Shown here one piece after another: positions 1-64,000 of a stretch of DNA of 64,000 nucleotides (positions are counted from its first letter, which is position 1; each line of letters begins with the position of its first letter). This stretch comes from an uncultured Faecalibacterium sp. (GTDB lineage: Bacteria > Bacillota > Clostridia > Oscillospirales > Ruminococcaceae): NCBI GenBank assembly GCA_944385995.1, contig CALWZL010000003.1, positions 41,401-105,400 of the forward strand, written 5' to 3'. A program made the translations under genes and the position numbers. The notes under the pieces were generated by a model. It saw nothing but the letters and a program-made list of their open reading frames with translations, had not been told where the DNA came from and did no database searches.

Positions 1-2
1 AT

Positions 3-1205
3 CCCTCTGCCCTGCTCCACAACGACGAGAAAGAGATCAACGCCTACATGTGCACCAGCCAGGACCTGACCGGCGTATGGCAGGATCGGATGGACACCTA
101 CGACTTCGGCGACGAGCACTGCTACTTCTTCGCTCCCTGGATCGGACCCAAGCCCAAGAATGTGGGCGACGTTCTGGCCGTGGTTCTGGAGAACGTGCAG
201 GCCGAGTGCCCCAACCTGGAGACCTTCTTCAACACCCCCGCCGTCAAGCTGGTGACCGAGAACGGCAAGGTGACCGGCGTCATCGGCAAGGATGCCGACG
301 GCAAGTACATCCAGTTCAACGCCGCCAAGGGCGTCATCCTGGCCACCGGCGACTACATGAACAACGACCCGATGGTCCGCCGCTGGTGCCCCGATGTGGA
401 CAAGTTCGACAAGAAGCAGTTCCAGAAGACCGGTGACGGCCACATTATGGCCATTGCCGCCGGCGCCAAGATGGAGAACCTGGGCCACACCAAGATGATG
501 CACGACTTTGACTCCGGTCTGATGTACGAGGAGCCCTTCCTCTATGTCGACATGGAAGGCCACCGCTTCTGCAACGAGGACACCGGCTTTGTCTACATGG
601 GCAACATCACCAAGTACACCCCCAAGTACAACGGCAACAACGTGGACTCCAACCACCCCGACGGATCGCAGGGCTGGTACTGCCAGATCTACGACAGCGA
701 CTACATGAGCTATGCCAAGTCCCCTGTCCCCGAGGAGGGCATGACCAAGTACATCCCCGGCGCGGTGGAGAATCCTCAGGGCGTCTTTACCAACCTGCTG
801 GACACCTACAAGGCCGACACCCTGGAAGAGCTGGCCGGCCTGCTGGACATCCCCGCCGATGCGCTGGAGGAGAGCGTCGCCCGCTACAATGAGCTGTGCG
901 ACCAGGGCTCCGACGTGGACTTCGGCAAGAACATGAAGTACATGCACAAGATCGAGAAGGCTCCCTTCTGGGGCATCCGCAAGCACATCCGTGTCTCGTC
1001 CATCGACAGCGGCGTCAACACCAACGCCAATGGTCAGGCTCTGGACGCCGACGGCAATGTCATCGAGGGCCTGTACTGCGTGGGCAACCTGGGCGGCCCC
1101 TTCTACGGCGGCGCCGACTATCCCTTCCACCAGACCGGCCTGTCCCTGGGCCGCTGCTACACCTTCGGCATGATCGCTGCCAAGCACGCCCTGGGTCAGC
1201 TGTAA
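3..1205 (+). CDS. FAD-dependent fumarate reductase-type oxidoreductase, 5' truncated by window edge
   Basis: The reading frame is open to the first base of the window, so the N-terminus with the Rossmann FAD motif lies outside. What remains looks like the substrate-cap and C-terminal FAD-binding part of the FAD_binding_2 family (soluble fumarate reductase, urocanate reductase, 3-ketosteroid dehydrogenase relatives). The segment GVILATGDY is the typical end of the first FAD region, and the C-terminal GLYCVGNLGGPFYGGADYP followed by GLSLGRCYTFG is the family signature that closes over the flavin. The family passes electrons to an acceptor such as an enoate. The actual substrate cannot be read from this fragment. 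A strong terminator follows directly. Confidence 0.85.
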   Translation, partial: PSALLHNDEKEINAYMCTSQDLTGVWQDRMDTYDFGDEHCYFFAPWIGPKPKNVGDVLAVVLENVQAECPNLETFFNTPAVKLVTENGKVTGVIGKDADGKYIQFNAAKGVILATGDYMNNDPMVRRWCPDVDKFDKKQFQKTGDGHIMAIAAGAKMENLGHTKMMHDFDSGLMYEEPFLYVDMEGHRFCNEDTGFVYMGNITKYTPKYNGNNVDSNHPDGSQGWYCQIYDSDYMSYAKSPVPEEGMTKYIPGAVENPQGVFTNLLDTYKADTLEELAGLLDIPADALEESVARYNELCDQGSDVDFGKNMKYMHKIEKAPFWGIRKHIRVSSIDSGVNTNANGQALDADGNVIEGLYCVGNLGGPFYGGADYPFHQTGLSLGRCYTFGMIAAKHALGQL

Positions 1206-1250
1206 TTTTCGACACAGCGGGCAAAGCTGCCCGACTTCCCAGCCCATGAA

Positions 1251-1296
1251 AGCCCCCGGTTCTGTCTCCCCATGGGACAGAGCCGGGGGCTCTTTG
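1251..1296 (+). terminator. Intrinsic terminator of the FAD oxidoreductase gene
   Basis: A 16-bp stem (AGCCCCCGGTTCTGTC pairing with GACAGAGCCGGGGGCT, one G-T pair) with a short loop is followed by TCTTT, 45 bp after the stop codon. Confidence 0.8.
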
Positions 1297-1430
1297 GATT
1301 CATTGGGGCCGTTGCGCCTGGATCGGGCCCATGGATGGAATTTGGCGCAGACCGTCTCCTTCGGTTCTCCGGTCCCCTGATTGTGCTGGCAGCCAAAACA
1401 TGCTATAATCAGGCTGGAACCACCGGATGG

Positions 1431-2225
1431 TCAGCCGTTGGCCGGCAGGGTATAGCTTTCCAGCAGGGTGGCCAGCTGGGTATAATCCACCGACAAGGTA
1501 TAGGCGATATTCTGCCCCTCAAAGGCGCCCGCCGGGAAGTCCACTTCCAGATGATCCGGGAAGAGGATCACCCGTTCGGGATCGATGGCGGCAGCCAGCC
1601 GCTCCTGCACCGTCGGGTCGCTGCCGGCCGAAGCGGCGATGGCCTGGCGGATTGCAGCTTCCGACTGGGGCAGGAGGGACCACAGTTCCAGCCGCTGGCC
1701 CGTTTCCCGGTCAAAAATCGCACTGTACCGGAACTGCTCGCCCTGGGCCGGGTCGGCGGCCTGGTCGACGGTGACGGTAAAACAGATCGCCTGGTCGCTG
1801 GAAGCGGTGGAGGCAACAGACTGGGTCACCCGCCCCGCCTCAAACTGTTCCTTCCCCTGCTCCTGATAGCGGCTATATGCCGTTTCGAGCAGGGCGGTCA
1901 GATCGTACCGCTTCCCCACTCCCTGGTACCACGCCGAGACCGCAGCCTGCACCTCCTCGCTGAGGGCGCTGTAGCCCTCGTCGCCTTCCGGGCCGGCCAC
2001 GTCGTCTTCCAGAAAAAGGGTGGTCCCGTCCGACAGCTCATACACCGACCAGGATTCCCGCACTCCATTTTGATAGCCACGCCAGCGGTCCACCGTCTCG
2101 CCGTCCGAGAAGGTGACCACATCCTCCTGCTCCAGCTCCCAAATCTCCTCCTGCACCGTTGAACGCTGACAGCCTGTCAGCAGCACAAGCCCGCACAGGG
2201 CAAGAGATACCATTCGTTGTTTCAT
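1431..2225 (-). CDS. Lipoprotein with RsiV-like DUF3298 domain
   Basis: 264 residues. The ATG at 2225 is chosen because GGAG stands 7-8 bases upstream and the product then starts with a lipoprotein signal (MKQRMVSLALCGLVLLTGC) whose lipobox LTGC ends at residue 19; longer frames upstream lack a ribosome site. The C-terminal half has the pattern of DUF3298, the extracellular domain seen in the anti-sigma factor RsiV and in peptidoglycan deacetylase PdaC: a region near FDRETGQRLELWSLLP, then IDPERVILFPDHLEVDFPAG and a final YTLSVDYTQL strand. No transmembrane anti-sigma segment is present, so this is a surface lipoprotein of unknown ligand. It stands alone, divergent from the next gene. Confidence 0.8.
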   Translation of the reverse strand: MKQRMVSLALCGLVLLTGCQRSTVQEEIWELEQEDVVTFSDGETVDRWRGYQNGVRESWSVYELSDGTTLFLEDDVAGPEGDEGYSALSEEVQAAVSAWYQGVGKRYDLTALLETAYSRYQEQGKEQFEAGRVTQSVASTASSDQAICFTVTVDQAADPAQGEQFRYSAIFDRETGQRLELWSLLPQSEAAIRQAIAASAGSDPTVQERLAAAIDPERVILFPDHLEVDFPAGAFEGQNIAYTLSVDYTQLATLLESYTLPANG

Positions 2226-2289
2226 GGGGAGCGCTCCTTCTGTTCGTTTGGGTGGCAAAAGGCTTCTTCCTTTTGCTGCGGACGGGTTT

Positions 2290-2318
2290 ATTTTACCATA
2301 TCTTTCCCCTACAGACAA
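2290..2318 (-). promoter_or_regulatory. Sigma-A type promoter for the DUF3298 lipoprotein
   Basis: Read on the minus strand: TTGTCT at 2318-2313, 17-bp spacer, TAAAAT at 2295-2290. This places transcription start about 60 bases before the lipoprotein start codon. Confidence 0.55.
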
Positions 2319-2439
2319 GTGAATGTTGGCAATTTGTACAGAATCGTCACGTTCTTACGTCTTTTGCATGCCAAATGTTCCGCTTGCGCCGACCATTCCC
2401 GCTGATCTTTTACCTGTATTGCAAAAGGAGGCCGTCTCT

Positions 2440-3279
2440 ATGAGCCCATCCAAATCCAACCCCCGCCGCCCCGCCAGACTGGCCGTCCGCGTGGGAATCA
2501 TCCTGCTGGTCATCGCTGCGGCGGCCCTGCTGGCCTTTTATCTGGTGGTCCGCAGCCGCGCCAGCGCCCTCTCGGCGGGCGCCGCCTTTTCCTTTGACTA
2601 TCAGGTCACTTCCACAGCCCAGGAGCCTTCCCTCGCCTATTCCACTCTGGAGGCTCTGGACGGGCTCAGCGGCACCCTCTCGGGCCAGAGCAGCGGCAGC
2701 GACCTCCATCTCACCTGGTACGCCGCCGGTCAGGAAACACCTTTCACCGACCTCTATGTCCAGGACGGAAAGGTCCTGCTGAACATCCGCCAGATGTACC
2801 GCACCTTTTTGTCCGGCCTCACCGCCAAGTACCCGCTGGCCGGCCTGATCCCCGACTGGACCCTGGGCGACTATATCACCCAGGACCAACTGGCCGCCCT
2901 GACGGGCACCCAGCCCGCCGTCTCCGAGATGGAACACTACGCGGTCAGCGCCTTTTCACCGTCCGACTTGCAGCGGGTCCACCCTGAGAACGGCCTGGAA
3001 GGCTACCTCTATTTCACCCCCAAACAGACTCAGGGCGACGCCGTCGTGACCATCGGCTTTCCCCTTCAGAGTCTCTGGACCGAATTTTTCCGCTGTCAGA
3101 TTCTGGTGGACCTCCCCACCCAGGGCCTTCACTTTGAGATGAACGGCAAGGTCCTGCCCGGCGAATATGAGATCCAGATGCCCGACTCGGTCATGAAAGA
3201 CGAGGACATCGCCGCTTTGTCCGACATCATCCAGGCTGTCCGCTCCCTTGCGGCTCTGGTGGCCCAAATGGTGGGATAA
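2440..3279 (+). CDS. Hypothetical membrane-anchored extracytoplasmic protein
   Basis: 279 residues from the ATG at 2440, which has AAAAGGAG 9 bases upstream; earlier in-frame ATGs have no ribosome site. Residues 1-16 are basic, residues about 17-38 form one hydrophobic helix (VGIILLVIAAAALLAFYLVV), and the rest is a soluble domain expected outside the membrane. I do not recognise the family. It is not a lipoprotein (no cysteine after the helix). The gene is divergent from the DUF3298 lipoprotein, so the two may share a surface-related role, but that rests only on position. Confidence 0.7.
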   Translation: MSPSKSNPRRPARLAVRVGIILLVIAAAALLAFYLVVRSRASALSAGAAFSFDYQVTSTAQEPSLAYSTLEALDGLSGTLSGQSSGSDLHLTWYAAGQETPFTDLYVQDGKVLLNIRQMYRTFLSGLTAKYPLAGLIPDWTLGDYITQDQLAALTGTQPAVSEMEHYAVSAFSPSDLQRVHPENGLEGYLYFTPKQTQGDAVVTIGFPLQSLWTEFFRCQILVDLPTQGLHFEMNGKVLPGEYEIQMPDSVMKDEDIAALSDIIQAVRSLAALVAQMVG

Positions 3280-3302
3280 CATTCCCTTCACATCCAGATG
3301 AA

Positions 3303-3339
3303 AACGCCCCGCAGTGACCAAAAGCCGCTGCGGGGCGTT
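3303..3339. terminator. Bidirectional terminator between convergent genes
   Basis: Perfect 12-bp stem AACGCCCCGCAG / CTGCGGGGCGTT. On the minus strand it ends in TTTT, serving the SLH gene; on the plus strand it ends in CTCTATCT, serving the hypothetical membrane protein. Confidence 0.85.
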
Positions 3340-3368
3340 CTCTATCTCAAACAGGAGGATGGGATATA

Positions 3369-5489
3369 TCAGTCTTTTTTGACGGCAACCAGGACGCGGA
3401 TCTTATTGCCCGCCGCACAGCCCAGATTGTCATACCAGCCGATCAGGTAGTAATCCTGCGGATTCACCTGGGAAAGACTGGTGGTGAAGTACTGGCCCTT
3501 GTACCACAGATAGACCTGCATATTGTCGGCCGTCTCATAGCGGGTCGTACCGCTCATCACCGACGCCGCGCCCACCTGGTCGATCATGGCAGGCATCAGC
3601 TGAATCATGGATTTCACGGTGCCCGAGGGGCTCTTACTGACGGCAATGCCGCCGGCCACCACCGGATATTTGACCGAAGTTTGGAGGGTGGTATTCTGGC
3701 CGTCGATGAAGCAGACATAATTGGCGCCGCTGCCCAGATAGCCCAAAATATTGCTCAGCACGCCGCTGGTGTTCTTGGAGGCCAGCTGGAGGGCGTAGGC
3801 AGCCACCTTGCCGGTGCTGCTGGTGAGGCTCTCCCACAGGGTGCTTGCAATGCTGCCATCGATGATTCCATACAGAATATCGCTGGTGCTGGGCAGGACG
3901 ATATCTGCCACATCGGCCGCCACATTGCCGGAACTGGTCGCCCCGGCGGCTGCACTGGCAGCGCCGGCCACCACCGTACTGGGACGGCCGGTGGCATCGT
4001 CCAGAGAGCTCCCCACCGTATTGGCCAGGTTGCGCACGTCGTCCAAAACGCCGTAGGTCCACAGGTCGCCGGTGGCATTGTTCAGAATCAGCCGGTCAAT
4101 CTGACCCTGGTCGTTGGTGGTGTAATACCGGACATCCTTGTCGTTCAGTGTGACCCCCGATAGTCGGCTGGGGCTGATCGCCCCAGCTACACCCTCCGCC
4201 GTTGTATCCAGAATCTCAACGCCGTCTGCCAGGGCCACACCCGAAAGGGCGGTGCCATTCTCGTTGAAGGTGCCGCTGGTGGATTTGGCGTCCAGGGAGC
4301 GGACGTTTTCCCCGTTTTCATCCACCGTGATTTCCACCAGCATGCCCGCCGGGAAATTCAGGCTTTTGTCCACGTTCACCGTCCGCACCACGCCGTCGGT
4401 ACAGGCCACGGCCACACTTTGGAGCACGTCGGCGCCGTTGCCCTCGATCAGGCTGCGGGCCGAATTCTGCACCACGCCATAAAAGACCTGGTCAGCCTGG
4501 GCGCCGGTCAGAACCTGCACCACCTGGTGATCCATGCCCAGCAGCAGGGTCACCACCTGACCCACGCCGCCGCCATTGAGGGAGGAGAGGACCGAGGCGG
4601 CCGACGCAGAACCGATGGTGTATTCGGTGCCGGCCACCGTCACCGAAGTGGGAGCACTGGCCGAGGGGGCCACCGCCGTGATCCGGCCCGCTGCCTTCCA
4701 GGAGTAGATCCAGACCGTCCGGGCGTTGGCGCTGTAGTAGTAGACATCGTACTGGTTCAGCTCTGCCGAAGTGGTGGCGGTGTCATTGCGATAGACAACG
4801 GCAGGCACAAAGGGCAGCTGAGTCCCCTGCCCCGCCACAAAGGGGCCTTCCAGGCTGCCCAGCAGGACCGACGACACCGAAACCTGTCCGTCGGTGACGG
4901 TGAAGCCCAGGGTGGAGCCATAGACTTCCCCGCTGCCATTCTTGGCGGTGAGGGCATTGTAGAGAAGGACGGCGCCGTCCTCCAGGTTCATCACCTGGCC
5001 GGGCGCACAGTTCAGGTCGGTCCGCAGGCCCAGTTCGTTGGCCTTGTTCAGCTGGGCCGTGGGGAAGGTGCCGCTCAGGGTGGTCACATCATAGCCCAGC
5101 AGATTCAGTGCAGCGGCACAGACTTCCTCCAGGGTCACCTGGTTGTCGGGGCGGAAGCTGCCATCGGTATAGCCGCTCATCCAGCCCTGCTGGACCGCAA
5201 TGCGGATATAGGGGGCCAGGGGGGCATCGCTGCCCACATCGGTAAACAGGGTACCTGCCGCGCCCTGGGATGCAGCGCTCTCCCGGTAGGCGGAGAAGGC
5301 CACCAGCATCCGGGCCAGCTGGCCCCGGGTCAGGGCGGCGTTGAGGCCGGCGGTCTGCTCGGAGGTCAGGCCCCCCAGCATCACCGCGGTCTGAACCGCC
5401 GTATTGGCACTGGTGGCCGAAGCAGGCACCACCCACATGCCGCAGGCGATGCAGACGGCCAGCAAAAGCGCAAGAAACCGTTTTTTCAT
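3369..5489 (-). CDS. SLH-domain surface protein at the end of the efflux operon
   Basis: 706 residues from the ATG at 5489, which has GGGAGGA 8-9 bases upstream. A Sec signal peptide covers about residues 1-26 (MKKRFLALLLAVCIACGMWVVPASA). An S-layer homology region follows at about residues 35-150: a helix with LARMLVAFSAYRES, then FTDVGSDAPLAPYIRIAVQQGWMSGY and TDGSFRPDNQVTLEEVCAAALNLLGY. Such domains hold proteins on the cell wall through pyruvylated wall polymers. The remaining 550 residues are Thr/Ser/Val-rich and unrecognised. The gene starts 19 bases after the MacB-type permease stop and is probably co-transcribed, which ties a cell-wall protein to an export system. Confidence 0.85.
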   Translation of the reverse strand: MKKRFLALLLAVCIACGMWVVPASATSANTAVQTAVMLGGLTSEQTAGLNAALTRGQLARMLVAFSAYRESAASQGAAGTLFTDVGSDAPLAPYIRIAVQQGWMSGYTDGSFRPDNQVTLEEVCAAALNLLGYDVTTLSGTFPTAQLNKANELGLRTDLNCAPGQVMNLEDGAVLLYNALTAKNGSGEVYGSTLGFTVTDGQVSVSSVLLGSLEGPFVAGQGTQLPFVPAVVYRNDTATTSAELNQYDVYYYSANARTVWIYSWKAAGRITAVAPSASAPTSVTVAGTEYTIGSASAASVLSSLNGGGVGQVVTLLLGMDHQVVQVLTGAQADQVFYGVVQNSARSLIEGNGADVLQSVAVACTDGVVRTVNVDKSLNFPAGMLVEITVDENGENVRSLDAKSTSGTFNENGTALSGVALADGVEILDTTAEGVAGAISPSRLSGVTLNDKDVRYYTTNDQGQIDRLILNNATGDLWTYGVLDDVRNLANTVGSSLDDATGRPSTVVAGAASAAAGATSSGNVAADVADIVLPSTSDILYGIIDGSIASTLWESLTSSTGKVAAYALQLASKNTSGVLSNILGYLGSGANYVCFIDGQNTTLQTSVKYPVVAGGIAVSKSPSGTVKSMIQLMPAMIDQVGAASVMSGTTRYETADNMQVYLWYKGQYFTTSLSQVNPQDYYLIGWYDNLGCAAGNKIRVLVAVKKD

Positions 5490-5508
5490 CTCGTTTGATC
5501 CTCCCTCT

Positions 5509-6702
5509 TTAATCATAGCGCAGGGCTTCGATGGGATTCAGCCGGGCCGCACGCTTGGCCGGCAGATAGCCGAACAGCACGCCGATGCCCACCGAAATCC
5601 CAAAGGCAACCATCACCGACCCCATCGAAGGCTGGATGGTCATCCCCGCACTGGTCATGGTCAGCACCTGGTTGACGCCCGCCGAAATCAGATAGCCCAG
5701 CAGGATGCCCACGACGCCGCCCAGGGCCGAAGTGGTGGCCGCCTCGGTGACGAACAGGGCCAGGATGGAGCGCTCTTTGGCGCCCAAAGCCTTGCGGATG
5801 CCGATTTCCCGGGTGCGCTCTGCCACCGACACCATCATGATGTTCATAATGCCGATGCCGCCCACCAGCAGCGAGATGGCTGCAATGGCCGTCAGGACCA
5901 TCACCACCATGTTGATCATCGAGCTCAGGGTGGCCAGCATCTCGCTCAGGCTGGTGACATAGAAACTGTCATCCGAGCCGAGGAGTTTTTTCAGGCCGGC
6001 TTCCAGAACGGCCTTGCCTTCGGAAACCTGGGTCTCGCTGACGGTGGTGACGCCGTAGGTGGCCACCACGCTGTTCCGGTTGAGCCGCAGGGCGGTGGTG
6101 TAGGGCACATAGACCGAGTCGTCGCCGCTGCCCTCCTGCAAGGTGGGGTCCTCGACCTCGGATTTCAGAACACCCACGATGGTGAACTGGTCGTCCCCCA
6201 CCTTGATGGTCTGGCCGATAGCGTTGCCGCCGTAGGCCACCCGGTCCAGATAGGAGCCCACCACGCAGACCTTTTTATTGTCAACGCAGTCCACATACTG
6301 GAGCAGCCGGCCCTTGGCAATGGTGGAACCGGTCATCCCGAAATAAACTTCGCTGATGCCCGAGACGCTGGTCCGGCTGTAGGTCTTGGTGCCCACCTTG
6401 ACGGTGCCGGTCATGCTGACGATGGGCGAAATGCCCGCGTACAGGTCGGGGCGGCCCTCCACAATGGCGTAGACATCATCCACGTCCACGGTGCGGGCGC
6501 CGCGGCCCATGACATTGACTTGCAGCAGGTTCATGCCCATGGAGGAGACGCTCTCCCGCATGCTCAGGGTTAGGCCATTGCCCAAGCCCACAATCACCAT
6601 GACGGCCATCACGCCGATGATGATGCCCAGCATGGTCAGAAAGGTGCGGAATTTATTGCTCCAAATGTTTTTCAGAGCCTGACGGAAGGTCTCATAAATC
6701 AT
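5509..6702 (-). CDS. MacB/FtsX-type ABC transporter permease
   Basis: 397 residues with the MacB layout: an N-terminal membrane helix at about residues 20-45 (FLTMLGIIIGVMAVMVIVGLG), a large extracytoplasmic domain at about 50-270, and three C-terminal helices in an FtsX domain containing VGGIGIMNIMMVSVAERTRE and a closing LPAKRAARLNPIEALRYD, both hallmarks of the family. These permeases do not pass substrate through the membrane but drive an extracellular adaptor by mechanotransmission. It overlaps the ATPase gene by 4 bases (ATGA), so translation is coupled. Substrates of Gram-positive members are usually antimicrobial peptides or lipids; the substrate here is unknown. Confidence 0.93.
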   Translation of the reverse strand: MIYETFRQALKNIWSNKFRTFLTMLGIIIGVMAVMVIVGLGNGLTLSMRESVSSMGMNLLQVNVMGRGARTVDVDDVYAIVEGRPDLYAGISPIVSMTGTVKVGTKTYSRTSVSGISEVYFGMTGSTIAKGRLLQYVDCVDNKKVCVVGSYLDRVAYGGNAIGQTIKVGDDQFTIVGVLKSEVEDPTLQEGSGDDSVYVPYTTALRLNRNSVVATYGVTTVSETQVSEGKAVLEAGLKKLLGSDDSFYVTSLSEMLATLSSMINMVVMVLTAIAAISLLVGGIGIMNIMMVSVAERTREIGIRKALGAKERSILALFVTEAATTSALGGVVGILLGYLISAGVNQVLTMTSAGMTIQPSMGSVMVAFGISVGIGVLFGYLPAKRAARLNPIEALRYD

Positions 6703-7460
6703 ACGCTGCCCTCCTGTTCCGTGTCTTTCTCTTCCTCCGGGGGCAGGTAGTTGGGCTGGACCACCGCTTCCGGCGCATGGGAATCGCCGTCGTAGACGAT
6801 GCGCCCGTCCTCCAGCCGGATGATCCGCTCCGCCTGCACCGCGATGGAGTTGTCGTGGGTAATCAGGACCACGGTATTCCCCTGCTTGTGCAGTTTCTGG
6901 AGAATCCCCAGCACTTCCCGGCCGGTATGGCTGTCCAGGGCGCCTGTGGGCTCGTCGGCCAGAATCACCGCCGGATGTCCCACCAGGGCCCGGGCGATGG
7001 AGGCCCGCTGCTGCTGGCCGCCCGAGAGCTGGCTGGGCTTGTTGTCCAGTTTGTTGCCAAGTCCCACCTGTTCCAGGGCTTCCTTGGCCCGCTGCCGCTG
7101 TTCACTGCGGGACAGGCCGGCATAAACCAGGGGAAGCTCGACGTTTTCCAACAGGCTGAGCTTGGGGAGCAGATTGTATTGCTGGAAGATGAAGCCCAGC
7201 AGTTCATTGCGAATCTCGGCCAGCTCGTTCTTGTCCATGCTGCCCACATCCCGGCCGTTCAGCCGGTAGGTGCCGGCCGTCGGCACATCCAGGCAGCCAA
7301 TGATGTTCATGCAGGTGGATTTGCCCGAGCCGGACTGGCCCACAATGGCCACAAACTCCCCTTTGTTGATCTTCATCGAGATATGGTCGGCGGCTTTCAC
7401 CACCGTATCGCCCATCTGGTAATACTTGCAGACCGAGTCAAACTCAATCAGCGCGCTCAT
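6699..7460 (-). CDS. MacB/LolD-type ABC transporter ATPase
   Basis: 253 residues. Walker [10 protein letters not shown] at about residues 40-48, Q-loop near [10 protein letters not shown], signature [15 protein letters not shown], Walker [13 protein letters not shown] and the H-loop LITHD are all present, so the enzyme should hydrolyse ATP. The sequence is of the LolD/MacB class that pairs with FtsX-domain permeases. It overlaps the adaptor gene upstream by 4 bases and the permease gene downstream by 4 bases, a tight translationally coupled set. Confidence 0.95.
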
Positions 7461-9133
7461 ACCGGACCACCTCCCGGTCCGGCCACCATGATCGCCATCC
7501 CGTCGCTGCCGCCTGCGGCCATGGCCGAAGCGTCATAGGCCACCGTATCCTCTGCCTGCAGGCCGCTGGTCACCTGGATGTAGTCGTTGTCGCTGACACC
7601 CGTCTCGACCTTGACGTAGACGTAGCCGTCGGGGGCGGTCATCTCCTCCGCTGCGTTGGCGGCACTGGGAGAATCGGCGGTGACCAGAACATAGTTGCCC
7701 CGGACCACCGCGGCGTTCGGGATGGATAGGGCGTTCTCCACGCTGGCCACCACGATTTCGGCCGTGGCGTTCATGCCGGGCAGAAGCTCCCCAAAGTTGT
7801 CGATGCGGATGGTGACCGGATAGGTGGTGGTGCCGGCGGTGGTGGTGCCGGCCGAGGAGACGTTGGTCACCACGCCGTCAAACTTCTTGTTCTGGACGGC
7901 GTCGGCGGTGATCGAGACCTCCTGACCCTCCTGGATCGAGAGGATCTGGAGCTCATCCACATTGAGGGTCAGTTCCAGGTAGCTCAGGTCGTGGATGATG
8001 CACATGGGGCTGGTGGTGGTGGAGCTGTCGCTGCCCACCGTCTCGCCGGCCTGGATGTTCTTCTGGATGATGGTGCCGCTGATGGGGGCGGTGATGGTGT
8101 AGTTGTCCATCGTATTCTGGGCGTCCTCCAGAGAGAGCTCGGCGCTGCGGAGATTGTCCGAAGCGGTTTCAACCTGGCGGGTCAGGCTGTCACTGGTGAG
8201 CTGGAGAATGGCTGTACCGCTGCCCACCGTGGTATTTTCCTGGACGCAGAGGGCCGCCACCGTGCCGGAAGCCGAGGCGGTGAGGGTCTGCTCTTTCTGG
8301 TAAGTAAACCGCGCCGAGCCCAGCGCCCCGACGCCATTCACCGAGGCGGTGGCGGCCTGGGCAGAAGTCAGGCTGCCGTTGTTGGGCACGGCAATGACCA
8401 CCGACCGAACCAACAGGTTGCCGCTGCTGAGGGTGTCCGAGCCGGACACCGAGCGGACCGTACCGGATACCGTCTCATAGGTGCCGTCCAGTGTCACCTG
8501 GGCACTCTGGCCGGCGCTGAATCCGGCAGCGTCGGCCGCCGGGAAATTCAGAGTCAGCAGAACGGTGGCGTCGTCACGGATGACCGCCACCTCCTGCCCG
8601 GCCGAAACGGCATCGCCGGGGGCGGCCTTGATGGACACCACCGTGCCGCCGATGTCGGTGCGGACATACTGGGCATTGACCGCATCCTCATAGTTGCGCT
8701 GGGCCTGATTCAGGGACAGCTGGGCCCGCTCCACGCTGTTGGCCGCATCCGAGCTGTCGATGGTATAGAGGACATCTCCCGCCTGAACCACGTCCCCTTC
8801 CTCAAAGTTGGATGTCAGCACCTTCCCGCGCACCAGGGCCTTGACCTCATAGGTGTTGGCCGCCGTGATGGTGCCCGAATCGCTGAATACATTGGTGATG
8901 CTCCGCATCTCGGGCGCTGTTTCGATGTAGGAAACACTGGCCGCGGTTTTGCTGGCCTTGTTCCTGGGAATCAAAATCGCACCCGCCACCACGACCACAC
9001 AGCCGGCGGCGACGATTTTCTTCCAGTTCCGCTTCCAAAATCCGCCCTTTTTGCCCGCCGCACCGGCAGATGCCGGGCTCATCGAAGCGCTCTGGGTGTC
9101 CTTGTCCTCCTGTTGCTTTTTCTTTTTGAACAC
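7457..9133 (-). CDS. MacA/HlyD-type efflux adaptor (membrane fusion protein)
   Basis: 558 residues from a GTG at 9133. This start is preferred over the ATG at 9178 because AAAGGAGG lies about 9 bases before the GTG, inside the longer frame. Residues about 1-45 are charged and cytoplasmic, followed by a helix (KKIVAAGCVVVVAGAILI). The rest has two lipoyl-like half motifs (VKALVRGKVLTSNFEEGDVVQAGDVLYTID and TITAPISGTIIQKNIQAGETVG, described here by their key Gly residues), a long helical hairpin and a beta-barrel region. It is expected to bridge the MacB-type permease to the cell surface. First gene of the operon and directly downstream of a repeat-array promoter. Confidence 0.9.
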   Translation of the reverse strand: MFKKKKQQEDKDTQSASMSPASAGAAGKKGGFWKRNWKKIVAAGCVVVVAGAILIPRNKASKTAASVSYIETAPEMRSITNVFSDSGTITAANTYEVKALVRGKVLTSNFEEGDVVQAGDVLYTIDSSDAANSVERAQLSLNQAQRNYEDAVNAQYVRTDIGGTVVSIKAAPGDAVSAGQEVAVIRDDATVLLTLNFPAADAAGFSAGQSAQVTLDGTYETVSGTVRSVSGSDTLSSGNLLVRSVVIAVPNNGSLTSAQAATASVNGVGALGSARFTYQKEQTLTASASGTVAALCVQENTTVGSGTAILQLTSDSLTRQVETASDNLRSAELSLEDAQNTMDNYTITAPISGTIIQKNIQAGETVGSDSSTTTSPMCIIHDLSYLELTLNVDELQILSIQEGQEVSITADAVQNKKFDGVVTNVSSAGTTTAGTTTYPVTIRIDNFGELLPGMNATAEIVVASVENALSIPNAAVVRGNYVLVTADSPSAANAAEEMTAPDGYVYVKVETGVSDNDYIQVTSGLQAEDTVAYDASAMAAGGSDGMAIMVAGPGGGPV

Positions 9134-9163
9134 GGTATTACCCCTCCTTTTGATTGTACCAAC

Positions 9164-9217
9164 AGCATACCATGCCAATCTTGAATCAATCTTAATTCAT
9201 CCTTGAGTTTACCTTGA
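9164..9217 (-). promoter_or_regulatory. Four 11-bp-spaced direct repeats and -10 box: likely OmpR/PhoB-family response regulator promoter
   Basis: On the plus strand CTTGA, CTTAA, CTTGA, CTTGA begin at 9180, 9191, 9202 and 9213, exactly 11 bp apart; read on the transcribed strand these are TCAAG/TTAAG units. Winged-helix response regulators bind such head-to-tail arrays one helical turn apart. A -10 box TATGCT (9169-9164) sits just downstream, and the normal -35 position (about 9187-9192) falls inside the array with a poor hexamer, as expected of an activated promoter. The target is the adaptor-ATPase-permease-SLH operon. No OmpR-type regulator is encoded in the window. Confidence 0.75.
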
Positions 9218-9464
9218 GATTTTGGCAGTTTCTTCCTTGGCAGACGCCGCCGGTGTTGTGATTATACACCCAAAACAAGTTAATTCTGTGAGAAGCCTAC
9301 CATTCTTTTGGGTTTTTCACCTGTTTTTTGTCTTTCAAAAGTTGAACCCGGTTCATTTCACATTTCCCGGGAAAGCATTTGCCGGTTCCGGGCCCTCCCT
9401 GGCATCCTCCCCCGCATGCAAAAGGCAGGGAGCTTGCGCCCCCTGCCTTGCAGCATTTGATGTT

Positions 9465-9635
9465 TCACCACTTGCCGGTCTTGATGCGGCCCTCCACCAG
9501 GATCAGCAGGAACAGCACCGCTGCCACCAGCACCGCAAGCCATACCGGGCAGAACACCCACACCCAGGACCAGGCAATCAGGTCCAGGCATTTCAGCACA
9601 ATAAAAACCAGCGTCAGTGTCGCAATCATTCCCAT
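9465..9635 (-). CDS. Small two-helix membrane protein (Fragile-X-F-like annotation class)
   Basis: 56 residues from the ATG at 9635, which has GGAGG 8 bases upstream; the longer frame has no ribosome site. Two hydrophobic stretches (about residues 2-16 and 26-49) flank IAWSWVWVFCPVW, a tryptophan-rich turn that I associate with small Firmicute proteins commonly labelled transmembrane Fragile-X-F protein. Function is unknown for that group. It ends with a basic tail GRIKTGKW. The gene is alone between the efflux operon and sdpI. Confidence 0.65.
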   Translation of the reverse strand: MGMIATLTLVFIVLKCLDLIAWSWVWVFCPVWLAVLVAAVLFLLILVEGRIKTGKW

Positions 9636-9719
9636 ATCGGCTTCCTCCATTCCTTTGCATCCGGCTTGCTTGTTTGATGCTATGATAGCAGATTTTGCTG
9701 CGCGGTGCAAGGGCGGCCC

Positions 9720-10736
9720 TCACTGTCCCAGTTTGGCCGTCAGGGTTTGATAGAGGGACTCTGTCGAGGCCGGGTCGGGGCCGTTCAGGACAACGGTATG
9801 GCCGTCGACGCTGAGTACAATGCAGTCGTCACAGGAAGCGTAGGTATAGCGGGTGTAATTGCCGTAAGCGTCATTGGCAAAGGAGCCCATCAGCATCCGC
9901 AAATTTCCAAAGCCATAGGTGCGGGTCCCGGCCCCCGGCGCCGCGTCCCCTGTCTGGTAGGAGATGGCGTCGATGGCGTCATAGGACACCGTCAGGTCGG
10001 ACCAGTACCCGGTCTGAACCGTAAAGGAGGTGTCCCCAAAGTTCACTTCCAGGCTGCCTGCAAACAGGGTCCAGCCGACAAAGGCCATCACCGCCACCAG
10101 AATCACCAACCCGATGACTTTTTGCCGGGGGCTGGACGGACTCCGAACGGCGGTACCTGCCTGGAGCTGTTTCCGGTAGTAGAGATAGGAATAGACACAG
10201 GGCACCACGGCCGCCGCCACAATGGCTGCCGTAAACACCACCGCCATTGCCGCCGAGGGCAGCAGAGCCGCTATCATGCAGGCCAGACCTGCCGCCACCC
10301 ACACCTTGCCGCCAAAGCGATGGGTGACGTTCCAGTTTTCTTCATTTTCCAGGGTCCACTTGACTCGGATTCCGATGGTGGCATTCTGGCGGAATTTGGG
10401 CATATAGTTGCCGATCAGCAAGAACAGCAGGCCAAATCCCAGGTTCATTAGAATAAACATGAAATCTGCACCATCATACCCGCGCTGGAGACCTGCCACC
10501 ACCGCTCCCGACAACAGAGAAATTACCGGCAGCAGCCAGAAAACCAGCCCTATTGCTTTTTTGCTCTGACCCTGCCGGTTCCGCTTGTCGGCAAACACCA
10601 GCAGCAGGCACAGCCAATGGGCTGCCAGCAAAATCACCGCCTCCCATGCCATCCGCCAGCCCAGCAGGCCGGGCAGTAATATGACCAGAGACGAGACCGC
10701 CAGGCTGCTTTTATTCTCCGCCAGTATCTTTTTCAT
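9720..10736 (-). CDS. sdpI: SdpI-family membrane protein
   Basis: 338 residues with six or so membrane helices. The family core is clear at about residues 105-145: GNYMPKFRQNATIGIRVKWT followed by LENEENWNVTHRFGG, the SdpI signature. In Bacillus subtilis SdpI gives immunity to the SdpC killing peptide and also relays a signal to SdpR. Here the N-terminal DUF1648-like part is short and the C-terminal 150 residues form an extra soluble domain likely outside the membrane (EVNFGDTSFTVQTGYWSDL region), longer than the classical 207-residue SdpI. Its start lies inside sdpR (26-bp overlap), so the two are co-translated. Confidence 0.85.
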   Translation of the reverse strand: MKKILAENKSSLAVSSLVILLPGLLGWRMAWEAVILLAAHWLCLLLVFADKRNRQGQSKKAIGLVFWLLPVISLLSGAVVAGLQRGYDGADFMFILMNLGFGLLFLLIGNYMPKFRQNATIGIRVKWTLENEENWNVTHRFGGKVWVAAGLACMIAALLPSAAMAVVFTAAIVAAAVVPCVYSYLYYRKQLQAGTAVRSPSSPRQKVIGLVILVAVMAFVGWTLFAGSLEVNFGDTSFTVQTGYWSDLTVSYDAIDAISYQTGDAAPGAGTRTYGFGNLRMLMGSFANDAYGNYTRYTYASCDDCIVLSVDGHTVVLNGPDPASTESLYQTLTAKLGQ

Positions 10737-11004
10737 GGCCGGACTCTCCTTTCAAATCCGTAATCCAGAGCATCACTTCCTCCAAAACCGAGGCGTTCAG
10801 CTCATAATAGATATATTTGCCTTCCCGCCGGTCCCGAATCAGATCGGCTTCCTTGAGCACCGACAAGTGCCGCGAAACAGACGCCGCTGTCACCGGGAAG
10901 TGATCCGCAATCTCCCCCGCTGAAAGACATCCGTTTTTCAGCAGGTTCAGAATCTCCCGCCGGATCGGATCGGCCAGCGCCTTCAATGTCTGCTGTAAGC
11001 CCAA
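10711..11004 (-). CDS. sdpR: ArsR-family repressor SdpR
   Basis: 97 residues, a winged-helix ArsR protein of the SdpR branch: LKALADPIRREILNLLKNGCLS opens the domain, and the recognition helix is in TAASVSRHLSVLKEADLI, followed by the wing RREGKYIYYEL. There is no metal-binding cysteine pair, as in SdpR, which is controlled by titration to the membrane through SdpI. The immediate neighbour is sdpI, matching the known sdpRI operon, and a near-perfect 35-bp palindrome lies 26 bp upstream of the start as a candidate operator for autoregulation. Confidence 0.9.
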   Translation of the reverse strand: MGLQQTLKALADPIRREILNLLKNGCLSAGEIADHFPVTAASVSRHLSVLKEADLIRDRREGKYIYYELNASVLEEVMLWITDLKGESGHEKDTGGE

Positions 11005-11029
11005 GATTCATCCCGCCCTTTCTGTGCAC

Positions 11030-11064
11030 ATATAATTAACAATTAGCCTAATCGTTAATTATAT
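11030..11064 (-). promoter_or_regulatory. 35-bp palindromic operator upstream of sdpRI
   Basis: The left arm ATATAATTAACAATTAG and right arm CTAATCGTTAATTATAT are complementary except for one base, around a single central C. It is one of the most regular palindromes in the window, lies in the sdpR leader, contains TATAAT-like sequence and is the obvious site for SdpR. Confidence 0.8.
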
Positions 11065-11154
11065 GATATCACAAAGCCCCCGCCCTGTCAAGGAGCGGAG
11101 GCTTTCCGGTCCAGGCCTCCCGTCCGGGGAAGCCCTTCTGCATGCCCGCCGGAA

Positions 11155-11613
11155 TCAGTCGGCGGTGCCGTTTTGTTTTTCTTCTTCCAGACAGCGGTGA
11201 AAATCCTCCAGCATGGATGCCAGGGTGATGGCTTCCATGGTCTGGCGGATGGAATCTTCGATCTCCTGGTACGGCCTGCGCAGTACCGCGCGGATGTTGT
11301 GTGCCACCGGGCAGGGGCGGTCATCACAGGGATGAATCCCAATCAGGGATGACAGACCCTTTGGTTCCAGCGCACTATAAATCCGATACAAATTGATATC
11401 GGCCGGGTCCTGGCACAGTTCGGCGCCGCCGGTGCCCCGGGCAACTGAAATCAGGCCGGCCTTTTTCAGCGCACTGAGGATGGTACGGATGATGACCGGA
11501 TTGCAGCCGGTACTCTGGGCCAGCAAGGCGCTGGTCACTTTGGCCTTTCCCTTTGCTTCGTGGATGAAAATCAGACAGTGCACCGCAATCGAGCACTTCA
11601 TACTGAGCTGCAT
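11155..11613 (-). CDS. Rrf2-family transcriptional regulator
   Basis: 152 residues of the Rrf2 group (IscR, NsrR, CymR relatives). The winged helix is residues about 5-65: SIAVHCLIFIHEAKG, then LLAQSTGCNPVIIRTILSALKKAGLI and the wing RGTGGAELCQDP. Cysteines fall at CDDRPCPVAHNI, near where cluster-binding members have three Cys (Cys-X7-Cys-X5-Cys in NsrR/IscR); the spacing here is different, so cluster binding is unproven. It is divergent from a flavodoxin-ferredoxin gene, whose promoter carries two dyads, a likely target. Confidence 0.85.
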   Translation of the reverse strand: MQLSMKCSIAVHCLIFIHEAKGKAKVTSALLAQSTGCNPVIIRTILSALKKAGLISVARGTGGAELCQDPADINLYRIYSALEPKGLSSLIGIHPCDDRPCPVAHNIRAVLRRPYQEIEDSIRQTMEAITLASMLEDFHRCLEEEKQNGTAD

Positions 11614-11648
11614 GGCGTTTCCCCCTCTATGAATGGTTCAAAGTTTGA

Positions 11649-11717
11649 TGTAAAGATTGACTTTACACTCTGTCCGTGGTACACTGACCCTATAAGATGT
11701 AATTTCTTATCTTACAT
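11649..11717 (+). promoter_or_regulatory. Promoter of the flavodoxin-ferredoxin gene with two inverted repeats
   Basis: TTGACT at 11657-11662, 17-bp spacer, TACACT at 11680-11685. A perfect dyad TGTAAAG-ATTGA-CTTTACA (11649-11667) covers the -35 box and a second dyad ATGTAA-N9-TTACAT (11697-11717) lies just past the start point. The two share the core TGTAA, consistent with one dimeric repressor, most simply the divergent Rrf2 protein. Confidence 0.65.
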
Positions 11718-11781
11718 TCTATTGTACAACATCCATCGAAAAATGCAACCGAAATCTACATGGTAAAGAGAGTGTGCAGCT

Positions 11782-12543
11782 ATGAACATCACCGAACTGT
11801 ATTTCAGCCCCACCGGCGGCACCCAAAAGGCCGCCGACCTTCTGACCTCTGCCCTGGCAGGCCAAACCCAAACCGTCGATCTGTGTGACAGCCGCGCCGA
11901 TTTCAGCGCCGTATCCCTGACCCCAGAGGACCTTGCCGTCATTGCGGTGCCGTCTTATGGCGGCCGGGTCCCGGCCGTCGCCATCCAGCGCCTGTCCGCC
12001 GTCCATGGCAACGGCGCCGCTGCTATCTTGATGGTTGTCTACGGGAACCGGGCCTTTGAAGACACCATGGTCGAGCTGGAAGATGCCGCCAGACAGGCCG
12101 GTTTTCGGATTGCCGCAGGAGTTGCCGCGGTGGCGGAACATTCCATCGCCCGGCAGTTTGCCGCCGGACGCCCGGACGCTCAGGATCAGGCCCAACTGAC
12201 CGCCTTTGCCGCCCAAATCCGGCAGAAACTGGCTTCCGGTTCCTCCGCAGAGCCCGCCATTCCCGGCAACCGTCCCTATAAAAAGGCCGGCGGTTCCAGC
12301 ATGGTCCCGAAACCCACCAAAGATTGTGTCAGCTGCGGCCTCTGTGCCCAGAGCTGCCCGGTTCAGGCCATCGATCCGGCCGACCCCCAGAAGGTGGACG
12401 GCCACGCCTGCATTTCCTGTATGCGGTGTGTGAAAGTCTGCCCCCACGGCGCCCGGAAAGTCAATCCCCTGATGATGGCCGCCGTCAACACCATGCTCAA
12501 AAAGGTCTGCTCCGACCGAAAGGAAAATCAGCTGTTCCTCTGA
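11782..12543 (+). CDS. EFR1-type flavodoxin plus 2x[4Fe-4S] ferredoxin protein
   Basis: 253 residues. The N-terminal part is a flavodoxin fold: YFSPTGGTQKAAD binds the FMN phosphate, and AVIAVPSYGGRVPA and MVVYGNRAFEDT are the usual second and third FMN loops. The C-terminal part has two 4Fe-4S motifs, CVSCGLCAQSCP and CISCMRCVKVCP. This domain order is that of the EFR1 family of anaerobe electron carriers. It is a soluble redox protein; partner unknown. The divergent Rrf2 regulator suggests control by redox, iron-sulfur or NO stress. A terminator follows at 12631. Confidence 0.9.
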   Translation: MNITELYFSPTGGTQKAADLLTSALAGQTQTVDLCDSRADFSAVSLTPEDLAVIAVPSYGGRVPAVAIQRLSAVHGNGAAAILMVVYGNRAFEDTMVELEDAARQAGFRIAAGVAAVAEHSIARQFAAGRPDAQDQAQLTAFAAQIRQKLASGSSAEPAIPGNRPYKKAGGSSMVPKPTKDCVSCGLCAQSCPVQAIDPADPQKVDGHACISCMRCVKVCPHGARKVNPLMMAAVNTMLKKVCSDRKENQLFL

Positions 12544-12630
12544 GAAGGGTTGGACATCCCGGGGGCTTCTTTGCAGGAGCCTCTTTAAGGCACTGAAACC
12601 CGTCGTCGCTGCCATCCAGCCAACGCCCAG

Positions 12631-12663
12631 AACAGCAGGTCCATCCGGGCCTGCTGTTTTTTG
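12631..12663 (+). terminator. Intrinsic terminator of the flavodoxin-ferredoxin gene
   Basis: Perfect 9-bp stem AACAGCAGG / CCTGCTGTT with a 10-base loop followed by TTTTTTG. Confidence 0.85.
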
Positions 12664-12758
12664 TTGCCTCGGGTGGCTGATTTTGACCGAATTTGAATGG
12701 CATCTCGAAAAATTGGTGGATATGGCCAATTTTACGTCCAATCTTTGTCGGATTTAAC

Positions 12759-12799
12759 GATTGATTTTGATTGACTTTGGAAGTTTTTGGTGCTATACT
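12759..12799 (+). promoter_or_regulatory. fruRKA promoter with a tandem 10-bp repeat (candidate FruR operator)
   Basis: TTGACT at 12771-12776, 17-bp spacer, extended -10 TGCTATACT ending at 12799. GATTGATTTT and GATTGACTTT (12759-12778) are head-to-tail 10-bp copies that cover the -35 box. DeoR-family repressors often bind direct repeats, so this is the likely FruR site. Confidence 0.65.
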
Positions 12800-12906
12800 G
12801 AGCTCAAACAACCAAAACAAATCACAAGCCGGATGTCATCCAGTCATAATCAGCCAAAACCGTTCTATGGAGGATGTCCGCTTGGGAGTCAGAAAGGAGC
12901 ATCCAG

Positions 12907-13701
12907 ATGTTAGCGGAAGAACGGTTTGACAATATCCTCAAGATCCTGGCCCAAAGGCGTTCGGTGACGGTACAGGAACTGTGCGACGCGCTGGACGCCA
13001 GCGAATCCACCATCCGGCGGGATCTGATCCTGCTCCACCAACAGGGCAGACTCAACCGGGTCCACGGCGGGGCCACCCTCCCGGACAGCGCTTTCCTCAC
13101 CAACGAGGAGAGCATGTCGGCCAAGGAACACCAGGCTGTCGCCCAGAAGCAGAGCATTGGACGGATGGCCGCCACCTTTATCCACGCGGACGACTTCGTC
13201 TTTGTGGATGCGGGCAGCACCACCTTGCAGCTGGTCCACGCATTGCAGGGCCAGGCGCTGCGGGCCACCTTTGTGACCAACGGCATCGCCCACACCCGTC
13301 TGCTGGCCCAAAAAGGCTGTCGGGTCTACACCCTGGGCGGACAGGTCCGGCCCAGCACCGAGGCCGTGGTGGGGACCGCCGCCATGTCCAGCGTCGGCCG
13401 GTACAACTTCACCAAGGCTTTCATGGGAGCCAACGGGGTTTCCCTGGACAGCGGCTTCACCACCCCCGATGTGGAAGAGGCCGCCCTCAAAACACTGGCT
13501 GTCAGCCGCTCGATGGAGAGCTGGTTTTTGGTGGATGACTCCAAGTTCGGCAAAATTTACTCCGCCGTTATCTGCCCTCTCACCGATGCCGCTATTGTGA
13601 CCAACCATCTTCCCAACGAAAAGTATCGCCGGTACGTCCTGATTAAGGAAAGCGACGCGCCCGACAAATCCACCCATCAGGAAAAGGAGAGTCACCTATG
13701 A
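12907..13701 (+). CDS. fruR: DeoR-family fructose operon regulator
   Basis: 264 residues from the ATG at 12907, with AAAGGAG 7 bases upstream. The N-terminal DeoR helix-turn-helix is plain: RFDNILKILAQRRSVTVQEL followed by LDASESTIRRDLILLHQQG and the family wing RVHGGATL. The C-terminal DeoRC sugar-phosphate sensor has FVDAGSTTLQL and FMGANGVSLDSGFTTPD, as in FruR, which senses fructose 1-phosphate. It is first in a fruR-fruK-fruA operon and its stop overlaps the fruK start (ATGA). Confidence 0.9.
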   Translation: MLAEERFDNILKILAQRRSVTVQELCDALDASESTIRRDLILLHQQGRLNRVHGGATLPDSAFLTNEESMSAKEHQAVAQKQSIGRMAATFIHADDFVFVDAGSTTLQLVHALQGQALRATFVTNGIAHTRLLAQKGCRVYTLGGQVRPSTEAVVGTAAMSSVGRYNFTKAFMGANGVSLDSGFTTPDVEEAALKTLAVSRSMESWFLVDDSKFGKIYSAVICPLTDAAIVTNHLPNEKYRRYVLIKESDAPDKSTHQEKESHL

Positions 13702-14603
13702 TTTACACTGTCACCTTCAATCCGGCCATCGACTACGTCGTCCACCTGCCCGGCAGTCTGGAACTGGATGCCGTCAACCGCACCGTCCAGGAAGAATATC
13801 TCTTTGGCGGCAAGGGCATCAACGTCTCCAGTGTCCTCCGGGCGCTGGACTGTGACAACACCGCCCTGGGCTTTGTGGCCGGCCCCACCGGCCGCTGGCT
13901 GGAGGACGGTCTGCGGGACCAGGGGGTCAAGACCGATTTCATTCATCTGAACCAGGGCGTCACCCGCATCAACGTCAAGATCAAGGCCTCCGAGGAGACC
14001 GAGATCAACGGCATGGGCCCCCAGATCGGGGAAGCCGACATGGAACAGCTCTATGCCAAGCTGGACCAGCTGGGCAGCGGCGACGCGCTGGTGCTGGCCG
14101 GCAGCATTCCCTCCTGCCTCTCCGGTGACACCTACGAAAAGATTATGGCCCGGCTGGAAGGCCGCGGCGTTCGGATTGTGGTGGATGCCACCCGCGACCT
14201 GCTGGTCAACGTCTTGAAATACAAGCCCTTCCTCATCAAGCCCAACAACCACGAGTTGGGGGAGATTTTTGGCCGGGAACTGACCACCGACGCCGAGATC
14301 ACGGCATGCGCCGCCCTGCTCCAGAGCCGGGGCGCCCGGAATGTCCTGGTGAGCATGGCCGGAGACGGCGCCTTGCTGCTGGACGAAACCGGCAAGACCC
14401 ATCGGATGGGTGTGCCCAAGGGCAAGGTTCTGAACAGCGTGGGCGCCGGCGACAGCATGGTGGCCGGATTCCTGGCGGGCTACCTGCAAAAGGGCGACTA
14501 CAACTGGGCCCTCCGGCTGGGCACCGCCGCAGGCAGCGCCACCGCCTTCTCGCTGGGCCTGGCTACCCGGGAAAAGATTGAAGATCTGCTGACTACCTTC
14601 TGA
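13698..14603 (+). CDS. fruK: 1-phosphofructokinase
   Basis: 301 residues of the PfkB sugar kinase family. It phosphorylates fructose 1-phosphate to fructose 1,6-bisphosphate in the cytoplasm. FNPAIDYVVHL near the N-terminus, GGKGINVSSVLRALD at about residues 36-50 and the catalytic GAGDSMVAGFLAGY near residue 250 are the family motifs, with the base Asp in GAGDS. Length is typical. It sits between the regulator (4-base overlap) and the fructose PTS transporter (59-base gap), the classical fru arrangement; 1-phosphofructokinase rather than tagatose kinase is chosen from that context. Confidence 0.93.
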   Translation: MIYTVTFNPAIDYVVHLPGSLELDAVNRTVQEEYLFGGKGINVSSVLRALDCDNTALGFVAGPTGRWLEDGLRDQGVKTDFIHLNQGVTRINVKIKASEETEINGMGPQIGEADMEQLYAKLDQLGSGDALVLAGSIPSCLSGDTYEKIMARLEGRGVRIVVDATRDLLVNVLKYKPFLIKPNNHELGEIFGRELTTDAEITACAALLQSRGARNVLVSMAGDGALLLDETGKTHRMGVPKGKVLNSVGAGDSMVAGFLAGYLQKGDYNWALRLGTAAGSATAFSLGLATREKIEDLLTTF

Positions 14604-14662
14604 CCTCTGCTCTGTCGCAGAAGGCAGCCAGAGCTGTTTCAAATACTAAGGAGGAAATTTTT

Positions 14663-16579
14663 ATGCGGATTACCGAACTGTTTTCTGTTCAGGCCATCGC
14701 GCTGGACAGCACGGCAGCCGATCAGGCTGCGGTGATCGACACCCTGGTGGAACTGCAGTGCAAGCACGGCAACATCACCGACAAGGCCGCCTACAAGGCC
14801 GCCATCTATGCGCGGGAAAAAGAAGCCTCGACCTATGTGGACAACGGCATCACCGTCCCCCACGCCAAGGCCGCTTGCGTGACCCGGCCCAGTCTGGCCG
14901 TGCTGCGGCTGACCACCCCGGTGCAGTACAATCCCGAGGATGACAGCAAGAGCGATCTGTTCTTCATGATTGCGGCCCCCGAAAACGGCAGCCTCCATGT
15001 GGACATGCTGGCCCGGATGATGCAGATGCTGATGCACGAGGATTTCGTCGCCAAGCTGCGCGCCGCCAAGACGCCCCAGGAATTTCTGGATTTGATCGAT
15101 GCCCAGGAGCAGCAGCAATTCGGCAGCGAGAGCTTCACCCAGGAAAAGATCGGGCCCCAGGGCTACCGCATTCTGGCTGTTACCGCCTGTCCCACCGGCA
15201 TTGCTCACACCTATATGGCCGCTGAGGCCCTGGTCAAGGCGGGCGACAAGCTGGGCCTGCCCTGCAAGGTGGAGACCAACGGTTCGGGCGGCGCGAAAAA
15301 CATCCTGACCGCCGAGGAGATCGCCGCCTGCGACGGCATCATCGTGGCCGCCGACAAGAACGTTGAGACGGCACGTTTCGACGGCAAACCGGTTCTGTTC
15401 ACCCGGGTGGATGACGGCATCCACAAGCCCGAGGAACTGATCCAGCGGATCGAGAGCGGCGAAATTCCGGTCTTTCACGCCAAGGGCGGCAAGCCCGCCG
15501 CCGAGGCGACCGGCAACGACACCCTGGGCCACACCGTCTACAAGCACCTGATGAACGGCGTCTCCCACATGCTCCCCTTCGTGGTGGGCGGCGGCATCCT
15601 GATCGCGCTGGCCTTCCTGTTCGATGACTTCTCCATCGATCCCTCCAACTTCGGCATGAACACCCCGCTGGCCGCCTTCTTCAAGACGGTGGGCAACGCA
15701 GCCTTCAGCTACATGCTGCCCATCCTCTCGGCCTACATTGCCATGTCCATCGCGGACCGGCCGGGTCTGGCCGTCGGTTTTGTGGGCGGCGTCCTGGCCA
15801 TGAACGGTACCAGCTTCTCCGGCCTGCTGGAAGGCAGCACCACCGGCATCTCGGGCGGCTTCCTGGCCGCTCTGCTGGCTGGCTTTGTGGCCGGCTACCT
15901 GGTCAAGTTCCTGGAAAATATCACCGAAAAGCTCCCCAGCAGCGTGGACGGCATCCGGCCCATGCTGATCTATCCCCTGGGCGGTATGCTGGTGATGGGC
16001 ATCGTGATGTGCGCCATCAACCCCATTATGGGCCTCATCAATGAAGCCATCGCTGCCTGGCTGAACACCATGGGCGGCACCTCCAAGATTCTCCTGGGCG
16101 CCATCTGCGGCGGTATGATGAGCATCGACATGGGCGGCCCCTTCAACAAGGCTGCTTACGTCTTTGGCACCGCTGCCCTGTCCTCCGGCACCTATGACGT
16201 GATGGCCGCCGTCATGGTGGGCGGCATGGTTCCTCCCATCGCCATCGCCCTGTCCACCACCTTCTGCCCCAAGAAGTGGACCAGCGAGGAGCGGAAGAAC
16301 GGCTTTGTCAACTACATCATGGGCCTCTGCTTCATCTCGGAAGGCGCCATCCCCTTTGCCGCTACCGATCCTCTCCGCGTTCTGCCCAGCTGTGTGATTG
16401 GTTCGGCGGTTTCGGGTGCCCTCTCGATGCTCTTCAACTGCACCCTCCGCGCACCCCACGGCGGCATCTTCGTCTTCCCCGTGGTGGGCAATGCGCCCCT
16501 CTATGTGGTGGCTCTGGTGGCCGGCAGTGTGGTAGGCGCTGTCCTGCTGAGCCTGCTCAAGAAACCGGTCAAGGAGTAA
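14663..16579 (+). CDS. fruA: Fructose-specific PTS enzyme IIABC
   Basis: 638 residues, one polypeptide with IIA, IIB and IIC in order. IIA (about 1-150) has the phosphorylated His67 in TVPHAKA; IIB (about 165-265) has the phosphocysteine Cys176 in ACPTGIAHTYMAAEAL; IIC (about 285-630) is a membrane domain with repeated glycine-rich helices and ADRPGLAVGFVGG. The protein imports fructose and delivers fructose 1-phosphate to FruK. Start has AGGAGG 8 bases upstream. Two terminators follow. Confidence 0.95.
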   Translation: MRITELFSVQAIALDSTAADQAAVIDTLVELQCKHGNITDKAAYKAAIYAREKEASTYVDNGITVPHAKAACVTRPSLAVLRLTTPVQYNPEDDSKSDLFFMIAAPENGSLHVDMLARMMQMLMHEDFVAKLRAAKTPQEFLDLIDAQEQQQFGSESFTQEKIGPQGYRILAVTACPTGIAHTYMAAEALVKAGDKLGLPCKVETNGSGGAKNILTAEEIAACDGIIVAADKNVETARFDGKPVLFTRVDDGIHKPEELIQRIESGEIPVFHAKGGKPAAEATGNDTLGHTVYKHLMNGVSHMLPFVVGGGILIALAFLFDDFSIDPSNFGMNTPLAAFFKTVGNAAFSYMLPILSAYIAMSIADRPGLAVGFVGGVLAMNGTSFSGLLEGSTTGISGGFLAALLAGFVAGYLVKFLENITEKLPSSVDGIRPMLIYPLGGMLVMGIVMCAINPIMGLINEAIAAWLNTMGGTSKILLGAICGGMMSIDMGGPFNKAAYVFGTAALSSGTYDVMAAVMVGGMVPPIAIALSTTFCPKKWTSEERKNGFVNYIMGLCFISEGAIPFAATDPLRVLPSCVIGSAVSGALSMLFNCTLRAPHGGIFVFPVVGNAPLYVVALVAGSVVGAVLLSLLKKPVKE

Positions 16580-16630
16580 TCCCTAGGGCCTGAACCGCTG
16601 ACACGCTCCTTGACGAAAACCATACGATTC

Positions 16631-16658
16631 GGGGACCGGTCCGGCCGGTCCCCTTTTT
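16631..16658 (+). terminator. Intrinsic terminator of the fru operon
   Basis: Perfect 9-bp stem GGGGACCGG / CCGGTCCCC with a 5-base loop followed by TTTTT. Confidence 0.9.
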
Positions 16659-16664
16659 GATTGC

Positions 16665-16712
16665 AAAAACCGTCCGCACCGACAGAGCACAATGCCGGTG
16701 CGGACGGTTTTT
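16665..16712. terminator. Bidirectional terminator between fruA and the transposase fragment
   Basis: Perfect 12-bp stem CCGTCCGCACCG / CGGTGCGGACGG flanked by AAAAA on the left and TTTTT on the right. It can stop readthrough from fru and ends the minus-strand transposase gene. Confidence 0.85.
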
Positions 16713-16727
16713 ATGATCCGATGGATT

Positions 16728-17249
16728 TTATGCCATTTCCAGCTGAACCACTTCGGGGGCGCTGTCCTGGCTCTTCTGGGTCTTTTTCCCCGCAGAGGGC
16801 ACCACACGGACCAGAGCGGCGTCGGTCAGGGTGCCCGGCTTGAGGATCTGGCCATGTTCGGCCAGACGCCGGCGCAGCTCCACCGCAAACTGTCCATTCA
16901 GCCCATTTTTCTCCAGGAGGTGGCGGAACTTGAGCAGAGTGGTGGCATCCGGTACGCTGTCCTCGAGGAAGTCAATCCCCATAAACTTGCGCATGGCGTA
17001 ACTGTCATAAATGGTATCCTCTACCGCCGCAGCCGACAGGTGAAACCAATTTTGCAGCAGGTACATCCGCAGCATCTTTTCAATGCCGACCGGCGGGCGG
17101 CCCCGCAATCCCTGCGGATAATAGGGTTCAATGGCCGAAACCCATTCTTCCCAGGGTACCAGCTCATTCATGGTCTCCAGGAATCGATCCCGCCGGGTGC
17201 TCTTTTTCCGCCTGCTGTATTCCATGTCGCTGAACGTCAACTGACCCAT
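16728..17249 (-). CDS. IS5-group transposase, N-terminal domain only (truncated)
   Basis: 173 residues from the ATG at 17249 (GGAGG 8 bases upstream). It aligns by eye with IS5 InsH: GQLTFSDMEYSRRKK, RDRFLETMNELVPW, then IEPYYPQGLRGRPPVGIEKMLR (shown by key residues), VPDATTLLKFRHLLE and GTLTDA, which holds the first Asp of the DDE triad. After that the sequence ends in a short basic tail PSAGKKTQKSQDSAPEVV. Full enzymes are near 320 residues, so the second Asp and the Glu are missing and transposition is impossible. The frame is intact, has its own ribosome site and a strong terminator, so it may be an expressed DNA-binding remnant. Confidence 0.85.
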   Translation of the reverse strand: MGQLTFSDMEYSRRKKSTRRDRFLETMNELVPWEEWVSAIEPYYPQGLRGRPPVGIEKMLRMYLLQNWFHLSAAAVEDTIYDSYAMRKFMGIDFLEDSVPDATTLLKFRHLLEKNGLNGQFAVELRRRLAEHGQILKPGTLTDAALVRVVPSAGKKTQKSQDSAPEVVQLEMA

Positions 17250-17352
17250 TCTTTCTTCCTCCGCCGTCACTTTTTCTTATTATACTACAAATTTCTCAGT
17301 GTTGGCAGGGGAATTTGTCAATTCTTTCGGGAAATATCCTGCATTCAGCGGA

Positions 17353-17373
17353 AACGGGTTCGGCGAACCCGTT
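17353..17373. repeat. GC-rich 9-bp perfect hairpin AACGGGTTC-GGC-GAACCCGTT
   Basis: The arms at 17353-17361 and 17365-17373 match perfectly around a 3-base loop. It lies between the truncated transposase and the B3/B4 gene, has no T-tract on the plus strand, and could be a left-over insertion-element end or a hairpin just past the B3/B4 terminator. Confidence 0.4.
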
Positions 17374-17379
17374 CCAAAC

Positions 17380-17414
17380 AAAAAAGCCTGCCGCACTTGG
17401 GCAGCAAGCCTTTT
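17380..17414 (-). terminator. Probable terminator of the B3/B4-domain gene
   Basis: On the minus strand GGCTTGCTGCC and GGCAGGC form an imperfect stem followed by TTTTTTG. Confidence 0.55.
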
Positions 17415-17425
17415 CCTATGCCATT

Positions 17426-18082
17426 TCACACCGTCCACTGCTCCAGGTCGGTCACCCCGCAGTATTGCCGGAGCAGTTCTGCAAAGCGCTCCATCCAGGG
17501 GCTCAGCCCTTCCCGTCCATCGAAGCTGTAAAGGATGGAATAAACTTCCCGCTCGCCGTCCTGGATCATAGCCCTGCGGCTGTCACTGGTGGGATTTCCA
17601 AAGGGCCCCTCTGCATCGTACAGCACCGGCAGACATCCGATGTTGACGCTCCCCTTCCCAATGCCGGGGTAGTGGGCGCCCTCCTCGGCGCGGCGAAGTT
17701 CCACATCTCCGTGCAGGCCGGAGGCATCGTAAGAGCCGATGGAATAGCCGGAAGAAACCGAAATGCAGTTGTTGACCTCCACCACGTTGTTGATGTGGTA
17801 AAGTCCCGCCTTCTTGACGATCCGGCGAAGCATAGCCTCCGCCGCATTGCGGTACTCGTGGGGCGACTTGCCCAGAGCCTTATATGCGCTGCGGGTGGCG
17901 GCAATGTGGGGATTCTTCGCAATCTGTTCCATCTGGTATTCCCCGGCCAGCTTTGCAAGGGTCCCTTCAAACACTTCCAGCAGTTCCGGCGAACTGGGTT
18001 CCACCCTCACATGATAGTGGAGAATTCCAAGGGCTGTCTCCGGCCAAAGAGAATGTACTTCCTCTGCAATGGAAATTTTCAT
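17426..18082 (-). CDS. B3/B4 tRNA-binding domain protein
   Basis: 218 residues forming a free-standing B3/B4 domain, the editing module otherwise found in the phenylalanyl-tRNA synthetase beta chain. YKALGKSPHEYRNAAEAMLRR and the NNVVEVNNCISV/GYSIGSYDASGL segments are the recognisable core. Stand-alone members are proposed to act on mischarged aminoacyl-tRNA or D-amino acid adducts, but their role is not settled. A GAGAAAC ribosome site precedes the ATG at 18082. It is transcribed alone; the 248 bp upstream contain no other gene. Confidence 0.8.
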   Translation of the reverse strand: MKISIAEEVHSLWPETALGILHYHVRVEPSSPELLEVFEGTLAKLAGEYQMEQIAKNPHIAATRSAYKALGKSPHEYRNAAEAMLRRIVKKAGLYHINNVVEVNNCISVSSGYSIGSYDASGLHGDVELRRAEEGAHYPGIGKGSVNIGCLPVLYDAEGPFGNPTSDSRRAMIQDGEREVYSILYSFDGREGLSPWMERFAELLRQYCGVTDLEQWTV

Positions 18083-18330
18083 ACGGGATGTTTCTCCTTT
18101 CGTTTGGATGTGGTTTTATTATATCCCAAAATTTCCAATTGTCCAAAGAAAAGCGCTCGCAAGGAAACAAAAATCGACGCTCTTTTTTGGCAGTTTTGAC
18201 CAGGACATCCCGCCGACCGATTGAATCCTGCCCTTATGGCCTTGCGCCCTCGACCTCTCTTATCCCCGCAAACCAACCTGCACCCCGGCACCGGCACCAG
18301 CAGAGCATCTTTCCCGCCTCCGGCCCGCTT

Positions 18331-19077
18331 TTACACGCCATACATCCGAAGAACGACCCAGACCGTCTGGAAGATCAGCTTCCAATCCAGCCAAAAGTTG
18401 CGGTCATGTATGTACTTCAGATCCAGCTCGACCCATTTTTCAAAGCTCAGCTGATTCCGATTCGGCTGCACCTGCCAATAACAGGTCAGACCGGGCGTCA
18501 CATACAGCCGCTGACGCTCATACTTGGAATACTGCGCCACCTCCCGCGGCAGTGCAGGACGCGGCCCCACAATGCTCATATCACCCTTCAGAATATTCAA
18601 GAGCTGCGGAAGTTCATCTATGCTGGTTTTGCGGATCAGACGGCCCACACGTGTAATCCGCGGGTCGTTTTTGATCTTGAACACGGGGCCGTTCATCTCG
18701 TTCTGAGCCAAAATCTCGTTCAGTTTGGCCTCAGCATTGGGAACCATCGAACGAAACTTGTAAAACTTAAATATTTTTCCGTCCCGTCCCACCCGGTCCT
18801 GGGAAAAAATCGGACTTGCACCGGGGCTGTCCACCCAGATCACCAGTGCAATCACCAGCATCGGCACAGCCAGAACCGTCAGCGCCAGCAGCGAGAACAA
18901 AATATCCTGCGACCGGCGGCCAATCCAATACCACTTTTTACCTTTTAGCACTTTATCATGGTCAAGCCAATAGATCTTTTTCTGCGCCCTTTTGGGGTGC
19001 GAAAAGTCTATCACGATATTTACTCTTTCCTCACCTGTATCATCCTGCGACCGCATTTCCATACTCATCGACTGCAT
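18331..19077 (-). CDS. Bacterial sugar transferase (undecaprenyl-phosphate glycosyl-1-phosphate transferase)
   Basis: 248 residues from the second of two tandem ATGs, which leaves 7 bases from GAGGAG; the first ATG (19080) is too close. One N-terminal membrane helix ([24 protein letters not shown]) is followed by the PF02397 catalytic core: [39 protein letters not shown] and [15 protein letters not shown], with the catalytic Asp-Glu pair in IDELPQ. Such enzymes attach the first sugar phosphate to the lipid carrier in capsule or exopolysaccharide synthesis. Only this transferase is present, so the rest of the pathway would lie elsewhere. Confidence 0.9.
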
Positions 19078-19110
19078 CATTTTTCTCCTCAAATCCAACG
19101 TATACAACCA

Positions 19111-19257
19111 TCAAACCATCCAACTATGCTTTATGACTGTCTCAATCTTCCATATCAACTTATTATTGCAGTCTTTTAACCCTTTTCCCTGTTGGCCGTT
19201 TCTATCGCATGACATGATACCTCGTGAAGATTTGGCTGTTTCTATTCGTTCCTCCAC
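19111..19257 (-). CDS. Possible 48-residue small ORF upstream of the sugar transferase
   Basis: The minus-strand frame from a GTG at 19257 is open for 48 codons (contains KSSRGIMSC and GKGLKDCNNKLIW). No ribosome site precedes the GTG and I do not recognise the peptide. It occupies the otherwise empty 258-bp AT-rich region between the HprK-like kinase and the sugar transferase. It may be chance or a leader peptide. Confidence 0.2.
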   Translation of the reverse strand: MEERIETAKSSRGIMSCDRNGQQGKGLKDCNNKLIWKIETVIKHSWMV

Positions 19258-19335
19258 AGCAATTTATTTGCTGATCCCGCCGTCCCTTTATTTTACCGGT
19301 CAGCCTTTCTCATTTTTCGCATCCTTCTCGTGCGT

Positions 19336-20043
19336 TCAGCATGCTTTTCCACTCCTCATCGTATCATAGGCCAGCCGGGCTGCATCCAAATCCCGGTTGC
19401 ATTGCAGCAGATAGAAGGGAACCGTTGTCACCAGCTTTTCCAGCAGCTGCCAAAAACAATCGAAATTTTCCTGCTCTTTGGGAATCAGCACCTGGCGGAA
19501 AATGCGGTGGTTCACTTCCTCTACCTGCAGGGAAGCAATGTGGTTGACCGGGCTTTGTTCCAGGAAGCAGACGGCGCGGACCGGCCGCATCACGTTGCTG
19601 CCCATCCCCTCCTTGCCCTGCCAGGGCGTCCCGCAGGCATACAACGTATCATCCACAAACCGGTAAATCGGCTTGTCCCCGTTGACAATCTGAGCCCGGT
19701 CCCCCATCAGCTGCATCCACAGCCGAATATGGGTGGTTTTTCCCGTGCCGCTCGGCGCAGCAAAGGCATACGCCACATCATCCACCGCGATGACCGCCGA
19801 GTGCATCAGAAACGCATCGTATTGGGCCAGCTTGCAGCAGATTTTTCGGTACACACACAGGCTCTCGCAGTATCCCAGAGAAAAATGCTGTTGGCCGGCC
19901 TGCTCTGCAAGGATTTCCGCTTCGGAAGCGCGGACGGTGAAAGCCGGCGCTTCCTCTGTTTCATATCCGCGGCACAACTGGCGGACGTATGGATACTGAT
20001 TGTCGATTCCGATGGGAATCCCGGCAAGTCGAATACAGAACAT
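19336..20043 (-). CDS. HprK-like serine kinase of the PEPCK fold
   Basis: 235 residues from the ATG at 20043, where AGGTGGAG stands 7 bases upstream and the product begins MFCIRLAGIPIGI, the usual opening for this family. Walker A APSGTGKTTH is at residues 96-105, and NGDKPIYRF plus CGTPWQGKEG match the downstream HprK/PEPCK motifs. It lacks the N-terminal regulatory domain and HPr-docking loop of true HprK. Relatives occur in exopolysaccharide loci and in peptide natural-product clusters, where at least one phosphorylates a precursor peptide. Its neighbours, a CpsB phosphatase and a sugar transferase, favour a polysaccharide context. Confidence 0.8.
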   Translation of the reverse strand: MFCIRLAGIPIGIDNQYPYVRQLCRGYETEEAPAFTVRASEAEILAEQAGQQHFSLGYCESLCVYRKICCKLAQYDAFLMHSAVIAVDDVAYAFAAPSGTGKTTHIRLWMQLMGDRAQIVNGDKPIYRFVDDTLYACGTPWQGKEGMGSNVMRPVRAVCFLEQSPVNHIASLQVEEVNHRIFRQVLIPKEQENFDCFWQLLEKLVTTVPFYLLQCNRDLDAARLAYDTMRSGKAC

Positions 20044-20111
20044 GAAATCGCTCCACCTCATTTATCATTCACTTCAGGGGCCTGCCAAGAACAGCACGGC
20101 GCCCAGATGAT

Positions 20112-20819
20112 TCAAACAAGCAATCCATCCATGGCAGCTTCGGCGTTCTCGTCCATCTGCTTCAAGAAGTCCATTCCGAGTTTGCTGCGGATGATTTCCC
20201 GGCCGGCCTTCAGATTGGGCGGACGGCTGGTTATATTGTGGCAATCGCTGCCCAGCAGCGGATAGGGGGCCATCTCCAGAAGTTCCAGCGCCAGATGGCG
20301 AGTCGGCCAGCACAGCAGGCTTTTGGTATTTACCTGCCAGCCAAGGGGAAGCTCGGCCAGTCGTTTCAGTTTATACCGGTTGGAGCCGCTGAAACAGAAG
20401 CGCTCGGGATGAACCAAAACCACCTGATACCCGCAATCCAGTACCAGGGTCACAACGGTTTCCGTCTGAAGATCTGTCCAGTCAGAAAAAGGCATTTCCA
20501 ACATCAGGGTCCGGGTTCCCTGGATACACAGGGGCATAAGGTCCTGTTCTTCCATCTGGGGGAAATAGGACACTTCCGCGGCCGGAACAACAGGGGGCAG
20601 CTGCACTGGAACCGCGGCCCGCAGCCGTTCCAGCGCGGCGTCACGGCGGGAGCAAAAGGTCGGAATATCGTTTTGTCTGCAATAATAGTGCGGGGTTGCA
20701 CAGACAAGATCGACCCCCTCTGTCGCCTGCCGCTGCAGCATGGCCAGAGAGGTTTCGGTGTCCGGGCTTCCGTCATCCATGTTTGGCAAAACATGTGTAT
20801 GTAAATCTATGACCGACAC
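20112..20819 (-). CDS. CpsB/CapC-family tyrosine-protein phosphatase
   Basis: 235 residues of the PHP-fold, manganese-dependent phosphatases. Metal ligands are in DLHTHVLPNMDDG (His7, His9), ATPHYY, LVHPERF and GSDCHN. CpsB removes phosphate from the tyrosine kinase CpsD and so sets polysaccharide chain export. No CpsC/CpsD kinase is encoded nearby, so the natural partner is outside the window or is the adjacent HprK-like kinase; the latter would be a new pairing and is only inferred. Gap to the kinase gene is 68 bp, same strand. Confidence 0.88.
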   Translation of the reverse strand: MSVIDLHTHVLPNMDDGSPDTETSLAMLQRQATEGVDLVCATPHYYCRQNDIPTFCSRRDAALERLRAAVPVQLPPVVPAAEVSYFPQMEEQDLMPLCIQGTRTLMLEMPFSDWTDLQTETVVTLVLDCGYQVVLVHPERFCFSGSNRYKLKRLAELPLGWQVNTKSLLCWPTRHLALELLEMAPYPLLGSDCHNITSRPPNLKAGREIIRSKLGMDFLKQMDENAEAAMDGLLV

Positions 20820-20884
20820 AACAATTCCCTTCCTTCAACTGCGATCTGTCCTCTTGAAAACCAGGGCGCCATGCCATCAACGTT

Positions 20885-21622
20885 TTACTTCAATGGGTGC
20901 GATTTTCGCAGCCGTGTGAAACTCCGGGCCGCATAGGCATCTGCCAGTTTCTCGCACTGGCGGCGGCTTACAGGAAGCGTCGCGCCGTCTTTCATCACGA
21001 CATTCTGCCGGTTGAGGATGTCCACCGCATCCAGATTGATGACAATCCCTTTATAGCACTCGAAGAAACGGTTGTCCTTGGGCAACCGCGTTTTAAACTG
21101 CCCGATGGTCATCCGCAGCTGATAGGATGTGCTGTCTGTGCGGATGGTCAGCTTGTGATCGCTGATCTCTGCGTAATAGATGGAATCCGCCGGCAATTTC
21201 AGCCGGATGGGGGTATCTGTCAGGTCGACCATCACGCAGTCGTATAATTTTTTGCACACATGGTTCATCACCCGGTCAAATCTGTTTTGATCCAGTTGGG
21301 GTGCTTTCACCAAAAAACCAGCCGCTTCTACTTCGTATCCCTCAATGGCATAATCCGACTCCGTGGTTACAAACACCAGCAGCACCTTGGCATCCATCGC
21401 CCGCAGCCGGCGGGCTGTTTCCAATCCATCGATTCCCTGCATGACAATGTCCATAAAGATCAGATCGAACTGTCCGGGCCTCAACTGTTCAAGAAATGAT
21501 TCTCCGCTGTTAAAAACCGATATCTGGATTTCAAGTCCGTTTTTTTGTATGTAAACACGCAGCAGTGCCTGAATCTGTTCCACGTCTGCTTGCCGATCAT
21601 CTACAACAGCTATCTGAATCAC
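20885..21622 (-). CDS. LytTR-family response regulator (AgrA-like)
   Basis: 245 residues. The receiver domain (about 1-120) has the acidic pair VVDD, phosphoacceptor Asp58 in LIFMDIVM, Thr in FVTTES and Lys in FLVKAP. The LytTR DNA-binding domain (about 135-240) includes YYAEISDHKLTIRT, FFECYKGIVINLDAV and GATLPVSRRQCEKL. Such proteins pair with GHKL kinases to control peptide signalling, bacteriocin or capsule genes. The matching kinase is 420 bp upstream. Its own promoter has a direct repeat of the LytTR type, suggesting autoregulation, and transcription may continue into the CpsB gene 65 bp downstream. Confidence 0.92.
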   Translation of the reverse strand: MIQIAVVDDRQADVEQIQALLRVYIQKNGLEIQISVFNSGESFLEQLRPGQFDLIFMDIVMQGIDGLETARRLRAMDAKVLLVFVTTESDYAIEGYEVEAAGFLVKAPQLDQNRFDRVMNHVCKKLYDCVMVDLTDTPIRLKLPADSIYYAEISDHKLTIRTDSTSYQLRMTIGQFKTRLPKDNRFFECYKGIVINLDAVDILNRQNVVMKDGATLPVSRRQCEKLADAYAARSFTRLRKSHPLK

Positions 21623-21685
21623 TCTTTTTCACCTCCCGCATGGAACGGTATCATTTCTATCATGTTTCCCATTGTATCTCTTTTT

Positions 21686-21747
21686 ATTATACCACAAACC
21701 CATATACAAAACCCTTCCGCTTACGGCACAACCATACCTTTTACGTC
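21686..21747 (-). promoter_or_regulatory. Candidate LytTR-controlled promoter of the response regulator gene
   Basis: On the minus strand GACGTAA (21747-21741) and GCCGTAA (21727-21721) are direct repeats 20 bp apart, two helical turns, as in LytTR sites. TATAAT at 21691-21686 lies 29 bp past the second copy with no good -35 hexamer, so activator help is plausible. Confidence 0.45.
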
Positions 21748-21893
21748 AAAACAACCCATTGTCTTTATTTTTCTTAAAAAATTTGAAATTTTCATCCAAT
21801 GATCGTCTTTTATACATCAAAGCAATTGTAATACCTTTATTTTATTCACATATATTTAAAAGGTTTTGATCCCTTTTGGAATGCAAAAAAATA

Positions 21894-22031
21894 CTATAAA
21901 AAGAACTTTCGGAAGAAAACAGAAAATCTGCTCTGCAAACAAAACAAACGGCAAGGAAACAATTTCACAAAATCACACCCGCAGTTGACCGCTGGATCAA
22001 GACACCGGATACAGCCCAAATTCCTTTTCAT
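21894..22031 (-). CDS. Candidate 45-residue cysteine-rich peptide between kinase and regulator
   Basis: An ATG at 22031, 14 bases after the kinase stop codon, opens a 45-codon frame ending in TAG. The product is MKRNLGCIRC with further cysteines at positions 17, 19, 27 and 31 (six in total) and a basic, Phe-rich tail ending FFRKFFL. It occupies the position where peptide-sensing operons often encode their signal. Against it: the ribosome site (CGGGCAGAA) is weak and no AgrB-like processing protein is present. Confidence 0.3.
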   Translation of the reverse strand: MKRNLGCIRCLDPAVNCGCDFVKLFPCRLFCLQSRFSVFFRKFFL

Positions 22032-22044
22032 TTCTGCCCGGGAA

Positions 22045-23340
22045 TCAGGTGTCCTTTCGTCCGTCCTCCATCAGCGGATTGAGCAAAATGGAGGCGTACA
22101 GGACCCCATCCCCCCACCGGAAATCTGCGGTTCCATGGCATTGCTTGGCAAGAAACCGGACGACCTGCGCTCGAATCGAGATTTTATCCTTGTGCTCTTC
22201 ATCCCTGTTCAGAGGCGATGTTTTCGCCGTATGATCGACCACAATGGAGATGATATTTTTGCCGAACACCTGGGCAGCCACCCGGATATAGGCGTCTTGC
22301 TGCCCGGCACAGATTTCCATCCCGTTTTCGATGACATCGCCTATCACCACGCACAAATCAGAGTCGGGAACCGGCAGCTGTTCCGGCAGTGAGAGATTCA
22401 CCTGGTAGACAATCCCTGCGTCTGCGCATTTTTCGGCATAGTAATGGAGCAGGCTGTCCAACGCCGCATTTTTACAGTACCGCCTGGTATTATCCACCGG
22501 CAGGGACAAGGTGTAATTTTCAATATAATTTCGCAGTTCCTCGGTCTTTCCCTCAGCCAGAAATGCCCGCAGCACCCGCAGATGTTCCCGCAGATCATGC
22601 CGCGTCCGCCGCACTTCATTCACCCGTTTTTGCAAGTTGGAATACTGTTCCCGCTGCAGTGACAAAATCTGCTCACCGTATTTCAGCTGTTCTTTCAGCA
22701 CCGTCTCGCGGACAACACTTTTCAGCATATACAGGAGCAGAATACAGGTGGCCAGGGTCCCCACCAACAGCAGAATCCGCGAAAATAAAAATCTGGTGTT
22801 GACGCTTTCATCATCGAACGCATTGGTGTTCAGAAGAACCATGACGGTGTTGGCGGCCGGAATCAGCCAGATGGTATGCCAGATGGGCTGTATATACAGT
22901 GTGCTCAACAGGGTATACGCTCTCCGTGTATAGACGGTCATCAGCGGAAAAATCAAGGTATAGAGGGCCCATCCCAAAAGAATGCTGCCCCAGGACTGGG
23001 TATGGATCGAGAGATAGAGAACCGAGACATAGGAGACAATTCCCCGCACCACAATCAGATAATCGATAATCAGCAGATAGTAAAACAAAAGCTGAAACAG
23101 TCCAATCGGTATGCACAAATGATAGATTCCCAGTCCAATCAGAGAGAATACCAATTCCGAAAACCGGGTATCTTTTACATTTCCAAATCCACTGATAAAA
23201 AACAGTATTTTTATCACGGTGTTGAGAAAAAGCAAAGCAAATACCTGTTTCTTTTTAAACCCCGGAATCTCCCAGAAGGATACAAATGTCAGCAGATTAA
23301 AAATCAAACCATTGCTTATTAAATAAACGAAATCTTCCAT
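22045..23340 (-). CDS. GHKL-type sensor histidine kinase (AgrC-like) with degenerate G-box
   Basis: About 431 residues. Six or so N-terminal membrane helices (to about residue 215) are followed by a coiled segment, an H-box with RRTRHDLREHL, and a GHKL ATPase domain with N-box VVIGDVIENGMEICA. The expected glycine-rich HGIGL motif is replaced by EHKDKISIRAQVV, although the following helix and CHGTADFRWGDGVLYASILL strand are kept. ATP binding may therefore be weak, or the protein may work mainly as phosphatase. It pairs with the LytTR regulator downstream. ATG at 23340 is used; a GTG lies two codons earlier. Confidence 0.85.
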   Translation of the reverse strand: MEDFVYLISNGLIFNLLTFVSFWEIPGFKKKQVFALLFLNTVIKILFFISGFGNVKDTRFSELVFSLIGLGIYHLCIPIGLFQLLFYYLLIIDYLIVVRGIVSYVSVLYLSIHTQSWGSILLGWALYTLIFPLMTVYTRRAYTLLSTLYIQPIWHTIWLIPAANTVMVLLNTNAFDDESVNTRFLFSRILLLVGTLATCILLLYMLKSVVRETVLKEQLKYGEQILSLQREQYSNLQKRVNEVRRTRHDLREHLRVLRAFLAEGKTEELRNYIENYTLSLPVDNTRRYCKNAALDSLLHYYAEKCADAGIVYQVNLSLPEQLPVPDSDLCVVIGDVIENGMEICAGQQDAYIRVAAQVFGKNIISIVVDHTAKTSPLNRDEEHKDKISIRAQVVRFLAKQCHGTADFRWGDGVLYASILLNPLMEDGRKDT

Positions 23341-23692
23341 CCTCACTCTTCTTTCAAAAGGAGATTTTTTCCTATCCTAATTTTTCACAAATCGCCTGAT
23401 TTCAGCAGGTATATCGCAATTTTACCATATGGGGTAATAGTAGCACACTTTTTTGCCAAAAACAAGGCGGGCGTTCCCATTTAACCCCGCTATGACAGGA
23501 TTCGAGTCAAAATTTCACCTTTTGCGCCGGGGAATTCCTCTCCATCCATACTCTATTTTTTGTGGATATCCACAGCAACTCCATGGGCCAAAATTCCTTT
23601 TCAACCCACAAAAAAATCCGTACCCCAGGGCATGGTCTGCCAGGCGGTACGGATGGAAGCGATGTAATTTGTTTTTGGGTCTTTTATGAATT
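23341..23692. other. Intergenic region upstream of the kinase gene
   Basis: Contains the leader of the kinase gene with a TTACC-ATAT-GGGGTAA dyad near 23423-23438, and the terminator of the flavodoxin gene (23610-23654). No credible gene is seen in the AT-rich remainder. Confidence 0.5.
23610..23654 (-). terminator. Terminator of the flavodoxin-family gene
   Basis: ATCCGTACC / GGTACGGAT stem with an internal secondary hairpin, followed on the minus strand by TTTTTTT. Confidence 0.8.
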
Positions 23693-24238
23693 TCAGATCT
23701 TGTCAGCCAGGGCGGCGGCCTGCTGGCAGCCGTCGGTGCGGGCGATGTCGCCGGGCTTCAAAACCCCGGGCACCAGCACTTCCCCCACCATCTTCCAGTG
23801 GTTGAGGGCGGCGGTCCGTTCCATCGGAATCCGAACCCCATCCAGCACCGACAAATCGTCCTCCTCACAGCAGGCAATCAGGGCGCACTCTTTGCCGGCA
23901 ATGTCCTTGCCGCCCACCACCAGGGAATAAATCCGGTCAATGACCCCCTTGATCTGGGCCGGAATCGAATACCAGTACACCGGCATGGTGAACACCAGCA
24001 CGTCGGCATCCAGAATGGCCGGCGCAATCTGATTGAAATCATCGTCAAAACTGCATGCCTTGCCCGTCTTGAAGCAGGTCTCGCAGGCATGGCAGCCGCC
24101 GATCTGCATCATGGCGGCATCAAAACGGGTGACGGTATGGCCCTTTTTCTCTGCGGCCTGCACAAAATGGTCGGTCATGGCAAAGCTGTTGCCGTTTTTG
24201 CGGGGGCTGCCGGTGATTACAACGATTTTCTTGCTCAT
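23693..24238 (-). CDS. Flavodoxin-family NAD(P)H-dependent oxidoreductase with Cys-rich insert
   Basis: 181 residues from the ATG at 24238, with AGGAGG about 9 bases upstream. The FMN-binding start KIVVITGSPRKNGNSFAMTD and the loop FTMPVYWYSIPAQIKGVIDR are standard for the iron-sulfur-flavoprotein-like NADPH-dependent FMN reductases. CHACETCFKTGKAC resembles the compact cysteine motif of iron-sulfur flavoproteins, but with one spacing too few to be sure of a cluster. Cytoplasmic redox protein. The divergent HxlR regulator is the probable controller. Confidence 0.85.
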   Translation of the reverse strand: MSKKIVVITGSPRKNGNSFAMTDHFVQAAEKKGHTVTRFDAAMMQIGGCHACETCFKTGKACSFDDDFNQIAPAILDADVLVFTMPVYWYSIPAQIKGVIDRIYSLVVGGKDIAGKECALIACCEEDDLSVLDGVRIPMERTAALNHWKMVGEVLVPGVLKPGDIARTDGCQQAAALADKI

Positions 24239-24293
24239 ATGGTTTGACCTCCTGATCTCGGTTCGATTGACTTTCGTCCCAATCGTTACTATA

Positions 24294-24340
24294 ATCATAG
24301 CAGGAACAGCCAAAAGTGCAAGTACGCACATATAAGTGCG
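24294..24340 (-). promoter_or_regulatory. Promoter of the flavodoxin gene with HxlR dyad
   Basis: Minus strand: TTGCAC (24321-24316), 16-bp spacer, TATGAT (24299-24294). A dyad AAGTACGCAC-N6-GTGCGATACTT with core CGCAC at 24325-24329 and GTGCG at 24336-24340 abuts the -35 box and lies between the divergent genes, a likely HxlR site. Confidence 0.6.
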
Positions 24341-24365
24341 ATACTTACCCAAAGGAGAGTGCACC

Positions 24366-24713
24366 ATGCCGGAATCTGCAACCTATCAAGCCTGTATTTC
24401 CAATGCCAAGCTGGCCGATACCGGATTCAGCTATACCCTGTCTCTCATCAACGGAAAATACAAGATGACCATCCTCTATACCCTCATGTGTTTCGGGGTG
24501 GTGCGGTTCAACGAGATGAAGCGGTACATCGGGGAAATTTCCTACAAGACCCTCAGTTCCACCCTGAAAGAACTGGAGGCCGACCAACTGATTCACCGGG
24601 AGGAATATCCCCAGATTCCCCCCAAGGTTGAATACAGCCTCACCCAGCGGGGCCGGTCCCTGATTCCCATCCTGGACCAGATGTGTGACTGGGGCGAAAA
24701 AAACCGGCTCTGA
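24366..24713 (+). CDS. HxlR-family transcriptional regulator
   Basis: 115 residues from the ATG at 24366 (AAAGGAG 8 bases upstream). The winged-helix domain covers SLINGKYKMTILYTLMCFGVVRFNEMKRYI (key residues only), then SYKTLSSTLKELEADQLIHREEYPQIPPKVEYSLTQRG, the typical HxlR wing and final strand. HxlR proteins sense aldehydes, quinones or redox stress. It is divergent from the flavodoxin gene with 127 bp between them. A bidirectional terminator follows. Confidence 0.9.
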   Translation: MPESATYQACISNAKLADTGFSYTLSLINGKYKMTILYTLMCFGVVRFNEMKRYIGEISYKTLSSTLKELEADQLIHREEYPQIPPKVEYSLTQRGRSLIPILDQMCDWGEKNRL

Positions 24714-24744
24714 ATCCCAACGCCATCCACACAGGCATCACAAA

Positions 24745-24772
24745 ACAGGGCCTCCCGGCCGGGAGGCCCTGT
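24745..24772. terminator. Bidirectional terminator between hxlR-like and lysozyme genes
   Basis: Perfect 12-bp stem ACAGGGCCTCCC / GGGAGGCCCTGT with a 4-base loop, AAAA on the left and TTTTG on the right. Confidence 0.9.
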
Positions 24773-24780
24773 TTTGTCCG

Positions 24781-25413
24781 TCAGCCCAGCTGATTGAGGC
24801 CGGCGCGGCGGATGATGGCCGGATAATCCTTGTAGGCGATGTCCAGGTCCACATTGGACCCGATACCCGGCAGGCGGCCGGTACTGCTGTACTGCCACAT
24901 CCCATAGGGAAGCGGCACTGTGCCCGGCGTCTTGGTGTAGGATGCCACCCAAATGTCATAGGCCTTGAGCTGGCTGCTGTCCACATCGTTGGTCAGCCAG
25001 TTCCGGCTGCAATACAGACCGGTATAATAGCCCGCCTTCTCCAGCGCATTGCAAAAGGTCTTGACCACGTCGGTCCGCTGCTGGACGGTCATATTTTTGG
25101 TGGCGGGATTGTATTCCTGGTCGAACCAGACCGGATATTCCAGTTTTTTGCCCCGGATGGCCGCCAGACAGGTCTGTGCTTCCGCCTGAGCCGACGCGGC
25201 ATCGGTGGCGTAGCTGTACCAATAGGCCCCCACCGGCAGGCCGGCAGCCTGACATCCTGCGTAGTTGGTATCAAAGGTGGGGTCGATCTCACTGCTGGAC
25301 CGGCCCAGACCGGCCCGCAGGATCACAAACGAAACCTCGCCGCTGTTCTTCACCTGCTGCCAATCGATGGTTCCCTGCCATCTGGACACATCACAGCCCT
25401 TCTCATTTGCCAT
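24781..25413 (-). CDS. GH25 lysozyme-type muramidase without signal peptide
   Basis: 210 residues, one GH25 domain with nothing else: GCDVSRWQGTIDW opens the barrel with the first catalytic-site Asp, VSFVILRAGLG is the second strand, YPVWFDQEYN carries the Asp-Glu pair, IWVASYTKTPG and GMWQYSSTGRLPGI the late strands, and NVDLDIAY the last. It should cut the MurNAc-GlcNAc bond of peptidoglycan. There is no signal peptide or wall-binding domain, unusual for a cell-wall enzyme; phage endolysins share this, released by holins, but no phage gene is adjacent. A sharp AGGAGG ribosome site precedes the ATG. Confidence 0.9.
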   Translation of the reverse strand: MANEKGCDVSRWQGTIDWQQVKNSGEVSFVILRAGLGRSSSEIDPTFDTNYAGCQAAGLPVGAYWYSYATDAASAQAEAQTCLAAIRGKKLEYPVWFDQEYNPATKNMTVQQRTDVVKTFCNALEKAGYYTGLYCSRNWLTNDVDSSQLKAYDIWVASYTKTPGTVPLPYGMWQYSSTGRLPGIGSNVDLDIAYKDYPAIIRRAGLNQLG

Positions 25414-25481
25414 AGGGTTTCACCTCCTGCTGTGTTTGCTCCCTGCCCCATCCTATGCAGGGAGCCGCCCGCCTGTCACAC

Positions 25482-25518
25482 AAAAAGCCCCCGGCCGGAA
25501 TTTCATCCAGACGGGGGC
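25482..25518 (-). terminator. Terminator of the YeiH-family gene
   Basis: GCCCCCG / CGGGGGC stem (extended imperfectly through CCGGCC) with TTTTT on the minus strand. Confidence 0.75.
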
Positions 25519-25542
25519 GGAGATGCAAGCGATTTGCCGGGG

Positions 25543-26571
25543 TTACCAGATGCCGATGACATGCTGCATGCCCAGGCTGACCGCAGCGATGGCAATCCAG
25601 CAGCACAGGCCCATCAGGATGGGCTTGCCGCCGGTGCGGACCAGCTTGACCAGGTCGGTGTTGAGGCCGATGGCACCCATGGCCATGATGATGAAGAACT
25701 TGGACAGTTCCTTGAAGGGCTGGAACACCGAGGCATCCACCCCGGCGGTGGTGGCGACGGTGGTAATGACCGAGGCCAGCACAAAGAACAGGATGAAGAA
25801 GGGGAACACCTTTTTCAGGGAGAAGGTGTTTTCCTGGCTGCCGCCGGCCCGCTTGGCCTTGGCGGTGCGCCAGACGGCCAGCACCAGCGTGATGGGGATG
25901 ATGGCCAGGGTCCGGGTCAGCTTGACGATGGTGGCCTGATCCAGGGTGTTGGCGCCGGGGTGCATCCCGTCCCAGGCGGAGGCGGTGGCGGTCACCGACG
26001 AAGTATCGTTGACGGCGGTGCCCGCAAACAGGCCGAAGCCCTCATTGGACAGGCCCAGCACGCTGCCCAGGGTGGGGAAGGTCAGGGCCGCAATGATATT
26101 GAACAGAAAAATCACCGAGATGGCCTGGGCGATCTCGTCGTCGTCCGCGTCGATGACGGGGGCAGTGGCGGCAATGGCCGAGCCGCCGCAGATGGAGGAG
26201 CCCACACCCACCAGGGTGGAGATATTGGTGGGAATCCGCATCAGCTTATGCAGGATAAAAGAGACAATCAGCGAGGTGGAAATGGTGGACAGGATGACCG
26301 GCAGCGAGGTCGCGCCCACCCGGGCAATCTCGGACAGATTCAGTCCGAAGCCCAGCAAAATCACTGCATACTGCAAAATCTTTTTGGAGGTATAGGCGAT
26401 GCCGGCCTGGGTGGACACCTTGTTGCGGTAAAACAGGGCGATCACCATGCCGATCAGGATGGCGAACACCGAGCCGCCTACCACCGGGAATGCCTTGCCC
26501 AGCAGCCAGCAGGGCACCGCCAGCACCAGGCAGAGAACCACGCCGGGCGCCAATTCTTTCGTTTTTGTCAT
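25543..26571 (-). CDS. YeiH-family putative sulfate exporter
   Basis: 342 residues from the ATG at 26571 (GGAAGGA upstream). About ten hydrophobic helices; the family signature is [31 protein letters not shown], given here by its key Gly/Cys/Asp residues near position 115-145, plus [15 protein letters not shown]. The PF03601 family is annotated as sulfate exporter on limited evidence and members occur beside LysR regulators of the CysL/YeiE type, as here (divergent, 121 bp). Substrate is therefore uncertain. Confidence 0.88.
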
Positions 26572-26692
26572 ATGATTCCTTCCTTTCCAATCACTGCCAC
26601 CAATATACTCCTCTTTTTGCATTATGTAAAATGATGCTTCTTTATTTTTCGATAAGATTTTGTTATACTTGGTTCCAAAGGAGGCTGTATGG

Positions 26693-27571
26693 ATGCTGGA
26701 TTTTCGCGTCGAAACTTTTCTGGCGGTCTGCGAGACCATGAATTTCACCCGGGCGGCCGAACGGCTTCACATCACCCAGCCGGCGGTGTCGCAGCACATC
26801 CACGCCCTGGAAACCCAGTACGGGACCCGGCTCTTTGTCTATGAGGGCAAACAGCTCCGTCTGACCGAGAGCGGCCAGCTGTTTTTGCAGACGGCGGCCA
26901 CCATGCACCACGATGTCTGCCGTCTCCAGGAGGCTCTGCGCCAGATGGACGCCCGGCGCCATCTGCGCTTCGGGGCCACCTTGAGCATCGGCGAATACAT
27001 CCTGCCCGGTCCCCTGCTCCGTCTGCTGACCGAGGACCCGGCCCTTCAGCTGCGGATGCACACCGCCAACACCCAGGAACTGTTCCATCTGATGGACCAG
27101 GGCGAGCTGGACTTTGCGATTGTGGAGGGCAACTTCGATCAACAGGTCTACGAAGGCCTGGTCTACTGCACCCAGCGGTTTATCCCGGTGGCGGCCCCGG
27201 CGTATTCTTTCCCCGGGCCGGTGCAGCGGATGGCCGACCTGCTGGAAGCCCGTCTGCTGATCCGGGAACCGGGCTCGGGCACCCGGGGCGTCCTGGAACG
27301 GGCCCTGGAATCCTGCAACCTCACCGTCCAGGACTTCCGGTATCTCACCGAGCTGGGCAGCCTCAACCTGATTAAATCTCTGGTCTGTGCCGGGGCCGGC
27401 ATCTCCTTCTTTTACCAGCCGGTGGTGCAGGCCGAACTGGACCGGGGCGAGCTGGTGGAAATCCATCTGGAGGAGGGCGACATCCGCCACGACTTCACCT
27501 TTTTGTGGCGGCGGGGCAGCGCCTTTGCCCCCTATTACCGGGAGATGTTCCGGCTGCTGCGCCAGCCCTGA
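26693..27571 (+). CDS. LysR-family regulator divergent from the YeiH-type exporter
   Basis: 292 residues from the ATG at 26693, with AAAGGAGG 9 bases upstream. The N-terminal helix-turn-helix is [32 protein letters not shown]; the effector domain begins near residue 90 with [17 protein letters not shown] and contains [12 protein letters not shown], the usual ligand loop of the CysL/CbbR branch. The intergenic region carries a GCAT-N11-ATGC dyad (26618-26636) of LysR type. It probably controls the exporter gene. Confidence 0.9.
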
Positions 27572-27582
27572 CACAAAACAGT

Positions 27583-27615
27583 CCCCCGCTTCCTGCTCAT
27601 CACAGGAGGCGGGGG
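27583..27615. terminator. Bidirectional terminator between LysR and DUF4097 genes
   Basis: CCCCCGCTTCCTG / CAGGAGGCGGGGG, 13-bp near-perfect stem with a 7-base loop; short T stretches on both sides. Confidence 0.7.
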
Positions 27616-27630
27616 ATGTTTCAACATGTG

Positions 27631-28473
27631 TCAGCCCAGCAGCCGGACCCGGATCCCTCCGTTGTTCACCGAGAAATCAATGGATTTTTTCGCGCTGGTG
27701 TTTCCGTTGCTCTTCAGGTTGGTGTGTTCGTCTCTGGCGGATACGTTGATGTTGTATTCATCGTTTCGCCCCATCAGAACCCCTTCGATGGCGCCATTGT
27801 GCAGGTCACATCGATAGGCATCGGCCTGGGTCTGGTCAAAGTGGACCGCGCCGTTGTCGGCCTCAATCTCCACTTTCTGTGCGGTGATCTTGGACAGCTC
27901 GACGGCCGCACTGTCTGCCTTGAGGGACAGTTGGTCCGCGTTTCCGCCTGTGATGTCAAGGCTGAGGTTGTCGGCCTCCACATTCAGCCTGCGGGTATCC
28001 AGGTCCTTCAGGGTGAGGCTTGCATTGTCGGCCTCCACCTCAATGTCCTCATAGGCCCGGGCCGGCAGAACGATGACGGTGGCGGGCGTGGAATTCAAGT
28101 TCTCCATCCTGCCCAGTTTCCGAATCTTCAAGGTGTTGCCCTCCACCTCAAAGGTATAGAGGCTCTGCGCCTCTGGCTCGATATAGGTCACCCGGATTTC
28201 GTCGGTGTTTCCGGTTTTGATGGACAGGTTGGCGTCCACCTCTTGGATCTCCACCTTGGTGATATTCTGGCTGGTGGTGTAGGTCCGGCGGGCCAGGTCG
28301 GAGGCCTGAACCTCCTGGGCCGCCTGGATGGAGGAGGCCATATCCTCCAGCTCTTGCTCGACGGCCTGTCCGCTCCCGTCCAGCACCTTGCTGGCAATCT
28401 GTAAGGTCGCGCAGCTGCACAGCAGCGCCGCCGCCAAAGCCGCCGAACCGGCCAACAACAGGATTTGTTTCAT
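27631..28473 (-). CDS. DUF4097-family beta-helical lipoprotein
   Basis: 280 residues from the ATG at 28473 (AAGGAGG upstream). Lipoprotein signal MKQILLLAGSAALAAALLCSC with the lipid cysteine at about residue 21. From residue 90 the chain is made of repeated short strands such as EVEADNASLTLKDLD, NVEADNLSLDITGG and EIEADNGAVHF, the parallel beta pattern of DUF4097. Proteins of this kind accompany small ABC exporters and GntR regulators and are thought to monitor or stabilise the envelope; the role is not established. It is the last gene of a four-gene operon. Confidence 0.85.
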   Translation of the reverse strand: MKQILLLAGSAALAAALLCSCATLQIASKVLDGSGQAVEQELEDMASSIQAAQEVQASDLARRTYTTSQNITKVEIQEVDANLSIKTGNTDEIRVTYIEPEAQSLYTFEVEGNTLKIRKLGRMENLNSTPATVIVLPARAYEDIEVEADNASLTLKDLDTRRLNVEADNLSLDITGGNADQLSLKADSAAVELSKITAQKVEIEADNGAVHFDQTQADAYRCDLHNGAIEGVLMGRNDEYNINVSARDEHTNLKSNGNTSAKKSIDFSVNNGGIRVRLLG

Positions 28474-28492
28474 CGGTTTTCCCTCCTTTTCA

Positions 28493-29257
28493 TCAGCTGA
28501 GATTGAGGCGGTGTTTGAGGAAATAGACGGTGATGCCATAATAGATGGCCCCCACCACGGCGGTGCAGCCCGAAATTACCCAGAGGGCCAGATGAAGGGT
28601 GGCCACCCAGTTGTTGTGGAACTCCACCTCGGGAACAGGCATAACCTCGGTCAAAACCGTGGTGGCCAGGCTGAGAAGCACAAACCACACCACCGACAGG
28701 GCCATTTTATGGCTGCTGAAGCTGTACCCCGCGGCCAGCGCGGCGTAAAACTGGAGGCAGAGGGTGCATCCTGCCACAAATCCCAGCACTGCCAGCTCCA
28801 GCAGGAACAGCCCATTGTCCGGGAAGGCCACCGCCACCCCGTGGACGCTCACCAGAGGAATCCCCACTTGGATTCCACCCGCCCCGATGGTAAAGGCGGT
28901 GCTGTCGGCCAGAATGCACAGGGATCCCAGGCTCATCGCCAGCGTCGCGGCAAACCAGGCCACCGCCGCCACCAGCTTGGCCCACAGGTGCTGGTGAACC
29001 GTCACCGGCAGGGTGAACATCAGGTAGCCCTCATCCCCCAGCAGATTCTGTTTGAACCGCAGGATCATGGCCGCCACATTCACCAGGATGCAGGCCAAAA
29101 CGGCCAGGGCGCACAGGGCTTTCAGCAGGTCCCCCAGGTCGCCCAGATCGTCGGTGAAGAACCGGGCTCCCACAGCCAGGGCCAGCATCACCAGATACAT
29201 GGGAATCATCACCCGGGCCGTGGCCCGGAATTCCTGTTTTATCAGCTTTGTCAGCAT
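28493..29257 (-). CDS. ABC-2 type transporter permease
   Basis: 254 residues with six membrane helices and the N-terminal KLIKQEFRATARVMIPMYLV typical of YtrC/ABC-2 membrane subunits. The EGYLMFTLPVTVHQHLWAKLV loop is a good match to the family. It overlaps the upstream ATPase gene by 7 bases. With that ATPase it forms an exporter of the YtrABC kind, usually induced by cell-wall or membrane stress. Confidence 0.88.
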   Translation of the reverse strand: MLTKLIKQEFRATARVMIPMYLVMLALAVGARFFTDDLGDLGDLLKALCALAVLACILVNVAAMILRFKQNLLGDEGYLMFTLPVTVHQHLWAKLVAAVAWFAATLAMSLGSLCILADSTAFTIGAGGIQVGIPLVSVHGVAVAFPDNGLFLLELAVLGFVAGCTLCLQFYAALAAGYSFSSHKMALSVVWFVLLSLATTVLTEVMPVPEVEFHNNWVATLHLALWVISGCTAVVGAIYYGITVYFLKHRLNLS

Positions 29258-29949
29258 TTGAACACCTCCCGAAACAGTGCGTCCACACTCATGCCTTTTT
29301 CTTCCCGCAGCTGGTCCACCTCCGACTGGAGGACCAGCTGTCCGTTTTTCAGGAAAATCACCTGGTCCAGCAGTTTCTCCACGTCGGCGATCAGATGGGT
29401 CGAGATGACCACCGCGGCCTCGGGGTTATAGTTTGCGATGATGGTGGAAAGGATGTAGTCCCGGGTGGCGGGGTCCACCCCGCCGATGGGTTCATCCAGC
29501 AGATACAGCATGGCCGCCCGGCTCATCACCAGAATCAGCTGAACCTTTTCCCGGGTGCCCTTGCTCATCTCCCGGACCCGGAGGGCCGGATCGATGTTGA
29601 GATCCGACAGCATCTGCCAGGCCACATCCTGACGGAAATCCCCATAGAAATCCTGGTAAAAATGGACCAGCTGCTTCGCCGTCATCCAGTCCGGCACCGC
29701 CATCCGCTCCGGCAAATAGCTGACCTGTGCATGGCTGGCGGGGCTGCCCGGTGCCTGGCTGCAGACCAGAATTTCTCCCGAAGTCGGGGTCAGCAGGCCG
29801 CAGGCCAGCTTGAGCAGGGTGGTCTTGCCGCTGCCGTTGGGCCCCAAAAGCCCCACAATCCGCCCCGGCTCCACCGTCAGACTGACCCCGTCCAGGGCCG
29901 TCAGCCCTCCATAGCGCTTGGTCACCTCTTTGTATTCCAAAACAGGCAT
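29251..29949 (-). CDS. ABC transporter ATPase (YtrB-like)
   Basis: 232 residues. Walker A LGPNGSGKTTL at about residues 34-44, signature variant MSKGTREKVQLIL in place of LSGGQ, Walker B MLYLLDEPIGGVDP, H-loop VISTHLI. The MSKG-type signature is normal for this subfamily. It begins one base after the GntR stop and ends inside the permease gene, so the three are translationally linked. Confidence 0.93.
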   Translation of the reverse strand: MPVLEYKEVTKRYGGLTALDGVSLTVEPGRIVGLLGPNGSGKTTLLKLACGLLTPTSGEILVCSQAPGSPASHAQVSYLPERMAVPDWMTAKQLVHFYQDFYGDFRQDVAWQMLSDLNIDPALRVREMSKGTREKVQLILVMSRAAMLYLLDEPIGGVDPATRDYILSTIIANYNPEAAVVISTHLIADVEKLLDQVIFLKNGQLVLQSEVDQLREEKGMSVDALFREVFKC

Positions 29950-29950
29950 T

Positions 29951-30319
29951 TCAGCTCTCTCCTTTCATTTCCTGTTCCACCAGCCGCAGGATTTCCTCCC
30001 CGCTGTAGCCCAGCTGTTCCATCTTGTCCAGAAAGGTCTGAATCTGCCGCTGGGCACACTGGTTTCTCGCTGCTTCGATCCGGGCCCGGTCCTCGGTGAC
30101 AAACCGCCCCGCCGTCCGCTGACTGTACACCAGGCCTTCCCGTTCCAGTTCGGTCATGGCCCGCTGCATGGTGTTGGGATTGACCCCCGCCTCTCCGGCC
30201 AGGTCCCGCACTGAGGGCAGCCTCTCCCCCGGCGGCCATCCTCCCGACACAATCGTTCTCTGAATCTGTTCGATCAGCTGCGCATAAATCGGCGCATCAC
30301 TGGAAAACTGCCATTTCAT
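29951..30319 (-). CDS. YtrA-type GntR regulator
   Basis: 122 residues from the ATG at 30319, which has GGGAGG 6 bases upstream; the longer frame is not supported. The winged helix is APIYAQLIEQIQRTIVSGGW then LPSVRDLAGEAGVNPNTMQRAMTELEREGLV, and the short C-terminal helical tail places it in the YtrA branch, which represses its own ABC operon and is relieved by cell-wall antibiotics. A matching dyad covers its promoter. Confidence 0.92.
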   Translation of the reverse strand: MKWQFSSDAPIYAQLIEQIQRTIVSGGWPPGERLPSVRDLAGEAGVNPNTMQRAMTELEREGLVYSQRTAGRFVTEDRARIEAARNQCAQRQIQTFLDKMEQLGYSGEEILRLVEQEMKGES

Positions 30320-30350
30320 ATGCCGCCTCCCTTTTTTCTTCCGTGTTGTT

Positions 30351-30387
30351 GTATTAATATAATAATACAGTTTGAGCCGTTTGTCAA
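30351..30387 (-). promoter_or_regulatory. Promoter and YtrA-type operator of the GntR-ABC operon
   Basis: Minus strand: TTGACA (30387-30382), 17-bp spacer, TATTAT (30364-30359). The dyad GTATTA-N6-TAATAC (30351-30368) covers the -10 box, a repressor position. Confidence 0.75.
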
Positions 30388-30543
30388 CAGGCAAACGCAT
30401 CTTTTTCAGATGCCGCAAAAGCAGTCGCTGCATCGTGTTTTTCGCTCGGTCTTGCGGCTTGCGGCGGACCTGTTCCAACCTGGCCCGGCCGGGGGACATG
30501 ATACAGTGTTCCGGCAAAACAGCGGACCAGCTCCCCACGCCAC

Positions 30544-30572
30544 TTGATTTTTCCCGCCCCATGCCCTATCAT
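30544..30572 (+). promoter_or_regulatory. Promoter of the PPC-domain gene
   Basis: TTGATT (30544-30549), 17-bp spacer, TATCAT (30567-30572), about 65 bases before the start codon. Confidence 0.45.
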
Positions 30573-30638
30573 GGAAACAGAACGGCAGGCCCTCCCGTCC
30601 TGCCCGCACAGCTTACATCACCAGAAAGAGGAACCGAC

Positions 30639-31067
30639 ATGGAATACCGCAAATTTGACAACACCTATTTTCTCCGCATCCAGCGGGGCGAAGAAATCCT
30701 GGCCAGCCTGGCCGCCCTCTGCGAAACAGAACAGATCACCCTGGGCACCATCACCGGCATCGGCGCGGTGGGTGAGGTGACCCTCGGGGTCTTTGACCGT
30801 CAGCAGTTCGCCTACCAGTCCCAGACCTACACCGGCGACTTTGAGATCGCCTCCTGCACCGGCACCGTCACCACCATGGAGGGCAAGCCCTATTTTCATC
30901 TTCATATGGTGGTGGGCAACCCCACCCTGGATGTCTGCCACGGCGGCCATCTGAACCGCGGCGTCATCAGCCTCACCGGTGAATTTGTCCTGACCGCCCT
31001 GTCCGGCCGGGTCGAGCGGAAATACAGCCCCGAGGTGGGTCTGAATCTGTTCGAGTTTGTGGACTGA
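30639..31067 (+). CDS. PPC (PCC/DUF296) domain protein
   Basis: 142 residues from the ATG at 30639 (AAGAGG 7 bases upstream). One PPC domain: YFLRIQRGEEILASLAALCE, then GTITGIGAVGEVTLGVFD, and the central HLHMVVGNPTLDVCHGGHL with the conserved histidines that hold a metal in bacterial trimers. The fold is shared with plant AT-hook proteins but bacterial forms have no AT-hook and their role is unknown. Single-gene unit with its own terminator. Confidence 0.88.
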   Translation: MEYRKFDNTYFLRIQRGEEILASLAALCETEQITLGTITGIGAVGEVTLGVFDRQQFAYQSQTYTGDFEIASCTGTVTTMEGKPYFHLHMVVGNPTLDVCHGGHLNRGVISLTGEFVLTALSGRVERKYSPEVGLNLFEFVD

Positions 31068-31091
31068 GATTTTCCCTCTTTGCTCCAGACA

Positions 31092-31134
31092 AAAAGCCGC
31101 AGCCCGGACGGTTTTCCCGCCGGGTGCGGCTTTT
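31092..31134. terminator. Bidirectional terminator after the PPC gene
   Basis: AAAAGCCGC / GCGGCTTTT stem continuing through CCCGG / CCGGG, with A and T runs on both ends. Confidence 0.85.
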
Positions 31135-31297
31135 GTGTTGGGTGCACGGGACCTCCATCGACCAAATTTGCACCACTCCGATTCAGCCGGGCCCGCAGTC
31201 GTTCGACGTGTTTCAAATCAAAACAGCCAATCTAGACACAAAAAGGGCCTGTGATGGAAATATGTCCATTTCTGCATCATTTCGTGCCCGTTTTCGT

Positions 31298-31326
31298 TTG
31301 ACTTTTCGCGGGTTTCATTGTACCAT
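31298..31326 (+). promoter_or_regulatory. Promoter of the ArsB/NhaD-type permease gene
   Basis: TTGACT (31298-31303), 17-bp spacer, TACCAT (31321-31326), about 50 bases before the start codon. Confidence 0.5.
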
Positions 31327-31379
31327 TATGAAGCAAATTACAAGGCCCGCCGGGCCGGAAAGAGAGAGTTGGTATTCGC

Positions 31380-32648
31380 ATGATCTACGCCTTGATCCTA
31401 TTTGCCATCACCTATGTGCTGATGTTGATCTTCAGCGCATACCGGCCCTACATCGCAGTGGGGTCGGCCATCATTTTCATCGCCACCGGCATGCTGCCCT
31501 TCAATGAGATTGTGGGGGCCATCGACTTCAACGTCCTGTTGATGATCGCCGGCACCATGGGCCTGGTCCAGCTGTTCATTGACAGCAAAATGCCCGCCCT
31601 GCTGGCCGATCTCATCATGGAGAAGGTCCCCAATGTCCAGATGGCCGCTGTTGCCCTGGCGCTGTTCGCCGGCGTCATCTCAGCCTTTGTGGACAATGTG
31701 GCCACCGTCCTGATGGTGGCCCCCATCGCCATGGAAATCTGCAAAAAGCTCAAGACCAATCCCGTCCCCTTCATCATCGGCGTCGCGGTGTCCTCCAACC
31801 TGCAGGGCGCCGCCACCCTGGTGGGCGACACCACCGCCATCATGCTGGGTTCCTACGCCAACATGAACTTTTTGGACTTTTTCTTCTACAAGGGCCGGCC
31901 CAGCATCTTCTGGGCCGTGGAGCTGGGTGCGCTGGCTTCCGCTCTGATTCTGGCCTGGCTGTTCCGCAAGGAAAAGAACCCCATCCCCAAGGCTCCCACC
32001 CGCACCAAGGTCAACGACTTTGTCCCCACCTACCTGCTGGTGGTCATGCTCGCCCTGCTGATCTCGGCTTCCTTCATTCCCAACAAGCCCGACATCACCA
32101 ACGGTATGATCTGCGTTTCTCTGCTGGTGGTGGGTATGATCTACACCCTGTTCAAGACCCAGAATTTCTCCATCGCCATCAGCCCCATCAAGGCCATCGA
32201 CTTTGAGACCATCGGCCTGCTGTTCGGCCTGTTCCTGGTCATCGGCGGCATCACCCACATGGGCGTGGTGGACGCCGTGGCCAACCTGCTGGCCCAGATG
32301 GGCGGCGGCAGCCTCTTCGTCATCTACACCGTCATCGTCTGGGCTTCGGTCCTCTTCTCCGCCTTCATCGACAACATCCCCTATGTGGCCACCATGCTGC
32401 CTGTGGTCACCGGCCTGGCCGCGGCTCTGAACGTGGACCCCACCGTCCTCTATTTCGGCCTTCTGTCCGGCGCCACCCTGGGCGGCAACTGCACCCCCAT
32501 CGGCGCCTCGGCCAACATCACCGGCATCGGCATCCTGCGCCGCGCCGGCTACGAGGTCAAGAGCAGCGACTTCTTCCGCATCGGTATCCCCTTCACCCTG
32601 GCAGCCGTCATTCCGGCTTACATCTACATCTGGGCCATGTTCCACTGA
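31380..32648 (+). CDS. ArsB/NhaD/P-protein superfamily ion permease
   Basis: 422 residues, 11-12 membrane helices in two halves. The paired family motifs are FVDNVATVLMVAPIA in the first half and FIDNIPYVATMLPV in the second, with SSNLQGAATLVGD and GATLGGNCTPIGASAN as the helix-break loops. This is the ion transporter superfamily fold of ArsB, NhaD and the tyrosinase P protein. Substrate could be arsenite, Na+/H+ or a dicarboxylate; there is no arsenic gene nearby, so none is assigned. Ribosome site AGAGAGAG is present. Confidence 0.88.
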   Translation: MIYALILFAITYVLMLIFSAYRPYIAVGSAIIFIATGMLPFNEIVGAIDFNVLLMIAGTMGLVQLFIDSKMPALLADLIMEKVPNVQMAAVALALFAGVISAFVDNVATVLMVAPIAMEICKKLKTNPVPFIIGVAVSSNLQGAATLVGDTTAIMLGSYANMNFLDFFFYKGRPSIFWAVELGALASALILAWLFRKEKNPIPKAPTRTKVNDFVPTYLLVVMLALLISASFIPNKPDITNGMICVSLLVVGMIYTLFKTQNFSIAISPIKAIDFETIGLLFGLFLVIGGITHMGVVDAVANLLAQMGGGSLFVIYTVIVWASVLFSAFIDNIPYVATMLPVVTGLAAALNVDPTVLYFGLLSGATLGGNCTPIGASANITGIGILRRAGYEVKSSDFFRIGIPFTLAAVIPAYIYIWAMFH

Positions 32649-32665
32649 TTCATAGAACTTCCGCA

Positions 32666-32701
32666 AAAGGCGCGGACCTCGTGAGAGGCCCGCGCCTTTT
32701 C
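32666..32701. terminator. Bidirectional terminator after the ion permease
   Basis: AAAAGGCGCGG-ACCTC / GAGG-CCCGCGCCTTTT, strong stem with A and T runs. Confidence 0.88.
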
Positions 32702-32711
32702 TTGGTTCCTT

Positions 32712-33641
32712 TCAGTTCCCGGCGTTGATGGCAATCTGTTCCTGTTTTTCGCACTCATCCTCCATCTGGGCATTCAGTGCGGAATCCATCCGGTCCAGCT
32801 TGTCCAGCACCCGGCGAATCTGTTTGCGGGTGTCCTGCACCTGGTTGTGGGACTCCACAATGTGCGCCCGCACCGTCCAGTCGGTGAACAGGTTGTCAAA
32901 AAAGAAGTCCGCAAACCGCAGAAACCCATCCACTGCGACCTGAAGATCCCCCTGGATCTCCACATCCGCCAGCTCGGTCTTGAACCGCCGCAGATCCACC
33001 TGCAGCTGTTCCACCTGTTCCTGGGCGGTGTCCAGATGGTTGTATTTGGCCATGTCCGACCAAAAACCGCCGCCCATGATGTCCAAGTTGCTCCAGCTCT
33101 CGGCCGCCTCCAGGGACTCCAGCACCTTTTCGGTCTGACGCAGGGCGGACTGCCCGGCCTGGATCGCCTCCTGAATCTCCTGTTTGCGGAGTTTGATGGC
33201 AATCACCCGGCTTTCACTCTCCATCAATTCCTGGGCGGCGGGGCTGTTGGTCTCCCTGATTTGCCGGAAACGCTCCAACAGGGCATCCTGGTACCGGCCC
33301 TCACAGCCCGACAATTCCTTCAGCCGGCTTCCCAGACGGTCCAAATCCGCGTCAATGGAGGCCAGGTCCCGGGCTGCGGCGTCATACCGCACCCGGGCCG
33401 CATAGGCTTCCTGCCGCTCCTTGTCCAGCTTTTCATCCATCCGGCCCACCACCTGGTAAAAGAAAGCCGCCAGGCTTCCCTGTTCCAGCCGGTCCACGTC
33501 GGCTTGCTCCGCCCGTTTCGCCTTCTCCAGCTTCCAGACCCGGGAGGCCACCTCCTCCCGCTGGGCCTGCAGCTCTCTGTATTTGGTGTCCGCGAGCTTT
33601 TTCTCGGCCACCTGCTGCCAAAGCATCTTCAAATCTTCCAT
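32712..33641 (-). CDS. Coiled-coil protein of unknown function
   Basis: 309 residues from the ATG at 33641 (AAAGGAG 7 bases upstream). Two long charged helical stretches (about 1-110 and 140-200) are rich in heptads with Leu/Ala, for example ELQAQREEVASRVWKLEKAKR and IAIKLRKQEIQEAIQAG. A less charged middle-to-C-terminal part includes WSNLDIMGGGFWSDMAKYNHLDTAQEQVEQL and FLRFADFFFDNLFTDW, shown by key aromatic residues. No signal peptide or membrane helix. I do not recognise the family; GGGFWSDMAKY might be a useful search motif. Third gene of a small operon. Confidence 0.75.
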   Translation of the reverse strand: MEDLKMLWQQVAEKKLADTKYRELQAQREEVASRVWKLEKAKRAEQADVDRLEQGSLAAFFYQVVGRMDEKLDKERQEAYAARVRYDAAARDLASIDADLDRLGSRLKELSGCEGRYQDALLERFRQIRETNSPAAQELMESESRVIAIKLRKQEIQEAIQAGQSALRQTEKVLESLEAAESWSNLDIMGGGFWSDMAKYNHLDTAQEQVEQLQVDLRRFKTELADVEIQGDLQVAVDGFLRFADFFFDNLFTDWTVRAHIVESHNQVQDTRKQIRRVLDKLDRMDSALNAQMEDECEKQEQIAINAGN

Positions 33642-33668
33642 GGTGCGGCTCCTTTCCCCCTGGATTCC

Positions 33669-33860
33669 TCACTCCACCAGACCATATCTGCGATACCATT
33701 CCATCATCTGACTGTAGATCAGCCGGTTGCCCAGGTATTGGCGGTAGGTGGCGGATTTTTCCTTTCCTGCCGCCTTCAGCTTTTCCATCTGCTCTTTCTC
33801 ATACGCGGCCTGCCGGGTCAGATCTGCCAGCATGGCCTCGAAGGCTTCCAATCGCTCCAT
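33669..33860 (-). CDS. Small helical protein of unknown function (63 residues)
   Basis: Residues 1-35 are a charged helix (ERLEAFEAMLADLTRQAAYEKEQ), and the rest reads GKEKSATYRQYLGNRLIYSQMMEWYRRYGL. An excellent AAAGGAGG lies 5 bases before the ATG, which makes this a real gene even though its first 43 bases overlap the end of the upstream gene in another frame. The overlap implies coupled translation. Function unknown. Confidence 0.7.
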   Translation of the reverse strand: MERLEAFEAMLADLTRQAAYEKEQMEKLKAAGKEKSATYRQYLGNRLIYSQMMEWYRRYGLVE

Positions 33861-34312
33861 GATTCCTCCTTTGTCCCGTCACAAATTTCCTGTAACCGCT
33901 GTTTCAGCAGTTGATACCGCAGGCATTTTTCTTCCTTGGCAAAGTGGACCTCCCGGAACTGTTCGGGGTTGCCTGTATAACAGAGCATTTCCCCGCCGAA
34001 CTGTTCGCTGGTCAGGTCAAAGACATGGCCGTCCACCACGTTGTAGCAGTGATAATTGCCACCGGGACGGAGGATGCCGTACACCTGTCCGCCGAAGATA
34101 TCCTGCGCCAAAAACGCCGTGATGGAGCACTGCCCCAGGGTCTTGTTGGCCGGGGTCCAGCCCGCGCGCAGGCGGGGCGCACAGGTCGCCGCGCACCAGG
34201 CCCCGGACGACAGCCGGTTGTACAAATCCCGCGGCGTCGCAATGCCCCTGTATGCCCCGGTGATGGCCAGAACATCCGCCTGCTCCCAGCCATAAAAGAG
34301 ATATTCGCCCAT
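33818..34312 (-). CDS. YunG-like protein
   Basis: 164 residues. The segment ACAPRLRAGWTPANKTLGQCSITAFLAQDIFGGQ-Y followed by GNYHCYNVVDGHVFDLTSEQFG (key residues LGQCS and DLTSEQF) matches what I know of YunG-like proteins, whose function is undetermined; a conserved Cys and His hint at an enzyme. A C-terminal tail reads in frame through the start of the next gene. GGAGG precedes the ATG. First gene of a three-gene operon with the 63- and 309-residue proteins. Confidence 0.65.
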   Translation of the reverse strand: MGEYLFYGWEQADVLAITGAYRGIATPRDLYNRLSSGAWCAATCAPRLRAGWTPANKTLGQCSITAFLAQDIFGGQVYGILRPGGNYHCYNVVDGHVFDLTSEQFGGEMLCYTGNPEQFREVHFAKEEKCLRYQLLKQRLQEICDGTKEESWSDWKPSRPCWQI

Positions 34313-34390
34313 CTTCTGCCTCCTTTTCTGGGACTTTCTGTCTGATTGTATTGTATCATGCGCCGCGGCATTTGGACAGCCCCAACCGAA

Positions 34391-34431
34391 AAAACAGCGT
34401 GCCCGCCGGAACCTCCGGTCAGAGCACGCTG
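34391..34431 (-). terminator. Terminator at the end of the nan operon
   Basis: CAGCGTGC / GCACGCTG stem enclosing a second CCGGA / TCCGG hairpin, followed by TTTTTT on the minus strand. Confidence 0.8.
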
Positions 34432-34452
34432 CTGCGTGTGGAAAGGTTGGAT

Positions 34453-35379
34453 TCAGGTCTGGACGCTGTCCAGGAAATAGCGGACGGCGCCCACCAGGCC
34501 AGCATCGTTGGCCAGGGCCGCAGGGCGGATTTCCAGCCCCTGGGCAAAGGCGGGCATCACCCGCGCCCTGACCTGCCGGGCCAGCGGATCAATCAAAAGC
34601 TCCTGCTGGCTGCTGACGCCGCCGCCGATCAAAATCAGCTGGGGATTGAACAGGTGCACCAGGCCTGCCAGGCCCTCGGCAATCTCCACAATCCATCCGT
34701 CCAGCAGCTGCTGAACGGCGGCATCTCCCTGCTGTGCGGCGGTGAAGATGGCGCGGCCGCTGTCCAAAGCCGGGTCCATCTGGACGGCTTTGCGGACCAG
34801 CGCCGAAGTGGAGGCATAGCGCTCCCAGCATCCGACGGCGCCGCAGGTGCAGGCCTCGCCGGTGCCGGCATGAATCCGCATATGGCCCAGCTCGCCGCCC
34901 AGACCCCGGGCGCCTTCCAGCAGGCGGCCGCCGGTGATGACGCCGCCCCCCAGGCCGGTGCCGATGGTGACGCCCAGCACGTCGGTGCAGCCCCTGGCGG
35001 CGCCGACCCAGGCTTCACCCAGAATCATGCAGTTGGCATCGTTGGCCACCGTCACCGGCAAGCCCAGGTCTGCCTCCAGCGCCGCCCGGATGGGGGCGCC
35101 GGGCCAGCCGGGCAGGCTGCCGCAGGTGCCCGCCACAATGCCCTGGCTGCTGTCAATCTGACCGGTGGCCGAAACGCCCACGCCCGCCGGCTCCTGACCG
35201 TCGGCCCGGCAGTCCGCCAGCATCCGGGCGGCGGCCTTCCGCACCGTATCCAGAATGGGGGTCCGGTAGCCGTCAAAGCTGACGCTGGTTTCGGCCCGCC
35301 GCAGCACCTGGCCGTCCCCGGTCACCAGGCCCAGTTTGACGGCGGTGCCGCCGATGTCGATTCCAAGATAGGTTTTCAT
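34453..35379 (-). CDS. nanK: ROK-family N-acetylmannosamine kinase
   Basis: 308 residues. ATP-binding GIDIGGTAVKLGLV at the N-terminus, catalytic NDANCMILGEAWVGAA, GTGLGGGVI, and the ROK zinc motif GHMRIHAGTGEACTCGAVGCWE with its Cys-X-Cys and later Cys. It should phosphorylate ManNAc to ManNAc-6-P. The assignment to ManNAc rather than glucose rests on its place as the last gene of the nan operon, two bases after nanE. Confidence 0.9.
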   Translation of the reverse strand: MKTYLGIDIGGTAVKLGLVTGDGQVLRRAETSVSFDGYRTPILDTVRKAAARMLADCRADGQEPAGVGVSATGQIDSSQGIVAGTCGSLPGWPGAPIRAALEADLGLPVTVANDANCMILGEAWVGAARGCTDVLGVTIGTGLGGGVITGGRLLEGARGLGGELGHMRIHAGTGEACTCGAVGCWERYASTSALVRKAVQMDPALDSGRAIFTAAQQGDAAVQQLLDGWIVEIAEGLAGLVHLFNPQLILIGGGVSSQQELLIDPLARQVRARVMPAFAQGLEIRPAALANDAGLVGAVRYFLDSVQT

Positions 35380-35381
35380 GG

Positions 35382-36083
35382 TTACCTCAAGTCCTTGATG
35401 GCCGCGGTAAAGCGGGCGGTGATCTCGGCGGGACGGGTGATGGCGCCGCCCACCACCAGGGCAAAGGCGCCGGCTTCCAGCGCCTTGCGGGCCTGCTCGG
35501 GGTAGTGGATGTGGCCCTCGGCGATGACCCTGGCCGGGCAGTTTTTGGCCAGACGGGCGATGAAGTCAAAATCCGTCTCGTTGATGCCCTCGGTCTCGGG
35601 GGTGTAGCCCCGCATGGTGGTGCCCACAAAGTCGGCCCCGGCCGCGGCGCAGGCCATGGCCTCTTCATCGGTGGCGATGTCGGCCATCACCAGCTGATCG
35701 GGATATTTCTGCTTGATGTCCCGGATGAACTCGGCCGCCGTCTGGCCATTGGGCCGGAGGGCGCTGGTGCCCTGCACCGCCAGGATATCCACACCGCAGG
35801 CCACCAGCTCGTCCACCTCTTTCATGGTGACGGTGATGTACATGGGGGTGCCGGGGTAATCCTTCTTGATGATGCCGATGACCGGCAGATCCACCACCTG
35901 CTTGATCTGGGTGATGTCCCGCACCGTGTTGGCCCGGATGCCCACCGCGCCGCTCATGGCGGCAGCCTTGGCCATCAGGGGCATGATTCCGCCCTCCTTG
36001 GTGTAGAGGGGCTCATGCTCCAGGGCCTGGCAGGAGACAATCAGGCCGTGTTCAATCTGTTTGAAAATCGCTTCTTTTTCCAT
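35382..36083 (-). CDS. nanE: N-acetylmannosamine-6-phosphate 2-epimerase
   Basis: 233 residues of the NanE TIM-barrel family: GLIVSCQALEHEPLYTKEGGIMPLMAKAA at the N-terminus (key residues QALEHEPL), GIIKKDYPGTPMYITVT with the active-site Lys, LVMADIATDEEAMACAAAG and VIAEGHIHYPEQARKALEAGAFALVVG. It converts ManNAc-6-P to GlcNAc-6-P, feeding amino-sugar catabolism. AAAGGAGG precedes the ATG. Adjacent nanK and the nanA gene upstream support the call. Confidence 0.95.
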   Translation of the reverse strand: MEKEAIFKQIEHGLIVSCQALEHEPLYTKEGGIMPLMAKAAAMSGAVGIRANTVRDITQIKQVVDLPVIGIIKKDYPGTPMYITVTMKEVDELVACGVDILAVQGTSALRPNGQTAAEFIRDIKQKYPDQLVMADIATDEEAMACAAAGADFVGTTMRGYTPETEGINETDFDFIARLAKNCPARVIAEGHIHYPEQARKALEAGAFALVVGGAITRPAEITARFTAAIKDLR

Positions 36084-36109
36084 CTGGATTTCCTCCTTTG
36101 TGGGACGGG

Positions 36110-36562
36110 TCAGTCCCCCATCCGAATCTTGACGACCGCTTTGCGCACCGCACGGGATACCGGGCTGATACAGCTGGGCTTGTGGTACTCTCCCGGCAGG
36201 AAGAGGGCAAACCGCCCTTCTCCCAGCAGGCCGCTGGACTGTTCGGGGCCGGCGGCAAAGCCGCAGTCCGCCTTCTCGTCAAAGGCCCCGGTGGGCTCGG
36301 CCCGGGTGGTCCAGGCCCAGTACTCACTGCCGGTCAGGTCGATCTGCAAATCAGCGTAGAGATGGTGGACCTCAAAGTCTGCCCCCTCCGCCGGGCGGAG
36401 ATCGGCGTCCATCACGTTGATAAAGACGGTCTGGCCTTCCACTTCGGTGCGGCCATTGGGCAGGCTGGCAAGGTCGTGCGCCTCCAGCCAGCGGATGGCC
36501 AGATCCAGCGCCGGGTGCATCCCCCGGTAGCGCCCCAAACAGCTGAGACTGTCGGTAATCAT
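36110..36562 (-). CDS. YhcH/YjgK/YiaL (NanQ-type) cupin, sialic acid anomerase candidate
   Basis: 150 residues from the ATG at 36562, which has GGGAGG 8 bases upstream (a TTG two codons earlier is too close). DUF386 fold: LPNGRTEVEGQTVFINVMDADLRP, FEVHHLYADLQIDLTGSEYW and FALFLPGEYHKPSCIS, with the His/Glu/Asp cluster that binds metal. E. coli NanQ of this family speeds conversion of alpha to beta sialic acid. Location between nanA and nanE supports that role. Confidence 0.88.
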   Translation of the reverse strand: MITDSLSCLGRYRGMHPALDLAIRWLEAHDLASLPNGRTEVEGQTVFINVMDADLRPAEGADFEVHHLYADLQIDLTGSEYWAWTTRAEPTGAFDEKADCGFAAGPEQSSGLLGEGRFALFLPGEYHKPSCISPVSRAVRKAVVKIRMGD

Positions 36563-36586
36563 GGGCAAGTCCTCCCTTTTTCAGCC

Positions 36587-36634
36587 AAAACGCCCGGTGC
36601 TCCGTGCCCTCCGGGGCCGGCAGCCACCGGGCGT
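36587..36634 (-). terminator. Hairpin terminator/attenuator between nanA and the YhcH gene
   Basis: ACGCCCGGTG / CACCGGGCGT, 10-bp perfect stem with a structured GC-rich loop; on the minus strand it ends TTTT. The downstream genes have no obvious promoter of their own, so it likely reduces rather than abolishes readthrough. Confidence 0.65.
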
Positions 36635-36665
36635 CTGGTTTATGCAGTGAACGTATGGATGTCTT

Positions 36666-37604
36666 TTACAGGGCGGCAACCTTGGCGATGGCTTCGCGGA
36701 TCATCCGCTCGGCCTCCACCACCACAGCCTCATCCTCGGGGATCAGGTTGGGCAGCGGGGCGCGGACACCGCCCAGCTCCAGGCCGTACATCCGGCGCAG
36801 AATCTCCTTCTGGACCGCGTACAGGTTGCCGTGGGCCTCGCACATCTTATAGATGATCCGGTCGGCCTCATACTGAATCTTCCGGGCGGCGGGAATGTCA
36901 CCCTTCTGCACCAGCTGGTACATCTTCAGGAACAGCTCGGGCATGACGGCATAAGTGCCGCCGATGCCGCCGTCGGCGCCCATGGCAAGGCCCGAAACAA
37001 ACTGCTCATCGGGGCCGTTGAACACCACGAAGCTGCCCTCGCCCCGGGCCGCAATGCCGGCGTCCTTGAACATCTGGATGTCCTGGGTGGGCATGGAAGA
37101 ATTCTTGACCGCCGCCACGTTGGGGTTCTTCAGCATGGTTTTCAGCAGGCTCATGGTCAGACCGGTGCCGGCCAGCTGGGGAATGTTGTAGATCACAAAT
37201 TCGGTGTTGGGGGCGGCGGCGCTCATGGCGTTCCAGTACGCGGCAATGGCGTACTCGGGCAGGTGGAAATAAATCGGCGGGATGGCGGCGATGGCGTCCA
37301 CGCCGCACTGTTCGGCATGGGCTGCCAGCTCCACCGAGTCGGCGGTGTTGTTGCAGGCCACATGGGCGATGACGGTGATCTTGCCGCGGGCCTCGCTCAT
37401 GACAGCTTCCAGCACCGCCTTCCGCTCGTCGGGATGCTGGTAGATGCACTCACCCGAGGAGCCGCCCACATAGACACCCTTGACGCCCTTGGCGATCAGG
37501 TGACGGGTCAGGGCCTTGACGCCCTCCACCGAAATGCTGCCATCCTGGTTGTAGCAGGCATAAAAGGCCGGAATGACACCCTGATATTTGGTACAATCTT
37601 TCAT
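36666..37604 (-). CDS. nanA: N-acetylneuraminate lyase
   Basis: 312 residues, a DapA-family barrel. GGSSGE at 47-52 (the GGS-T/S-GE signature of sialate lyases), Tyr139 in VIYNIP and Schiff-base Lys167 in VAAVKNSS are all in place, and DGGIGGTYAVMPELF fits the lyase group rather than dihydrodipicolinate synthase. It splits sialic acid into ManNAc and pyruvate in the cytoplasm. The gene follows the permease genes by 41 bp. Confidence 0.92.
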   Translation of the reverse strand: MKDCTKYQGVIPAFYACYNQDGSISVEGVKALTRHLIAKGVKGVYVGGSSGECIYQHPDERKAVLEAVMSEARGKITVIAHVACNNTADSVELAAHAEQCGVDAIAAIPPIYFHLPEYAIAAYWNAMSAAAPNTEFVIYNIPQLAGTGLTMSLLKTMLKNPNVAAVKNSSMPTQDIQMFKDAGIAARGEGSFVVFNGPDEQFVSGLAMGADGGIGGTYAVMPELFLKMYQLVQKGDIPAARKIQYEADRIIYKMCEAHGNLYAVQKEILRRMYGLELGGVRAPLPNLIPEDEAVVVEAERMIREAIAKVAAL

Positions 37605-37645
37605 GATGAAAACACTCCAATCTCATTGCGGGGGAACCACCACGC

Positions 37646-38494
37646 TCAGCCCTTGACGGCGCCCATGGTGATGCCCTGGGTAAAGTACTTCTGGAACATG
37701 AGGAAGACCGCGACGATGGGCACGGCAGCCAGTGCGGCGCCGGCCATAATCAGGCCGAAGTCGGAGGAAACCTCGCCCTGCAGGCGGGCGATACCGGTGG
37801 AAATGGTCAGAACTTCGCGCTTTTGCAGCATAATCAACTGCAGGAAGTAGTCGTTCCAGGTGTTGACGAAGGTGAAGATGGCCAGGGCGCCCACGCCGGG
37901 CTTGACCATCGGGAACACGATGGAGACAAAGGTGCGCACCTCGCTGGCGCCGTCAATCCGGGCGGCCTCCAGCATTTCGGTGGGGATGGTCTCCGAGAAC
38001 TGCTTCATCAGGAAGATACCGAAGGGCCAGCCGACGGTGGGCAGGATGACGGCCAACAGATTGTTGTTGAGGCCCAGGGCGCTCATCTCCTGCAACAGGG
38101 GGATAACGATGACCTGTTTGGGCAGCGCCATGGCGCAGACCAGCAGGCTGAACAGGACCGTCTGGCCGTAGAAGCGCTTTTTGGCCAGGGCATAGCCGGC
38201 CAGGGCCGCCGTGATGCAGGTCAGGGCCATGGCTGCCACCGCGATGATGATGGTGTTCAGCAGCCACTGGATGGCGGGCTGTTTGAACAGCCGGACGTAG
38301 TTGTCCAGGGTGGGGTGCAGGGGGAACCACTGGGGTTTCTGTGCGTTGATGGTGATGGCATCCTTCAGCGAACCGGTCAAAATCCAGTACAGGGGGAAGA
38401 TGAAGAATACCGCCAGGAGCGCCAGCACGATGATTACAAAAATCTTATAACCGCGGGACTGGCCGTCCAGGCTCGATTTTGTCTTCTTGGACAT
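37646..38494 (-). CDS. Carbohydrate ABC permease, MalG type (sialic acid)
   Basis: 282 residues with six membrane helices. The inner-membrane coupling motif is EAARIDGASEVRTFVSIVFPMVKPG, the EAA loop of the MalG group, and the C-terminus ends QKYFTQGITMGAVKG. With the MalF-type partner 15 bp upstream it makes the channel of the importer. No ATPase is encoded in the operon, as is usual when a shared MsmK-type ATPase is used. Confidence 0.92.
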   Translation of the reverse strand: MSKKTKSSLDGQSRGYKIFVIIVLALLAVFFIFPLYWILTGSLKDAITINAQKPQWFPLHPTLDNYVRLFKQPAIQWLLNTIIIAVAAMALTCITAALAGYALAKKRFYGQTVLFSLLVCAMALPKQVIVIPLLQEMSALGLNNNLLAVILPTVGWPFGIFLMKQFSETIPTEMLEAARIDGASEVRTFVSIVFPMVKPGVGALAIFTFVNTWNDYFLQLIMLQKREVLTISTGIARLQGEVSSDFGLIMAGAALAAVPIVAVFLMFQKYFTQGITMGAVKG

Positions 38495-38509
38495 CCCAAT
38501 ACCTCCCTT

Positions 38510-39436
38510 TTAACCGTTGTCCGTCTGCGCGACCTTGAACTGGATCGCGGAGAAGATGGCGATGAAGATGGCCAGCACCACGCCCATGGCGTTGGCGTAG
38601 CCGAACCGCTGATAGTTGTACGCCATATCGAAGATGTAGTACATCAGGGTGCTGGTGCTGCCCAGAGGGCCGCCGCGGGTCAGCAGCTGGATCAGTGCGA
38701 AGCACTGGAAGCTGTTGATGGTGGTGATGACCAGCACATACAGGGTGGTGGGCATGATCTGGGCCCACTTGATCTTCCAGAAAATTTGCAGCCGGGTGGC
38801 GCCGTCGATGGCGGCGGCCTCCTCCAGGGAGCGGTCCACATTGCCCAGGGCCGCCACATACAGAACGATGGGCTGACCGATGGAGGTGGTGAACAGGATC
38901 ATGATGATACACCAGATGGCGGTGCGGGTGTCGCCCAGCCAGTCAAAGCCGACGGAGCCGAAAATCTGGTTGAGCAGGCCGTTGTAGGGGTTGAACATCC
39001 ACTTCCAGACCACCGTAACCGCCACCGAACCGGTGACCACCGGCAGGTAGAACACGCAGCGGAAGAAGGAACGCATCTTGGAGCGCATGGGGTAGATGGC
39101 CGAGCCAACCCACAGAGAGAAGGCGGTGACCAGGGGAACCGACACCACCACGATCAGAACGGTGTTCCACAGAGAGCGGATGAAGGTCTTGTCCTGGAAC
39201 ATCTCCACATAGTTGGCAACGCCGGCAAACGTTGCGGCCGAGGTGTCAATACCCATGTCCAAAAAGCTGTAGACAAGGCACATTCCCATCGGCACCAGCA
39301 CAAATCCAACGAAGAAGATCAGACTGGGAAGCATGAACAGATAGGCGGAAATGGTTTCCCGCCGGGCCAGTACGCGGCTGGAATGATGACCTTTGGAAGC
39401 ATTTGCTTTTTGTTCCTTAGCGGAAATCTGAGCCAC
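38510..39436 (-). CDS. Carbohydrate ABC permease, MalF/UgpA type (sialic acid)
   Basis: 308 residues from a GTG at 39436 with GGAGGG upstream. A basic N-terminal tail is followed by six helices; the EAA loop is EEAAAIDGATRLQIFWKIKWAQIMPT. Partner of the downstream MalG-type permease. The 158-bp gap from the binding-protein gene contains a hairpin that would lower permease output relative to the binding protein. Confidence 0.92.
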   Translation of the reverse strand: MAQISAKEQKANASKGHHSSRVLARRETISAYLFMLPSLIFFVGFVLVPMGMCLVYSFLDMGIDTSAATFAGVANYVEMFQDKTFIRSLWNTVLIVVVSVPLVTAFSLWVGSAIYPMRSKMRSFFRCVFYLPVVTGSVAVTVVWKWMFNPYNGLLNQIFGSVGFDWLGDTRTAIWCIIMILFTTSIGQPIVLYVAALGNVDRSLEEAAAIDGATRLQIFWKIKWAQIMPTTLYVLVITTINSFQCFALIQLLTRGGPLGSTSTLMYYIFDMAYNYQRFGYANAMGVVLAIFIAIFSAIQFKVAQTDNG

Positions 39437-39475
39437 GCTGATTCCCTCCTTTCATATAAATCAGAGACGGCATTT

Positions 39476-39518
39476 CATAAAAAGGCGCCTGCCCCTGTGG
39501 TGACCAGGCGGCAGGCGC
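39476..39518 (-). terminator. Attenuator hairpin between binding-protein and permease genes
   Basis: GCGCCTGCC / GGCAGGCGC, 9-bp perfect stem, followed on the minus strand by TTTTT. Typical of ABC operons that need excess binding protein. Confidence 0.7.
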
Positions 39519-39594
39519 GCCGTTTGTTCCTGTCAGGATGGCTCGACGCTCAGCGGCACGCCTGGCGCGGGCCGTGCGCGTTCAAACCGTTCCT

Positions 39595-40947
39595 TTACGG
39601 GTTGCTTGCTGCGACGAAGGCGTCAGCGGCTTCCTGTGCGGGAGTGCCGTTGACCATGATCTCCTGCAGCATGTTGAACCAGTTCTGACGCTGGGCAGTC
39701 CAGTTGGGAGCGACGTTGTAGTAGTCGCCCAGGTAGGGCATCAGGGAGGCAAACTCGCCCATCTGCTCGGCCTGATCGGTGCCCTCGTAGACATCGCCCA
39801 GGGACTCCTTGACCGGGAAGAAACCGGTCAGGCGGACGCTCTCGGCTGCCTGGTCGGCGTCGTCACAGACGAACTGGATGAAGGTCTTGGCGGCCTCGAT
39901 GCGGGCGTCATCGCCGCTGTCGAAGATGCCGAAGCCCCAGATGCCGCCGCACAGCTCGGGCACGCCGTCATCGGAGGGGAATGCCATGGCGTAGGGGGTA
40001 AAGGTGACCTGGGAAGCATACTGGGCCTTGTTGGAGGCGTTCCAGCAGAAGGTGACGGCAGCGGTGCCGTTGGCAAACTGCTGCAGCTCATCCGATGCCT
40101 GGAAGCCGGCGTTGGCGTTCAGGCTGCGGTTGTCCACCATGCTCTTGAGCAGCTCCAGAGCCTTGACGTTCTCGGGGCTGTTGGCGGTGTACTCGGTGTG
40201 GTCGGCGTTGGTGTAGGTGCCGGAGTAGAGGTTGTTCACCAGTGCGCGGGTGCCCTGGTCGCCGCCCTGGCCGCCGCAGTAGATGATGCCGGGCACAGCG
40301 GCCAGGCCGGAATCACGGATGGTCTCCATGGCCTTGACGAAGTCGTCGGTGGTCCAGGTGCGGGTCTCCTCGTCCAGATACTGGAGGGCGCCGGCCTGCT
40401 CAAAGACCTCATAGTTGATGGCCATGCAGTGGGTGGTCATGCACAGGGGGTACTCGTAGTAGGCGCCATCCAGCTGGCAGGCGCTGACCACAGACTCGCT
40501 GACGGCGGCGATGTCGGCCTCGGTGTCGGTCCACAGATCCTTCAGATCCACCATCAGGTTGTTGGCGCCCCAGTTGGAAACCAGACGCTCGGGGCCCTCC
40601 ATGATGATATCGGGGGTCTCCTTGGCGGTGATGGCCGAGGTGACCAGGTTGTCGCCGTTCTGATAGTCCAGCGTCTCGTATGTAACGGTGATCTCGGGAT
40701 GGACTTCGTTGAAAGCTGCGATGATGTCATCCAGCTTGGACTCGGTGCCGCCCCAGGAACCAATGGGGTAGGTCCACAGCGAGATGGATACGCCGTCGCC
40801 GGATGCGGTGCTGGCAGCCGTCGAGCCGGCAGTGGAAGCAGCGGTGCTGCTGGAATCCGAACCGCCGCAGGCAGCGAGCAGGCTGGCCGCACCAACGGCA
40901 CCCGTGACCTTCAGGAAGTCCCGACGTGAAATTGCTCTTTTCTTCAT
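39595..40947 (-). CDS. Extracellular sugar-binding lipoprotein (sialic acid) with Tat-like signal
   Basis: 450 residues of the family-1 solute-binding proteins. The N-terminus MKKRAISRRDFLKVTGAVG has the twin-arginine pattern SRRDFLK and is followed by lipobox LLAAC (lipid Cys about residue 27) and a Ser/Thr/Ala linker. The mature part has the usual two-lobe features, for example ITVTYETLDYQNGDNLVT and AAVTFCWNAS. Sialic acid is inferred from the operon. CAAAGGAG precedes the ATG. Confidence 0.9.
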   Translation of the reverse strand: MKKRAISRRDFLKVTGAVGAASLLAACGGSDSSSTAASTAGSTAASTASGDGVSISLWTYPIGSWGGTESKLDDIIAAFNEVHPEITVTYETLDYQNGDNLVTSAITAKETPDIIMEGPERLVSNWGANNLMVDLKDLWTDTEADIAAVSESVVSACQLDGAYYEYPLCMTTHCMAINYEVFEQAGALQYLDEETRTWTTDDFVKAMETIRDSGLAAVPGIIYCGGQGGDQGTRALVNNLYSGTYTNADHTEYTANSPENVKALELLKSMVDNRSLNANAGFQASDELQQFANGTAAVTFCWNASNKAQYASQVTFTPYAMAFPSDDGVPELCGGIWGFGIFDSGDDARIEAAKTFIQFVCDDADQAAESVRLTGFFPVKESLGDVYEGTDQAEQMGEFASLMPYLGDYYNVAPNWTAQRQNWFNMLQEIMVNGTPAQEAADAFVAASNP

Positions 40948-41029
40948 AGTGTTCTCCTTTGATTGGGCCGGTCATCATTCCGGCTGCCATACCGGCCGGC
41001 TGTGTGCGCCTTCCGGTTCTCTTGCGTCC

Positions 41030-41093
41030 ATTTTACAAAGAACCCGAAGAAAAGTCAATGCTTTTTGTGTAGATTTTTGAAAAAAATTTTCAA
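41030..41093 (-). promoter_or_regulatory. nan transport operon promoter with upstream RpiR-type operator
   Basis: Minus strand: TTGACT (41058-41053), 17-bp spacer, TAAAAT (41035-41030). The palindrome TTGAAAA-AAA-TTTTCAA lies at 41077-41093, about 19 bp upstream of the -35 box, a position that favours activation over repression. The same 17-mer is found in the regulator promoter. Confidence 0.75.
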
Positions 41094-41144
41094 ACTCAAA
41101 ATTTTGTGATTTATAATTTTCAAAAGCAGTCTTTTGCTTTTCTT

Positions 41145-42005
41145 TCAGAGGTGTTTGGCGGCCAGCAGATCCGCCAGATTGCTTCGGACATCCTCCACGG
41201 TGTTCTCCTGACGGCGGCACACCTCGGTGAACAGGGTGTCGATCAAAAACAGCTGGGCCATTCTGGCCGGGACCGAGCCCAGCTGGAGCGGGCCCTCATT
41301 GGCGCCGCACTGAAGCACCACATCGGCATAGGCGCAGGCCGGCGACTTGGGGAAATGGGTCACCAGGACCACCGGGACTTTCCGCCGGTGGGTCAGTTCC
41401 AGCAGTTCCACCGCCTCCCGGGTGGCGCCGGAATAGGAGAAAAAGAGGACGGCATCCCGGCCGGTGAGGGTGGCGGTGTAGACCGTCTGGGTATGGGAAT
41501 CGCTGATGGCAAAATAGCTCATGCCGGCCGTCGAAAAGATATGGGCCGCCTCCTCGGCCATAATCATCGAGCCGCCCTGGCCCATACAAAAGACTTTGTC
41601 GGCCCGGGTCAGCAGGTCCGCTGCACGGCGGATTTTTTCGGGGTCGATCAGGGTCAGGGTCTGGGAGATGGCGTCCACCTCCGCTCCATACAGCTTGTGG
41701 CACATCTCCTGGATGTCGTCCTCCGGCGTCACTTCGCCGCTGAGGAAGGGAATCCCCCGGCGGCTGGCCACATTGTTGGCCAGGGCCAGCTTGAAGGCAT
41801 TGTAGCCCTTGTAGTCCAGCTTCCGGCAAAAGCGGGTGATGGTGGCCTCCGCCACCCCGCTGGCCTCCGCCAGCTCCGAAATGGACATGATCTGGGTGTC
41901 CTGCTGGTGATCGGTGACGTAATCCGCCACCTTTCGCTCCGATGCGGTCAACTGATAATATTCTGCGCTGATCCGTTCCATCACGTTTCGCAGATTGGCA
42001 GACAT
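41145..42005 (-). CDS. RpiR/NanR-type regulator of the nan operon
   Basis: 286 residues. The N-terminal HTH_6 domain reads YYQLTASERKVADYV, then IMSISELAEASGVAEATITRFCRKLDYKGYNAFKLAL (key residues SELA and TITRFCRK). The C-terminal SIS domain (about 120-260) has VFCMGQGGSMIMAEEAAH and LFFSYSGATREAVELLE, which bind sugar phosphates. GGAGG precedes the ATG. It lies directly upstream of the sialic acid transporter, and its promoter and the transporter promoter share an operator. Confidence 0.92.
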   Translation of the reverse strand: MSANLRNVMERISAEYYQLTASERKVADYVTDHQQDTQIMSISELAEASGVAEATITRFCRKLDYKGYNAFKLALANNVASRRGIPFLSGEVTPEDDIQEMCHKLYGAEVDAISQTLTLIDPEKIRRAADLLTRADKVFCMGQGGSMIMAEEAAHIFSTAGMSYFAISDSHTQTVYTATLTGRDAVLFFSYSGATREAVELLELTHRRKVPVVLVTHFPKSPACAYADVVLQCGANEGPLQLGSVPARMAQLFLIDTLFTEVCRRQENTVEDVRSNLADLLAAKHL

Positions 42006-42054
42006 AGCGATTTCCTCCTCGTCTTATGGGGTTGTGAATCCTCGGTTTGTCTGT

Positions 42055-42086
42055 ATAGTATCATGATTGAAAAAAATTTTCAATCA
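42055..42086 (-). promoter_or_regulatory. Autoregulated promoter of the RpiR-type gene
   Basis: Minus strand: TTGAAA (42083-42078), 17-bp spacer, TACTAT (42060-42055). The palindrome TGATTGAAAA-AAA-TTTTCAATCA (42064-42086), containing the same core 17-mer as the transporter promoter, overlaps the -35 box, a repressor position. Confidence 0.75.
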
Positions 42087-42140
42087 GTGAAAATTCTTTT
42101 GTCTATTTTAAAAACAGCCCTCTTTCCGGCCCGGCGGCGG

Positions 42141-42174
42141 ATGACAACGGTCCCCGAATGTGTTATGATAACAT
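42141..42174 (+). promoter_or_regulatory. Promoter of the YesL-peptidase pair with palindrome over the -10
   Basis: ATGACA (42141-42146), 17-bp spacer, TATGAT (42164-42169). TGTTAT-G-ATAACA (42161-42173) is a perfect 13-bp palindrome covering the -10 box. Confidence 0.55.
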
Positions 42175-42235
42175 CAGCCGCTGCGGCTTCCCTGTTTGGG
42201 CGGGCCGCTCCCCCTGTGTGAAAGGAGCCCTTGCG

Positions 42236-42898
42236 ATGTTTGGCAGCATATTCAATCCCCAGAACCGATTCTGGCAGACGCTGGACCACATCTCCGACCT
42301 GTTGATTCTGAGCCTGCTGTGGCTGCTCTGTTCCCTGCCGCTGGTGACGGCGGGCGCCGCCACGGCCGCCCTGTATGACGCCGCGGCCCACTGCCTGCGG
42401 GGCTCTGAGCCCATGCCATGGCGGCGGTTTTTCCACACCTTCCGCCGGGAACTCCCCTGCGCCTGCATCGTCACGGTGGTCTGGGGCCTTCTTCTGGTTC
42501 TGCTGGTGAATGCGCTGGAGCTGATCGCCGCCGCAGCTTCCGCCGGGGCATCCGCCGCCTGGGTGGTCCTGATTTTCTGTCTGGTCCTGATGATTCTCCC
42601 CGCCGGGGCTGCCTGCTGGATGTTCCCGCTGCTGTCCCGCTTTGCCTTTCATCCCATCCCGCTGATCCTGACGGCCCTGCGGCTGGCGGTGGGCTATCTG
42701 CCCCGCACCGTGGGTCTTTTGCTGACGGTGGGGATTTCCGCCCTTCTGGTCCGGGTCCTGCTGATTCCCATCGTGATTCTGCCCGGTCTGGCGGCCTGGC
42801 TGTTCACCTTCCTGCTGGAGCCGGTCTTTCACCGCTACCAGCCCAAAGACCCCGAAGCGCCGGAAGAACCCGCGGAATCCCGGGAGGGAGAAGGATAA
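42236..42898 (+). CDS. YesL-family (DUF624) membrane protein
   Basis: 220 residues from the ATG at 42236, with AAAGGAG 8 bases upstream. MFGSIFNPQNRFWQTLDHISDL and LLWLLCSLPLVTAGAATAALYDAAAHCLRG (key residues LPLVTAG) are the DUF624 opening; five hydrophobic segments follow and the C-terminus is acidic. YesL proteins usually sit in carbohydrate uptake loci. Here it is followed at 45 bp by a peptidase gene and divergent from the nan regulator. Role unknown. Confidence 0.88.
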   Translation: MFGSIFNPQNRFWQTLDHISDLLILSLLWLLCSLPLVTAGAATAALYDAAAHCLRGSEPMPWRRFFHTFRRELPCACIVTVVWGLLLVLLVNALELIAAAASAGASAAWVVLIFCLVLMILPAGAACWMFPLLSRFAFHPIPLILTALRLAVGYLPRTVGLLLTVGISALLVRVLLIPIVILPGLAAWLFTFLLEPVFHRYQPKDPEAPEEPAESREGEG

Positions 42899-42943
42899 GT
42901 TTCTTGTTCTGCATCTTTTATAAATAGGAAGGAGTCTTTCCCG

Positions 42944-44035
42944 ATGGACGAATTGACACAGCTTCACATGGCCCGCCTCGAGCGGGTGACCCGGCGGATG
43001 GCCGCCCTGGGCCTGACCCAGCTGCTGGTCACCGACCCGGACAGCGTCTGGTATCTGACCGGCTACGACAATGAGCCCCTGGAGCGGATGATGGTCTTTT
43101 GTGTGCGGCAGGACGGCCGCCACAGCTTTTTTCTCAACCGTCTGTTCCCCGCCCCCGCGGCACCCTGGGAACAGGTCTGGTTCAGTGACACCGACGACGC
43201 CGTGGGCATTCTGGCGGCCCATCTGGACCCCGCCGCGCCGGTGGGCATCGACAAGACCTGGACAGCCCGTTTTCTGCTGCCCCTGATGGAGCGGCTGCCC
43301 GGTGCCCGGCTGGTTTTGGCCTCCGACTGTGTGGACCACTGCCGCGCCTGCAAGGACCAGGCCGAACAGGCGCTGATGCGGGCCGCGTCCCGGATCAACG
43401 ACCAGGTGATGGAGGAAGCGGCCCGCTTTTTCCACGAGGGCGTCACCGAGCGGGAAGCCGCCCGCTTCATTGAGAGCCGCTATGCCGCCCTGGGATGCAG
43501 CGGTCCTTCCTTCCCCACCATTGTCTCCTTCGGCGCCCACGGCGCTGACCCCCACCACGAGCCGGACGACACGCTCCTGGCTCCCGGCGATTCCATCGTC
43601 ATCGACATGGGCTGCCGCAAGGACCGCTACTGCTCCGACATGACCCGGACCTTTTTCTGGCAGCAGGCCAGCCCGGAGGCCCGGGCCGTCCACGACCTGG
43701 TGCGGGAGGCCAACGAAAAGGCCGAGGCCCTGATCCGGCCCGGCGTCCCCCTCTGCGAACTGGACAAGGCCGCCCGGGAGCACATCGCGGCGGCGGGCTA
43801 CGGGGAATGTTTCACCCACCGCCTGGGCCACTTCATCGGCCAGCGGGACCACGAACAGGGCGATGTCAGCAGTGCCAACACCGCCCTGGCTGAACCGGGG
43901 ATGATCTTCTCTATTGAGCCGGGGGTGTACCTGCCGGGCAAATTCGGGGTCCGGGTGGAGGACCTGGTCCTGGTGACCGCCGACGGCTGCGAAATCCTGA
44001 ACCAGGTGGACAAGCACTGGAAAATCCTGCCATAA
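42944..44035 (+). CDS. M24-family Xaa-Pro aminopeptidase
   Basis: 363 residues. An N-terminal creatinase-like domain (about 1-125) is followed by the pita-bread metallopeptidase domain. The five metal ligands are readable: Asp in VIDMGC, Asp in CSDMTRTF, His in HRLGHFIGQ, Glu in SIEPGVYLPG and Glu in VRVEDLV. GHFIG replaces the more common GHGIG. It removes N-terminal residues before proline; cytoplasmic. Likely co-transcribed with the YesL gene. Confidence 0.9.
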   Translation: MDELTQLHMARLERVTRRMAALGLTQLLVTDPDSVWYLTGYDNEPLERMMVFCVRQDGRHSFFLNRLFPAPAAPWEQVWFSDTDDAVGILAAHLDPAAPVGIDKTWTARFLLPLMERLPGARLVLASDCVDHCRACKDQAEQALMRAASRINDQVMEEAARFFHEGVTEREAARFIESRYAALGCSGPSFPTIVSFGAHGADPHHEPDDTLLAPGDSIVIDMGCRKDRYCSDMTRTFFWQQASPEARAVHDLVREANEKAEALIRPGVPLCELDKAAREHIAAAGYGECFTHRLGHFIGQRDHEQGDVSSANTALAEPGMIFSIEPGVYLPGKFGVRVEDLVLVTADGCEILNQVDKHWKILP

Positions 44036-44214
44036 TTTCCCCCGCATGGCCCGGGCCTCTTTCGGGCCAAAAAAGGTCCCGGATGCGTCTCTTTTTCCGG
44101 CGCCGGGCGGTTCGGCGAGCCCCTCCGCCCCGAAAAGCAAACCGGCATCCAGAGGCCCGCTTTTCCATGAAATTTGGCCAAAATTGCAATAAAATACAAA
44201 AAGTTTTCCAAACC

Positions 44215-44246
44215 GTCTAGCAAAAAATTAGACGCCATGTTATAAT
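44215..44246 (+). promoter_or_regulatory. Promoter of the OadG-GcdB pair with a GTCTA dyad
   Basis: TATAAT at 44241-44246 has no good -35 hexamer; instead the dyad GTCTA-N9-TAGAC (44215-44233) covers that position, suggesting an activator. The 280-bp region before it has GC-rich hairpins just after the peptidase gene but no clear T-tract. Confidence 0.45.
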
Positions 44247-44315
44247 AGTGACAATTCGGGTTTAGGTATACTGCCCGGTCTGCGCCGGGAAATCGCAAAT
44301 GAAGGAGGGCCCGTC

Positions 44316-44771
44316 ATGGATCAATTTTTACCGCTGGCTGCCGGCGGCCTGACACTGTTCGACGCTTCTCTGGTGTCGACCAGTCTGGTGCTGGTATTCG
44401 GTCTTTTGGTCGCTCTGTGCCTCATCATTACGCTGGAAGGCAAAGTGTTCGACTCGTTCAACGACAAGGACAACGCCAAAAAGCGCGCCAAGGCGATGGA
44501 CGAACTGCACAACAGTGCGCCGAAACCGTCCAAACCGCCGAAAGCGCCCGCTGCACGCGCTGCCTCTGCTCCTGCACCCGCTGCCCCGGCCCCTGCGGTC
44601 GAGGCCGGCATTCCCGGCGAGGTGGTCGCCGCGATCTCAGCTGCCATCTTCTCGATGGAAGGCGGCCATGCTGTGGTTCGTGAAATTCGCCGTATGCCGC
44701 AGGCCGGCGGTTCCCGCCGCGGCGCCTGGGGCGATGCCGGCGTGGTACAGAGCACTCGGCCCTTTCTGTAA
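44316..44771 (+). CDS. OadG-family gamma subunit of Na+-pumping decarboxylase
   Basis: 151 residues. One membrane helix (LVSTSLVLVFGLLVALCLIITLEG), a charged region, an Ala/Pro linker (about 70-95), then a conserved tail GEVVAAISAAIFSMEGG, VREIRRMP and WGDAGVVQSTRPF, the usual OadG end. No biotin motif (AMKM) is present, so it is not the carrier. It should stabilise the membrane complex with the beta subunit encoded 29 bp downstream. Confidence 0.88.
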   Translation: MDQFLPLAAGGLTLFDASLVSTSLVLVFGLLVALCLIITLEGKVFDSFNDKDNAKKRAKAMDELHNSAPKPSKPPKAPAARAASAPAPAAPAPAVEAGIPGEVVAAISAAIFSMEGGHAVVREIRRMPQAGGSRRGAWGDAGVVQSTRPFL

Positions 44772-44800
44772 CGGGCCATCGGGGAAGGAAGCGTGATACA

Positions 44801-45997
44801 ATGGGCGCAATCATCAACAATCTTCAGCAAATTTTTGCCAATTCAGGCTATGCACAGATTTTCACCGCAGTGGGCGGCTACCGCTATGCCGTTATGCTGC
44901 TGGTGGCCTGCATCCTGATCTATCTGGCAATCGTACATCAGTTTGAACCCCTTTTGCTGCTGCCGATTGGTTTCGGTATGCTGATGGCCAACCTGCCGCT
45001 GGACGGCATCATCCACATGGACATCTTCATCAACGAGACCGGCCACATCGACTGGCAGATGCTGGGCAGCTCGGGCGGCCTGGCCGACTACATCTATTTG
45101 GGCGTCAAACTGGGCATCTATCCGCCGTTGATCTTCCTGGGCATCGGCACCATGACCGACTTTGAGCCCCTGATCGCCCGCCCCTCCAGCCTGCTGCTGG
45201 GTGCGGCTGCCCAGCTGGGCATCTTTGTGGCTTACACCGGCGCCCGCCTGCTGGGCTTCAGCCCCGCTGAGGCGGCTTCCATCGGCATCATCGGCGGCGC
45301 GGACGGCCCCACCGCCATTCTGACCACCTCCATCCTGGCCCCCGAACTGCTGGGCTCGGTGGCCGTGGCAGCCTATTGCTACATGGCGCTGGTGCCGGTC
45401 ATTCAGCCCCCCATCATGCGGCTGCTGACCACCGACAAGGAGCGCCAGATCATCATGGAGGCTCCCCGCAAGGTCAGCCACACCGAAAAGGTCCTGTTCC
45501 CCATCATTGTCACCATCCTGGTCAGCCTCCTGCTGCCGGATGCCGCCATCCTGATCGGCTGCCTGATGATGGGCAACCTGATGAAGGAATCCGGCGTGGT
45601 GGAGCGCATCACCAAGACCGCCGGCAATGAGCTGATGAACATCATCACCATCTTCCTGGGCTTCTCGGTGGGCTGCACCACCAACGCTGAGACCTTCCTG
45701 AACATGCGCACCGTCATGGTCATCGTGCTGGGCGTCTTTGCATTCGCCTTCGGCACCGCCGGCGGCGTTCTGCTGGGCAAGGTCATGTGCTTTGTCACCC
45801 ACGGCAAGATCAACCCCCTGATCGGTTCCGCCGGCGTCTCGGCTGTCCCCATGGCAGCCCGCGTCTCCCAGAAGGTGGGCCAGGAGTTCAACCCCCGCAA
45901 CTATCTGTTGATGCACGCCATGGGCCCCAACGTGGCCGGCGTCATCGGCAGCGCAGTCGCCGCCGGTATCCTCATCAATATGTGCCGCGGCCTGTAA
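44801..45997 (+). CDS. Na+-translocating decarboxylase beta subunit (GcdB/OadB)
   Basis: 398 residues, about eleven helices. The beta-subunit motifs are plain: GFGMLMANLP, GVKLGIYPPLIFLGIGTMTDFEPLIARPS (key residues GIGTMTDF), SIGIIGGADGPTAI with the Na+-binding Asp, and NPLIGSAGVSAVPMAARVSQ. It decarboxylates the carboxybiotin and pumps Na+ out. The alpha (carboxyltransferase) and biotin carrier genes are not adjacent, so the substrate (oxaloacetate, glutaconyl-CoA or methylmalonyl-CoA) cannot be told. Confidence 0.95.
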   Translation: MGAIINNLQQIFANSGYAQIFTAVGGYRYAVMLLVACILIYLAIVHQFEPLLLLPIGFGMLMANLPLDGIIHMDIFINETGHIDWQMLGSSGGLADYIYLGVKLGIYPPLIFLGIGTMTDFEPLIARPSSLLLGAAAQLGIFVAYTGARLLGFSPAEAASIGIIGGADGPTAILTTSILAPELLGSVAVAAYCYMALVPVIQPPIMRLLTTDKERQIIMEAPRKVSHTEKVLFPIIVTILVSLLLPDAAILIGCLMMGNLMKESGVVERITKTAGNELMNIITIFLGFSVGCTTNAETFLNMRTVMVIVLGVFAFAFGTAGGVLLGKVMCFVTHGKINPLIGSAGVSAVPMAARVSQKVGQEFNPRNYLLMHAMGPNVAGVIGSAVAAGILINMCRGL

Positions 45998-46010
45998 CAT
46001 CCATACAGAC

Positions 46011-46051
46011 AAAAACATGCCGGACCCTCAACAGGTCCGGCATGTTTTTTT
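46011..46051. terminator. Bidirectional terminator after the decarboxylase beta gene
   Basis: AAACATGCCGGACC / GGTCCGGCATGTTT, 14-bp perfect stem with A and T runs; serves GcdB and the convergent HAD gene. Confidence 0.92.
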
Positions 46052-46058
46052 GCTGTAT

Positions 46059-46892
46059 TCAGATCAGGCCGAAGTGGACAAAGGCGTGATACAGCCCGTC
46101 CTCATCCACCGCGGTGGTCACATAGTCGGCTGCGGCCTTGGCGCCGTCGCCGCCGCTGCCCATACAGCAGCTCTGGGCACAGCACTGGAACATGGGGATA
46201 TCCACCGCCGCATCTCCAAAGGCAATGGTGTCCTTCGGGTCTGCTCCCAGATACCCCAGCAGAACATCCACCGCGTGGGCTTTGGTGATGTCTTTCACCC
46301 CCAGGTCCCCGAAGAGGGCCGTCTCCCCTGCTCCGCCCCAGGTTCCATTCTGGAGGTCGGGAAAGGCTTCCCGGGCGTCCAGGAAGTCCTGGTAGCTCTC
46401 CAGGATGTAGCTGACCTTGTTCACGTCGTCCCGGTACAGGTCTGCACCATAGATCATGGCCGGAAACACGCTGTCGGTGTCCACCTGTTCCGCGTCCGGC
46501 TTGCCCTTGCGGCGGCAGTATTCCTGCATCACCGGCAGCGCCCGCTGGCGGAAGTGTTCGCTGCCGTAGAGGCCGCTGTTGCTCTCCAGGTAAAATTCCA
46601 GTTTCCGGCTGTGGAGCCAGTCCACAATCCGCCGGCACTGCGCCGGCGTGATGAGCTGGTGCATCACCACCACCCCATCCGATTCCACATAGCTGCCGTT
46701 TCCGCCGATGTAGCCGTCCAGGCCGATGTCCCAGATTTCCTGTTTGTTCTCCGCCTTGCTCCGGCCGCTGCACAGGTACACCCGGTGCCCTGCGGCCCGG
46801 GCGGCCCGGATGGCCTGTACCGCCGAGGCGGGCAGACGGTTTTCATAGTCCACCAGGGTTCCGTCAATGTCGATGAACAGAATCTTTCCCAT
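46059..46892 (-). CDS. HAD-superfamily Cof-type phosphatase
   Basis: 277 residues from the ATG at 46892 (AAAGGAG 8 bases upstream); the longer frame is not supported. ILFIDIDGTLVDYEN is HAD motif I, LCSGRSK motif II, the Lys of motif III is in KAHAVDVLLGYLG, and DTIAFGDAAVDIPMF is motif IV. A Cof-type cap domain lies between. These phosphatases act on sugar phosphates or flavin precursors; the substrate is unknown. Confidence 0.9.
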   Translation of the reverse strand: MGKILFIDIDGTLVDYENRLPASAVQAIRAARAAGHRVYLCSGRSKAENKQEIWDIGLDGYIGGNGSYVESDGVVVMHQLITPAQCRRIVDWLHSRKLEFYLESNSGLYGSEHFRQRALPVMQEYCRRKGKPDAEQVDTDSVFPAMIYGADLYRDDVNKVSYILESYQDFLDAREAFPDLQNGTWGGAGETALFGDLGVKDITKAHAVDVLLGYLGADPKDTIAFGDAAVDIPMFQCCAQSCCMGSGGDGAKAAADYVTTAVDEDGLYHAFVHFGLI

Positions 46893-47016
46893 GGTCCATT
46901 CTCCTTTTCTTCGCATTCCTGCGGCTGCACACAGCCGCTCTTTCCCTTTTACGATACCAGATTTTGCGGGATTGTATAGGGCTTTTTGGGAAGAGGCGGA
47001 AAAAGGGCCGGCCGAT

Positions 47017-47568
47017 TCAGGAGGCGGTGTACCTCGACAGGATGCCGCTGTAGATTTCCCGGCTCCCGGACAGCTCCAGCAGTTCCATCGGCTTGACAAT
47101 CTCCCCGAATGCGTCGGGACCGGTGACATCATAGCGGACCAGCACATCTCTGACAAATTCGGAGCAGTAGTAGCAGTTCTCTCTGCGGTAGGGCCGGTGA
47201 AAGAAGGCCATCAGAAGCCCCAGATAATTGTAGTGGTACCGCTGCCGGTCCTGGTACATGTACTCCAGATGCTGCTTGATCTGGGCATACTGTTCCTCGG
47301 TCACCGGGACCCGCAGCACCCTGGCCTTGGTATCGGCAAACCGACCGAAGGTCCCCGAGCCGGGGCTCTCCTGGACAAATCCGCCCCAGATCGGGTTATA
47401 CGGATGGCGCCGGCCGAAGGAGTAGAGGGTCTGGAGCGAGTCATCCACGCTGATGGAGGCGTGGTTGTAGGCGTCCCCCGTCACCACCCGGAGAATCTGG
47501 GACAGGATGGTGCCGGTCTGGGTGACGACGACAAAAACAGCGGGGCCGCTGTGTGCGGTACGGATCAT
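47017..47568 (-). CDS. YiiX/NlpC-P60-like cysteine peptidase
   Basis: 183 residues from the ATG at 47568 with AAAGGAAA upstream. AYNHASISVDDSLQTLYSFG carries the His and ENCYYCSEFVRDVLVRY the Cys of the permuted papain-like fold shared by YiiX and YebB. No signal peptide is seen, so it acts inside the cell or is exported in another way. Substrate is unknown. Between it and the HAD gene 124 bp are empty. Confidence 0.72.
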   Translation of the reverse strand: MIRTAHSGPAVFVVVTQTGTILSQILRVVTGDAYNHASISVDDSLQTLYSFGRRHPYNPIWGGFVQESPGSGTFGRFADTKARVLRVPVTEEQYAQIKQHLEYMYQDRQRYHYNYLGLLMAFFHRPYRRENCYYCSEFVRDVLVRYDVTGPDAFGEIVKPMELLELSGSREIYSGILSRYTAS

Positions 47569-47710
47569 GGGGGTATTTCCTTTCGTTCTGTGGGTTGGAT
47601 CAGACCCCGGCAGAATCCGGGGCCTATATACAATACGAATCAAAAGGACCTTTTCCCGCAAGGAAGTTTTTAGCTTTGCAGCCGCCGCCCCTCCATCCGC
47701 GGCCCAGACC

Positions 47711-47744
47711 AAAAAAGCGCGGACCTCCGCAAAGAGGTCCGCGC
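47711..47744 (-). terminator. Terminator of the NCS2 permease gene
   Basis: GCGCGGACCTC / GAGGTCCGCGC, 11-bp perfect stem followed by TTTTTT on the minus strand. Confidence 0.9.
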
Positions 47745-47764
47745 ATCCAAATCCAAGGGAAAAA

Positions 47765-49093
47765 TCAGTCTGCCGGGGTGTCGTCCTGGGGGATGATGAG
47801 GTTCAGTACGAACACAATCAGGAAGGACACCACCAGGCTGCTGCCGAAGATATTGCGGAGCAGCTGGGGCACAAACTGGAGAATCTCGGGGGCGGCATCG
47901 ATGCCCAGGCCGATGGCCAGCGCAATGCCCACGATCATCCGGTTGCGGTAGTTGAGGGGCTGCTCATTTAGCAGCTGGATGCCCGACATGGTGATGGCCG
48001 CAAAGACGGTGACGGTGGCGCCGCCCAGCACCGGCTGGGGGATGGTGGCCATCAGGCCGCTGAACTTGGGGAAGATGCCGGCCGCCAGCATGATGACGCC
48101 CACCATGGCAAAGACCCGGCGTGCCACCACCTTGGTGGTGCAGATCAGGCCCACGTTCTGGCTGTAGGGGTCGGTGGGCAGACCGCCGATGCAGGCGCCG
48201 ATCATGCCGCAGATGCCCTGGCCCTTGATGGCGCCGCCCAGCTCCTGGTCGGTGCACTGACGGCCAAAGCCGCCGATGGCAGTGGAGGAGACATCACCGA
48301 TGGTCTGAACCGCCTGGACCATGTACATCAGGATCATCATGATGATGGCATCCATATGGAACTCCAGGCCGAAGTAGAAGGGCCGGGGCAGCGCAAACCA
48401 GGAGGCACTCTGCAGGTCGGTGAAGCTGACCACGCCGCCCATGGCCAGGGCCGCAATGTAACCCACCACAATGCCGATCAGCATGCCGGAAGCCTTGATG
48501 AGGCCCTTGCCGAAGAAGTTGCAGGCCAGCGTGACCACCAGGGTCAGGATGGCCAGGAACCAGAACCGGCCCGAGCCAAAGGTCCCGTTGTTCTGGGCCG
48601 CGGTGCCGCCGCCGATGTAGCTGATGGCGGTCTTATACAGGGACAGGCCGATGCTCATGACCACCGTGCCGCTGACGATGGGCGGGAAAAACCTCCGGAT
48701 TTTGCCGATGAAGGCGCCCACAAAGATGGACACAAAGCCCGCCACCAGCTGGGAGCCGAAGATGGCCGCAATGCCGTACTGCTGGCCGATGATGGTCAGG
48801 ATGGGCATATAGGCGAAGGCCACGCCCATGACGTTGGGCAGTTTCATGCCGAAGCCGAACACCGGGAACAGCTGCAGCAGGGTGGTAATGCCGCCGATAA
48901 TCATGGCGGCCTGGGTCAGCATGATTTTTTCTTCCGCCGACAGCCCGCAGGTCCCCGCGATCAGCATGGGCGGGGTGATATTGCCGATCAGCATGGCCAG
49001 CACATGCTGCATCGCCTGCGGGAATGCCGCACCCCAGGAGGGCTTGCCGTCGAATTTCATCAACTCCGCGTTGGTTTGGGTGGAATTGCTCAT
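47765..49093 (-). CDS. NCS2-family xanthine/uracil permease
   Basis: 442 residues, 14-helix NCS2 transporter. QAMQHVLAMLIGNITPPMLIAG opens helix 1, LPNVMGVAFAYMPI and GIDAAPEILQF are further landmarks, and GRQCTDQELGGAIKGQG followed by CIGGLPTDPYSQNVGLI matches the conserved substrate-site helix with its Glu replaced by the purine-type pattern. The adjacent molybdenum hydroxylase locus makes xanthine or another purine the better guess than uracil. No purine riboswitch is seen in the 160-bp leader. Confidence 0.9.
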   Translation of the reverse strand: MSNSTQTNAELMKFDGKPSWGAAFPQAMQHVLAMLIGNITPPMLIAGTCGLSAEEKIMLTQAAMIIGGITTLLQLFPVFGFGMKLPNVMGVAFAYMPILTIIGQQYGIAAIFGSQLVAGFVSIFVGAFIGKIRRFFPPIVSGTVVMSIGLSLYKTAISYIGGGTAAQNNGTFGSGRFWFLAILTLVVTLACNFFGKGLIKASGMLIGIVVGYIAALAMGGVVSFTDLQSASWFALPRPFYFGLEFHMDAIIMMILMYMVQAVQTIGDVSSTAIGGFGRQCTDQELGGAIKGQGICGMIGACIGGLPTDPYSQNVGLICTTKVVARRVFAMVGVIMLAAGIFPKFSGLMATIPQPVLGGATVTVFAAITMSGIQLLNEQPLNYRNRMIVGIALAIGLGIDAAPEILQFVPQLLRNIFGSSLVVSFLIVFVLNLIIPQDDTPAD

Positions 49094-49141
49094 TTGATTG
49101 CCTCACTTTCCAAAATGACTCCTAATATACCAACAGTGGAC

Positions 49142-49170
49142 AGTATATCCGAAAATTCACAGGAAAGCAA
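49142..49170 (-). promoter_or_regulatory. Promoter of the NCS2 permease gene
   Basis: Minus strand: TTGCTT (49170-49165), 17-bp spacer, TATACT (49147-49142). Confidence 0.55.
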
Positions 49171-49246
49171 GGAAAATATGAGTCATACTTTTCCAGGTTA
49201 TTCCAGTTTTGGGCCATGGTGCCGCCGCGGGACGGCCGATCAATTC

Positions 49247-49271
49247 AAAAAGCCCGGGACTCTGCCCGGGC
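49247..49271 (-). terminator. Terminator of the MocA-like gene
   Basis: GCCCGGG / CCCGGGC stem with a 6-base loop, followed by TTTTT on the minus strand. Confidence 0.85.
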
Positions 49272-49282
49272 CTGTGGGATAT

Positions 49283-50179
49283 TCAGATGGTGAGAAGGGC
49301 CTCCAGGGTTTCCAGGTCCCGGGGGCGGTCCACATCGGCCAATTCTTCGGCCCTTCCGGCCGGAACCAGTCCCACCCGGTGGGGATACCGCCGGATCACC
49401 GCACCGCCGCCCTGTCCCTGGGGCAGCTGCATCAGCTCCCCAAAGGCCCAGGCCGGAAACAGCACCGGCGCCCCCGGCTTTCCCTGCCATGCGGCCCGCC
49501 AGATGCTGCCGGGGGCACAGGCCCCGCAGAGGGCCAGAGAAATCACCGTCTCCCGGCTCAGAAGGGGCTGATCCCCCGGGCAGAAGAGGCACCCGGCCAG
49601 GCTGGAACCGGCCAGGGCCTCTAATCCCAGACGAACCGTGTCATTGCGGCCTGGCTGGCTGTGGAGCACCGTCTCCACGCCCTGGGCCCGGCAGAGCTCC
49701 GCCACCTCTGGATGCCGGGTCACCACCACCCGCCGGGCAAAGATGCCCGCGGTGACATCCAGAGCGTACTGCACCAGGGGTTTGCCATCCAGAGCGGCCA
49801 GCAGTTTATTGCCGCCAAACCGCCGGCCCAGGCCCGAGGCCATCACCACGCAGCCCAGCCGCCCAAAGGGGGCCTCCAGGTCCAGGCAAAAGACATCGGT
49901 GCGGTTTTGCAGCAGGGGCAGGTCCTGCCGCCGGAGCACCGCCAACACCCGCCTGTCTTTCAGCAGAGCCCGGATTTTCTCCCCCTGGACCGGACCGCCG
50001 GCTTTTATGTCAATGAAACTCCATCCGCCTTCCGGCGCCGCCTGTTCAGAAAGGGTCCTGAACAGGGCGGTCTGATCCCCTTCCCCCGTCAGAATCAGGT
50101 GGCGTTTCCCGCTGCTCTGGAAAGAATTCCAGATACAGCCGGCGATTTGCCTGGATGCAGGCGTCCCGATAGGCTTCAT
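49283..50179 (-). CDS. MocA-like molybdenum cofactor cytidylyltransferase with N-terminal extension
   Basis: 298 residues. The nucleotidyltransferase domain is residues about 105-298: VVMASGLGRRFGGNKLLAALDGKPLVQY binds CTP/GTP, CLFCPGDQPLLSRETV holds the metal Asp, and GKPGAPVLFP is typical of MocA. Such enzymes make the cytosine dinucleotide form of molybdopterin used by xanthine dehydrogenase-type hydroxylases. The first 100 residues (HLILTGEGDQTALFRTLSEQ) are an unusual extension that overlaps the ModE-like gene by 134 bp; AAAGGAG stands 13 bases before this ATG, which is long, so a later start is possible. Confidence 0.8.
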   Translation of the reverse strand: MKPIGTPASRQIAGCIWNSFQSSGKRHLILTGEGDQTALFRTLSEQAAPEGGWSFIDIKAGGPVQGEKIRALLKDRRVLAVLRRQDLPLLQNRTDVFCLDLEAPFGRLGCVVMASGLGRRFGGNKLLAALDGKPLVQYALDVTAGIFARRVVVTRHPEVAELCRAQGVETVLHSQPGRNDTVRLGLEALAGSSLAGCLFCPGDQPLLSRETVISLALCGACAPGSIWRAAWQGKPGAPVLFPAWAFGELMQLPQGQGGGAVIRRYPHRVGLVPAGRAEELADVDRPRDLETLEALLTI

Positions 50180-50447
50180 AGCGCGCCAGCCACTCCTTTC
50201 CTTCGGGGGTCAGGCAGCTCCCGCCCCCGTCCCGGCCCCCCGCCGACCGGGTGGTCAGGGCAAACCCCAAAGCCTGCTCGGCGTGCCGGATCAGTTTCAG
50301 GGCTTTGGTGTAGGCCATCCCCATGGACTGGGCCGCCCCGCGCAGCGACCCCGTCTCCTCCACCCCGTGGAGCAGACGGCAGGGCCCTTCTCCAAAAAAT
50401 TTCTCTCCGTCCTCGTCCAGGAACAGAATCCGCGTCACAGCTTTCAT
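50046..50447 (-). CDS. ModE-type winged-helix regulator (DNA-binding domain only)
   Basis: 133 residues. Residues about 18-95 fit the ModE N-terminal domain: GPCRLLHGVEETGSLRGAAQSMGMAYTKALKLI then LTTRSAGGRDGGGSCLTPEGKEWL. The molybdate-binding Mop/TOBE domains are absent. It lies between MocA-like and the divergent molybdenum hydroxylase genes, so it probably regulates them. The C-terminal 30 residues share DNA with the start of the MocA-like gene. Confidence 0.85.
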   Translation of the reverse strand: MKAVTRILFLDEDGEKFFGEGPCRLLHGVEETGSLRGAAQSMGMAYTKALKLIRHAEQALGFALTTRSAGGRDGGGSCLTPEGKEWLARYEAYRDACIQANRRLYLEFFPEQRETPPDSDGGRGSDRPVQDPF

Positions 50448-50561
50448 GGAGTCCCTCCCTTCCGGGTCACCGGCTGCATCCCATCCGGCGGATTTCCGGC
50501 CCCCCGGAATGGCCGCGGGCCGACAGATGCGGTACCGTTGTTGTTTTGAAACGACAGCGCA

Positions 50562-50606
50562 ATTATAGCAATTTCCCTTTCCAAACGCAAGGCTTACTGT
50601 TATAAT
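50562..50606. promoter_or_regulatory. Back-to-back overlapping promoters of the ModE-like and hydroxylase genes
   Basis: Plus strand: TTTCCA (50578-50583), 17-bp spacer, TATAAT (50601-50606). Minus strand: TTGCGT (50590-50585), 17-bp spacer, TATAAT (50567-50562). The -35 boxes interlock within 13 bp, so one bound protein could affect both directions. Confidence 0.6.
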
Positions 50607-50707
50607 GAAGGCGTATGAGATCGAAAAAACGGCCGTTCCGACCCGATATCCCGGGGCAGAGCGTGCCCCGCCGGCGGCCGTCCCTGCAAGACAAAGGAAA
50701 CTGCATC

Positions 50708-51496
50708 ATGATAAACATTCAAAACTACGTCCAGGCCCAAAGTCTGGAGGAGGCCTACCAGCTCAACCAGAAGCGGAATGCCCGCATCCTGGGCGGGATG
50801 CTCTGGACCAAGATGGAAGAGGGCAACGTGGGCACCGCCATCGACCTGTGCCGTCTGGGACTGGATACCATCCAGGAGACCGAGGACCAGTTCTCCATCG
50901 GAGCCATGGTCACCCTGCGGCAGATGGAACAGCACCCCGGCCTCAACGCCTACACCCACGGGATGGCCGCCCGGGCGGTCCGGGACATCGTGGGGGTCCA
51001 GTTCCGCAATATGGCAACCATCGGCGGCAGCATCTGGGGCCGGTTCGGCTTTTCGGACCTGCTGACGTTGCTGCTGGCCATGGATACCCAAGTGGAACTG
51101 TACAAAGGGGGCATCGTTCCCCTGGAAACCTTCGCCGCCATGCCCTATGACCGGGATTTGCTGGTGCGGGTCATCCTCCGCAAAGCGCCTCTGGCCCTGT
51201 CTTACCAGGCCATGCGAATCCAGCGGACCGACCTGCCCGTTTTGAACTGCGCCGTGGCAAAAGTGAACGGGGCATACCGGGCCGTCATCGGGGCCCGGCC
51301 CGGCAAGGCCATGGTCCTGCGGGACGACACCGGCCTGCTGGCCGGCGGCATCACCGAAGAAAGCGCCCGGGCTTTCGGGGACTGGGCCGCAGCGCACACC
51401 CCCACCGGCAGCAATGCCCGGGGCAGCGCGGCCTATCGGACCCATCTTGTCAAGGTACTGGTCCGGCGCGGAGCGCTGGAGCTGGGAGGAATGTAA
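50708..51496 (+). CDS. Molybdenum hydroxylase FAD-binding subunit (XdhB-like)
   Basis: 262 residues from the ATG at 50708 (AAAGGAAA upstream). CO-dehydrogenase-flavoprotein fold: ARILGGMLWTKMEEG replaces the usual ARILAGGTDLW loop, and FRNMATIGGSIWGRFGFSDLL is the second FAD loop. It is 20-30 residues shorter than XdhB and the first FAD loop is altered, so flavin binding deserves checking. It would accept electrons from the iron-sulfur subunit. Translation probably couples to the next gene, 3 bp away. Confidence 0.85.
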   Translation: MINIQNYVQAQSLEEAYQLNQKRNARILGGMLWTKMEEGNVGTAIDLCRLGLDTIQETEDQFSIGAMVTLRQMEQHPGLNAYTHGMAARAVRDIVGVQFRNMATIGGSIWGRFGFSDLLTLLLAMDTQVELYKGGIVPLETFAAMPYDRDLLVRVILRKAPLALSYQAMRIQRTDLPVLNCAVAKVNGAYRAVIGARPGKAMVLRDDTGLLAGGITEESARAFGDWAAAHTPTGSNARGSAAYRTHLVKVLVRRGALELGGM

Positions 51497-51499
51497 AGC

Positions 51500-51979
51500 A
51501 TGGAACTCAAACTGACTTTGAACGGCCGGCCCGTCACCGGCTCCATCGACCCCGACTGCCTGCTGATCGATTTTCTCCGGGAGCACGGCTGTCTGAGCGT
51601 CAAGCGGGGGTGCGACACCTCCAACTGCGGCCTGTGCACCGTCCTGATGGACGGCAAGCCCATCCTCTCCTGCTCGATGCTGGCGGCCCGGGCCGCCGGC
51701 CACAGCGTCCAGACTCTGGAAGGGTTACAGGAGGAAGCCGCCGATTTTGTGGGATTCATCGCCGACCAGGGGGCCGATCAGTGCGGCTTCTGCAATCCCG
51801 GTTTTGTCATGAATACCATCGCCCTGCTGCGGGAAATCCCCGACCCCACCGACGACGAGATTCGGTCTTTTCTGGCCGGCAATCTCTGCCGCTGTTCCGG
51901 CTATGAGGGACAGCTGCGGGGCATCCGCAGCTATTTGGAGAGCCGCAGGGAAAAAGGAGACAGCCGCCATGGAGCATAA
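51500..51979 (+). CDS. Molybdenum hydroxylase 2x[2Fe-2S] subunit (XdhC-like)
   Basis: 159 residues. The plant-type cluster is held by Cys38, 43, 46 and 58 (GCDTSNCGLCTV and LSC), the second cluster by Cys95, 98, 130 and 132 (QCGFCNPGF and LCRC). All eight ligands are present. It carries electrons from the Mo centre to FAD. Its last 11 bases overlap the large subunit gene. Confidence 0.95.
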   Translation: MELKLTLNGRPVTGSIDPDCLLIDFLREHGCLSVKRGCDTSNCGLCTVLMDGKPILSCSMLAARAAGHSVQTLEGLQEEAADFVGFIADQGADQCGFCNPGFVMNTIALLREIPDPTDDEIRSFLAGNLCRCSGYEGQLRGIRSYLESRREKGDSRHGA

Positions 51980-54257
51980 AGCATATCATTCCATCAACCA
52001 CCCCGTCCGCAAAAAGGACGCCATGCAGCTTTTGCTGGGCAAGCCGGTTTACACCGACGACATCACCCCCCGGGATGCCCTGGTGGTGAAAATCCTCCGC
52101 TCCCCCCACGCTAACGCCATCGTCCGGGAGATCAACACCGCCGGCGCCCTGAAAATCCCCGGCGTGGTGGCCATCTACACCTGGAAGGATGTGCCCCAGA
52201 ACCGCTTTACCATCGCGGGCCAGACCTATCCCGAGCCCTCCCCCTATGACCGCCTGATTCTGGACCGGCACGTCCGGTTTGTGGGAGACGCGGTGGCCAT
52301 CATTGCCGCCGAGACCGAGAAGGCCGCCCTGCGGGCCATGAAGGTCATCCAGGTTCAGTATGAGGTACTGGAAGCAGTGCTGGACCCCCACACCGCCAAG
52401 GACAACCCGGTTCTGGTCCACCCCGAGGAGGACTGGGTCGCCCCCTGTCCGGTGGGCGGTGACAACCACCGCAACCTGATCGCCAGCGACACCAACAGCG
52501 CCGGCGACATCGACGCGGTGCTGGCCGACTGTGACATCGTGTTGGACCGCACCTACCACACCAAAGCCTACAGCCAGGCCATGATGGAGACCTTCCGCAC
52601 CTACGCCGAACTGGACGCCTACGGGCGGCTCCACATCATTTCCTCCACCCAGATCGTGTTCCATGTCCGGCGGATTCTCTCCCGGGCCCTGGGTATTCCC
52701 AAGAGCCGTATCCGGGTGGAGAAACCCCGGATCGGCGGCGGCTTCGGGGCCAAGCAGACCGCCGTCTGCGAGGTCTACCCCGCCTTTGTCACCCTCAAGA
52801 CCGGCCGCCCCTCCAAGCTGATTTATACCCGGGAGGAATCCCAGATTGCCGGCAGCCCCCGCCACGAGATGGAAATCCACGTCCGTCTGGGCGCCGACAA
52901 GGACGGCCGCATCCGGGGCATCGACCTGTACACCCTGTCCAACTCGGGGGCCTACGGCGAGCACGGCCCCACCACCGTCGGCCTGTCGGGCCACAAGTCC
53001 ATCCCCCTCTACACCGGCAGCCTGGAGGCCTACCGTTTCAGCTATGACGTAGTTTACACCAACCTCCAGGCCGCGGGCGCCTACCGCGGCTACGGGGCCA
53101 CCCAGGGCATCTACGCCCTGGAGACCACCGTCAACGAGCTGGCCGAGCGGCTGGGCGTCGACCCCACCGTCCTGCGGGACCGGAACATGGTTCGGGAAAG
53201 GATGCAGATGCCGGCCTACTACAACGAAATGGCCAACGCCTGCGCCCTGGACCGCTGCATGGAACATTGCCGTCAGATCTTCCACTGGGACGAAAAGTAC
53301 CCGGTGCGGGACATGGGCAACGGCAAGGTCCGGGCGGCGGGCGTCGCCATGGCCATGCAGGGCTCCTGTATTTCCAATGTGGACGTGGGTTCCGCCACCA
53401 TGAAACTGAGCGAGGACGGCACCTATAACCTCATCATCGGCGCGGCGGACATGGGCACCGGCTGCGACACCATTCTGGCCCAGATGGCCGCCGAATGTAT
53501 GGATTGCAGCGTGGACGACATCGCGGTCTTTGGCGCCGACACCGACGCCTCCCCCTACGATTCAGGCTCCTACGCCTCCTCCACCACCTATATCACCGGC
53601 AAAGCCGTAGAGCAGGCCTGCGCCCAGCTCAAGACCAAAATCTGCTCCATCGCCGCCGAAATGCTGGGCTGCGACGCCGGAGAGATCGTCTTTGAGGGCA
53701 AGCAGGTGCGCCGCCTCTCCACCGGCCAGACCCTGACCCTGGAGGAGATCGGCTACAAGTCCCAGGTGTTCAACACCCAGGCTGCCGAGGTCACCGCCAC
53801 CCACTCTTCCCCCGTCTCACCCCCGCCCTACATGGTGGGCATGGTGGAAATCGAGCTGGACAAGGAAACCGGCCTTGTCACCATCCTGGACTATATGGCG
53901 GTGGTGGACTGCGGCATCCCCATCAACCCGGCCCTGGCCCGGATTCAGACCGAGGGCGGCATCGTCCAGGGCATCGGCCACACCCTGATGGAGGATGTCC
54001 AGTACGACCACAACGGCAGGCCCATCGGCTCCTCCTTCCTGCAGTACAAGATCCCCACCCGCCTGGACATGGGCCATCTGCGGGTAGAGTTTGAGCACAG
54101 CTACGAGCCCACCGGCCCCTTCGGCGCCAAGTCCATCGGCGAAATCGTCATCAACACCCCTGCCCCCGCCCTGACCCACGCCATCTACCGGGCCACCGGG
54201 GTCTGGCACCGGGAAATCCCCATCACCCCCGAGCAGATCGCCCTCTCTCTGGAATAA
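51969..54257 (+). CDS. Molybdenum hydroxylase large (Mo-binding) subunit, xanthine dehydrogenase family
   Basis: 762 residues from the ATG at 51969 (AAGGAG 9 bases upstream). RIGGGFGAKQTAVCEVYPA and AYRGYGATQGIYALE bind the molybdopterin, and the C-terminal FGAKSIGEIVINTP holds the catalytic Glu. TYASSTTYITGKAVEQACAQLKTKI is a further family landmark, shown by key residues. The subunit hydroxylates an aromatic N-heterocycle; xanthine, hypoxanthine or nicotinate-type substrates are all possible. The separate FAD and Fe-S chains give an XdhABC-type heterotrimer. Confidence 0.93.
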   Translation: MEHKAYHSINHPVRKKDAMQLLLGKPVYTDDITPRDALVVKILRSPHANAIVREINTAGALKIPGVVAIYTWKDVPQNRFTIAGQTYPEPSPYDRLILDRHVRFVGDAVAIIAAETEKAALRAMKVIQVQYEVLEAVLDPHTAKDNPVLVHPEEDWVAPCPVGGDNHRNLIASDTNSAGDIDAVLADCDIVLDRTYHTKAYSQAMMETFRTYAELDAYGRLHIISSTQIVFHVRRILSRALGIPKSRIRVEKPRIGGGFGAKQTAVCEVYPAFVTLKTGRPSKLIYTREESQIAGSPRHEMEIHVRLGADKDGRIRGIDLYTLSNSGAYGEHGPTTVGLSGHKSIPLYTGSLEAYRFSYDVVYTNLQAAGAYRGYGATQGIYALETTVNELAERLGVDPTVLRDRNMVRERMQMPAYYNEMANACALDRCMEHCRQIFHWDEKYPVRDMGNGKVRAAGVAMAMQGSCISNVDVGSATMKLSEDGTYNLIIGAADMGTGCDTILAQMAAECMDCSVDDIAVFGADTDASPYDSGSYASSTTYITGKAVEQACAQLKTKICSIAAEMLGCDAGEIVFEGKQVRRLSTGQTLTLEEIGYKSQVFNTQAAEVTATHSSPVSPPPYMVGMVEIELDKETGLVTILDYMAVVDCGIPINPALARIQTEGGIVQGIGHTLMEDVQYDHNGRPIGSSFLQYKIPTRLDMGHLRVEFEHSYEPTGPFGAKSIGEIVINTPAPALTHAIYRATGVWHREIPITPEQIALSLE

Positions 54258-54270
54258 CACCCATCCACAG

Positions 54271-54304
54271 GCCGGAAGCCGGACAGCGGTTTCCGGCTTT
54301 TTTT
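54271..54304 (+). terminator. Terminator of the molybdenum hydroxylase operon
   Basis: GCCGGAA / TTCCGGC stem followed by TTTTTTT. Confidence 0.8.
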
Positions 54305-54335
54305 GCGCCCCTCCCCATTTCTTTGCAAAAAACAC

Positions 54336-54364
54336 TTGACAAACCAGCGCCAGGGTGGTATCCT
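54336..54364 (+). promoter_or_regulatory. Promoter of tRNA-Ala
   Basis: Consensus TTGACA (54336-54341), 17-bp spacer, TATCCT (54359-54364), about 43 bp before the tRNA. Confidence 0.6.
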
Positions 54365-54406
54365 ATACAAGCCGGCCGACACAGACCGGCCCACAACCGA
54401 ATATTC

Positions 54407-54470
<64 letters not shown>

Positions 54471-54482
<12 letters not shown>

Positions 54483-54761
54483 AACGAAATCCGTTTCCGA
54501 AAGGAAGCGGATTTTTTGTTGTGCCGGAGGTTTCAATTCCCAGGGGTATTTCGGGAGACTTTTGCGACATATCTCGATAAAACGATCCAACATTCCAAAA
54601 TCCACAAAATTCCCGGGAGTGGACTTCTTTTCCCGGGAAGCCAAAACAGCCCTGGCTTCATCGCCGAGAAAGTTAAGCTCTACCCGAACATCAACTACTA
54701 CCAGCCCCTCCAAAAAGCTTGCCGGGCAGAAAGGCTGTCCTGTCTGGAATATGGCATCCAC
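54471..54761 (-). pseudogene. Possible gene remnant next to tRNA-Ala
   Basis: The minus-strand frame is open from about 54902 to 54471 with no ATG; the usable start is a GTG at 54761. Codons in the upstream part (DAVCILAEKVGVDAIFQTG, third positions mostly G or C) look protein-coding, whereas the 3' part runs into the tRNA and its terminator. This suggests the tail of a gene that lost its start. A plus-strand frame over the same DNA is also open, so the strand is not certain. I do not recognise the product. Confidence 0.25.
54487..54517 (+). terminator. Terminator of tRNA-Ala
   Basis: AAATCCGTTTCC / GGAAGCGGATTT, 12-bp stem with one mismatch and loop GAAA, followed by TTTTTT. Confidence 0.85.
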
Positions 54762-54855
54762 GCCGACTTTTTCCGCCAGGATGCAGACGGCATCACCATT
54801 CAGCGGCGGCGAAGCATGGAAATTTGATTGCTTTGCCCTCCTTTTCCCGAAAGGC

Positions 54856-54905
54856 TTGACCTGGATGCCGCCTTGTTTTACAATAAACAGGAGATAAACT
54901 GTTTA
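54856..54905 (+). promoter_or_regulatory. lacI-like gene promoter with operator TAAACTGTTTA
   Basis: TTGACC (54856-54861), 17-bp spacer, TACAAT (54879-54884). The 11-bp palindrome TAAAC-T-GTTTA (54895-54905) lies about 5-15 bases after the start point; the same palindrome with a G centre occurs in the symporter promoter, indicating autoregulation. Confidence 0.75.
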
Positions 54906-54931
54906 CCTGATGCAGTGAAAAGAGGTACTTT

Positions 54932-55921
54932 ATGGCTACAATCAAGGATATTGCGGATGAAGTCGGGATTTCCAAGGCGGCCGTCTCGCGCATCCTGAAC
55001 CACAAGGGCTCTTTCAGTCCCGAGACGATCGCCAACGTAGAGCGTGTCGCCCACCGGCTGAAGTACACCCTTCCCTCCGCTTCCCAACAGGAAGATGTGG
55101 CGCTCAGCAAGGTGATCGCGGCCATCTTTCCGGTCGTGGAACTGCCCTACTTTGGCCTGGTGGCCTCCTTACTGGAAAAAAGAGCCTACAGCTACGGCTA
55201 TAATCTGATGCTCTGCGGCTCCCTGTTTGACCGCCATAAAGAAGAGGAGTGCTTTAAAAGCCTGCAGGAAAAAAAGATCAGCGGGATCATCCTGGGCAGC
55301 TACACCAAAGATATTACCATGCTGGAAAACCAGAATCTTCCCGTTGTCACCTTGGGATACAAACTGGCGGACACCATTCCGTCGGTCTGTGCCGACAATT
55401 ATGCGGCCGGCAAAATTGCTGCGCGCCATCTCCTGAGCAAGGGATGCAGAAAATTGCTGTATATCACCAGCTATCAGGAGGGCCTGGAACGCGACCTGCG
55501 GTATAAGGGCTTTGCTGACGAGCTGCACATCCGGCAGCTGGCCCCATGGGTGTATCAGGTCAACATGAAAATGCAGTTGTCCAATGATTTTTCTGAGATC
55601 ATCACCCAGATGGCGCTGGATCATCCAGACGCGGACGGCGTATTCGCCGAAACAGACGCCCTGGCGATGAACTGTCTCCAGGTTTTCCCCAGCCTGGGAT
55701 ACCGGATTCCCCAGGACATCAAGGTCGTCGGCTATGGCAACCCCTTCTTTTCTGCATTTTCCAATCCCAAGCTGACCATCGTGCGCGAAAACACCGAGGA
55801 AATCGCACGCCGGGCCGTCTCTCTGCTGGTCGACCTGATCGAAAACGACGAGGAACGCGAAAATCTGCGCGCCTCGGAAATCATTGTGCCGGTTTCCCTG
55901 AACGAGCAAAAGACCACCTGA
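54932..55921 (+). CDS. LacI-family repressor of the esterase-symporter operon
   Basis: 329 residues. The LacI DNA-binding domain is ATIKDIADEVGISKAAVSRILNHKG with hinge helix near PSASQ. The effector domain (about 60-325) has PYFGLVASLLEKRAYSYGY, GIILGSY, SVCADNYAAGKIAARHLLSKG and VVGYGNPFFSAFSNPKLTIVREN. A sugar ligand is expected. AAGAGG precedes the ATG. It is followed by its own terminator and then by the seven-kilobase symporter-esterase operon with a matching operator. Confidence 0.93.
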   Translation: MATIKDIADEVGISKAAVSRILNHKGSFSPETIANVERVAHRLKYTLPSASQQEDVALSKVIAAIFPVVELPYFGLVASLLEKRAYSYGYNLMLCGSLFDRHKEEECFKSLQEKKISGIILGSYTKDITMLENQNLPVVTLGYKLADTIPSVCADNYAAGKIAARHLLSKGCRKLLYITSYQEGLERDLRYKGFADELHIRQLAPWVYQVNMKMQLSNDFSEIITQMALDHPDADGVFAETDALAMNCLQVFPSLGYRIPQDIKVVGYGNPFFSAFSNPKLTIVRENTEEIARRAVSLLVDLIENDEERENLRASEIIVPVSLNEQKTT

Positions 55922-55944
55922 AGATCAATAGTTTCTTCTTTTCT

Positions 55945-55975
55945 CGCCGTTGTTTAATCAACATCGGCGTTTTTC
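55945..55975 (+). terminator. Terminator of the lacI-like gene
   Basis: CGCCGTTGTT / AACATCGGCG, 10-bp stem with one mismatch, followed by TTTTTC. Confidence 0.8.
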
Positions 55976-56101
55976 TATGCAACTAGTTAACTAAACATCA
56001 GAGATTTTAAAATGTTACAAGTTCTATATGGTGATGTTGCTATATATTTTCTCCAAATATTGTAGAAATCATAGAATATGACGGCAACTTTCGTAAATCT
56101 G

Positions 56102-56133
56102 TTGACTTATTCAGTTAAACGGTTTACTATAAT
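56102..56133 (+). promoter_or_regulatory. Symporter-esterase operon promoter with LacI-type operator TAAACGGTTTA
   Basis: TTGACT (56102-56107), 17-bp spacer, TACTAT (56125-56130), overlapping TATAAT (56128-56133). TAAAC-G-GTTTA (56116-56126) sits in the spacer and touches the -10 box, so the repressor would block RNA polymerase. Confidence 0.78.
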
Positions 56134-56198
56134 GCTGTCACATGTGATGCTCTTATCCACGCTGCACTGTTCATGAAAAAGATGGAGGAAACATTTCT

Positions 56199-57548
56199 AT
56201 GAAAACACCCACCAAAGAGATGACCTGGCTTGAAAAAGTCAGCTTTGGCTGTGGAAACATGGGCTTGTGCCTGTGCACCACCATGATTACATCCTTTTCG
56301 ATGTATTTCTATTCCAACGTCATGGGCTTAACCATGGCGCAGATCAGTACCATCATGCTGATCGGCGGCATTGCAGACGCCATCTCGGACCCTCTGACCG
56401 GCATTTTCATCGACAAGACCAACACCCGCTGGGGCAAAGCCCGGCCCTATCTGCTGGTTTTCGCCATTCCTCTGGCCGCCGCCTGCTATGCGGTGTTCAC
56501 CGTCCCCAATATGGGACCTGACGCCCGCTACATCTACGCTCTGGTCACCTATGTCCTGTACACCCTCGCCTATACCCTGATCTGCATTCCCCAGAACTGC
56601 CTGATCCCCGCCCTGACCGACAACAGCAAGGACCGTCTGGATGTCAATATGTGCGGCACCCTGGGCACCAACATCGGCCAGTTCATCCCCAGCGGCCTGG
56701 GCCTGACCCTGGTCGCCATCCTGGGCGGCGGCTCGGAGGAGAGCGGCTTCTCCCGCGCCATTCTGCTGCTCTCGGTGCTGGGCGTGCTGCTGATCCTGAT
56801 GGACTTCAAAAACACCAACGAGCGCTGCAATCCTCCCAAAGAGCAGAAGGCCACCCTGCGTGACATCCTCCGCTCCATGAAGAACCTCCCCTGGTTCCTG
56901 TGCACCTGCGTTTCCCTGCTGGTCATCGCCACCGTGGTGGTCCGCGCCAGCCAGGCGGTTTACTTCGCCACTTATGTGCTGGAAAATCCCGGCCTCGCTT
57001 CTCCCCTGCTGTCCATCTCCAGTGTCATCGGCATCCCCGTCGCTCTGGTCATCCCCTTCCTGGCCACCAAGCTGGGCAAGCGCAATCTGGTCCTGCTGGG
57101 CAGCATCATGGGCGTCGCCGGCAACGTGGGCGTCTATCTGTTCAAGCACAGTTCCTTTATGATTATGTTCTGGTCCGTCATCCTCTCTCTGGGGATCGGC
57201 GTCATCAACGGCATCATCTATGTCATGAGCGCCGAGTGCATCGACTACGGCGAGTGGAAAATGGGCATCCGCATTCAGGGCTTCCTGATGGCCTTTGTGG
57301 GCTTCGCCGTCAAAGTTGCAAACTCCATCTGCACCATGCTGCTCTCCCTCATCCTGGGCTGGGGCGGCTACGATGCGACGGCTGCCGTTCAGTCTGAGTC
57401 CGCCATCCGGGCCATTGAGTTCAACTATCTGGGCCTGCCCCTGATCCTGTTTGTCCTGATTATCGTCTGCATGCTGTTCTACAACCTGGACAAGCAGTAT
57501 CCCGCCATCCGTGATGAACTGGAAAAGCGCCGCGCTGCTGCACAGTAA
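56199..57548 (+). CDS. GPH-family glycoside/oligosaccharide:cation symporter
   Basis: 449 residues, 12 helices. The family signature after helix 2 is ISDPLTGIFIDKTNTRWGK followed by ARPYLL, and MSAECIDYGEWKMGIRIQG in the central loop is the second GPH landmark. Members import di- or oligosaccharides and glycosides with Na+ or H+. The operon that follows encodes four esterase-type enzymes, so the cargo is probably an acylated sugar. AGATGGAGGA precedes the ATG. Confidence 0.92.
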   Translation: MKTPTKEMTWLEKVSFGCGNMGLCLCTTMITSFSMYFYSNVMGLTMAQISTIMLIGGIADAISDPLTGIFIDKTNTRWGKARPYLLVFAIPLAAACYAVFTVPNMGPDARYIYALVTYVLYTLAYTLICIPQNCLIPALTDNSKDRLDVNMCGTLGTNIGQFIPSGLGLTLVAILGGGSEESGFSRAILLLSVLGVLLILMDFKNTNERCNPPKEQKATLRDILRSMKNLPWFLCTCVSLLVIATVVVRASQAVYFATYVLENPGLASPLLSISSVIGIPVALVIPFLATKLGKRNLVLLGSIMGVAGNVGVYLFKHSSFMIMFWSVILSLGIGVINGIIYVMSAECIDYGEWKMGIRIQGFLMAFVGFAVKVANSICTMLLSLILGWGGYDATAAVQSESAIRAIEFNYLGLPLILFVLIIVCMLFYNLDKQYPAIRDELEKRRAAAQ

Positions 57549-57603
57549 GCCGGGACCTTTTGCCAGGATCGCCGCTCATTGAGTATCAACAGGAGGTAAC
57601 AAG

Positions 57604-58488
57604 ATGCTCCCTATCAGCATTCCCACCAAGATGGAAGAAGAAATTCTGGAACACGTCTATGCACCCAAAACCGCCTGGACGGTGCAGACTGTCATTGACA
57701 AGGTGCTCCATGATATGTGCGGCGGCCCCAAGTTTGAGCAGACCTGTGATATCATCTCGGTCGGCAGCCCCGACCAGCCGGTCACCGGCGTGGTCACCAC
57801 CTTTATGGCCACCTTTGACGTGATTCAGGAGGCGGTGCGCCAGGGCAAAAACTTCATCATCACCCATGAGCCCACCTGGTTCACCGGCACCGACAAGACC
57901 GACTGGTGCCAGAACGACAGCGTCTACCTCGCCAAGCGGAAATACCTGGAAGATCACGGCATCACCGTGTGGCGTCTGCACGACCACATGCACATGGGCT
58001 GTGAGGTGGATTACATTTACGAGGGCCTGCTGCAGGAGCTGGACTGGAAACAATATCTCCAGCCCGACGAAAAATTCCCCTGGATCTATGAAATCCCCGA
58101 AACCACCATCGGCGCGCTGGCAGACCTGTGCAAGGAAAAGCTGGGAATGGACACCGTCCAGATCATCGGCAGCCCTGACATGAAGGTCAAGCGGGTGGGC
58201 ATCCTGGTGGGAGGCGGCAGCCTCGGCTTCGGCGTGGAGGAAATGCCCATGCAGGTCATGGAGCGCAACCGCCTCGATCTGATGATGGCCGGCGACATCA
58301 CCGAATGGACCATCTGCGCCTACATCAACGACGCCTATCAGATGGGGATGAACCGCGGCATGCTGACCCTGGGCCACGAGCGCAGCGAGGAAGCCGGCAT
58401 GAAGTACCTGGCTTCCTGGATGCAGGAGCGTTTTCCCGACCTGCCCATCAGCTTTGTGGATGCAAAAGAGCCATTCAAATATCTGTAA
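57604..58488 (+). CDS. NIF3/DUF34-family dinuclear metal protein
   Basis: 294 residues of the NIF3-like fold. Metal ligands are readable: THEP (87-90), HDHMH (126-130), and a late GHERSEEAGM. The substrate is unknown for most of the family; the housekeeping paralogue is linked to GTP cyclohydrolase I type 2 annotation, which is disputed. Here it lies inside a carbohydrate operon (55 bp after the symporter, 15 bp before an esterase), suggesting a role as a metal-dependent hydrolase in that pathway. AGGAGG precedes the ATG. Confidence 0.85.
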   Translation: MLPISIPTKMEEEILEHVYAPKTAWTVQTVIDKVLHDMCGGPKFEQTCDIISVGSPDQPVTGVVTTFMATFDVIQEAVRQGKNFIITHEPTWFTGTDKTDWCQNDSVYLAKRKYLEDHGITVWRLHDHMHMGCEVDYIYEGLLQELDWKQYLQPDEKFPWIYEIPETTIGALADLCKEKLGMDTVQIIGSPDMKVKRVGILVGGGSLGFGVEEMPMQVMERNRLDLMMAGDITEWTICAYINDAYQMGMNRGMLTLGHERSEEAGMKYLASWMQERFPDLPISFVDAKEPFKYL

Positions 58489-58503
58489 GGAGGTCTGTTC
58501 CCC

Positions 58504-59301
58504 ATGGCCGTCGTCGATGTATCCTTTATCTCCCACGCCCTCAAGCGTCAGGTCAGCTTCAAGGCCCTGATCCCTACCGACTACACCTTCCGCCCCGACC
58601 TGCCCGAAACGCCCTTCCAAACCGCGCCGGCTCCCACCCTCTACCTGCTCCACGGCTTCACCGGATGCAGCACGGATTTCCTGTATGGTTCGTCCATCTT
58701 CCAGCTGGCTCTCCAGCACAACATCGCCGTGGTGATGCCCAACGGTGAAAACGCCTTTTATCTGGAGGACCGGGAAAAGGGCGAGGATTACAGCCGGTTT
58801 GTGGGCAAAGAGCTGGTGGATTTCACCCGCAGCATGTTCCGCCTGTCAGACAGGCGGGAGGACACCTTCATCGGCGGCATGTCGATGGGCGGTTACGGCG
58901 CGCTGATTACCGCCCTGCGCTATCCCGACACTTTCGGCAAGGTGATGTCGGTCTCGGGCGCCTACGTTGCCCTGGAGTTTGCCGATCAAAAGCGGTACAT
59001 CCCGGATTTCAACTCCAGCGAGGCCTATCAGCGCACCTTCTTCGGCGACGTGGAAACCATGCGTCAGCGGGATATGGACCCCCGTTTCTGTATGGAGGAG
59101 CTGCGCCGCCAGGGCAAGGCGCTGCCGGAGATCTACTTTGCCTGCGGCGAACAGGATTTCATGATCGCCCAGAACCGCAAGCTGCACCAGTACATGGAAG
59201 AAAACGGCGTAAACCACGTTTACTACGAAGGCGAAGGCGCCCACGACTGGAACTACTGGAACCCGCATCTCACCCGGGCTCTGGAATGGATGGTCCGGTA
59301 A
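58504..59301 (+). CDS. Serine esterase, esterase-D-like (first copy)
   Basis: 265 residues, alpha/beta hydrolase of the putative-esterase family (PF00756). LYLLHGFTG (46-54) forms the oxyanion region, GMSMGG has the nucleophile Ser127, CGEQDFM the Asp and GAHDWNYW the His. No signal peptide, so it acts in the cytoplasm. Related enzymes include acetylxylan and other carbohydrate esterases. It shares much of its layout with the enzyme encoded at 61414, including DRREDTFIGG before the nucleophile; the two are probably paralogues. Confidence 0.88.
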   Translation: MAVVDVSFISHALKRQVSFKALIPTDYTFRPDLPETPFQTAPAPTLYLLHGFTGCSTDFLYGSSIFQLALQHNIAVVMPNGENAFYLEDREKGEDYSRFVGKELVDFTRSMFRLSDRREDTFIGGMSMGGYGALITALRYPDTFGKVMSVSGAYVALEFADQKRYIPDFNSSEAYQRTFFGDVETMRQRDMDPRFCMEELRRQGKALPEIYFACGEQDFMIAQNRKLHQYMEENGVNHVYYEGEGAHDWNYWNPHLTRALEWMVR

Positions 59302-59342
59302 GCGCTCTGTGAATCTTGGCATAAGGAAGGAAGAAAACGACA

Positions 59343-60530
59343 ATGAAGTGGGTAAGTGCATTCAGTTATCTGCCGGTCAATTACAGCGTACAGCTGGCCG
59401 AAGCGGCAGACCAGACCCAGCGGATCACCTTTGACAACAACCTCAACGGCAAAACGCTGCGGCTTTGCTTGTCCAACCGCTGGTCAAAGTCCCCTCTGAC
59501 CCTGGCAAAGGTCACCGTCGGCAAAGCCGCCGGGGACGGCGTCCGCGGTGTTCTGCCTGTCACAAGGGACGGCGGTTCCCGGATCACCCTGGCCCCCGGC
59601 GAGGAGTGCTGGAGCGACCCCGTCGCCCTGCCGGTCCAGGCCGGCGACCGCCTCGCCATCCAGACTTATCTGGATCAGCCCCAGTCTGTCGAAAGCATCT
59701 GCGCATTCTGGGCGTCCACAGGACCCATGGTGGAACTGAGCGCCGCCGGCGACTTTACCGATGGGTCGCCCTTTGACCCCATTCCCGCCCAAGAGGTCTA
59801 TCCAGTCATCCGGGCAGACGCCAACAAAGGCTACTTCTTCTATGGCGTGTCCGGCCTGCAGGTGCTGACGGACGACGATGTCAAAACTGTGGTCCTGTTT
59901 GGGGATTCCATCACCCATATGTCCTATGTGTCCAACCCGCTGACCCGTCGCCTCTATGCCGCTTACCCCGGCAAAGTGGCTGTCCTGAACCGCGGCAGCG
60001 GCGGCAACCGCCTCCTCCACAACGCCACCCGGGTGGATTTTCTCCCCGCCGGGGGTGCCTGTTTCGGCACCGCGGGAATCATGCGGTTTGAAAAAGATGT
60101 CTTTGGTCAGGAGAATGCAGATGTCGTGGTGGTTCTGGAAGGCATTAACGACATCATGCACCCCATCCAGTTCCAGCATCCCGACGAGATCATCACGCCG
60201 GAGGAACTGATCTGCGGCCTGCGCTACCTGACGGCCATCACCCGCAAACATGGGGCCAGGATCTTCGGCGCCACCATCACCCCCTGCGGCAACGACGAAT
60301 ATCCCGAGGACTGGCTGCCGCAGTTTGAATCGGTGCGCCTGGAAACCAACCGCCGCATCCGCGCCGGGATCGGCTATGACGGCTGGTTTGATTACGACGC
60401 CGCCGTCCGGGACAATGCCCGGCCCGGCTATATGCTGAAAGAATGCCACATTGGCGACGGCCTCCACCCCAACAACGACGGCGGCGAACGGATGGCAGCT
60501 CAGGTCGATCTGGCTGCCCTGATGGCCTGA
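59343..60530 (+). CDS. SGNH/GDSL carbohydrate esterase with N-terminal beta domain
   Basis: 395 residues. The catalytic SGNH domain begins near residue 180: VVLFGDSITHM (Ser189), RGSGGNRLLHNA (Gly/Asn), GINDIMHP (block III Asn) and GDGLHPNNDG (Asp and His). Residues 1-175 form a beta-rich domain (ITFDNNLNGKTLRLCLSNRW) seen in CE2/CE20-like carbohydrate esterases, where it shapes the substrate site. No signal peptide. Expected to remove acetyl groups from a sugar. Confidence 0.87.
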   Translation: MKWVSAFSYLPVNYSVQLAEAADQTQRITFDNNLNGKTLRLCLSNRWSKSPLTLAKVTVGKAAGDGVRGVLPVTRDGGSRITLAPGEECWSDPVALPVQAGDRLAIQTYLDQPQSVESICAFWASTGPMVELSAAGDFTDGSPFDPIPAQEVYPVIRADANKGYFFYGVSGLQVLTDDDVKTVVLFGDSITHMSYVSNPLTRRLYAAYPGKVAVLNRGSGGNRLLHNATRVDFLPAGGACFGTAGIMRFEKDVFGQENADVVVVLEGINDIMHPIQFQHPDEIITPEELICGLRYLTAITRKHGARIFGATITPCGNDEYPEDWLPQFESVRLETNRRIRAGIGYDGWFDYDAAVRDNARPGYMLKECHIGDGLHPNNDGGERMAAQVDLAALMA

Positions 60531-60546
60531 AGGAAGGAACACTACC

Positions 60547-61413
60547 ATGCCGATTGCAAGAATCAACACCATGCTGTTTCCCGAGGGAAAGCGCCGTGCT
60601 CTGACGCTGAGCTATGACGACGGCGTTCTACAGGACCGGCGCCTGGTCCAGCTGATGAACCAGTGCGGGGTCCGGGGCACCTTCAATCTGAACAGCCGCA
60701 TCCTGGGCCGGGTGGAACAGATGACCCTTGACGGCAAGACGGCGGACATCTCCACCGTCACCCCCCGGGAAATCCCAGTTTTATACGCCGGCCATGAAGT
60801 GGCCACCCACGGGGCGGAACATTCGGCTCTGACTGCCTACGGGAGCGCCGGGCTGTTGGAAGTGCTGGATGACCGCCGGGTACTGGAAGGACTTGTCCCC
60901 TACATGGTCCAGGGCCACGCCTATCCGTTCGGCCTGTACGACGACCATGTCCTCGACGGCCTGCGGGCCGCCGGCATCCGCTATGCCCGCACCGTGGTTT
61001 CCACCGGGACCTTTGAAATTCCCCAGGATTTCCTGCGCTGGGACCCCACCTGCCACCATAACGATCCCCGCCTGATGGAGCTGGCAGAACGTTTCTGCCA
61101 GACAGACGCCCTTTTCGGCCAGCCGCAGCTGTTTTACCTCTGGGGCCACGCCTACGAATTTGACATGGATCAGAATTGGCAGGTAATCGAAACCTTCCTG
61201 CACTACGTCTCCCGGTTCCAGGACAAGATCTGGATGGCCACCAACGGCGAAATCGAGCGCTATGTCGCCGCCTGGCGTCAGATGGTCTTTTCGGCAGACG
61301 GCAGCCGCGTTTACAATCCCACCGCCTTCACCCTCTGGATGGAATCCCTGGGGCAAATCTACACCATCGCCCCCGGCGAAACAGTGTGCATCAAATCAAC
61401 GGAGGCTGTGTAA
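60547..61413 (+). CDS. NodB-type (CE4-like) polysaccharide deacetylase-family protein
   Basis: 288 residues. The first NodB motif is SYDDG at 22-26 (catalytic and metal Asp), and HGAEH supplies metal ligands His88 and His92. LWGHAYEF is the late His motif. No signal peptide or membrane anchor, in contrast to cell-wall deacetylases. Might remove N- or O-acetyl groups from the imported sugar. It lies 16 bp after the SGNH gene and its stop codon abuts the next start (TAAATG). Confidence 0.85.
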   Translation: MPIARINTMLFPEGKRRALTLSYDDGVLQDRRLVQLMNQCGVRGTFNLNSRILGRVEQMTLDGKTADISTVTPREIPVLYAGHEVATHGAEHSALTAYGSAGLLEVLDDRRVLEGLVPYMVQGHAYPFGLYDDHVLDGLRAAGIRYARTVVSTGTFEIPQDFLRWDPTCHHNDPRLMELAERFCQTDALFGQPQLFYLWGHAYEFDMDQNWQVIETFLHYVSRFQDKIWMATNGEIERYVAAWRQMVFSADGSRVYNPTAFTLWMESLGQIYTIAPGETVCIKSTEAV

Positions 61414-62223
61414 ATGGCAATCATCAAAGTGACCTTTGCATCCGAATCGCTCGCTCGCTACATTGATCTGAACGTCATCCTTCCGGTAGAAGCCCCGGGC
61501 CAGCCGGGCGCACCCGAGACGCTGGCTGCCAAGGCAGCCAAACCCGAGAAGTTCAAAACGCTCTATCTGCTCCACGGTTATGGGGGAAACCAGGAGGACT
61601 GGCTCACCTGTGCCAATATCCGCGCGCTGGCCGAGGAAACCAATCTGGCTGTGGTGATGCCGGCAGGCGAAAACAGCTTTTATGTGGACGGCGAGGCCGC
61701 CGGCACCCGCTGGGGCGAGATGGCAGGCAAAGAGGTGGTGGAATTCACCCGCCGGCTCTTTCCTCTCTCGGATCGCCGCGAAGACACTTTCATCGGCGGG
61801 CTGTCCATGGGCGGCTTCGGCGCAGTCCGGCTGGGCAGCTTTTACCACGACACCTTTGGCAAGATTTTCTCCCTCTCGGGCGCGTTCATCGTGGACGATA
61901 TCGCCGGGCAGAGGCCGGGCTATCTGGACGGCGTGGGCGATTACGCTTACTATGCCCACACCTTCGGGGATCTGGACCAGTTGAAAAACAGCCCCAAAGA
62001 TCCCGTCTGGTGCGTGAAGCAGGCCATCCAGGCCGGCCATGTCCCCCAGATTTACATGGCCTGCGGCGATCAGGATTTCCTGATCCGTGAAAACCGTTCC
62101 ACCAAAAAACAGCTGGAGCAGATGGGCGCACGCCTGTTCTATCAGGAAACGCCCGGCATCCATGACTGGAAATTCTGGAACCAGCACCTGGAGCCCGCCA
62201 TCCGCTGGCTGCTGAAAAACTGA
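61414..62223 (+). CDS. Serine esterase, esterase-D-like (second copy)
   Basis: 269 residues of the same family as the enzyme at 58504. LYLLHGYGG, nucleophile Ser131 in GGLSMGGFGA, Asp in CGDQDFLI and His in PGIHDWKFW are intact. No signal peptide. The pair of paralogues in one operon suggests different acyl positions or chain lengths on one substrate. The start codon follows the previous stop without a gap, so translation is coupled. Confidence 0.88.
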   Translation: MAIIKVTFASESLARYIDLNVILPVEAPGQPGAPETLAAKAAKPEKFKTLYLLHGYGGNQEDWLTCANIRALAEETNLAVVMPAGENSFYVDGEAAGTRWGEMAGKEVVEFTRRLFPLSDRREDTFIGGLSMGGFGAVRLGSFYHDTFGKIFSLSGAFIVDDIAGQRPGYLDGVGDYAYYAHTFGDLDQLKNSPKDPVWCVKQAIQAGHVPQIYMACGDQDFLIRENRSTKKQLEQMGARLFYQETPGIHDWKFWNQHLEPAIRWLLKN

Positions 62224-62246
62224 CATCTCCTTTCATTTCTCCTATA

Positions 62247-62288
62247 GAAGGCCATTTGCCGGGATTCTGGCAAATGGCCTTCCCTTTT
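62247..62288 (+). terminator. Terminator of the esterase operon
   Basis: GAAGGCCATTTGCC / GGCAAATGGCCTTC, 14-bp perfect stem with an 8-base loop followed by CCTTTTG. Confidence 0.8.
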
Positions 62289-62353
62289 GATGCCGGGCGT
62301 TCACCTTTGAAAAACCGCTCCGCCGGCGAGTCGTTCTTTGAATATCAAAAGGC

Positions 62354-62384
62354 AGGCAGACTGCATTTACAACGCAGTCTGCCT
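62354..62384 (-). terminator. Terminator of the SDR oxidoreductase gene
   Basis: AGGCAGACTGC / GCAGTCTGCCT, 11-bp perfect stem with a 9-base loop, CCTTTTGA on the minus strand. Confidence 0.8.
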
Positions 62385-62391
62385 GTCTTTC

Positions 62392-63219
62392 TCAGGGTTT
62401 CAGGGGGCCATAGAAATAGGATGCGGTGGCGCCGCCGTCAATGAGGAAGTCTGCACCGGTGATGAAAGCGCCCTTGTCGCTCATCAGCAGTTCCGCCACA
62501 TTGGCCACCTCGTCGGCAGTGCCGGGGCGGCCGGCGGGGCACTTGGCAAACATATTCTTATAGAAATCCCCGCGGGGGCCGTTGAACTCGTCAATGGCCA
62601 ACGGGGTGACGATAATGCCCGGCGAGATGGAGTTGATCCGGGCGCTGCGCTCTCCCCACTTCACCGATTCCGCCATCACTCGCTTTTCGTTGCAGCGCTT
62701 GGCCAGCTGGTAGGCGTGGAGGGTGTCACGGATGTTTTCAGGCTGGAGCAGGGGCAGTTCCAGCAGATGCTCGGCGGGGGTGCAGGCCAGCTGTTCATCC
62801 TCCTCGGGGGTCAGCGCCGGCATCCGGTGGCCGGACTGGCTGGAGATGGTCACCCCCACGCCGCCGGGGGCAATCACTTTGCCCACCTCTTCCAACAAAA
62901 CGGCGGTGCCGTAAAGGTCCACCTTCAAAATGGCTTGGATGGGGGCCTGGCTGGGGGAAACCCCCGCCGCGTTCACCAGCATGGTGATTTCACCCATCTC
63001 CTGCGCCTGTGCAATCATCTTTTGGATAGATTCCCGGCTGGACAGGTCCATTTCCGTGGCGGTCACATCATAACCGGCGTCGTTCATGATTTTGGCGATG
63101 GCCTGGGCGTTTTCCAGTTTCTTGTCCCCCACCAGAATCTTTTTGCCGTATCCCATCCGGCGGGCAATGGCCATGCCGATCTGCCCGGCCCCGGCCCACA
63201 ACATCACTTGCTGCTTCAT
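62392..63219 (-). CDS. Short-chain dehydrogenase/reductase
   Basis: 275 residues from the ATG at 63219, with AAGGAGG 8 bases upstream. Cofactor motif WAGAGQIGMAIARRMGYG at the N-terminus, NAAGV at about residue 86, Ser in TISSQSG and YQLAKR as the YxxxK catalytic pair. ISPGIIVTPLA and FITGADFLIDGGA are the usual SDR end motifs. The cofactor loop is GxGxxG rather than the classic TGxxxGIG. Convergent with the esterase operon; no shared regulation seen. Confidence 0.88.
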   Translation of the reverse strand: MKQQVMLWAGAGQIGMAIARRMGYGKKILVGDKKLENAQAIAKIMNDAGYDVTATEMDLSSRESIQKMIAQAQEMGEITMLVNAAGVSPSQAPIQAILKVDLYGTAVLLEEVGKVIAPGGVGVTISSQSGHRMPALTPEEDEQLACTPAEHLLELPLLQPENIRDTLHAYQLAKRCNEKRVMAESVKWGERSARINSISPGIIVTPLAIDEFNGPRGDFYKNMFAKCPAGRPGTADEVANVAELLMSDKGAFITGADFLIDGGATASYFYGPLKP

Positions 63220-63345
63220 TCTGCGTTCCTCCTTTTCAACTTTACAAGGCGTGAGAAAAGCCCATCCACCTCGGCCCCACCGGAGCAATCCGCCAGCCGG
63301 TTTTTCCAAGCGTCTGTTTTTTCATCTGCGCCCTGCCTTTCCAGC

Positions 63346-63855
63346 TCAGCGAGCCATCAGCCATCTGTTGATCTGTCCTTCGCAGCGGTCCGCATCCGAG
63401 CCGCGGATGGCCAGCCCTTCCGCCACCCGGGCGCCTTTGCAGGCCCGGGCGATCTTCTGCCCGGTTCCGCTCAGGCCGCTGCCCTCATGGGTACAGAAGG
63501 GGTGGATGGTTTTGCCCGTCCAGTCAAAGGCCTCCAGAAAGGTATACACCGCCATGGGCAGATCGCCCCAGTAGTTGGGGTAGCCCAGATAGATCTCGTC
63601 ATAGCCATCCAGACTGTCCGGGAGCTCTGCCAGTTCCGGCCGCGCTTTTGCCTGCTGATCCGCCTTTGCCTGCTGGATGCAGGTCTCGTAGTCCTCCGCA
63701 TAGGGAACCTTCTGCTGGATTTTGAACAGGTCTGCACCGGTCAGCGCTGCAATCTGCTTTGCTGCTTTTTCGGTGTTGCCCACCGCAACCCGGCGGTATT
63801 GGCCGCCAAAATAATTCTCGCCGGCCCTGGAATAAAATACAACCAATTTTGCCAT
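63346..63855 (-). CDS. Flavodoxin
   Basis: 169 residues from the ATG at 63855 (GGGAGAAA upstream). KLVVFYSRAGENYFGGQY binds FMN phosphate, IYLGYPNYWGDLPMAVYTFLE and HEGSGLSGTGQKI are the other FMN loops, as in the flavodoxin_4 group that carries electrons to small oxidoreductases. Lies 126 bp from the SDR start on the same strand; the promoter is probably in 63856-64000. Confidence 0.88.
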   Translation of the reverse strand: MAKLVVFYSRAGENYFGGQYRRVAVGNTEKAAKQIAALTGADLFKIQQKVPYAEDYETCIQQAKADQQAKARPELAELPDSLDGYDEIYLGYPNYWGDLPMAVYTFLEAFDWTGKTIHPFCTHEGSGLSGTGQKIARACKGARVAEGLAIRGSDADRCEGQINRWLMAR

Positions 63856-64000
63856 TGTTTCTCCCTTCCCTTTAACCACGGCAGCATCTCAGTGTCTTCC
63901 AAACATGCTGCGCTGGGGTTTTTTCTTTACGCCCTCATTATAGAATCTGTTCGTCCGGGAATCAATTTCGCTTTCAGAGGTATTTGATAAGTTTTTCTAA

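Follow-up and report, generated by a model that had tools for sequence, protein, structure and literature searches.

Which substrate is handled by an operon that sets four deacylase-type enzymes, a symporter and a NIF3 protein under a LacI repressor, and what happens to the sugar once its acyl groups are gone? Here, we describe such an operon in the window, by which we mean the whole 64,000-nucleotide stretch analysed from an uncultured Faecalibacterium sp. Seven intact ORFs, all on the + strand, lie between 54932 and 62223: a LacI-family repressor (54932..55921; PF00356/PF13377), a GPH-family sugar:cation symporter (56199..57548; TIGR00792, 331 bits, cut-off 231), a NIF3/DUF34 protein of a divergent clade (57604..58488; PF01784), the PF00756 esterase EstA (58504..59301), a two-domain SGNH esterase (59343..60530; PF13472), a NodB/CE4-type deacetylase (60547..61413; PF01522) and a second PF00756 esterase, EstB (61414..62223). 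The co-directional set named in the initial annotation is present in full, and its gaps of 0-55 bp hold from the symporter onward (55, 15, 41, 16 and 0 bp in gene order), with 277 bp between LacI and GPH. Signal peptides had been said to be missing, and indeed none of the seven proteins has a strongly hydrophobic 12-mer in its N-terminal 40 residues (highest mean hydrophobicity 1.58, in EstA). The operon genes are probably co-transcribed. A tRNA adjoins the operon.

Two promoter-like sites were found where a single promoter had been claimed, one before lacI (TTGACC-17-TACAAT, 54856..54884, + strand) and one before GPH for the structural genes (56102..56130, + strand), which probably gives LacI a promoter of its own; such sites number 9 in the whole window against 3.4 in shuffles. 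The operator-like palindrome TAAACTGTTTAC (54895..54906, + strand) stands between the first site and lacI, and TAAACGGTTTAC (56116..56127, + strand) stands within the second. By motif search, the palindrome TAAACNGTTTAC has two copies in the window genome, both at the operon; a looser pattern gives four matches against two for a reversed control, which leaves the strict form alone as informative. A distal LacI regulon was considered and is not indicated by this search of the genome for strong sites. The one terminator noted earlier corresponds to a terminator-like hairpin of 16 pairs with a short T tail (62247..62282, + strand), although terminator-like sites are no commoner in the whole window than in shuffles (9 vs 8.5). 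Relatives of the repressor, 58-72% identical, occur in the related loci L011, L012 and L018.

The active sites are intact. EstA and EstB carry the GxSxG motif (GMSMGG and GLSMGG, respectively) and a C-terminal histidine (HDW). D25, H88 and H92 of the NodB protein, which we take to be the Asp, His and His metal ligands of CE4, are invariant in 12 sequences. The SGNH protein keeps GDSI, GGN, GxND and DGLHP, and its two-domain architecture shows in a profile alignment that pairs 24-394 of 396 positions with 7toj. The NIF3 protein belongs to its Pfam family (PF01784; 72.5 bits, curated cut-off 23.4) and falls below the TIGR00486 equivalog cut-off (56.4 vs 130.55 bits).

The gene arrangement is not a product of chance, since the same order (NIF3-EstA-SGNH-NodB-EstB, 67-81% identity) recurs downstream of LacI in L011, from a Lachnospiraceae genome, with no symporter in line. 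The operon recurs in part in L012, L014 and L018, so that the proposed cytoplasmic multi-deacylase module with transporter and repressor is borne out beyond the window. The symporter is merely 25-29% identical to the GPH type in homologous loci. Among 197 genomes of the window's own family, 8 (the window genome counted in) hold a NIF3 match at E<=1e-20, and the stretches fetched around the other 7 lack the full operon; this is the outcome of the gene-order check in related genomes that had been suggested.

NIF3 and esterases are linked. A match to the window's EstA, EstB or SGNH is found no more than 8 kb away from NIF3 in 10/16 loci of the NIF3 clade and in 0/26 NodB-centred controls (Fisher 5e-6); leaving out the four window-like operons gives 6/12 vs 0/26 (3e-4). 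Carbohydrate-type esterases detected with locus-derived references are found in 14/16 NIF3 loci vs 1/26 controls, a count that the origin of the references in the NIF3 loci themselves favours. These partner counts come from tblastn with chosen references rather than full annotation of each locus, on contigs (4-18 kb for controls, 6-21 kb for NIF3 loci) short enough to hide neighbours; L134 and L169, which duplicate L015 and L018, were excluded, and a beta-lactamase-family gene adjoining the kinase of L181 was not scored as an esterase. The controls (39-46% identity) come from the top of the NodB match scores rather than from a random draw. NodB, tried as an anchor for the operon, was rejected: it matches at E<=1e-20 in 92/291 genomes of the class and, since those 26 loci have no match to EstA, EstB, SGNH or NIF3, belongs to a widespread family of mixed context. 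NIF3 relatives below 50% identity were likewise set aside as a whole, because an esterase reference matches in just 4/15 of their loci.

The initial annotation had stressed that the operon is without any glycosidase. This describes the window operon correctly and fails as a rule, because at least 7/16 NIF3-clade loci carry a glycosidase or phosphorylase (a GH39-AraC fusion in 3, GH13_18 in 3, GH2 with GH1 in 1); the regular presence of such enzymes in homologous operons, which had been named as evidence against a dedicated deacylation pathway, is thus largely found in the wider family. In L137 the GH39-AraC reference matches the AraC part only, which is not a glycosidase, and the locus is counted via its phosphorylase. 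No glycosidase reference matched in L011, L012, L014 or L018 by tblastn, with neighbours Pfam-scanned in part and three of the four loci either truncated at a contig end or incomplete.

The enzymes that accompany the esterases point to sucrose. A sucrose kinase or a sucrose or sucrose-6F-phosphate phosphorylase is present in 4/16 NIF3 loci, and a P-loop kinase follows an EstB-type gene in five loci (L018, L137, L138, L162 and L188), with the Walker A motif GGSGVGKS in 8/8 kinase copies examined. Sucrose-6F-phosphate phosphorylase is the next gene in L137, L162 and L188 and shares one ORF with the kinase in L138; kinase and GH13_18 occur together in these four loci and others. The nearest solved relative of the phosphorylase is IcSPP (6S9U), and the YYQ motif of the IcSPP clade is kept in L137, L162, L163 and L188. 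In L189, a 942-aa ORF fuses GH36 to a C-terminal kinase part that is homologous to this kinase, and the fusion stands before the same phosphorylase; the AgaSK cluster of Ruminococcus gnavus has this layout (PMC6521584), with kinase activity described in PMC7688924. L020 combines a sucrose phosphorylase (714 bits, cut-off 334) with NIF3 and an esterase.

The link between EstB and the kinase is closest to the window in L018, whose esterase is 54% identical to EstB. This locus comes from a metagenome-assembled genome (G514), its NIF3 and symporter genes are broken, and its contig ends inside the kinase. An assembly artefact was rejected, as G514 holds three close but different kinase copies (411/444, 407/434 and 391/433 identical aligned bases), each after a different gene: GH36, GH32 with a PfkB kinase, and EstB. 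In a tree, only the L018 esterase falls near the window EstB, in a weak grouping; the esterases that adjoin a kinase in L137, L138, L162 and L188 belong with L062 to a clade that excludes EstA and EstB alike. With the references used, 16/22 kinase loci in the Lachnospiraceae sample have no esterase or NIF3. Against sucrose, neither kinase nor GH13_18 was matched in the window operon or genome (87.7% complete), nor in the L011 operon and its genome as searched.

The window genome does have five GH32 matches, on other contigs, which makes cleavage of the freed sugar elsewhere plausible, as the claim of depolymerisation elsewhere had it; GH32 enzymes, however, may be fructanases. GH32 or GH13_18 was found in 19/19 genomes with NIF3 relatives searched for both, and GH13_18 is present in each of the four that lack GH32.

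Taken together, the gene content, active sites, operator-like sites, NIF3-esterase linkage and EstB-sucrose kinase linkage in five loci, all read from sequence, suggest that the operon may serve the cytoplasmic de-esterification of imported acylated sucrose, with the freed sucrose cleaved later by GH32; we give this reading a probability of about 0.43. The GPH symporter would import a small sugar that carries several esters, most likely acylated sucrose, whose different acyl groups EstA, EstB, SGNH and the NodB protein would strip inside the cell. Enzymes encoded elsewhere would then cut the disaccharide so released, with sucrose kinase and sucrose-6F-phosphate phosphorylase beside the esterases perhaps taking this part in other bacteria. 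LacI would repress its own gene and the operon until the sugar, or a product of its deacylation, releases it. As a dedicated partner that probably needs a metal, NIF3 may be another hydrolase or may serve to metallate or protect one of the enzymes. From this arrangement we infer which way the symporter transports, the sucrose core, a substrate from plants, the sequence of steps and the inducer.

A module of broad deacylation, acting on assorted acylated glycosides (phenolic, mannosidic or sucrose) with a core sugar that varies with the host operon and would be some other glycoside in the window, is unlikely but the strongest competitor. It accommodates the mixed partners of the 16 NIF3 loci (GH39 in 3, GH2/GH1 in 1, sucrose-type in 4, none found in the rest) and the UbiD and FMN enoate-reductase-like genes that adjoin in L015 and L017. 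Against it, sucrose kinase is the core-sugar enzyme that recurs beside an EstB-type gene (five loci). The NIF3 clade is indeed not specific to sucrose, because three of its loci carry GH39-AraC with a BD-FAE family protein and one carries GH2/GH1.

Those three loci, which also have a GPH symporter, bear on a reading we hold to be rather improbable, in which the operon would import and deacetylate acetylated (glucurono)xylo-oligosaccharides and leave the remaining steps to xylosidases encoded elsewhere. The BD-FAE family is described as acetylxylan/feruloyl esterase in PMC8165983, and SGNH is a full-length relative of PbeAcXE and CspAcXE, its closest characterised relatives, which act on acetylated glucuronoxylan (PMC9105624). 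However, GNSI, the signature of the FjoAcXE-like acetyl xylan esterase family (PMC9105624), reads GDSIT in the window and is invariant as such across 8 aligned sequences; the window-like operons have no glycosidase reference match; and GH43 has no match in the window genome or G863 (the genome search for xylan families covered GH43), while the other 3/5 genomes with window-like operons have it. Because sucrose kinase or phosphorylase genes occur in 4/16 NIF3 loci and beside an EstB-type gene in five loci overall, and the window genome has no GH43 match, an oligosaccharide from plant polysaccharide is not the substrate that suits the window best. A reading centred on the NodB protein, which would deacetylate N-acetylated amino-sugar oligosaccharides, is very improbable: the CE4 ligands of this protein are intact and its profile is weakly similar to peptidoglycan and chitin deacetylases, but by family assignment the other three enzymes are serine ester hydrolases and the NodB relative of L190 adjoins sucrose kinase and sucrose-6F-phosphate phosphorylase.

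Esterified sucroses are common plant metabolites, and no bacterial genes for opening them were found in the literature searched. If acylated sucrose is the substrate, the operon could be the regulated core of an undescribed bacterial pathway for plant acylsugars and hydroxycinnamoyl-acetyl sucroses, spread among Clostridia with interchangeable GPH or ABC transporters and sucrose-cleaving ends, in which the NIF3 clade would be a dedicated metal enzyme and DUF34 would gain a catabolic role; we regard this extension as tentative and doubtful. Four separable deacylases and a local repressor in one operon make the acyl-sucrose question testable, and the esterase-linked NIF3 clade (14/16 loci) offers a concrete assay context for the poorly understood DUF34 family.

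Compared with known systems, the NIF3 protein, whose divergent clade has HDxxH, H258 and E262, shares its Pfam family and conserved histidine and acidic positions with YbgI and SA1388, and differs from them in its low TIGR00486 score, its adjoining sugar esterases and the replacement of HH by HE: the SA1388 metal motif HHPLIF reads HEPTWF, H88-E89 is invariant in 19 aligned members, and the closest solved relative, 9g9u, has HE too. EstA and EstB resemble the intracellular PF00756 esterases 4rgy, 2uz0 (tributyrin esterase) and 4rot (EstA) in length, serine motif and C-terminal histidine region, whereas in the window two such copies, diverged from each other, share an operon with the SGNH and NodB enzymes. 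SGNH aligns over nearly its full length, N-terminal domain included, with the FjoAcXE-like PbeAcXE and CspAcXE; unlike them, it has GDSI for GNSI, no GGLGP and no signal-peptide-like N-terminus, and no xylan gene was found in its operon. The R. gnavus Rgaga1 system (AgaSK, sucrose-6F-phosphate phosphorylase, ABC transporter) is alike in import followed by intracellular processing to sucrose. The window operon lacks its kinase and phosphorylase; the same pair adjoins the esterases in some relatives of the window operon, where esterases, some with NIF3, stand in place of galactose removal by GH36.

The operon under study comprises seven intact plus-strand open reading frames whose Pfam and NCBIfam matches agree with the co-directional set proposed in the initial annotation: a LacI repressor (54932-55921), a GPH symporter (56199-57548), a NIF3 protein (57604-58488), the PF00756 esterase EstA (58504-59301), an SGNH enzyme (59343-60530), a NodB relative (60547-61413) and a second PF00756 esterase, EstB (61414-62223). 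From the symporter to EstB the intergenic gaps are 55, 15, 41, 16 and 0 bp, within the 0-55 bp first described; no N-terminus of the seven proteins resembles a signal peptide, also as annotated, and the four deacylases (EstA, EstB, SGNH and NodB) keep all of their active-site residues. The single terminator stands (one hairpin 3' of EstB) and the single promoter does not, with promoter-like sites upstream of both the LacI and the symporter genes. The operon is real, would serve cytoplasmic de-esterification and has its own repressor; both the genes it contains and their context lend good support to de-esterification as its predicted general function. Upstream of the operon are a three-gene molybdenum hydroxylase set with FAD, [2Fe-2S] and molybdopterin subunits (50615-54257) and, directly adjoining, the sole tRNA of the window, a tRNA-Ala (GGC; 54407-54482); 44801-45997 encodes the beta subunit of a Na+-transporting oxaloacetate-decarboxylase-type enzyme. 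G+C content drops from about 0.63 to 0.49-0.53 across lacI and its flanks, which together with the tRNA position is compatible with insertion beside a tRNA gene.

The palindrome TAAACNGTTTAC lies immediately 3' of the -10 in the LacI promoter and within the structural-gene promoter. The looser pattern TAAAMNGTTTAY gives four rows, at three separate places, in the window genome (2.25 Mb, 87.7% complete), against two rows for its reversed control, and two of these places are the operon sites, the sole exact copies of TAAACNGTTTAC in that genome. At this stringency, the LacI repressor seems to control this locus alone, and control of a distal glycosidase by the same LacI is not indicated. Two window-like operons in other genomes (L011 and L012) have a site 2-3 mismatches from that of the window upstream of the first structural gene; since L011 has three further sites with 3 mismatches in the scanned stretch, L018 has one with 3 mismatches, and the scan of L014 gave no operator-like site, conservation of the operator across window-like operons is only suggested.

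Relatives of the operon are sparsely distributed. NodB relatives were found in 2 of 31 genomes of the window's genus (its own and one at 42% identity), and NIF3 relatives in 8 of 197 genomes of its family (E<=1e-20), 5 of 291 of a class sample (E<=1e-40) and 8 of 348 in a sample of the family of G512, the genome of L011, titled Lachnospiraceae (E<=1e-60), each NIF3 count taking in the centre genome. A scan of an 84,980-species collection with peptide patterns, which are not exhaustive, gave at least 10 loci. Identity is highest (76-81%) in Lachnospiraceae-titled and other records, whereas the best within the window's own family, itself aside, is 56%; because the two family samples seem not to overlap, the families appear to differ, and horizontal transfer is therefore a likely route of spread, the operon probably being mobile. 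L011 repeats the window's order (LacI-NIF3-EstA-SGNH-NodB-EstB), and L012, L014 and L018 hold parts of it. Conservation does not extend to the symporter: those of L011-L013 and L015-L018 share another GPH type, with 57-86% identity to the L011 protein and 25-29% to the one in the window. Mobile-element genes adjoin the homologous operon at L011 15112-17744, where EstB is followed at about 0.5 kb by a phage-integrase gene and then by a TnpB-like protein with a Cas12f1-like TNB domain. At L018 8816-10519 the symporter fragment is inverted and NIF3 is truncated at its 5' side with the rest of the operon kept, reflecting either rearrangement or assembly error.

NIF3 proteins at least 50% identical to that of the window were sampled at 16 distinct loci, 10 of which have a match to the window's EstA, EstB or SGNH within 8 kb; the 26 control loci, centred on NodB, have none (Fisher 5e-6), and setting aside the four window-like operons leaves 6 of 12 (Fisher 3e-4). 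With esterase references from the loci themselves, which favours the NIF3 loci, the counts are 14/16 and 1/26, the two NIF3 loci without a match being L019 and L056 (NIF3 at a contig end). Where NIF3 identity falls below 50%, an esterase of this kind accompanies the gene at only 4 of 15 loci. The absence of glycosidases noted initially holds for the seven genes of the operon and is not a rule among related loci, at least 7 of 16 of which carry a glycosidase or phosphorylase: GH39-AraC fusions with a BD-FAE esterase, a family treated in PMC8165983 (L013 by Pfam, L015 and L017 by similarity), GH2 and GH1 (L135), a sucrose phosphorylase (L020) and GH13_18 enzymes (L137, L138). The fusions (L013 7168-9726, L015 5957-8626, L017 7177-9771; those of L015 and L017 69-70% identical), possibly enzyme-regulators, lie opposite to NIF3, with genes for a BD-FAE esterase and a GPH symporter nearby. 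Five NIF3 loci (L056, L136-L139) have an ABC transporter, with a binding protein resembling DUF3502-domain ones and two-component genes nearby, and DUF3237 proteins recur in such loci (L136 10138-10572, L137 8696-9097, L139 1518-1934). Residues H88-E89 (HH in SA1388), W123-R124, H126-D127, H130, H258 and E262-E263 are invariant in 19 aligned NIF3 members, suggesting that the metal site has an altered composition and that the substrate pocket is conserved. A 2021 survey of the family proposes a metal chaperone or insertase role (PMC8469502); a search of its text for sugar, symporter, carbohydrate, LacI and glycos gave none, and esterase appears once, in a table. A dedicated role in the operon is a safer statement than either enzyme or chaperone.

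As to substrate, our best single guess is a sucrose core: an imported acylated sucrose would be de-esterified in the cytoplasm and then cleaved by a GH32 enzyme encoded elsewhere, a statement to which, as a whole, we give somewhat less than even odds (about 0.43). Sucrose-type genes occur at 4 of 16 NIF3 loci. In L137 and L138 a P-loop (sucrose) kinase and a GH13_18 phosphorylase come next after an EstB-type gene, a trio found without NIF3 in the stretches examined of L162 and L188; L138 1-1956 (minus strand) is one 652-aa open ORF, cut by the contig end, in which the kinase and phosphorylase parts are fused. Among solved structures the L137 phosphorylase scores highest against 6S9U (562 bits, with 288 for the runner-up). 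PMC6720575 describes 6S9U as a strict sucrose-6F-phosphate phosphorylase from Ilumatobacter coccineus and gives a YYQ motif for its clade; L137, L162, L163 and L188 have this motif. In L189 the same phosphorylase is preceded by a GH36-kinase fusion, the layout of Ruminococcus gnavus AgaSK (PMC6521584, PMC7688924), and the P-loop kinase is a homologue of the C-terminal portion of that fusion. In L018, whose SGNH, NodB and EstB are 53-57% identical to those of the window, a kinase copy begins 14 bp after EstB, and two more copies in that genome lie behind GH36 and behind GH32 with a PfkB kinase, as if each sucrose-yielding route had acquired its own kinase. At L190 5053-11750 an EstB-like protein (30%), a NodB relative (47%), a sucrose kinase and a phosphorylase read in two ORFs are encoded in line, with no NIF3 in the stretch examined.

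Against sucrose, 16 of 22 kinase loci in a Lachnospiraceae sample lack esterase and NIF3 by the references used, and the kinase-linked esterases of L137, L138, L162 and L188 form, with L062, a clade apart from both window esterases; only that of L018 falls near EstB, with tree support not resolved, and L018 is from a MAG with NIF3 and symporter broken and the kinase cut by the contig end. The SGNH enzyme (best PDB match overall 9kr0, an SGNH protein) has xylan deacetylases as its closest named relatives, although these carry a GNSI signature (PMC9105624) and the window enzyme GDSI. The window genome gave no match to the kinase or GH13_18 and five to GH32; each of 19 searched genomes with NIF3 relatives (G141 and G161 left out) carries GH32 or GH13_18, and GH13_18 is present in every one of the four that lack GH32 (G569, G684, G866, G867). 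GH43, the xylosidase family covered by the search, is present in 16 of 19, and the three without a match include the window genome. With GH32 present and GH43 unmatched, sucrose would fit the window genome better than xylan, a fit and not proof, since the GH32 proteins could act as fructanases.

Solanaceae acylsugars and hydroxycinnamoyl sucroses may be substrates of such a sucrose pathway, and titles pairing Polygala sucrose esters with gut microbiota indicate that interest in the substrate class exists. Bibliographic records, besides the papers cited, gave no published description of the gene combination or of gut-bacterial acyl-sucrose breakdown. The operon varies on known intracellular carbohydrate-esterase modules, and the variant is new.
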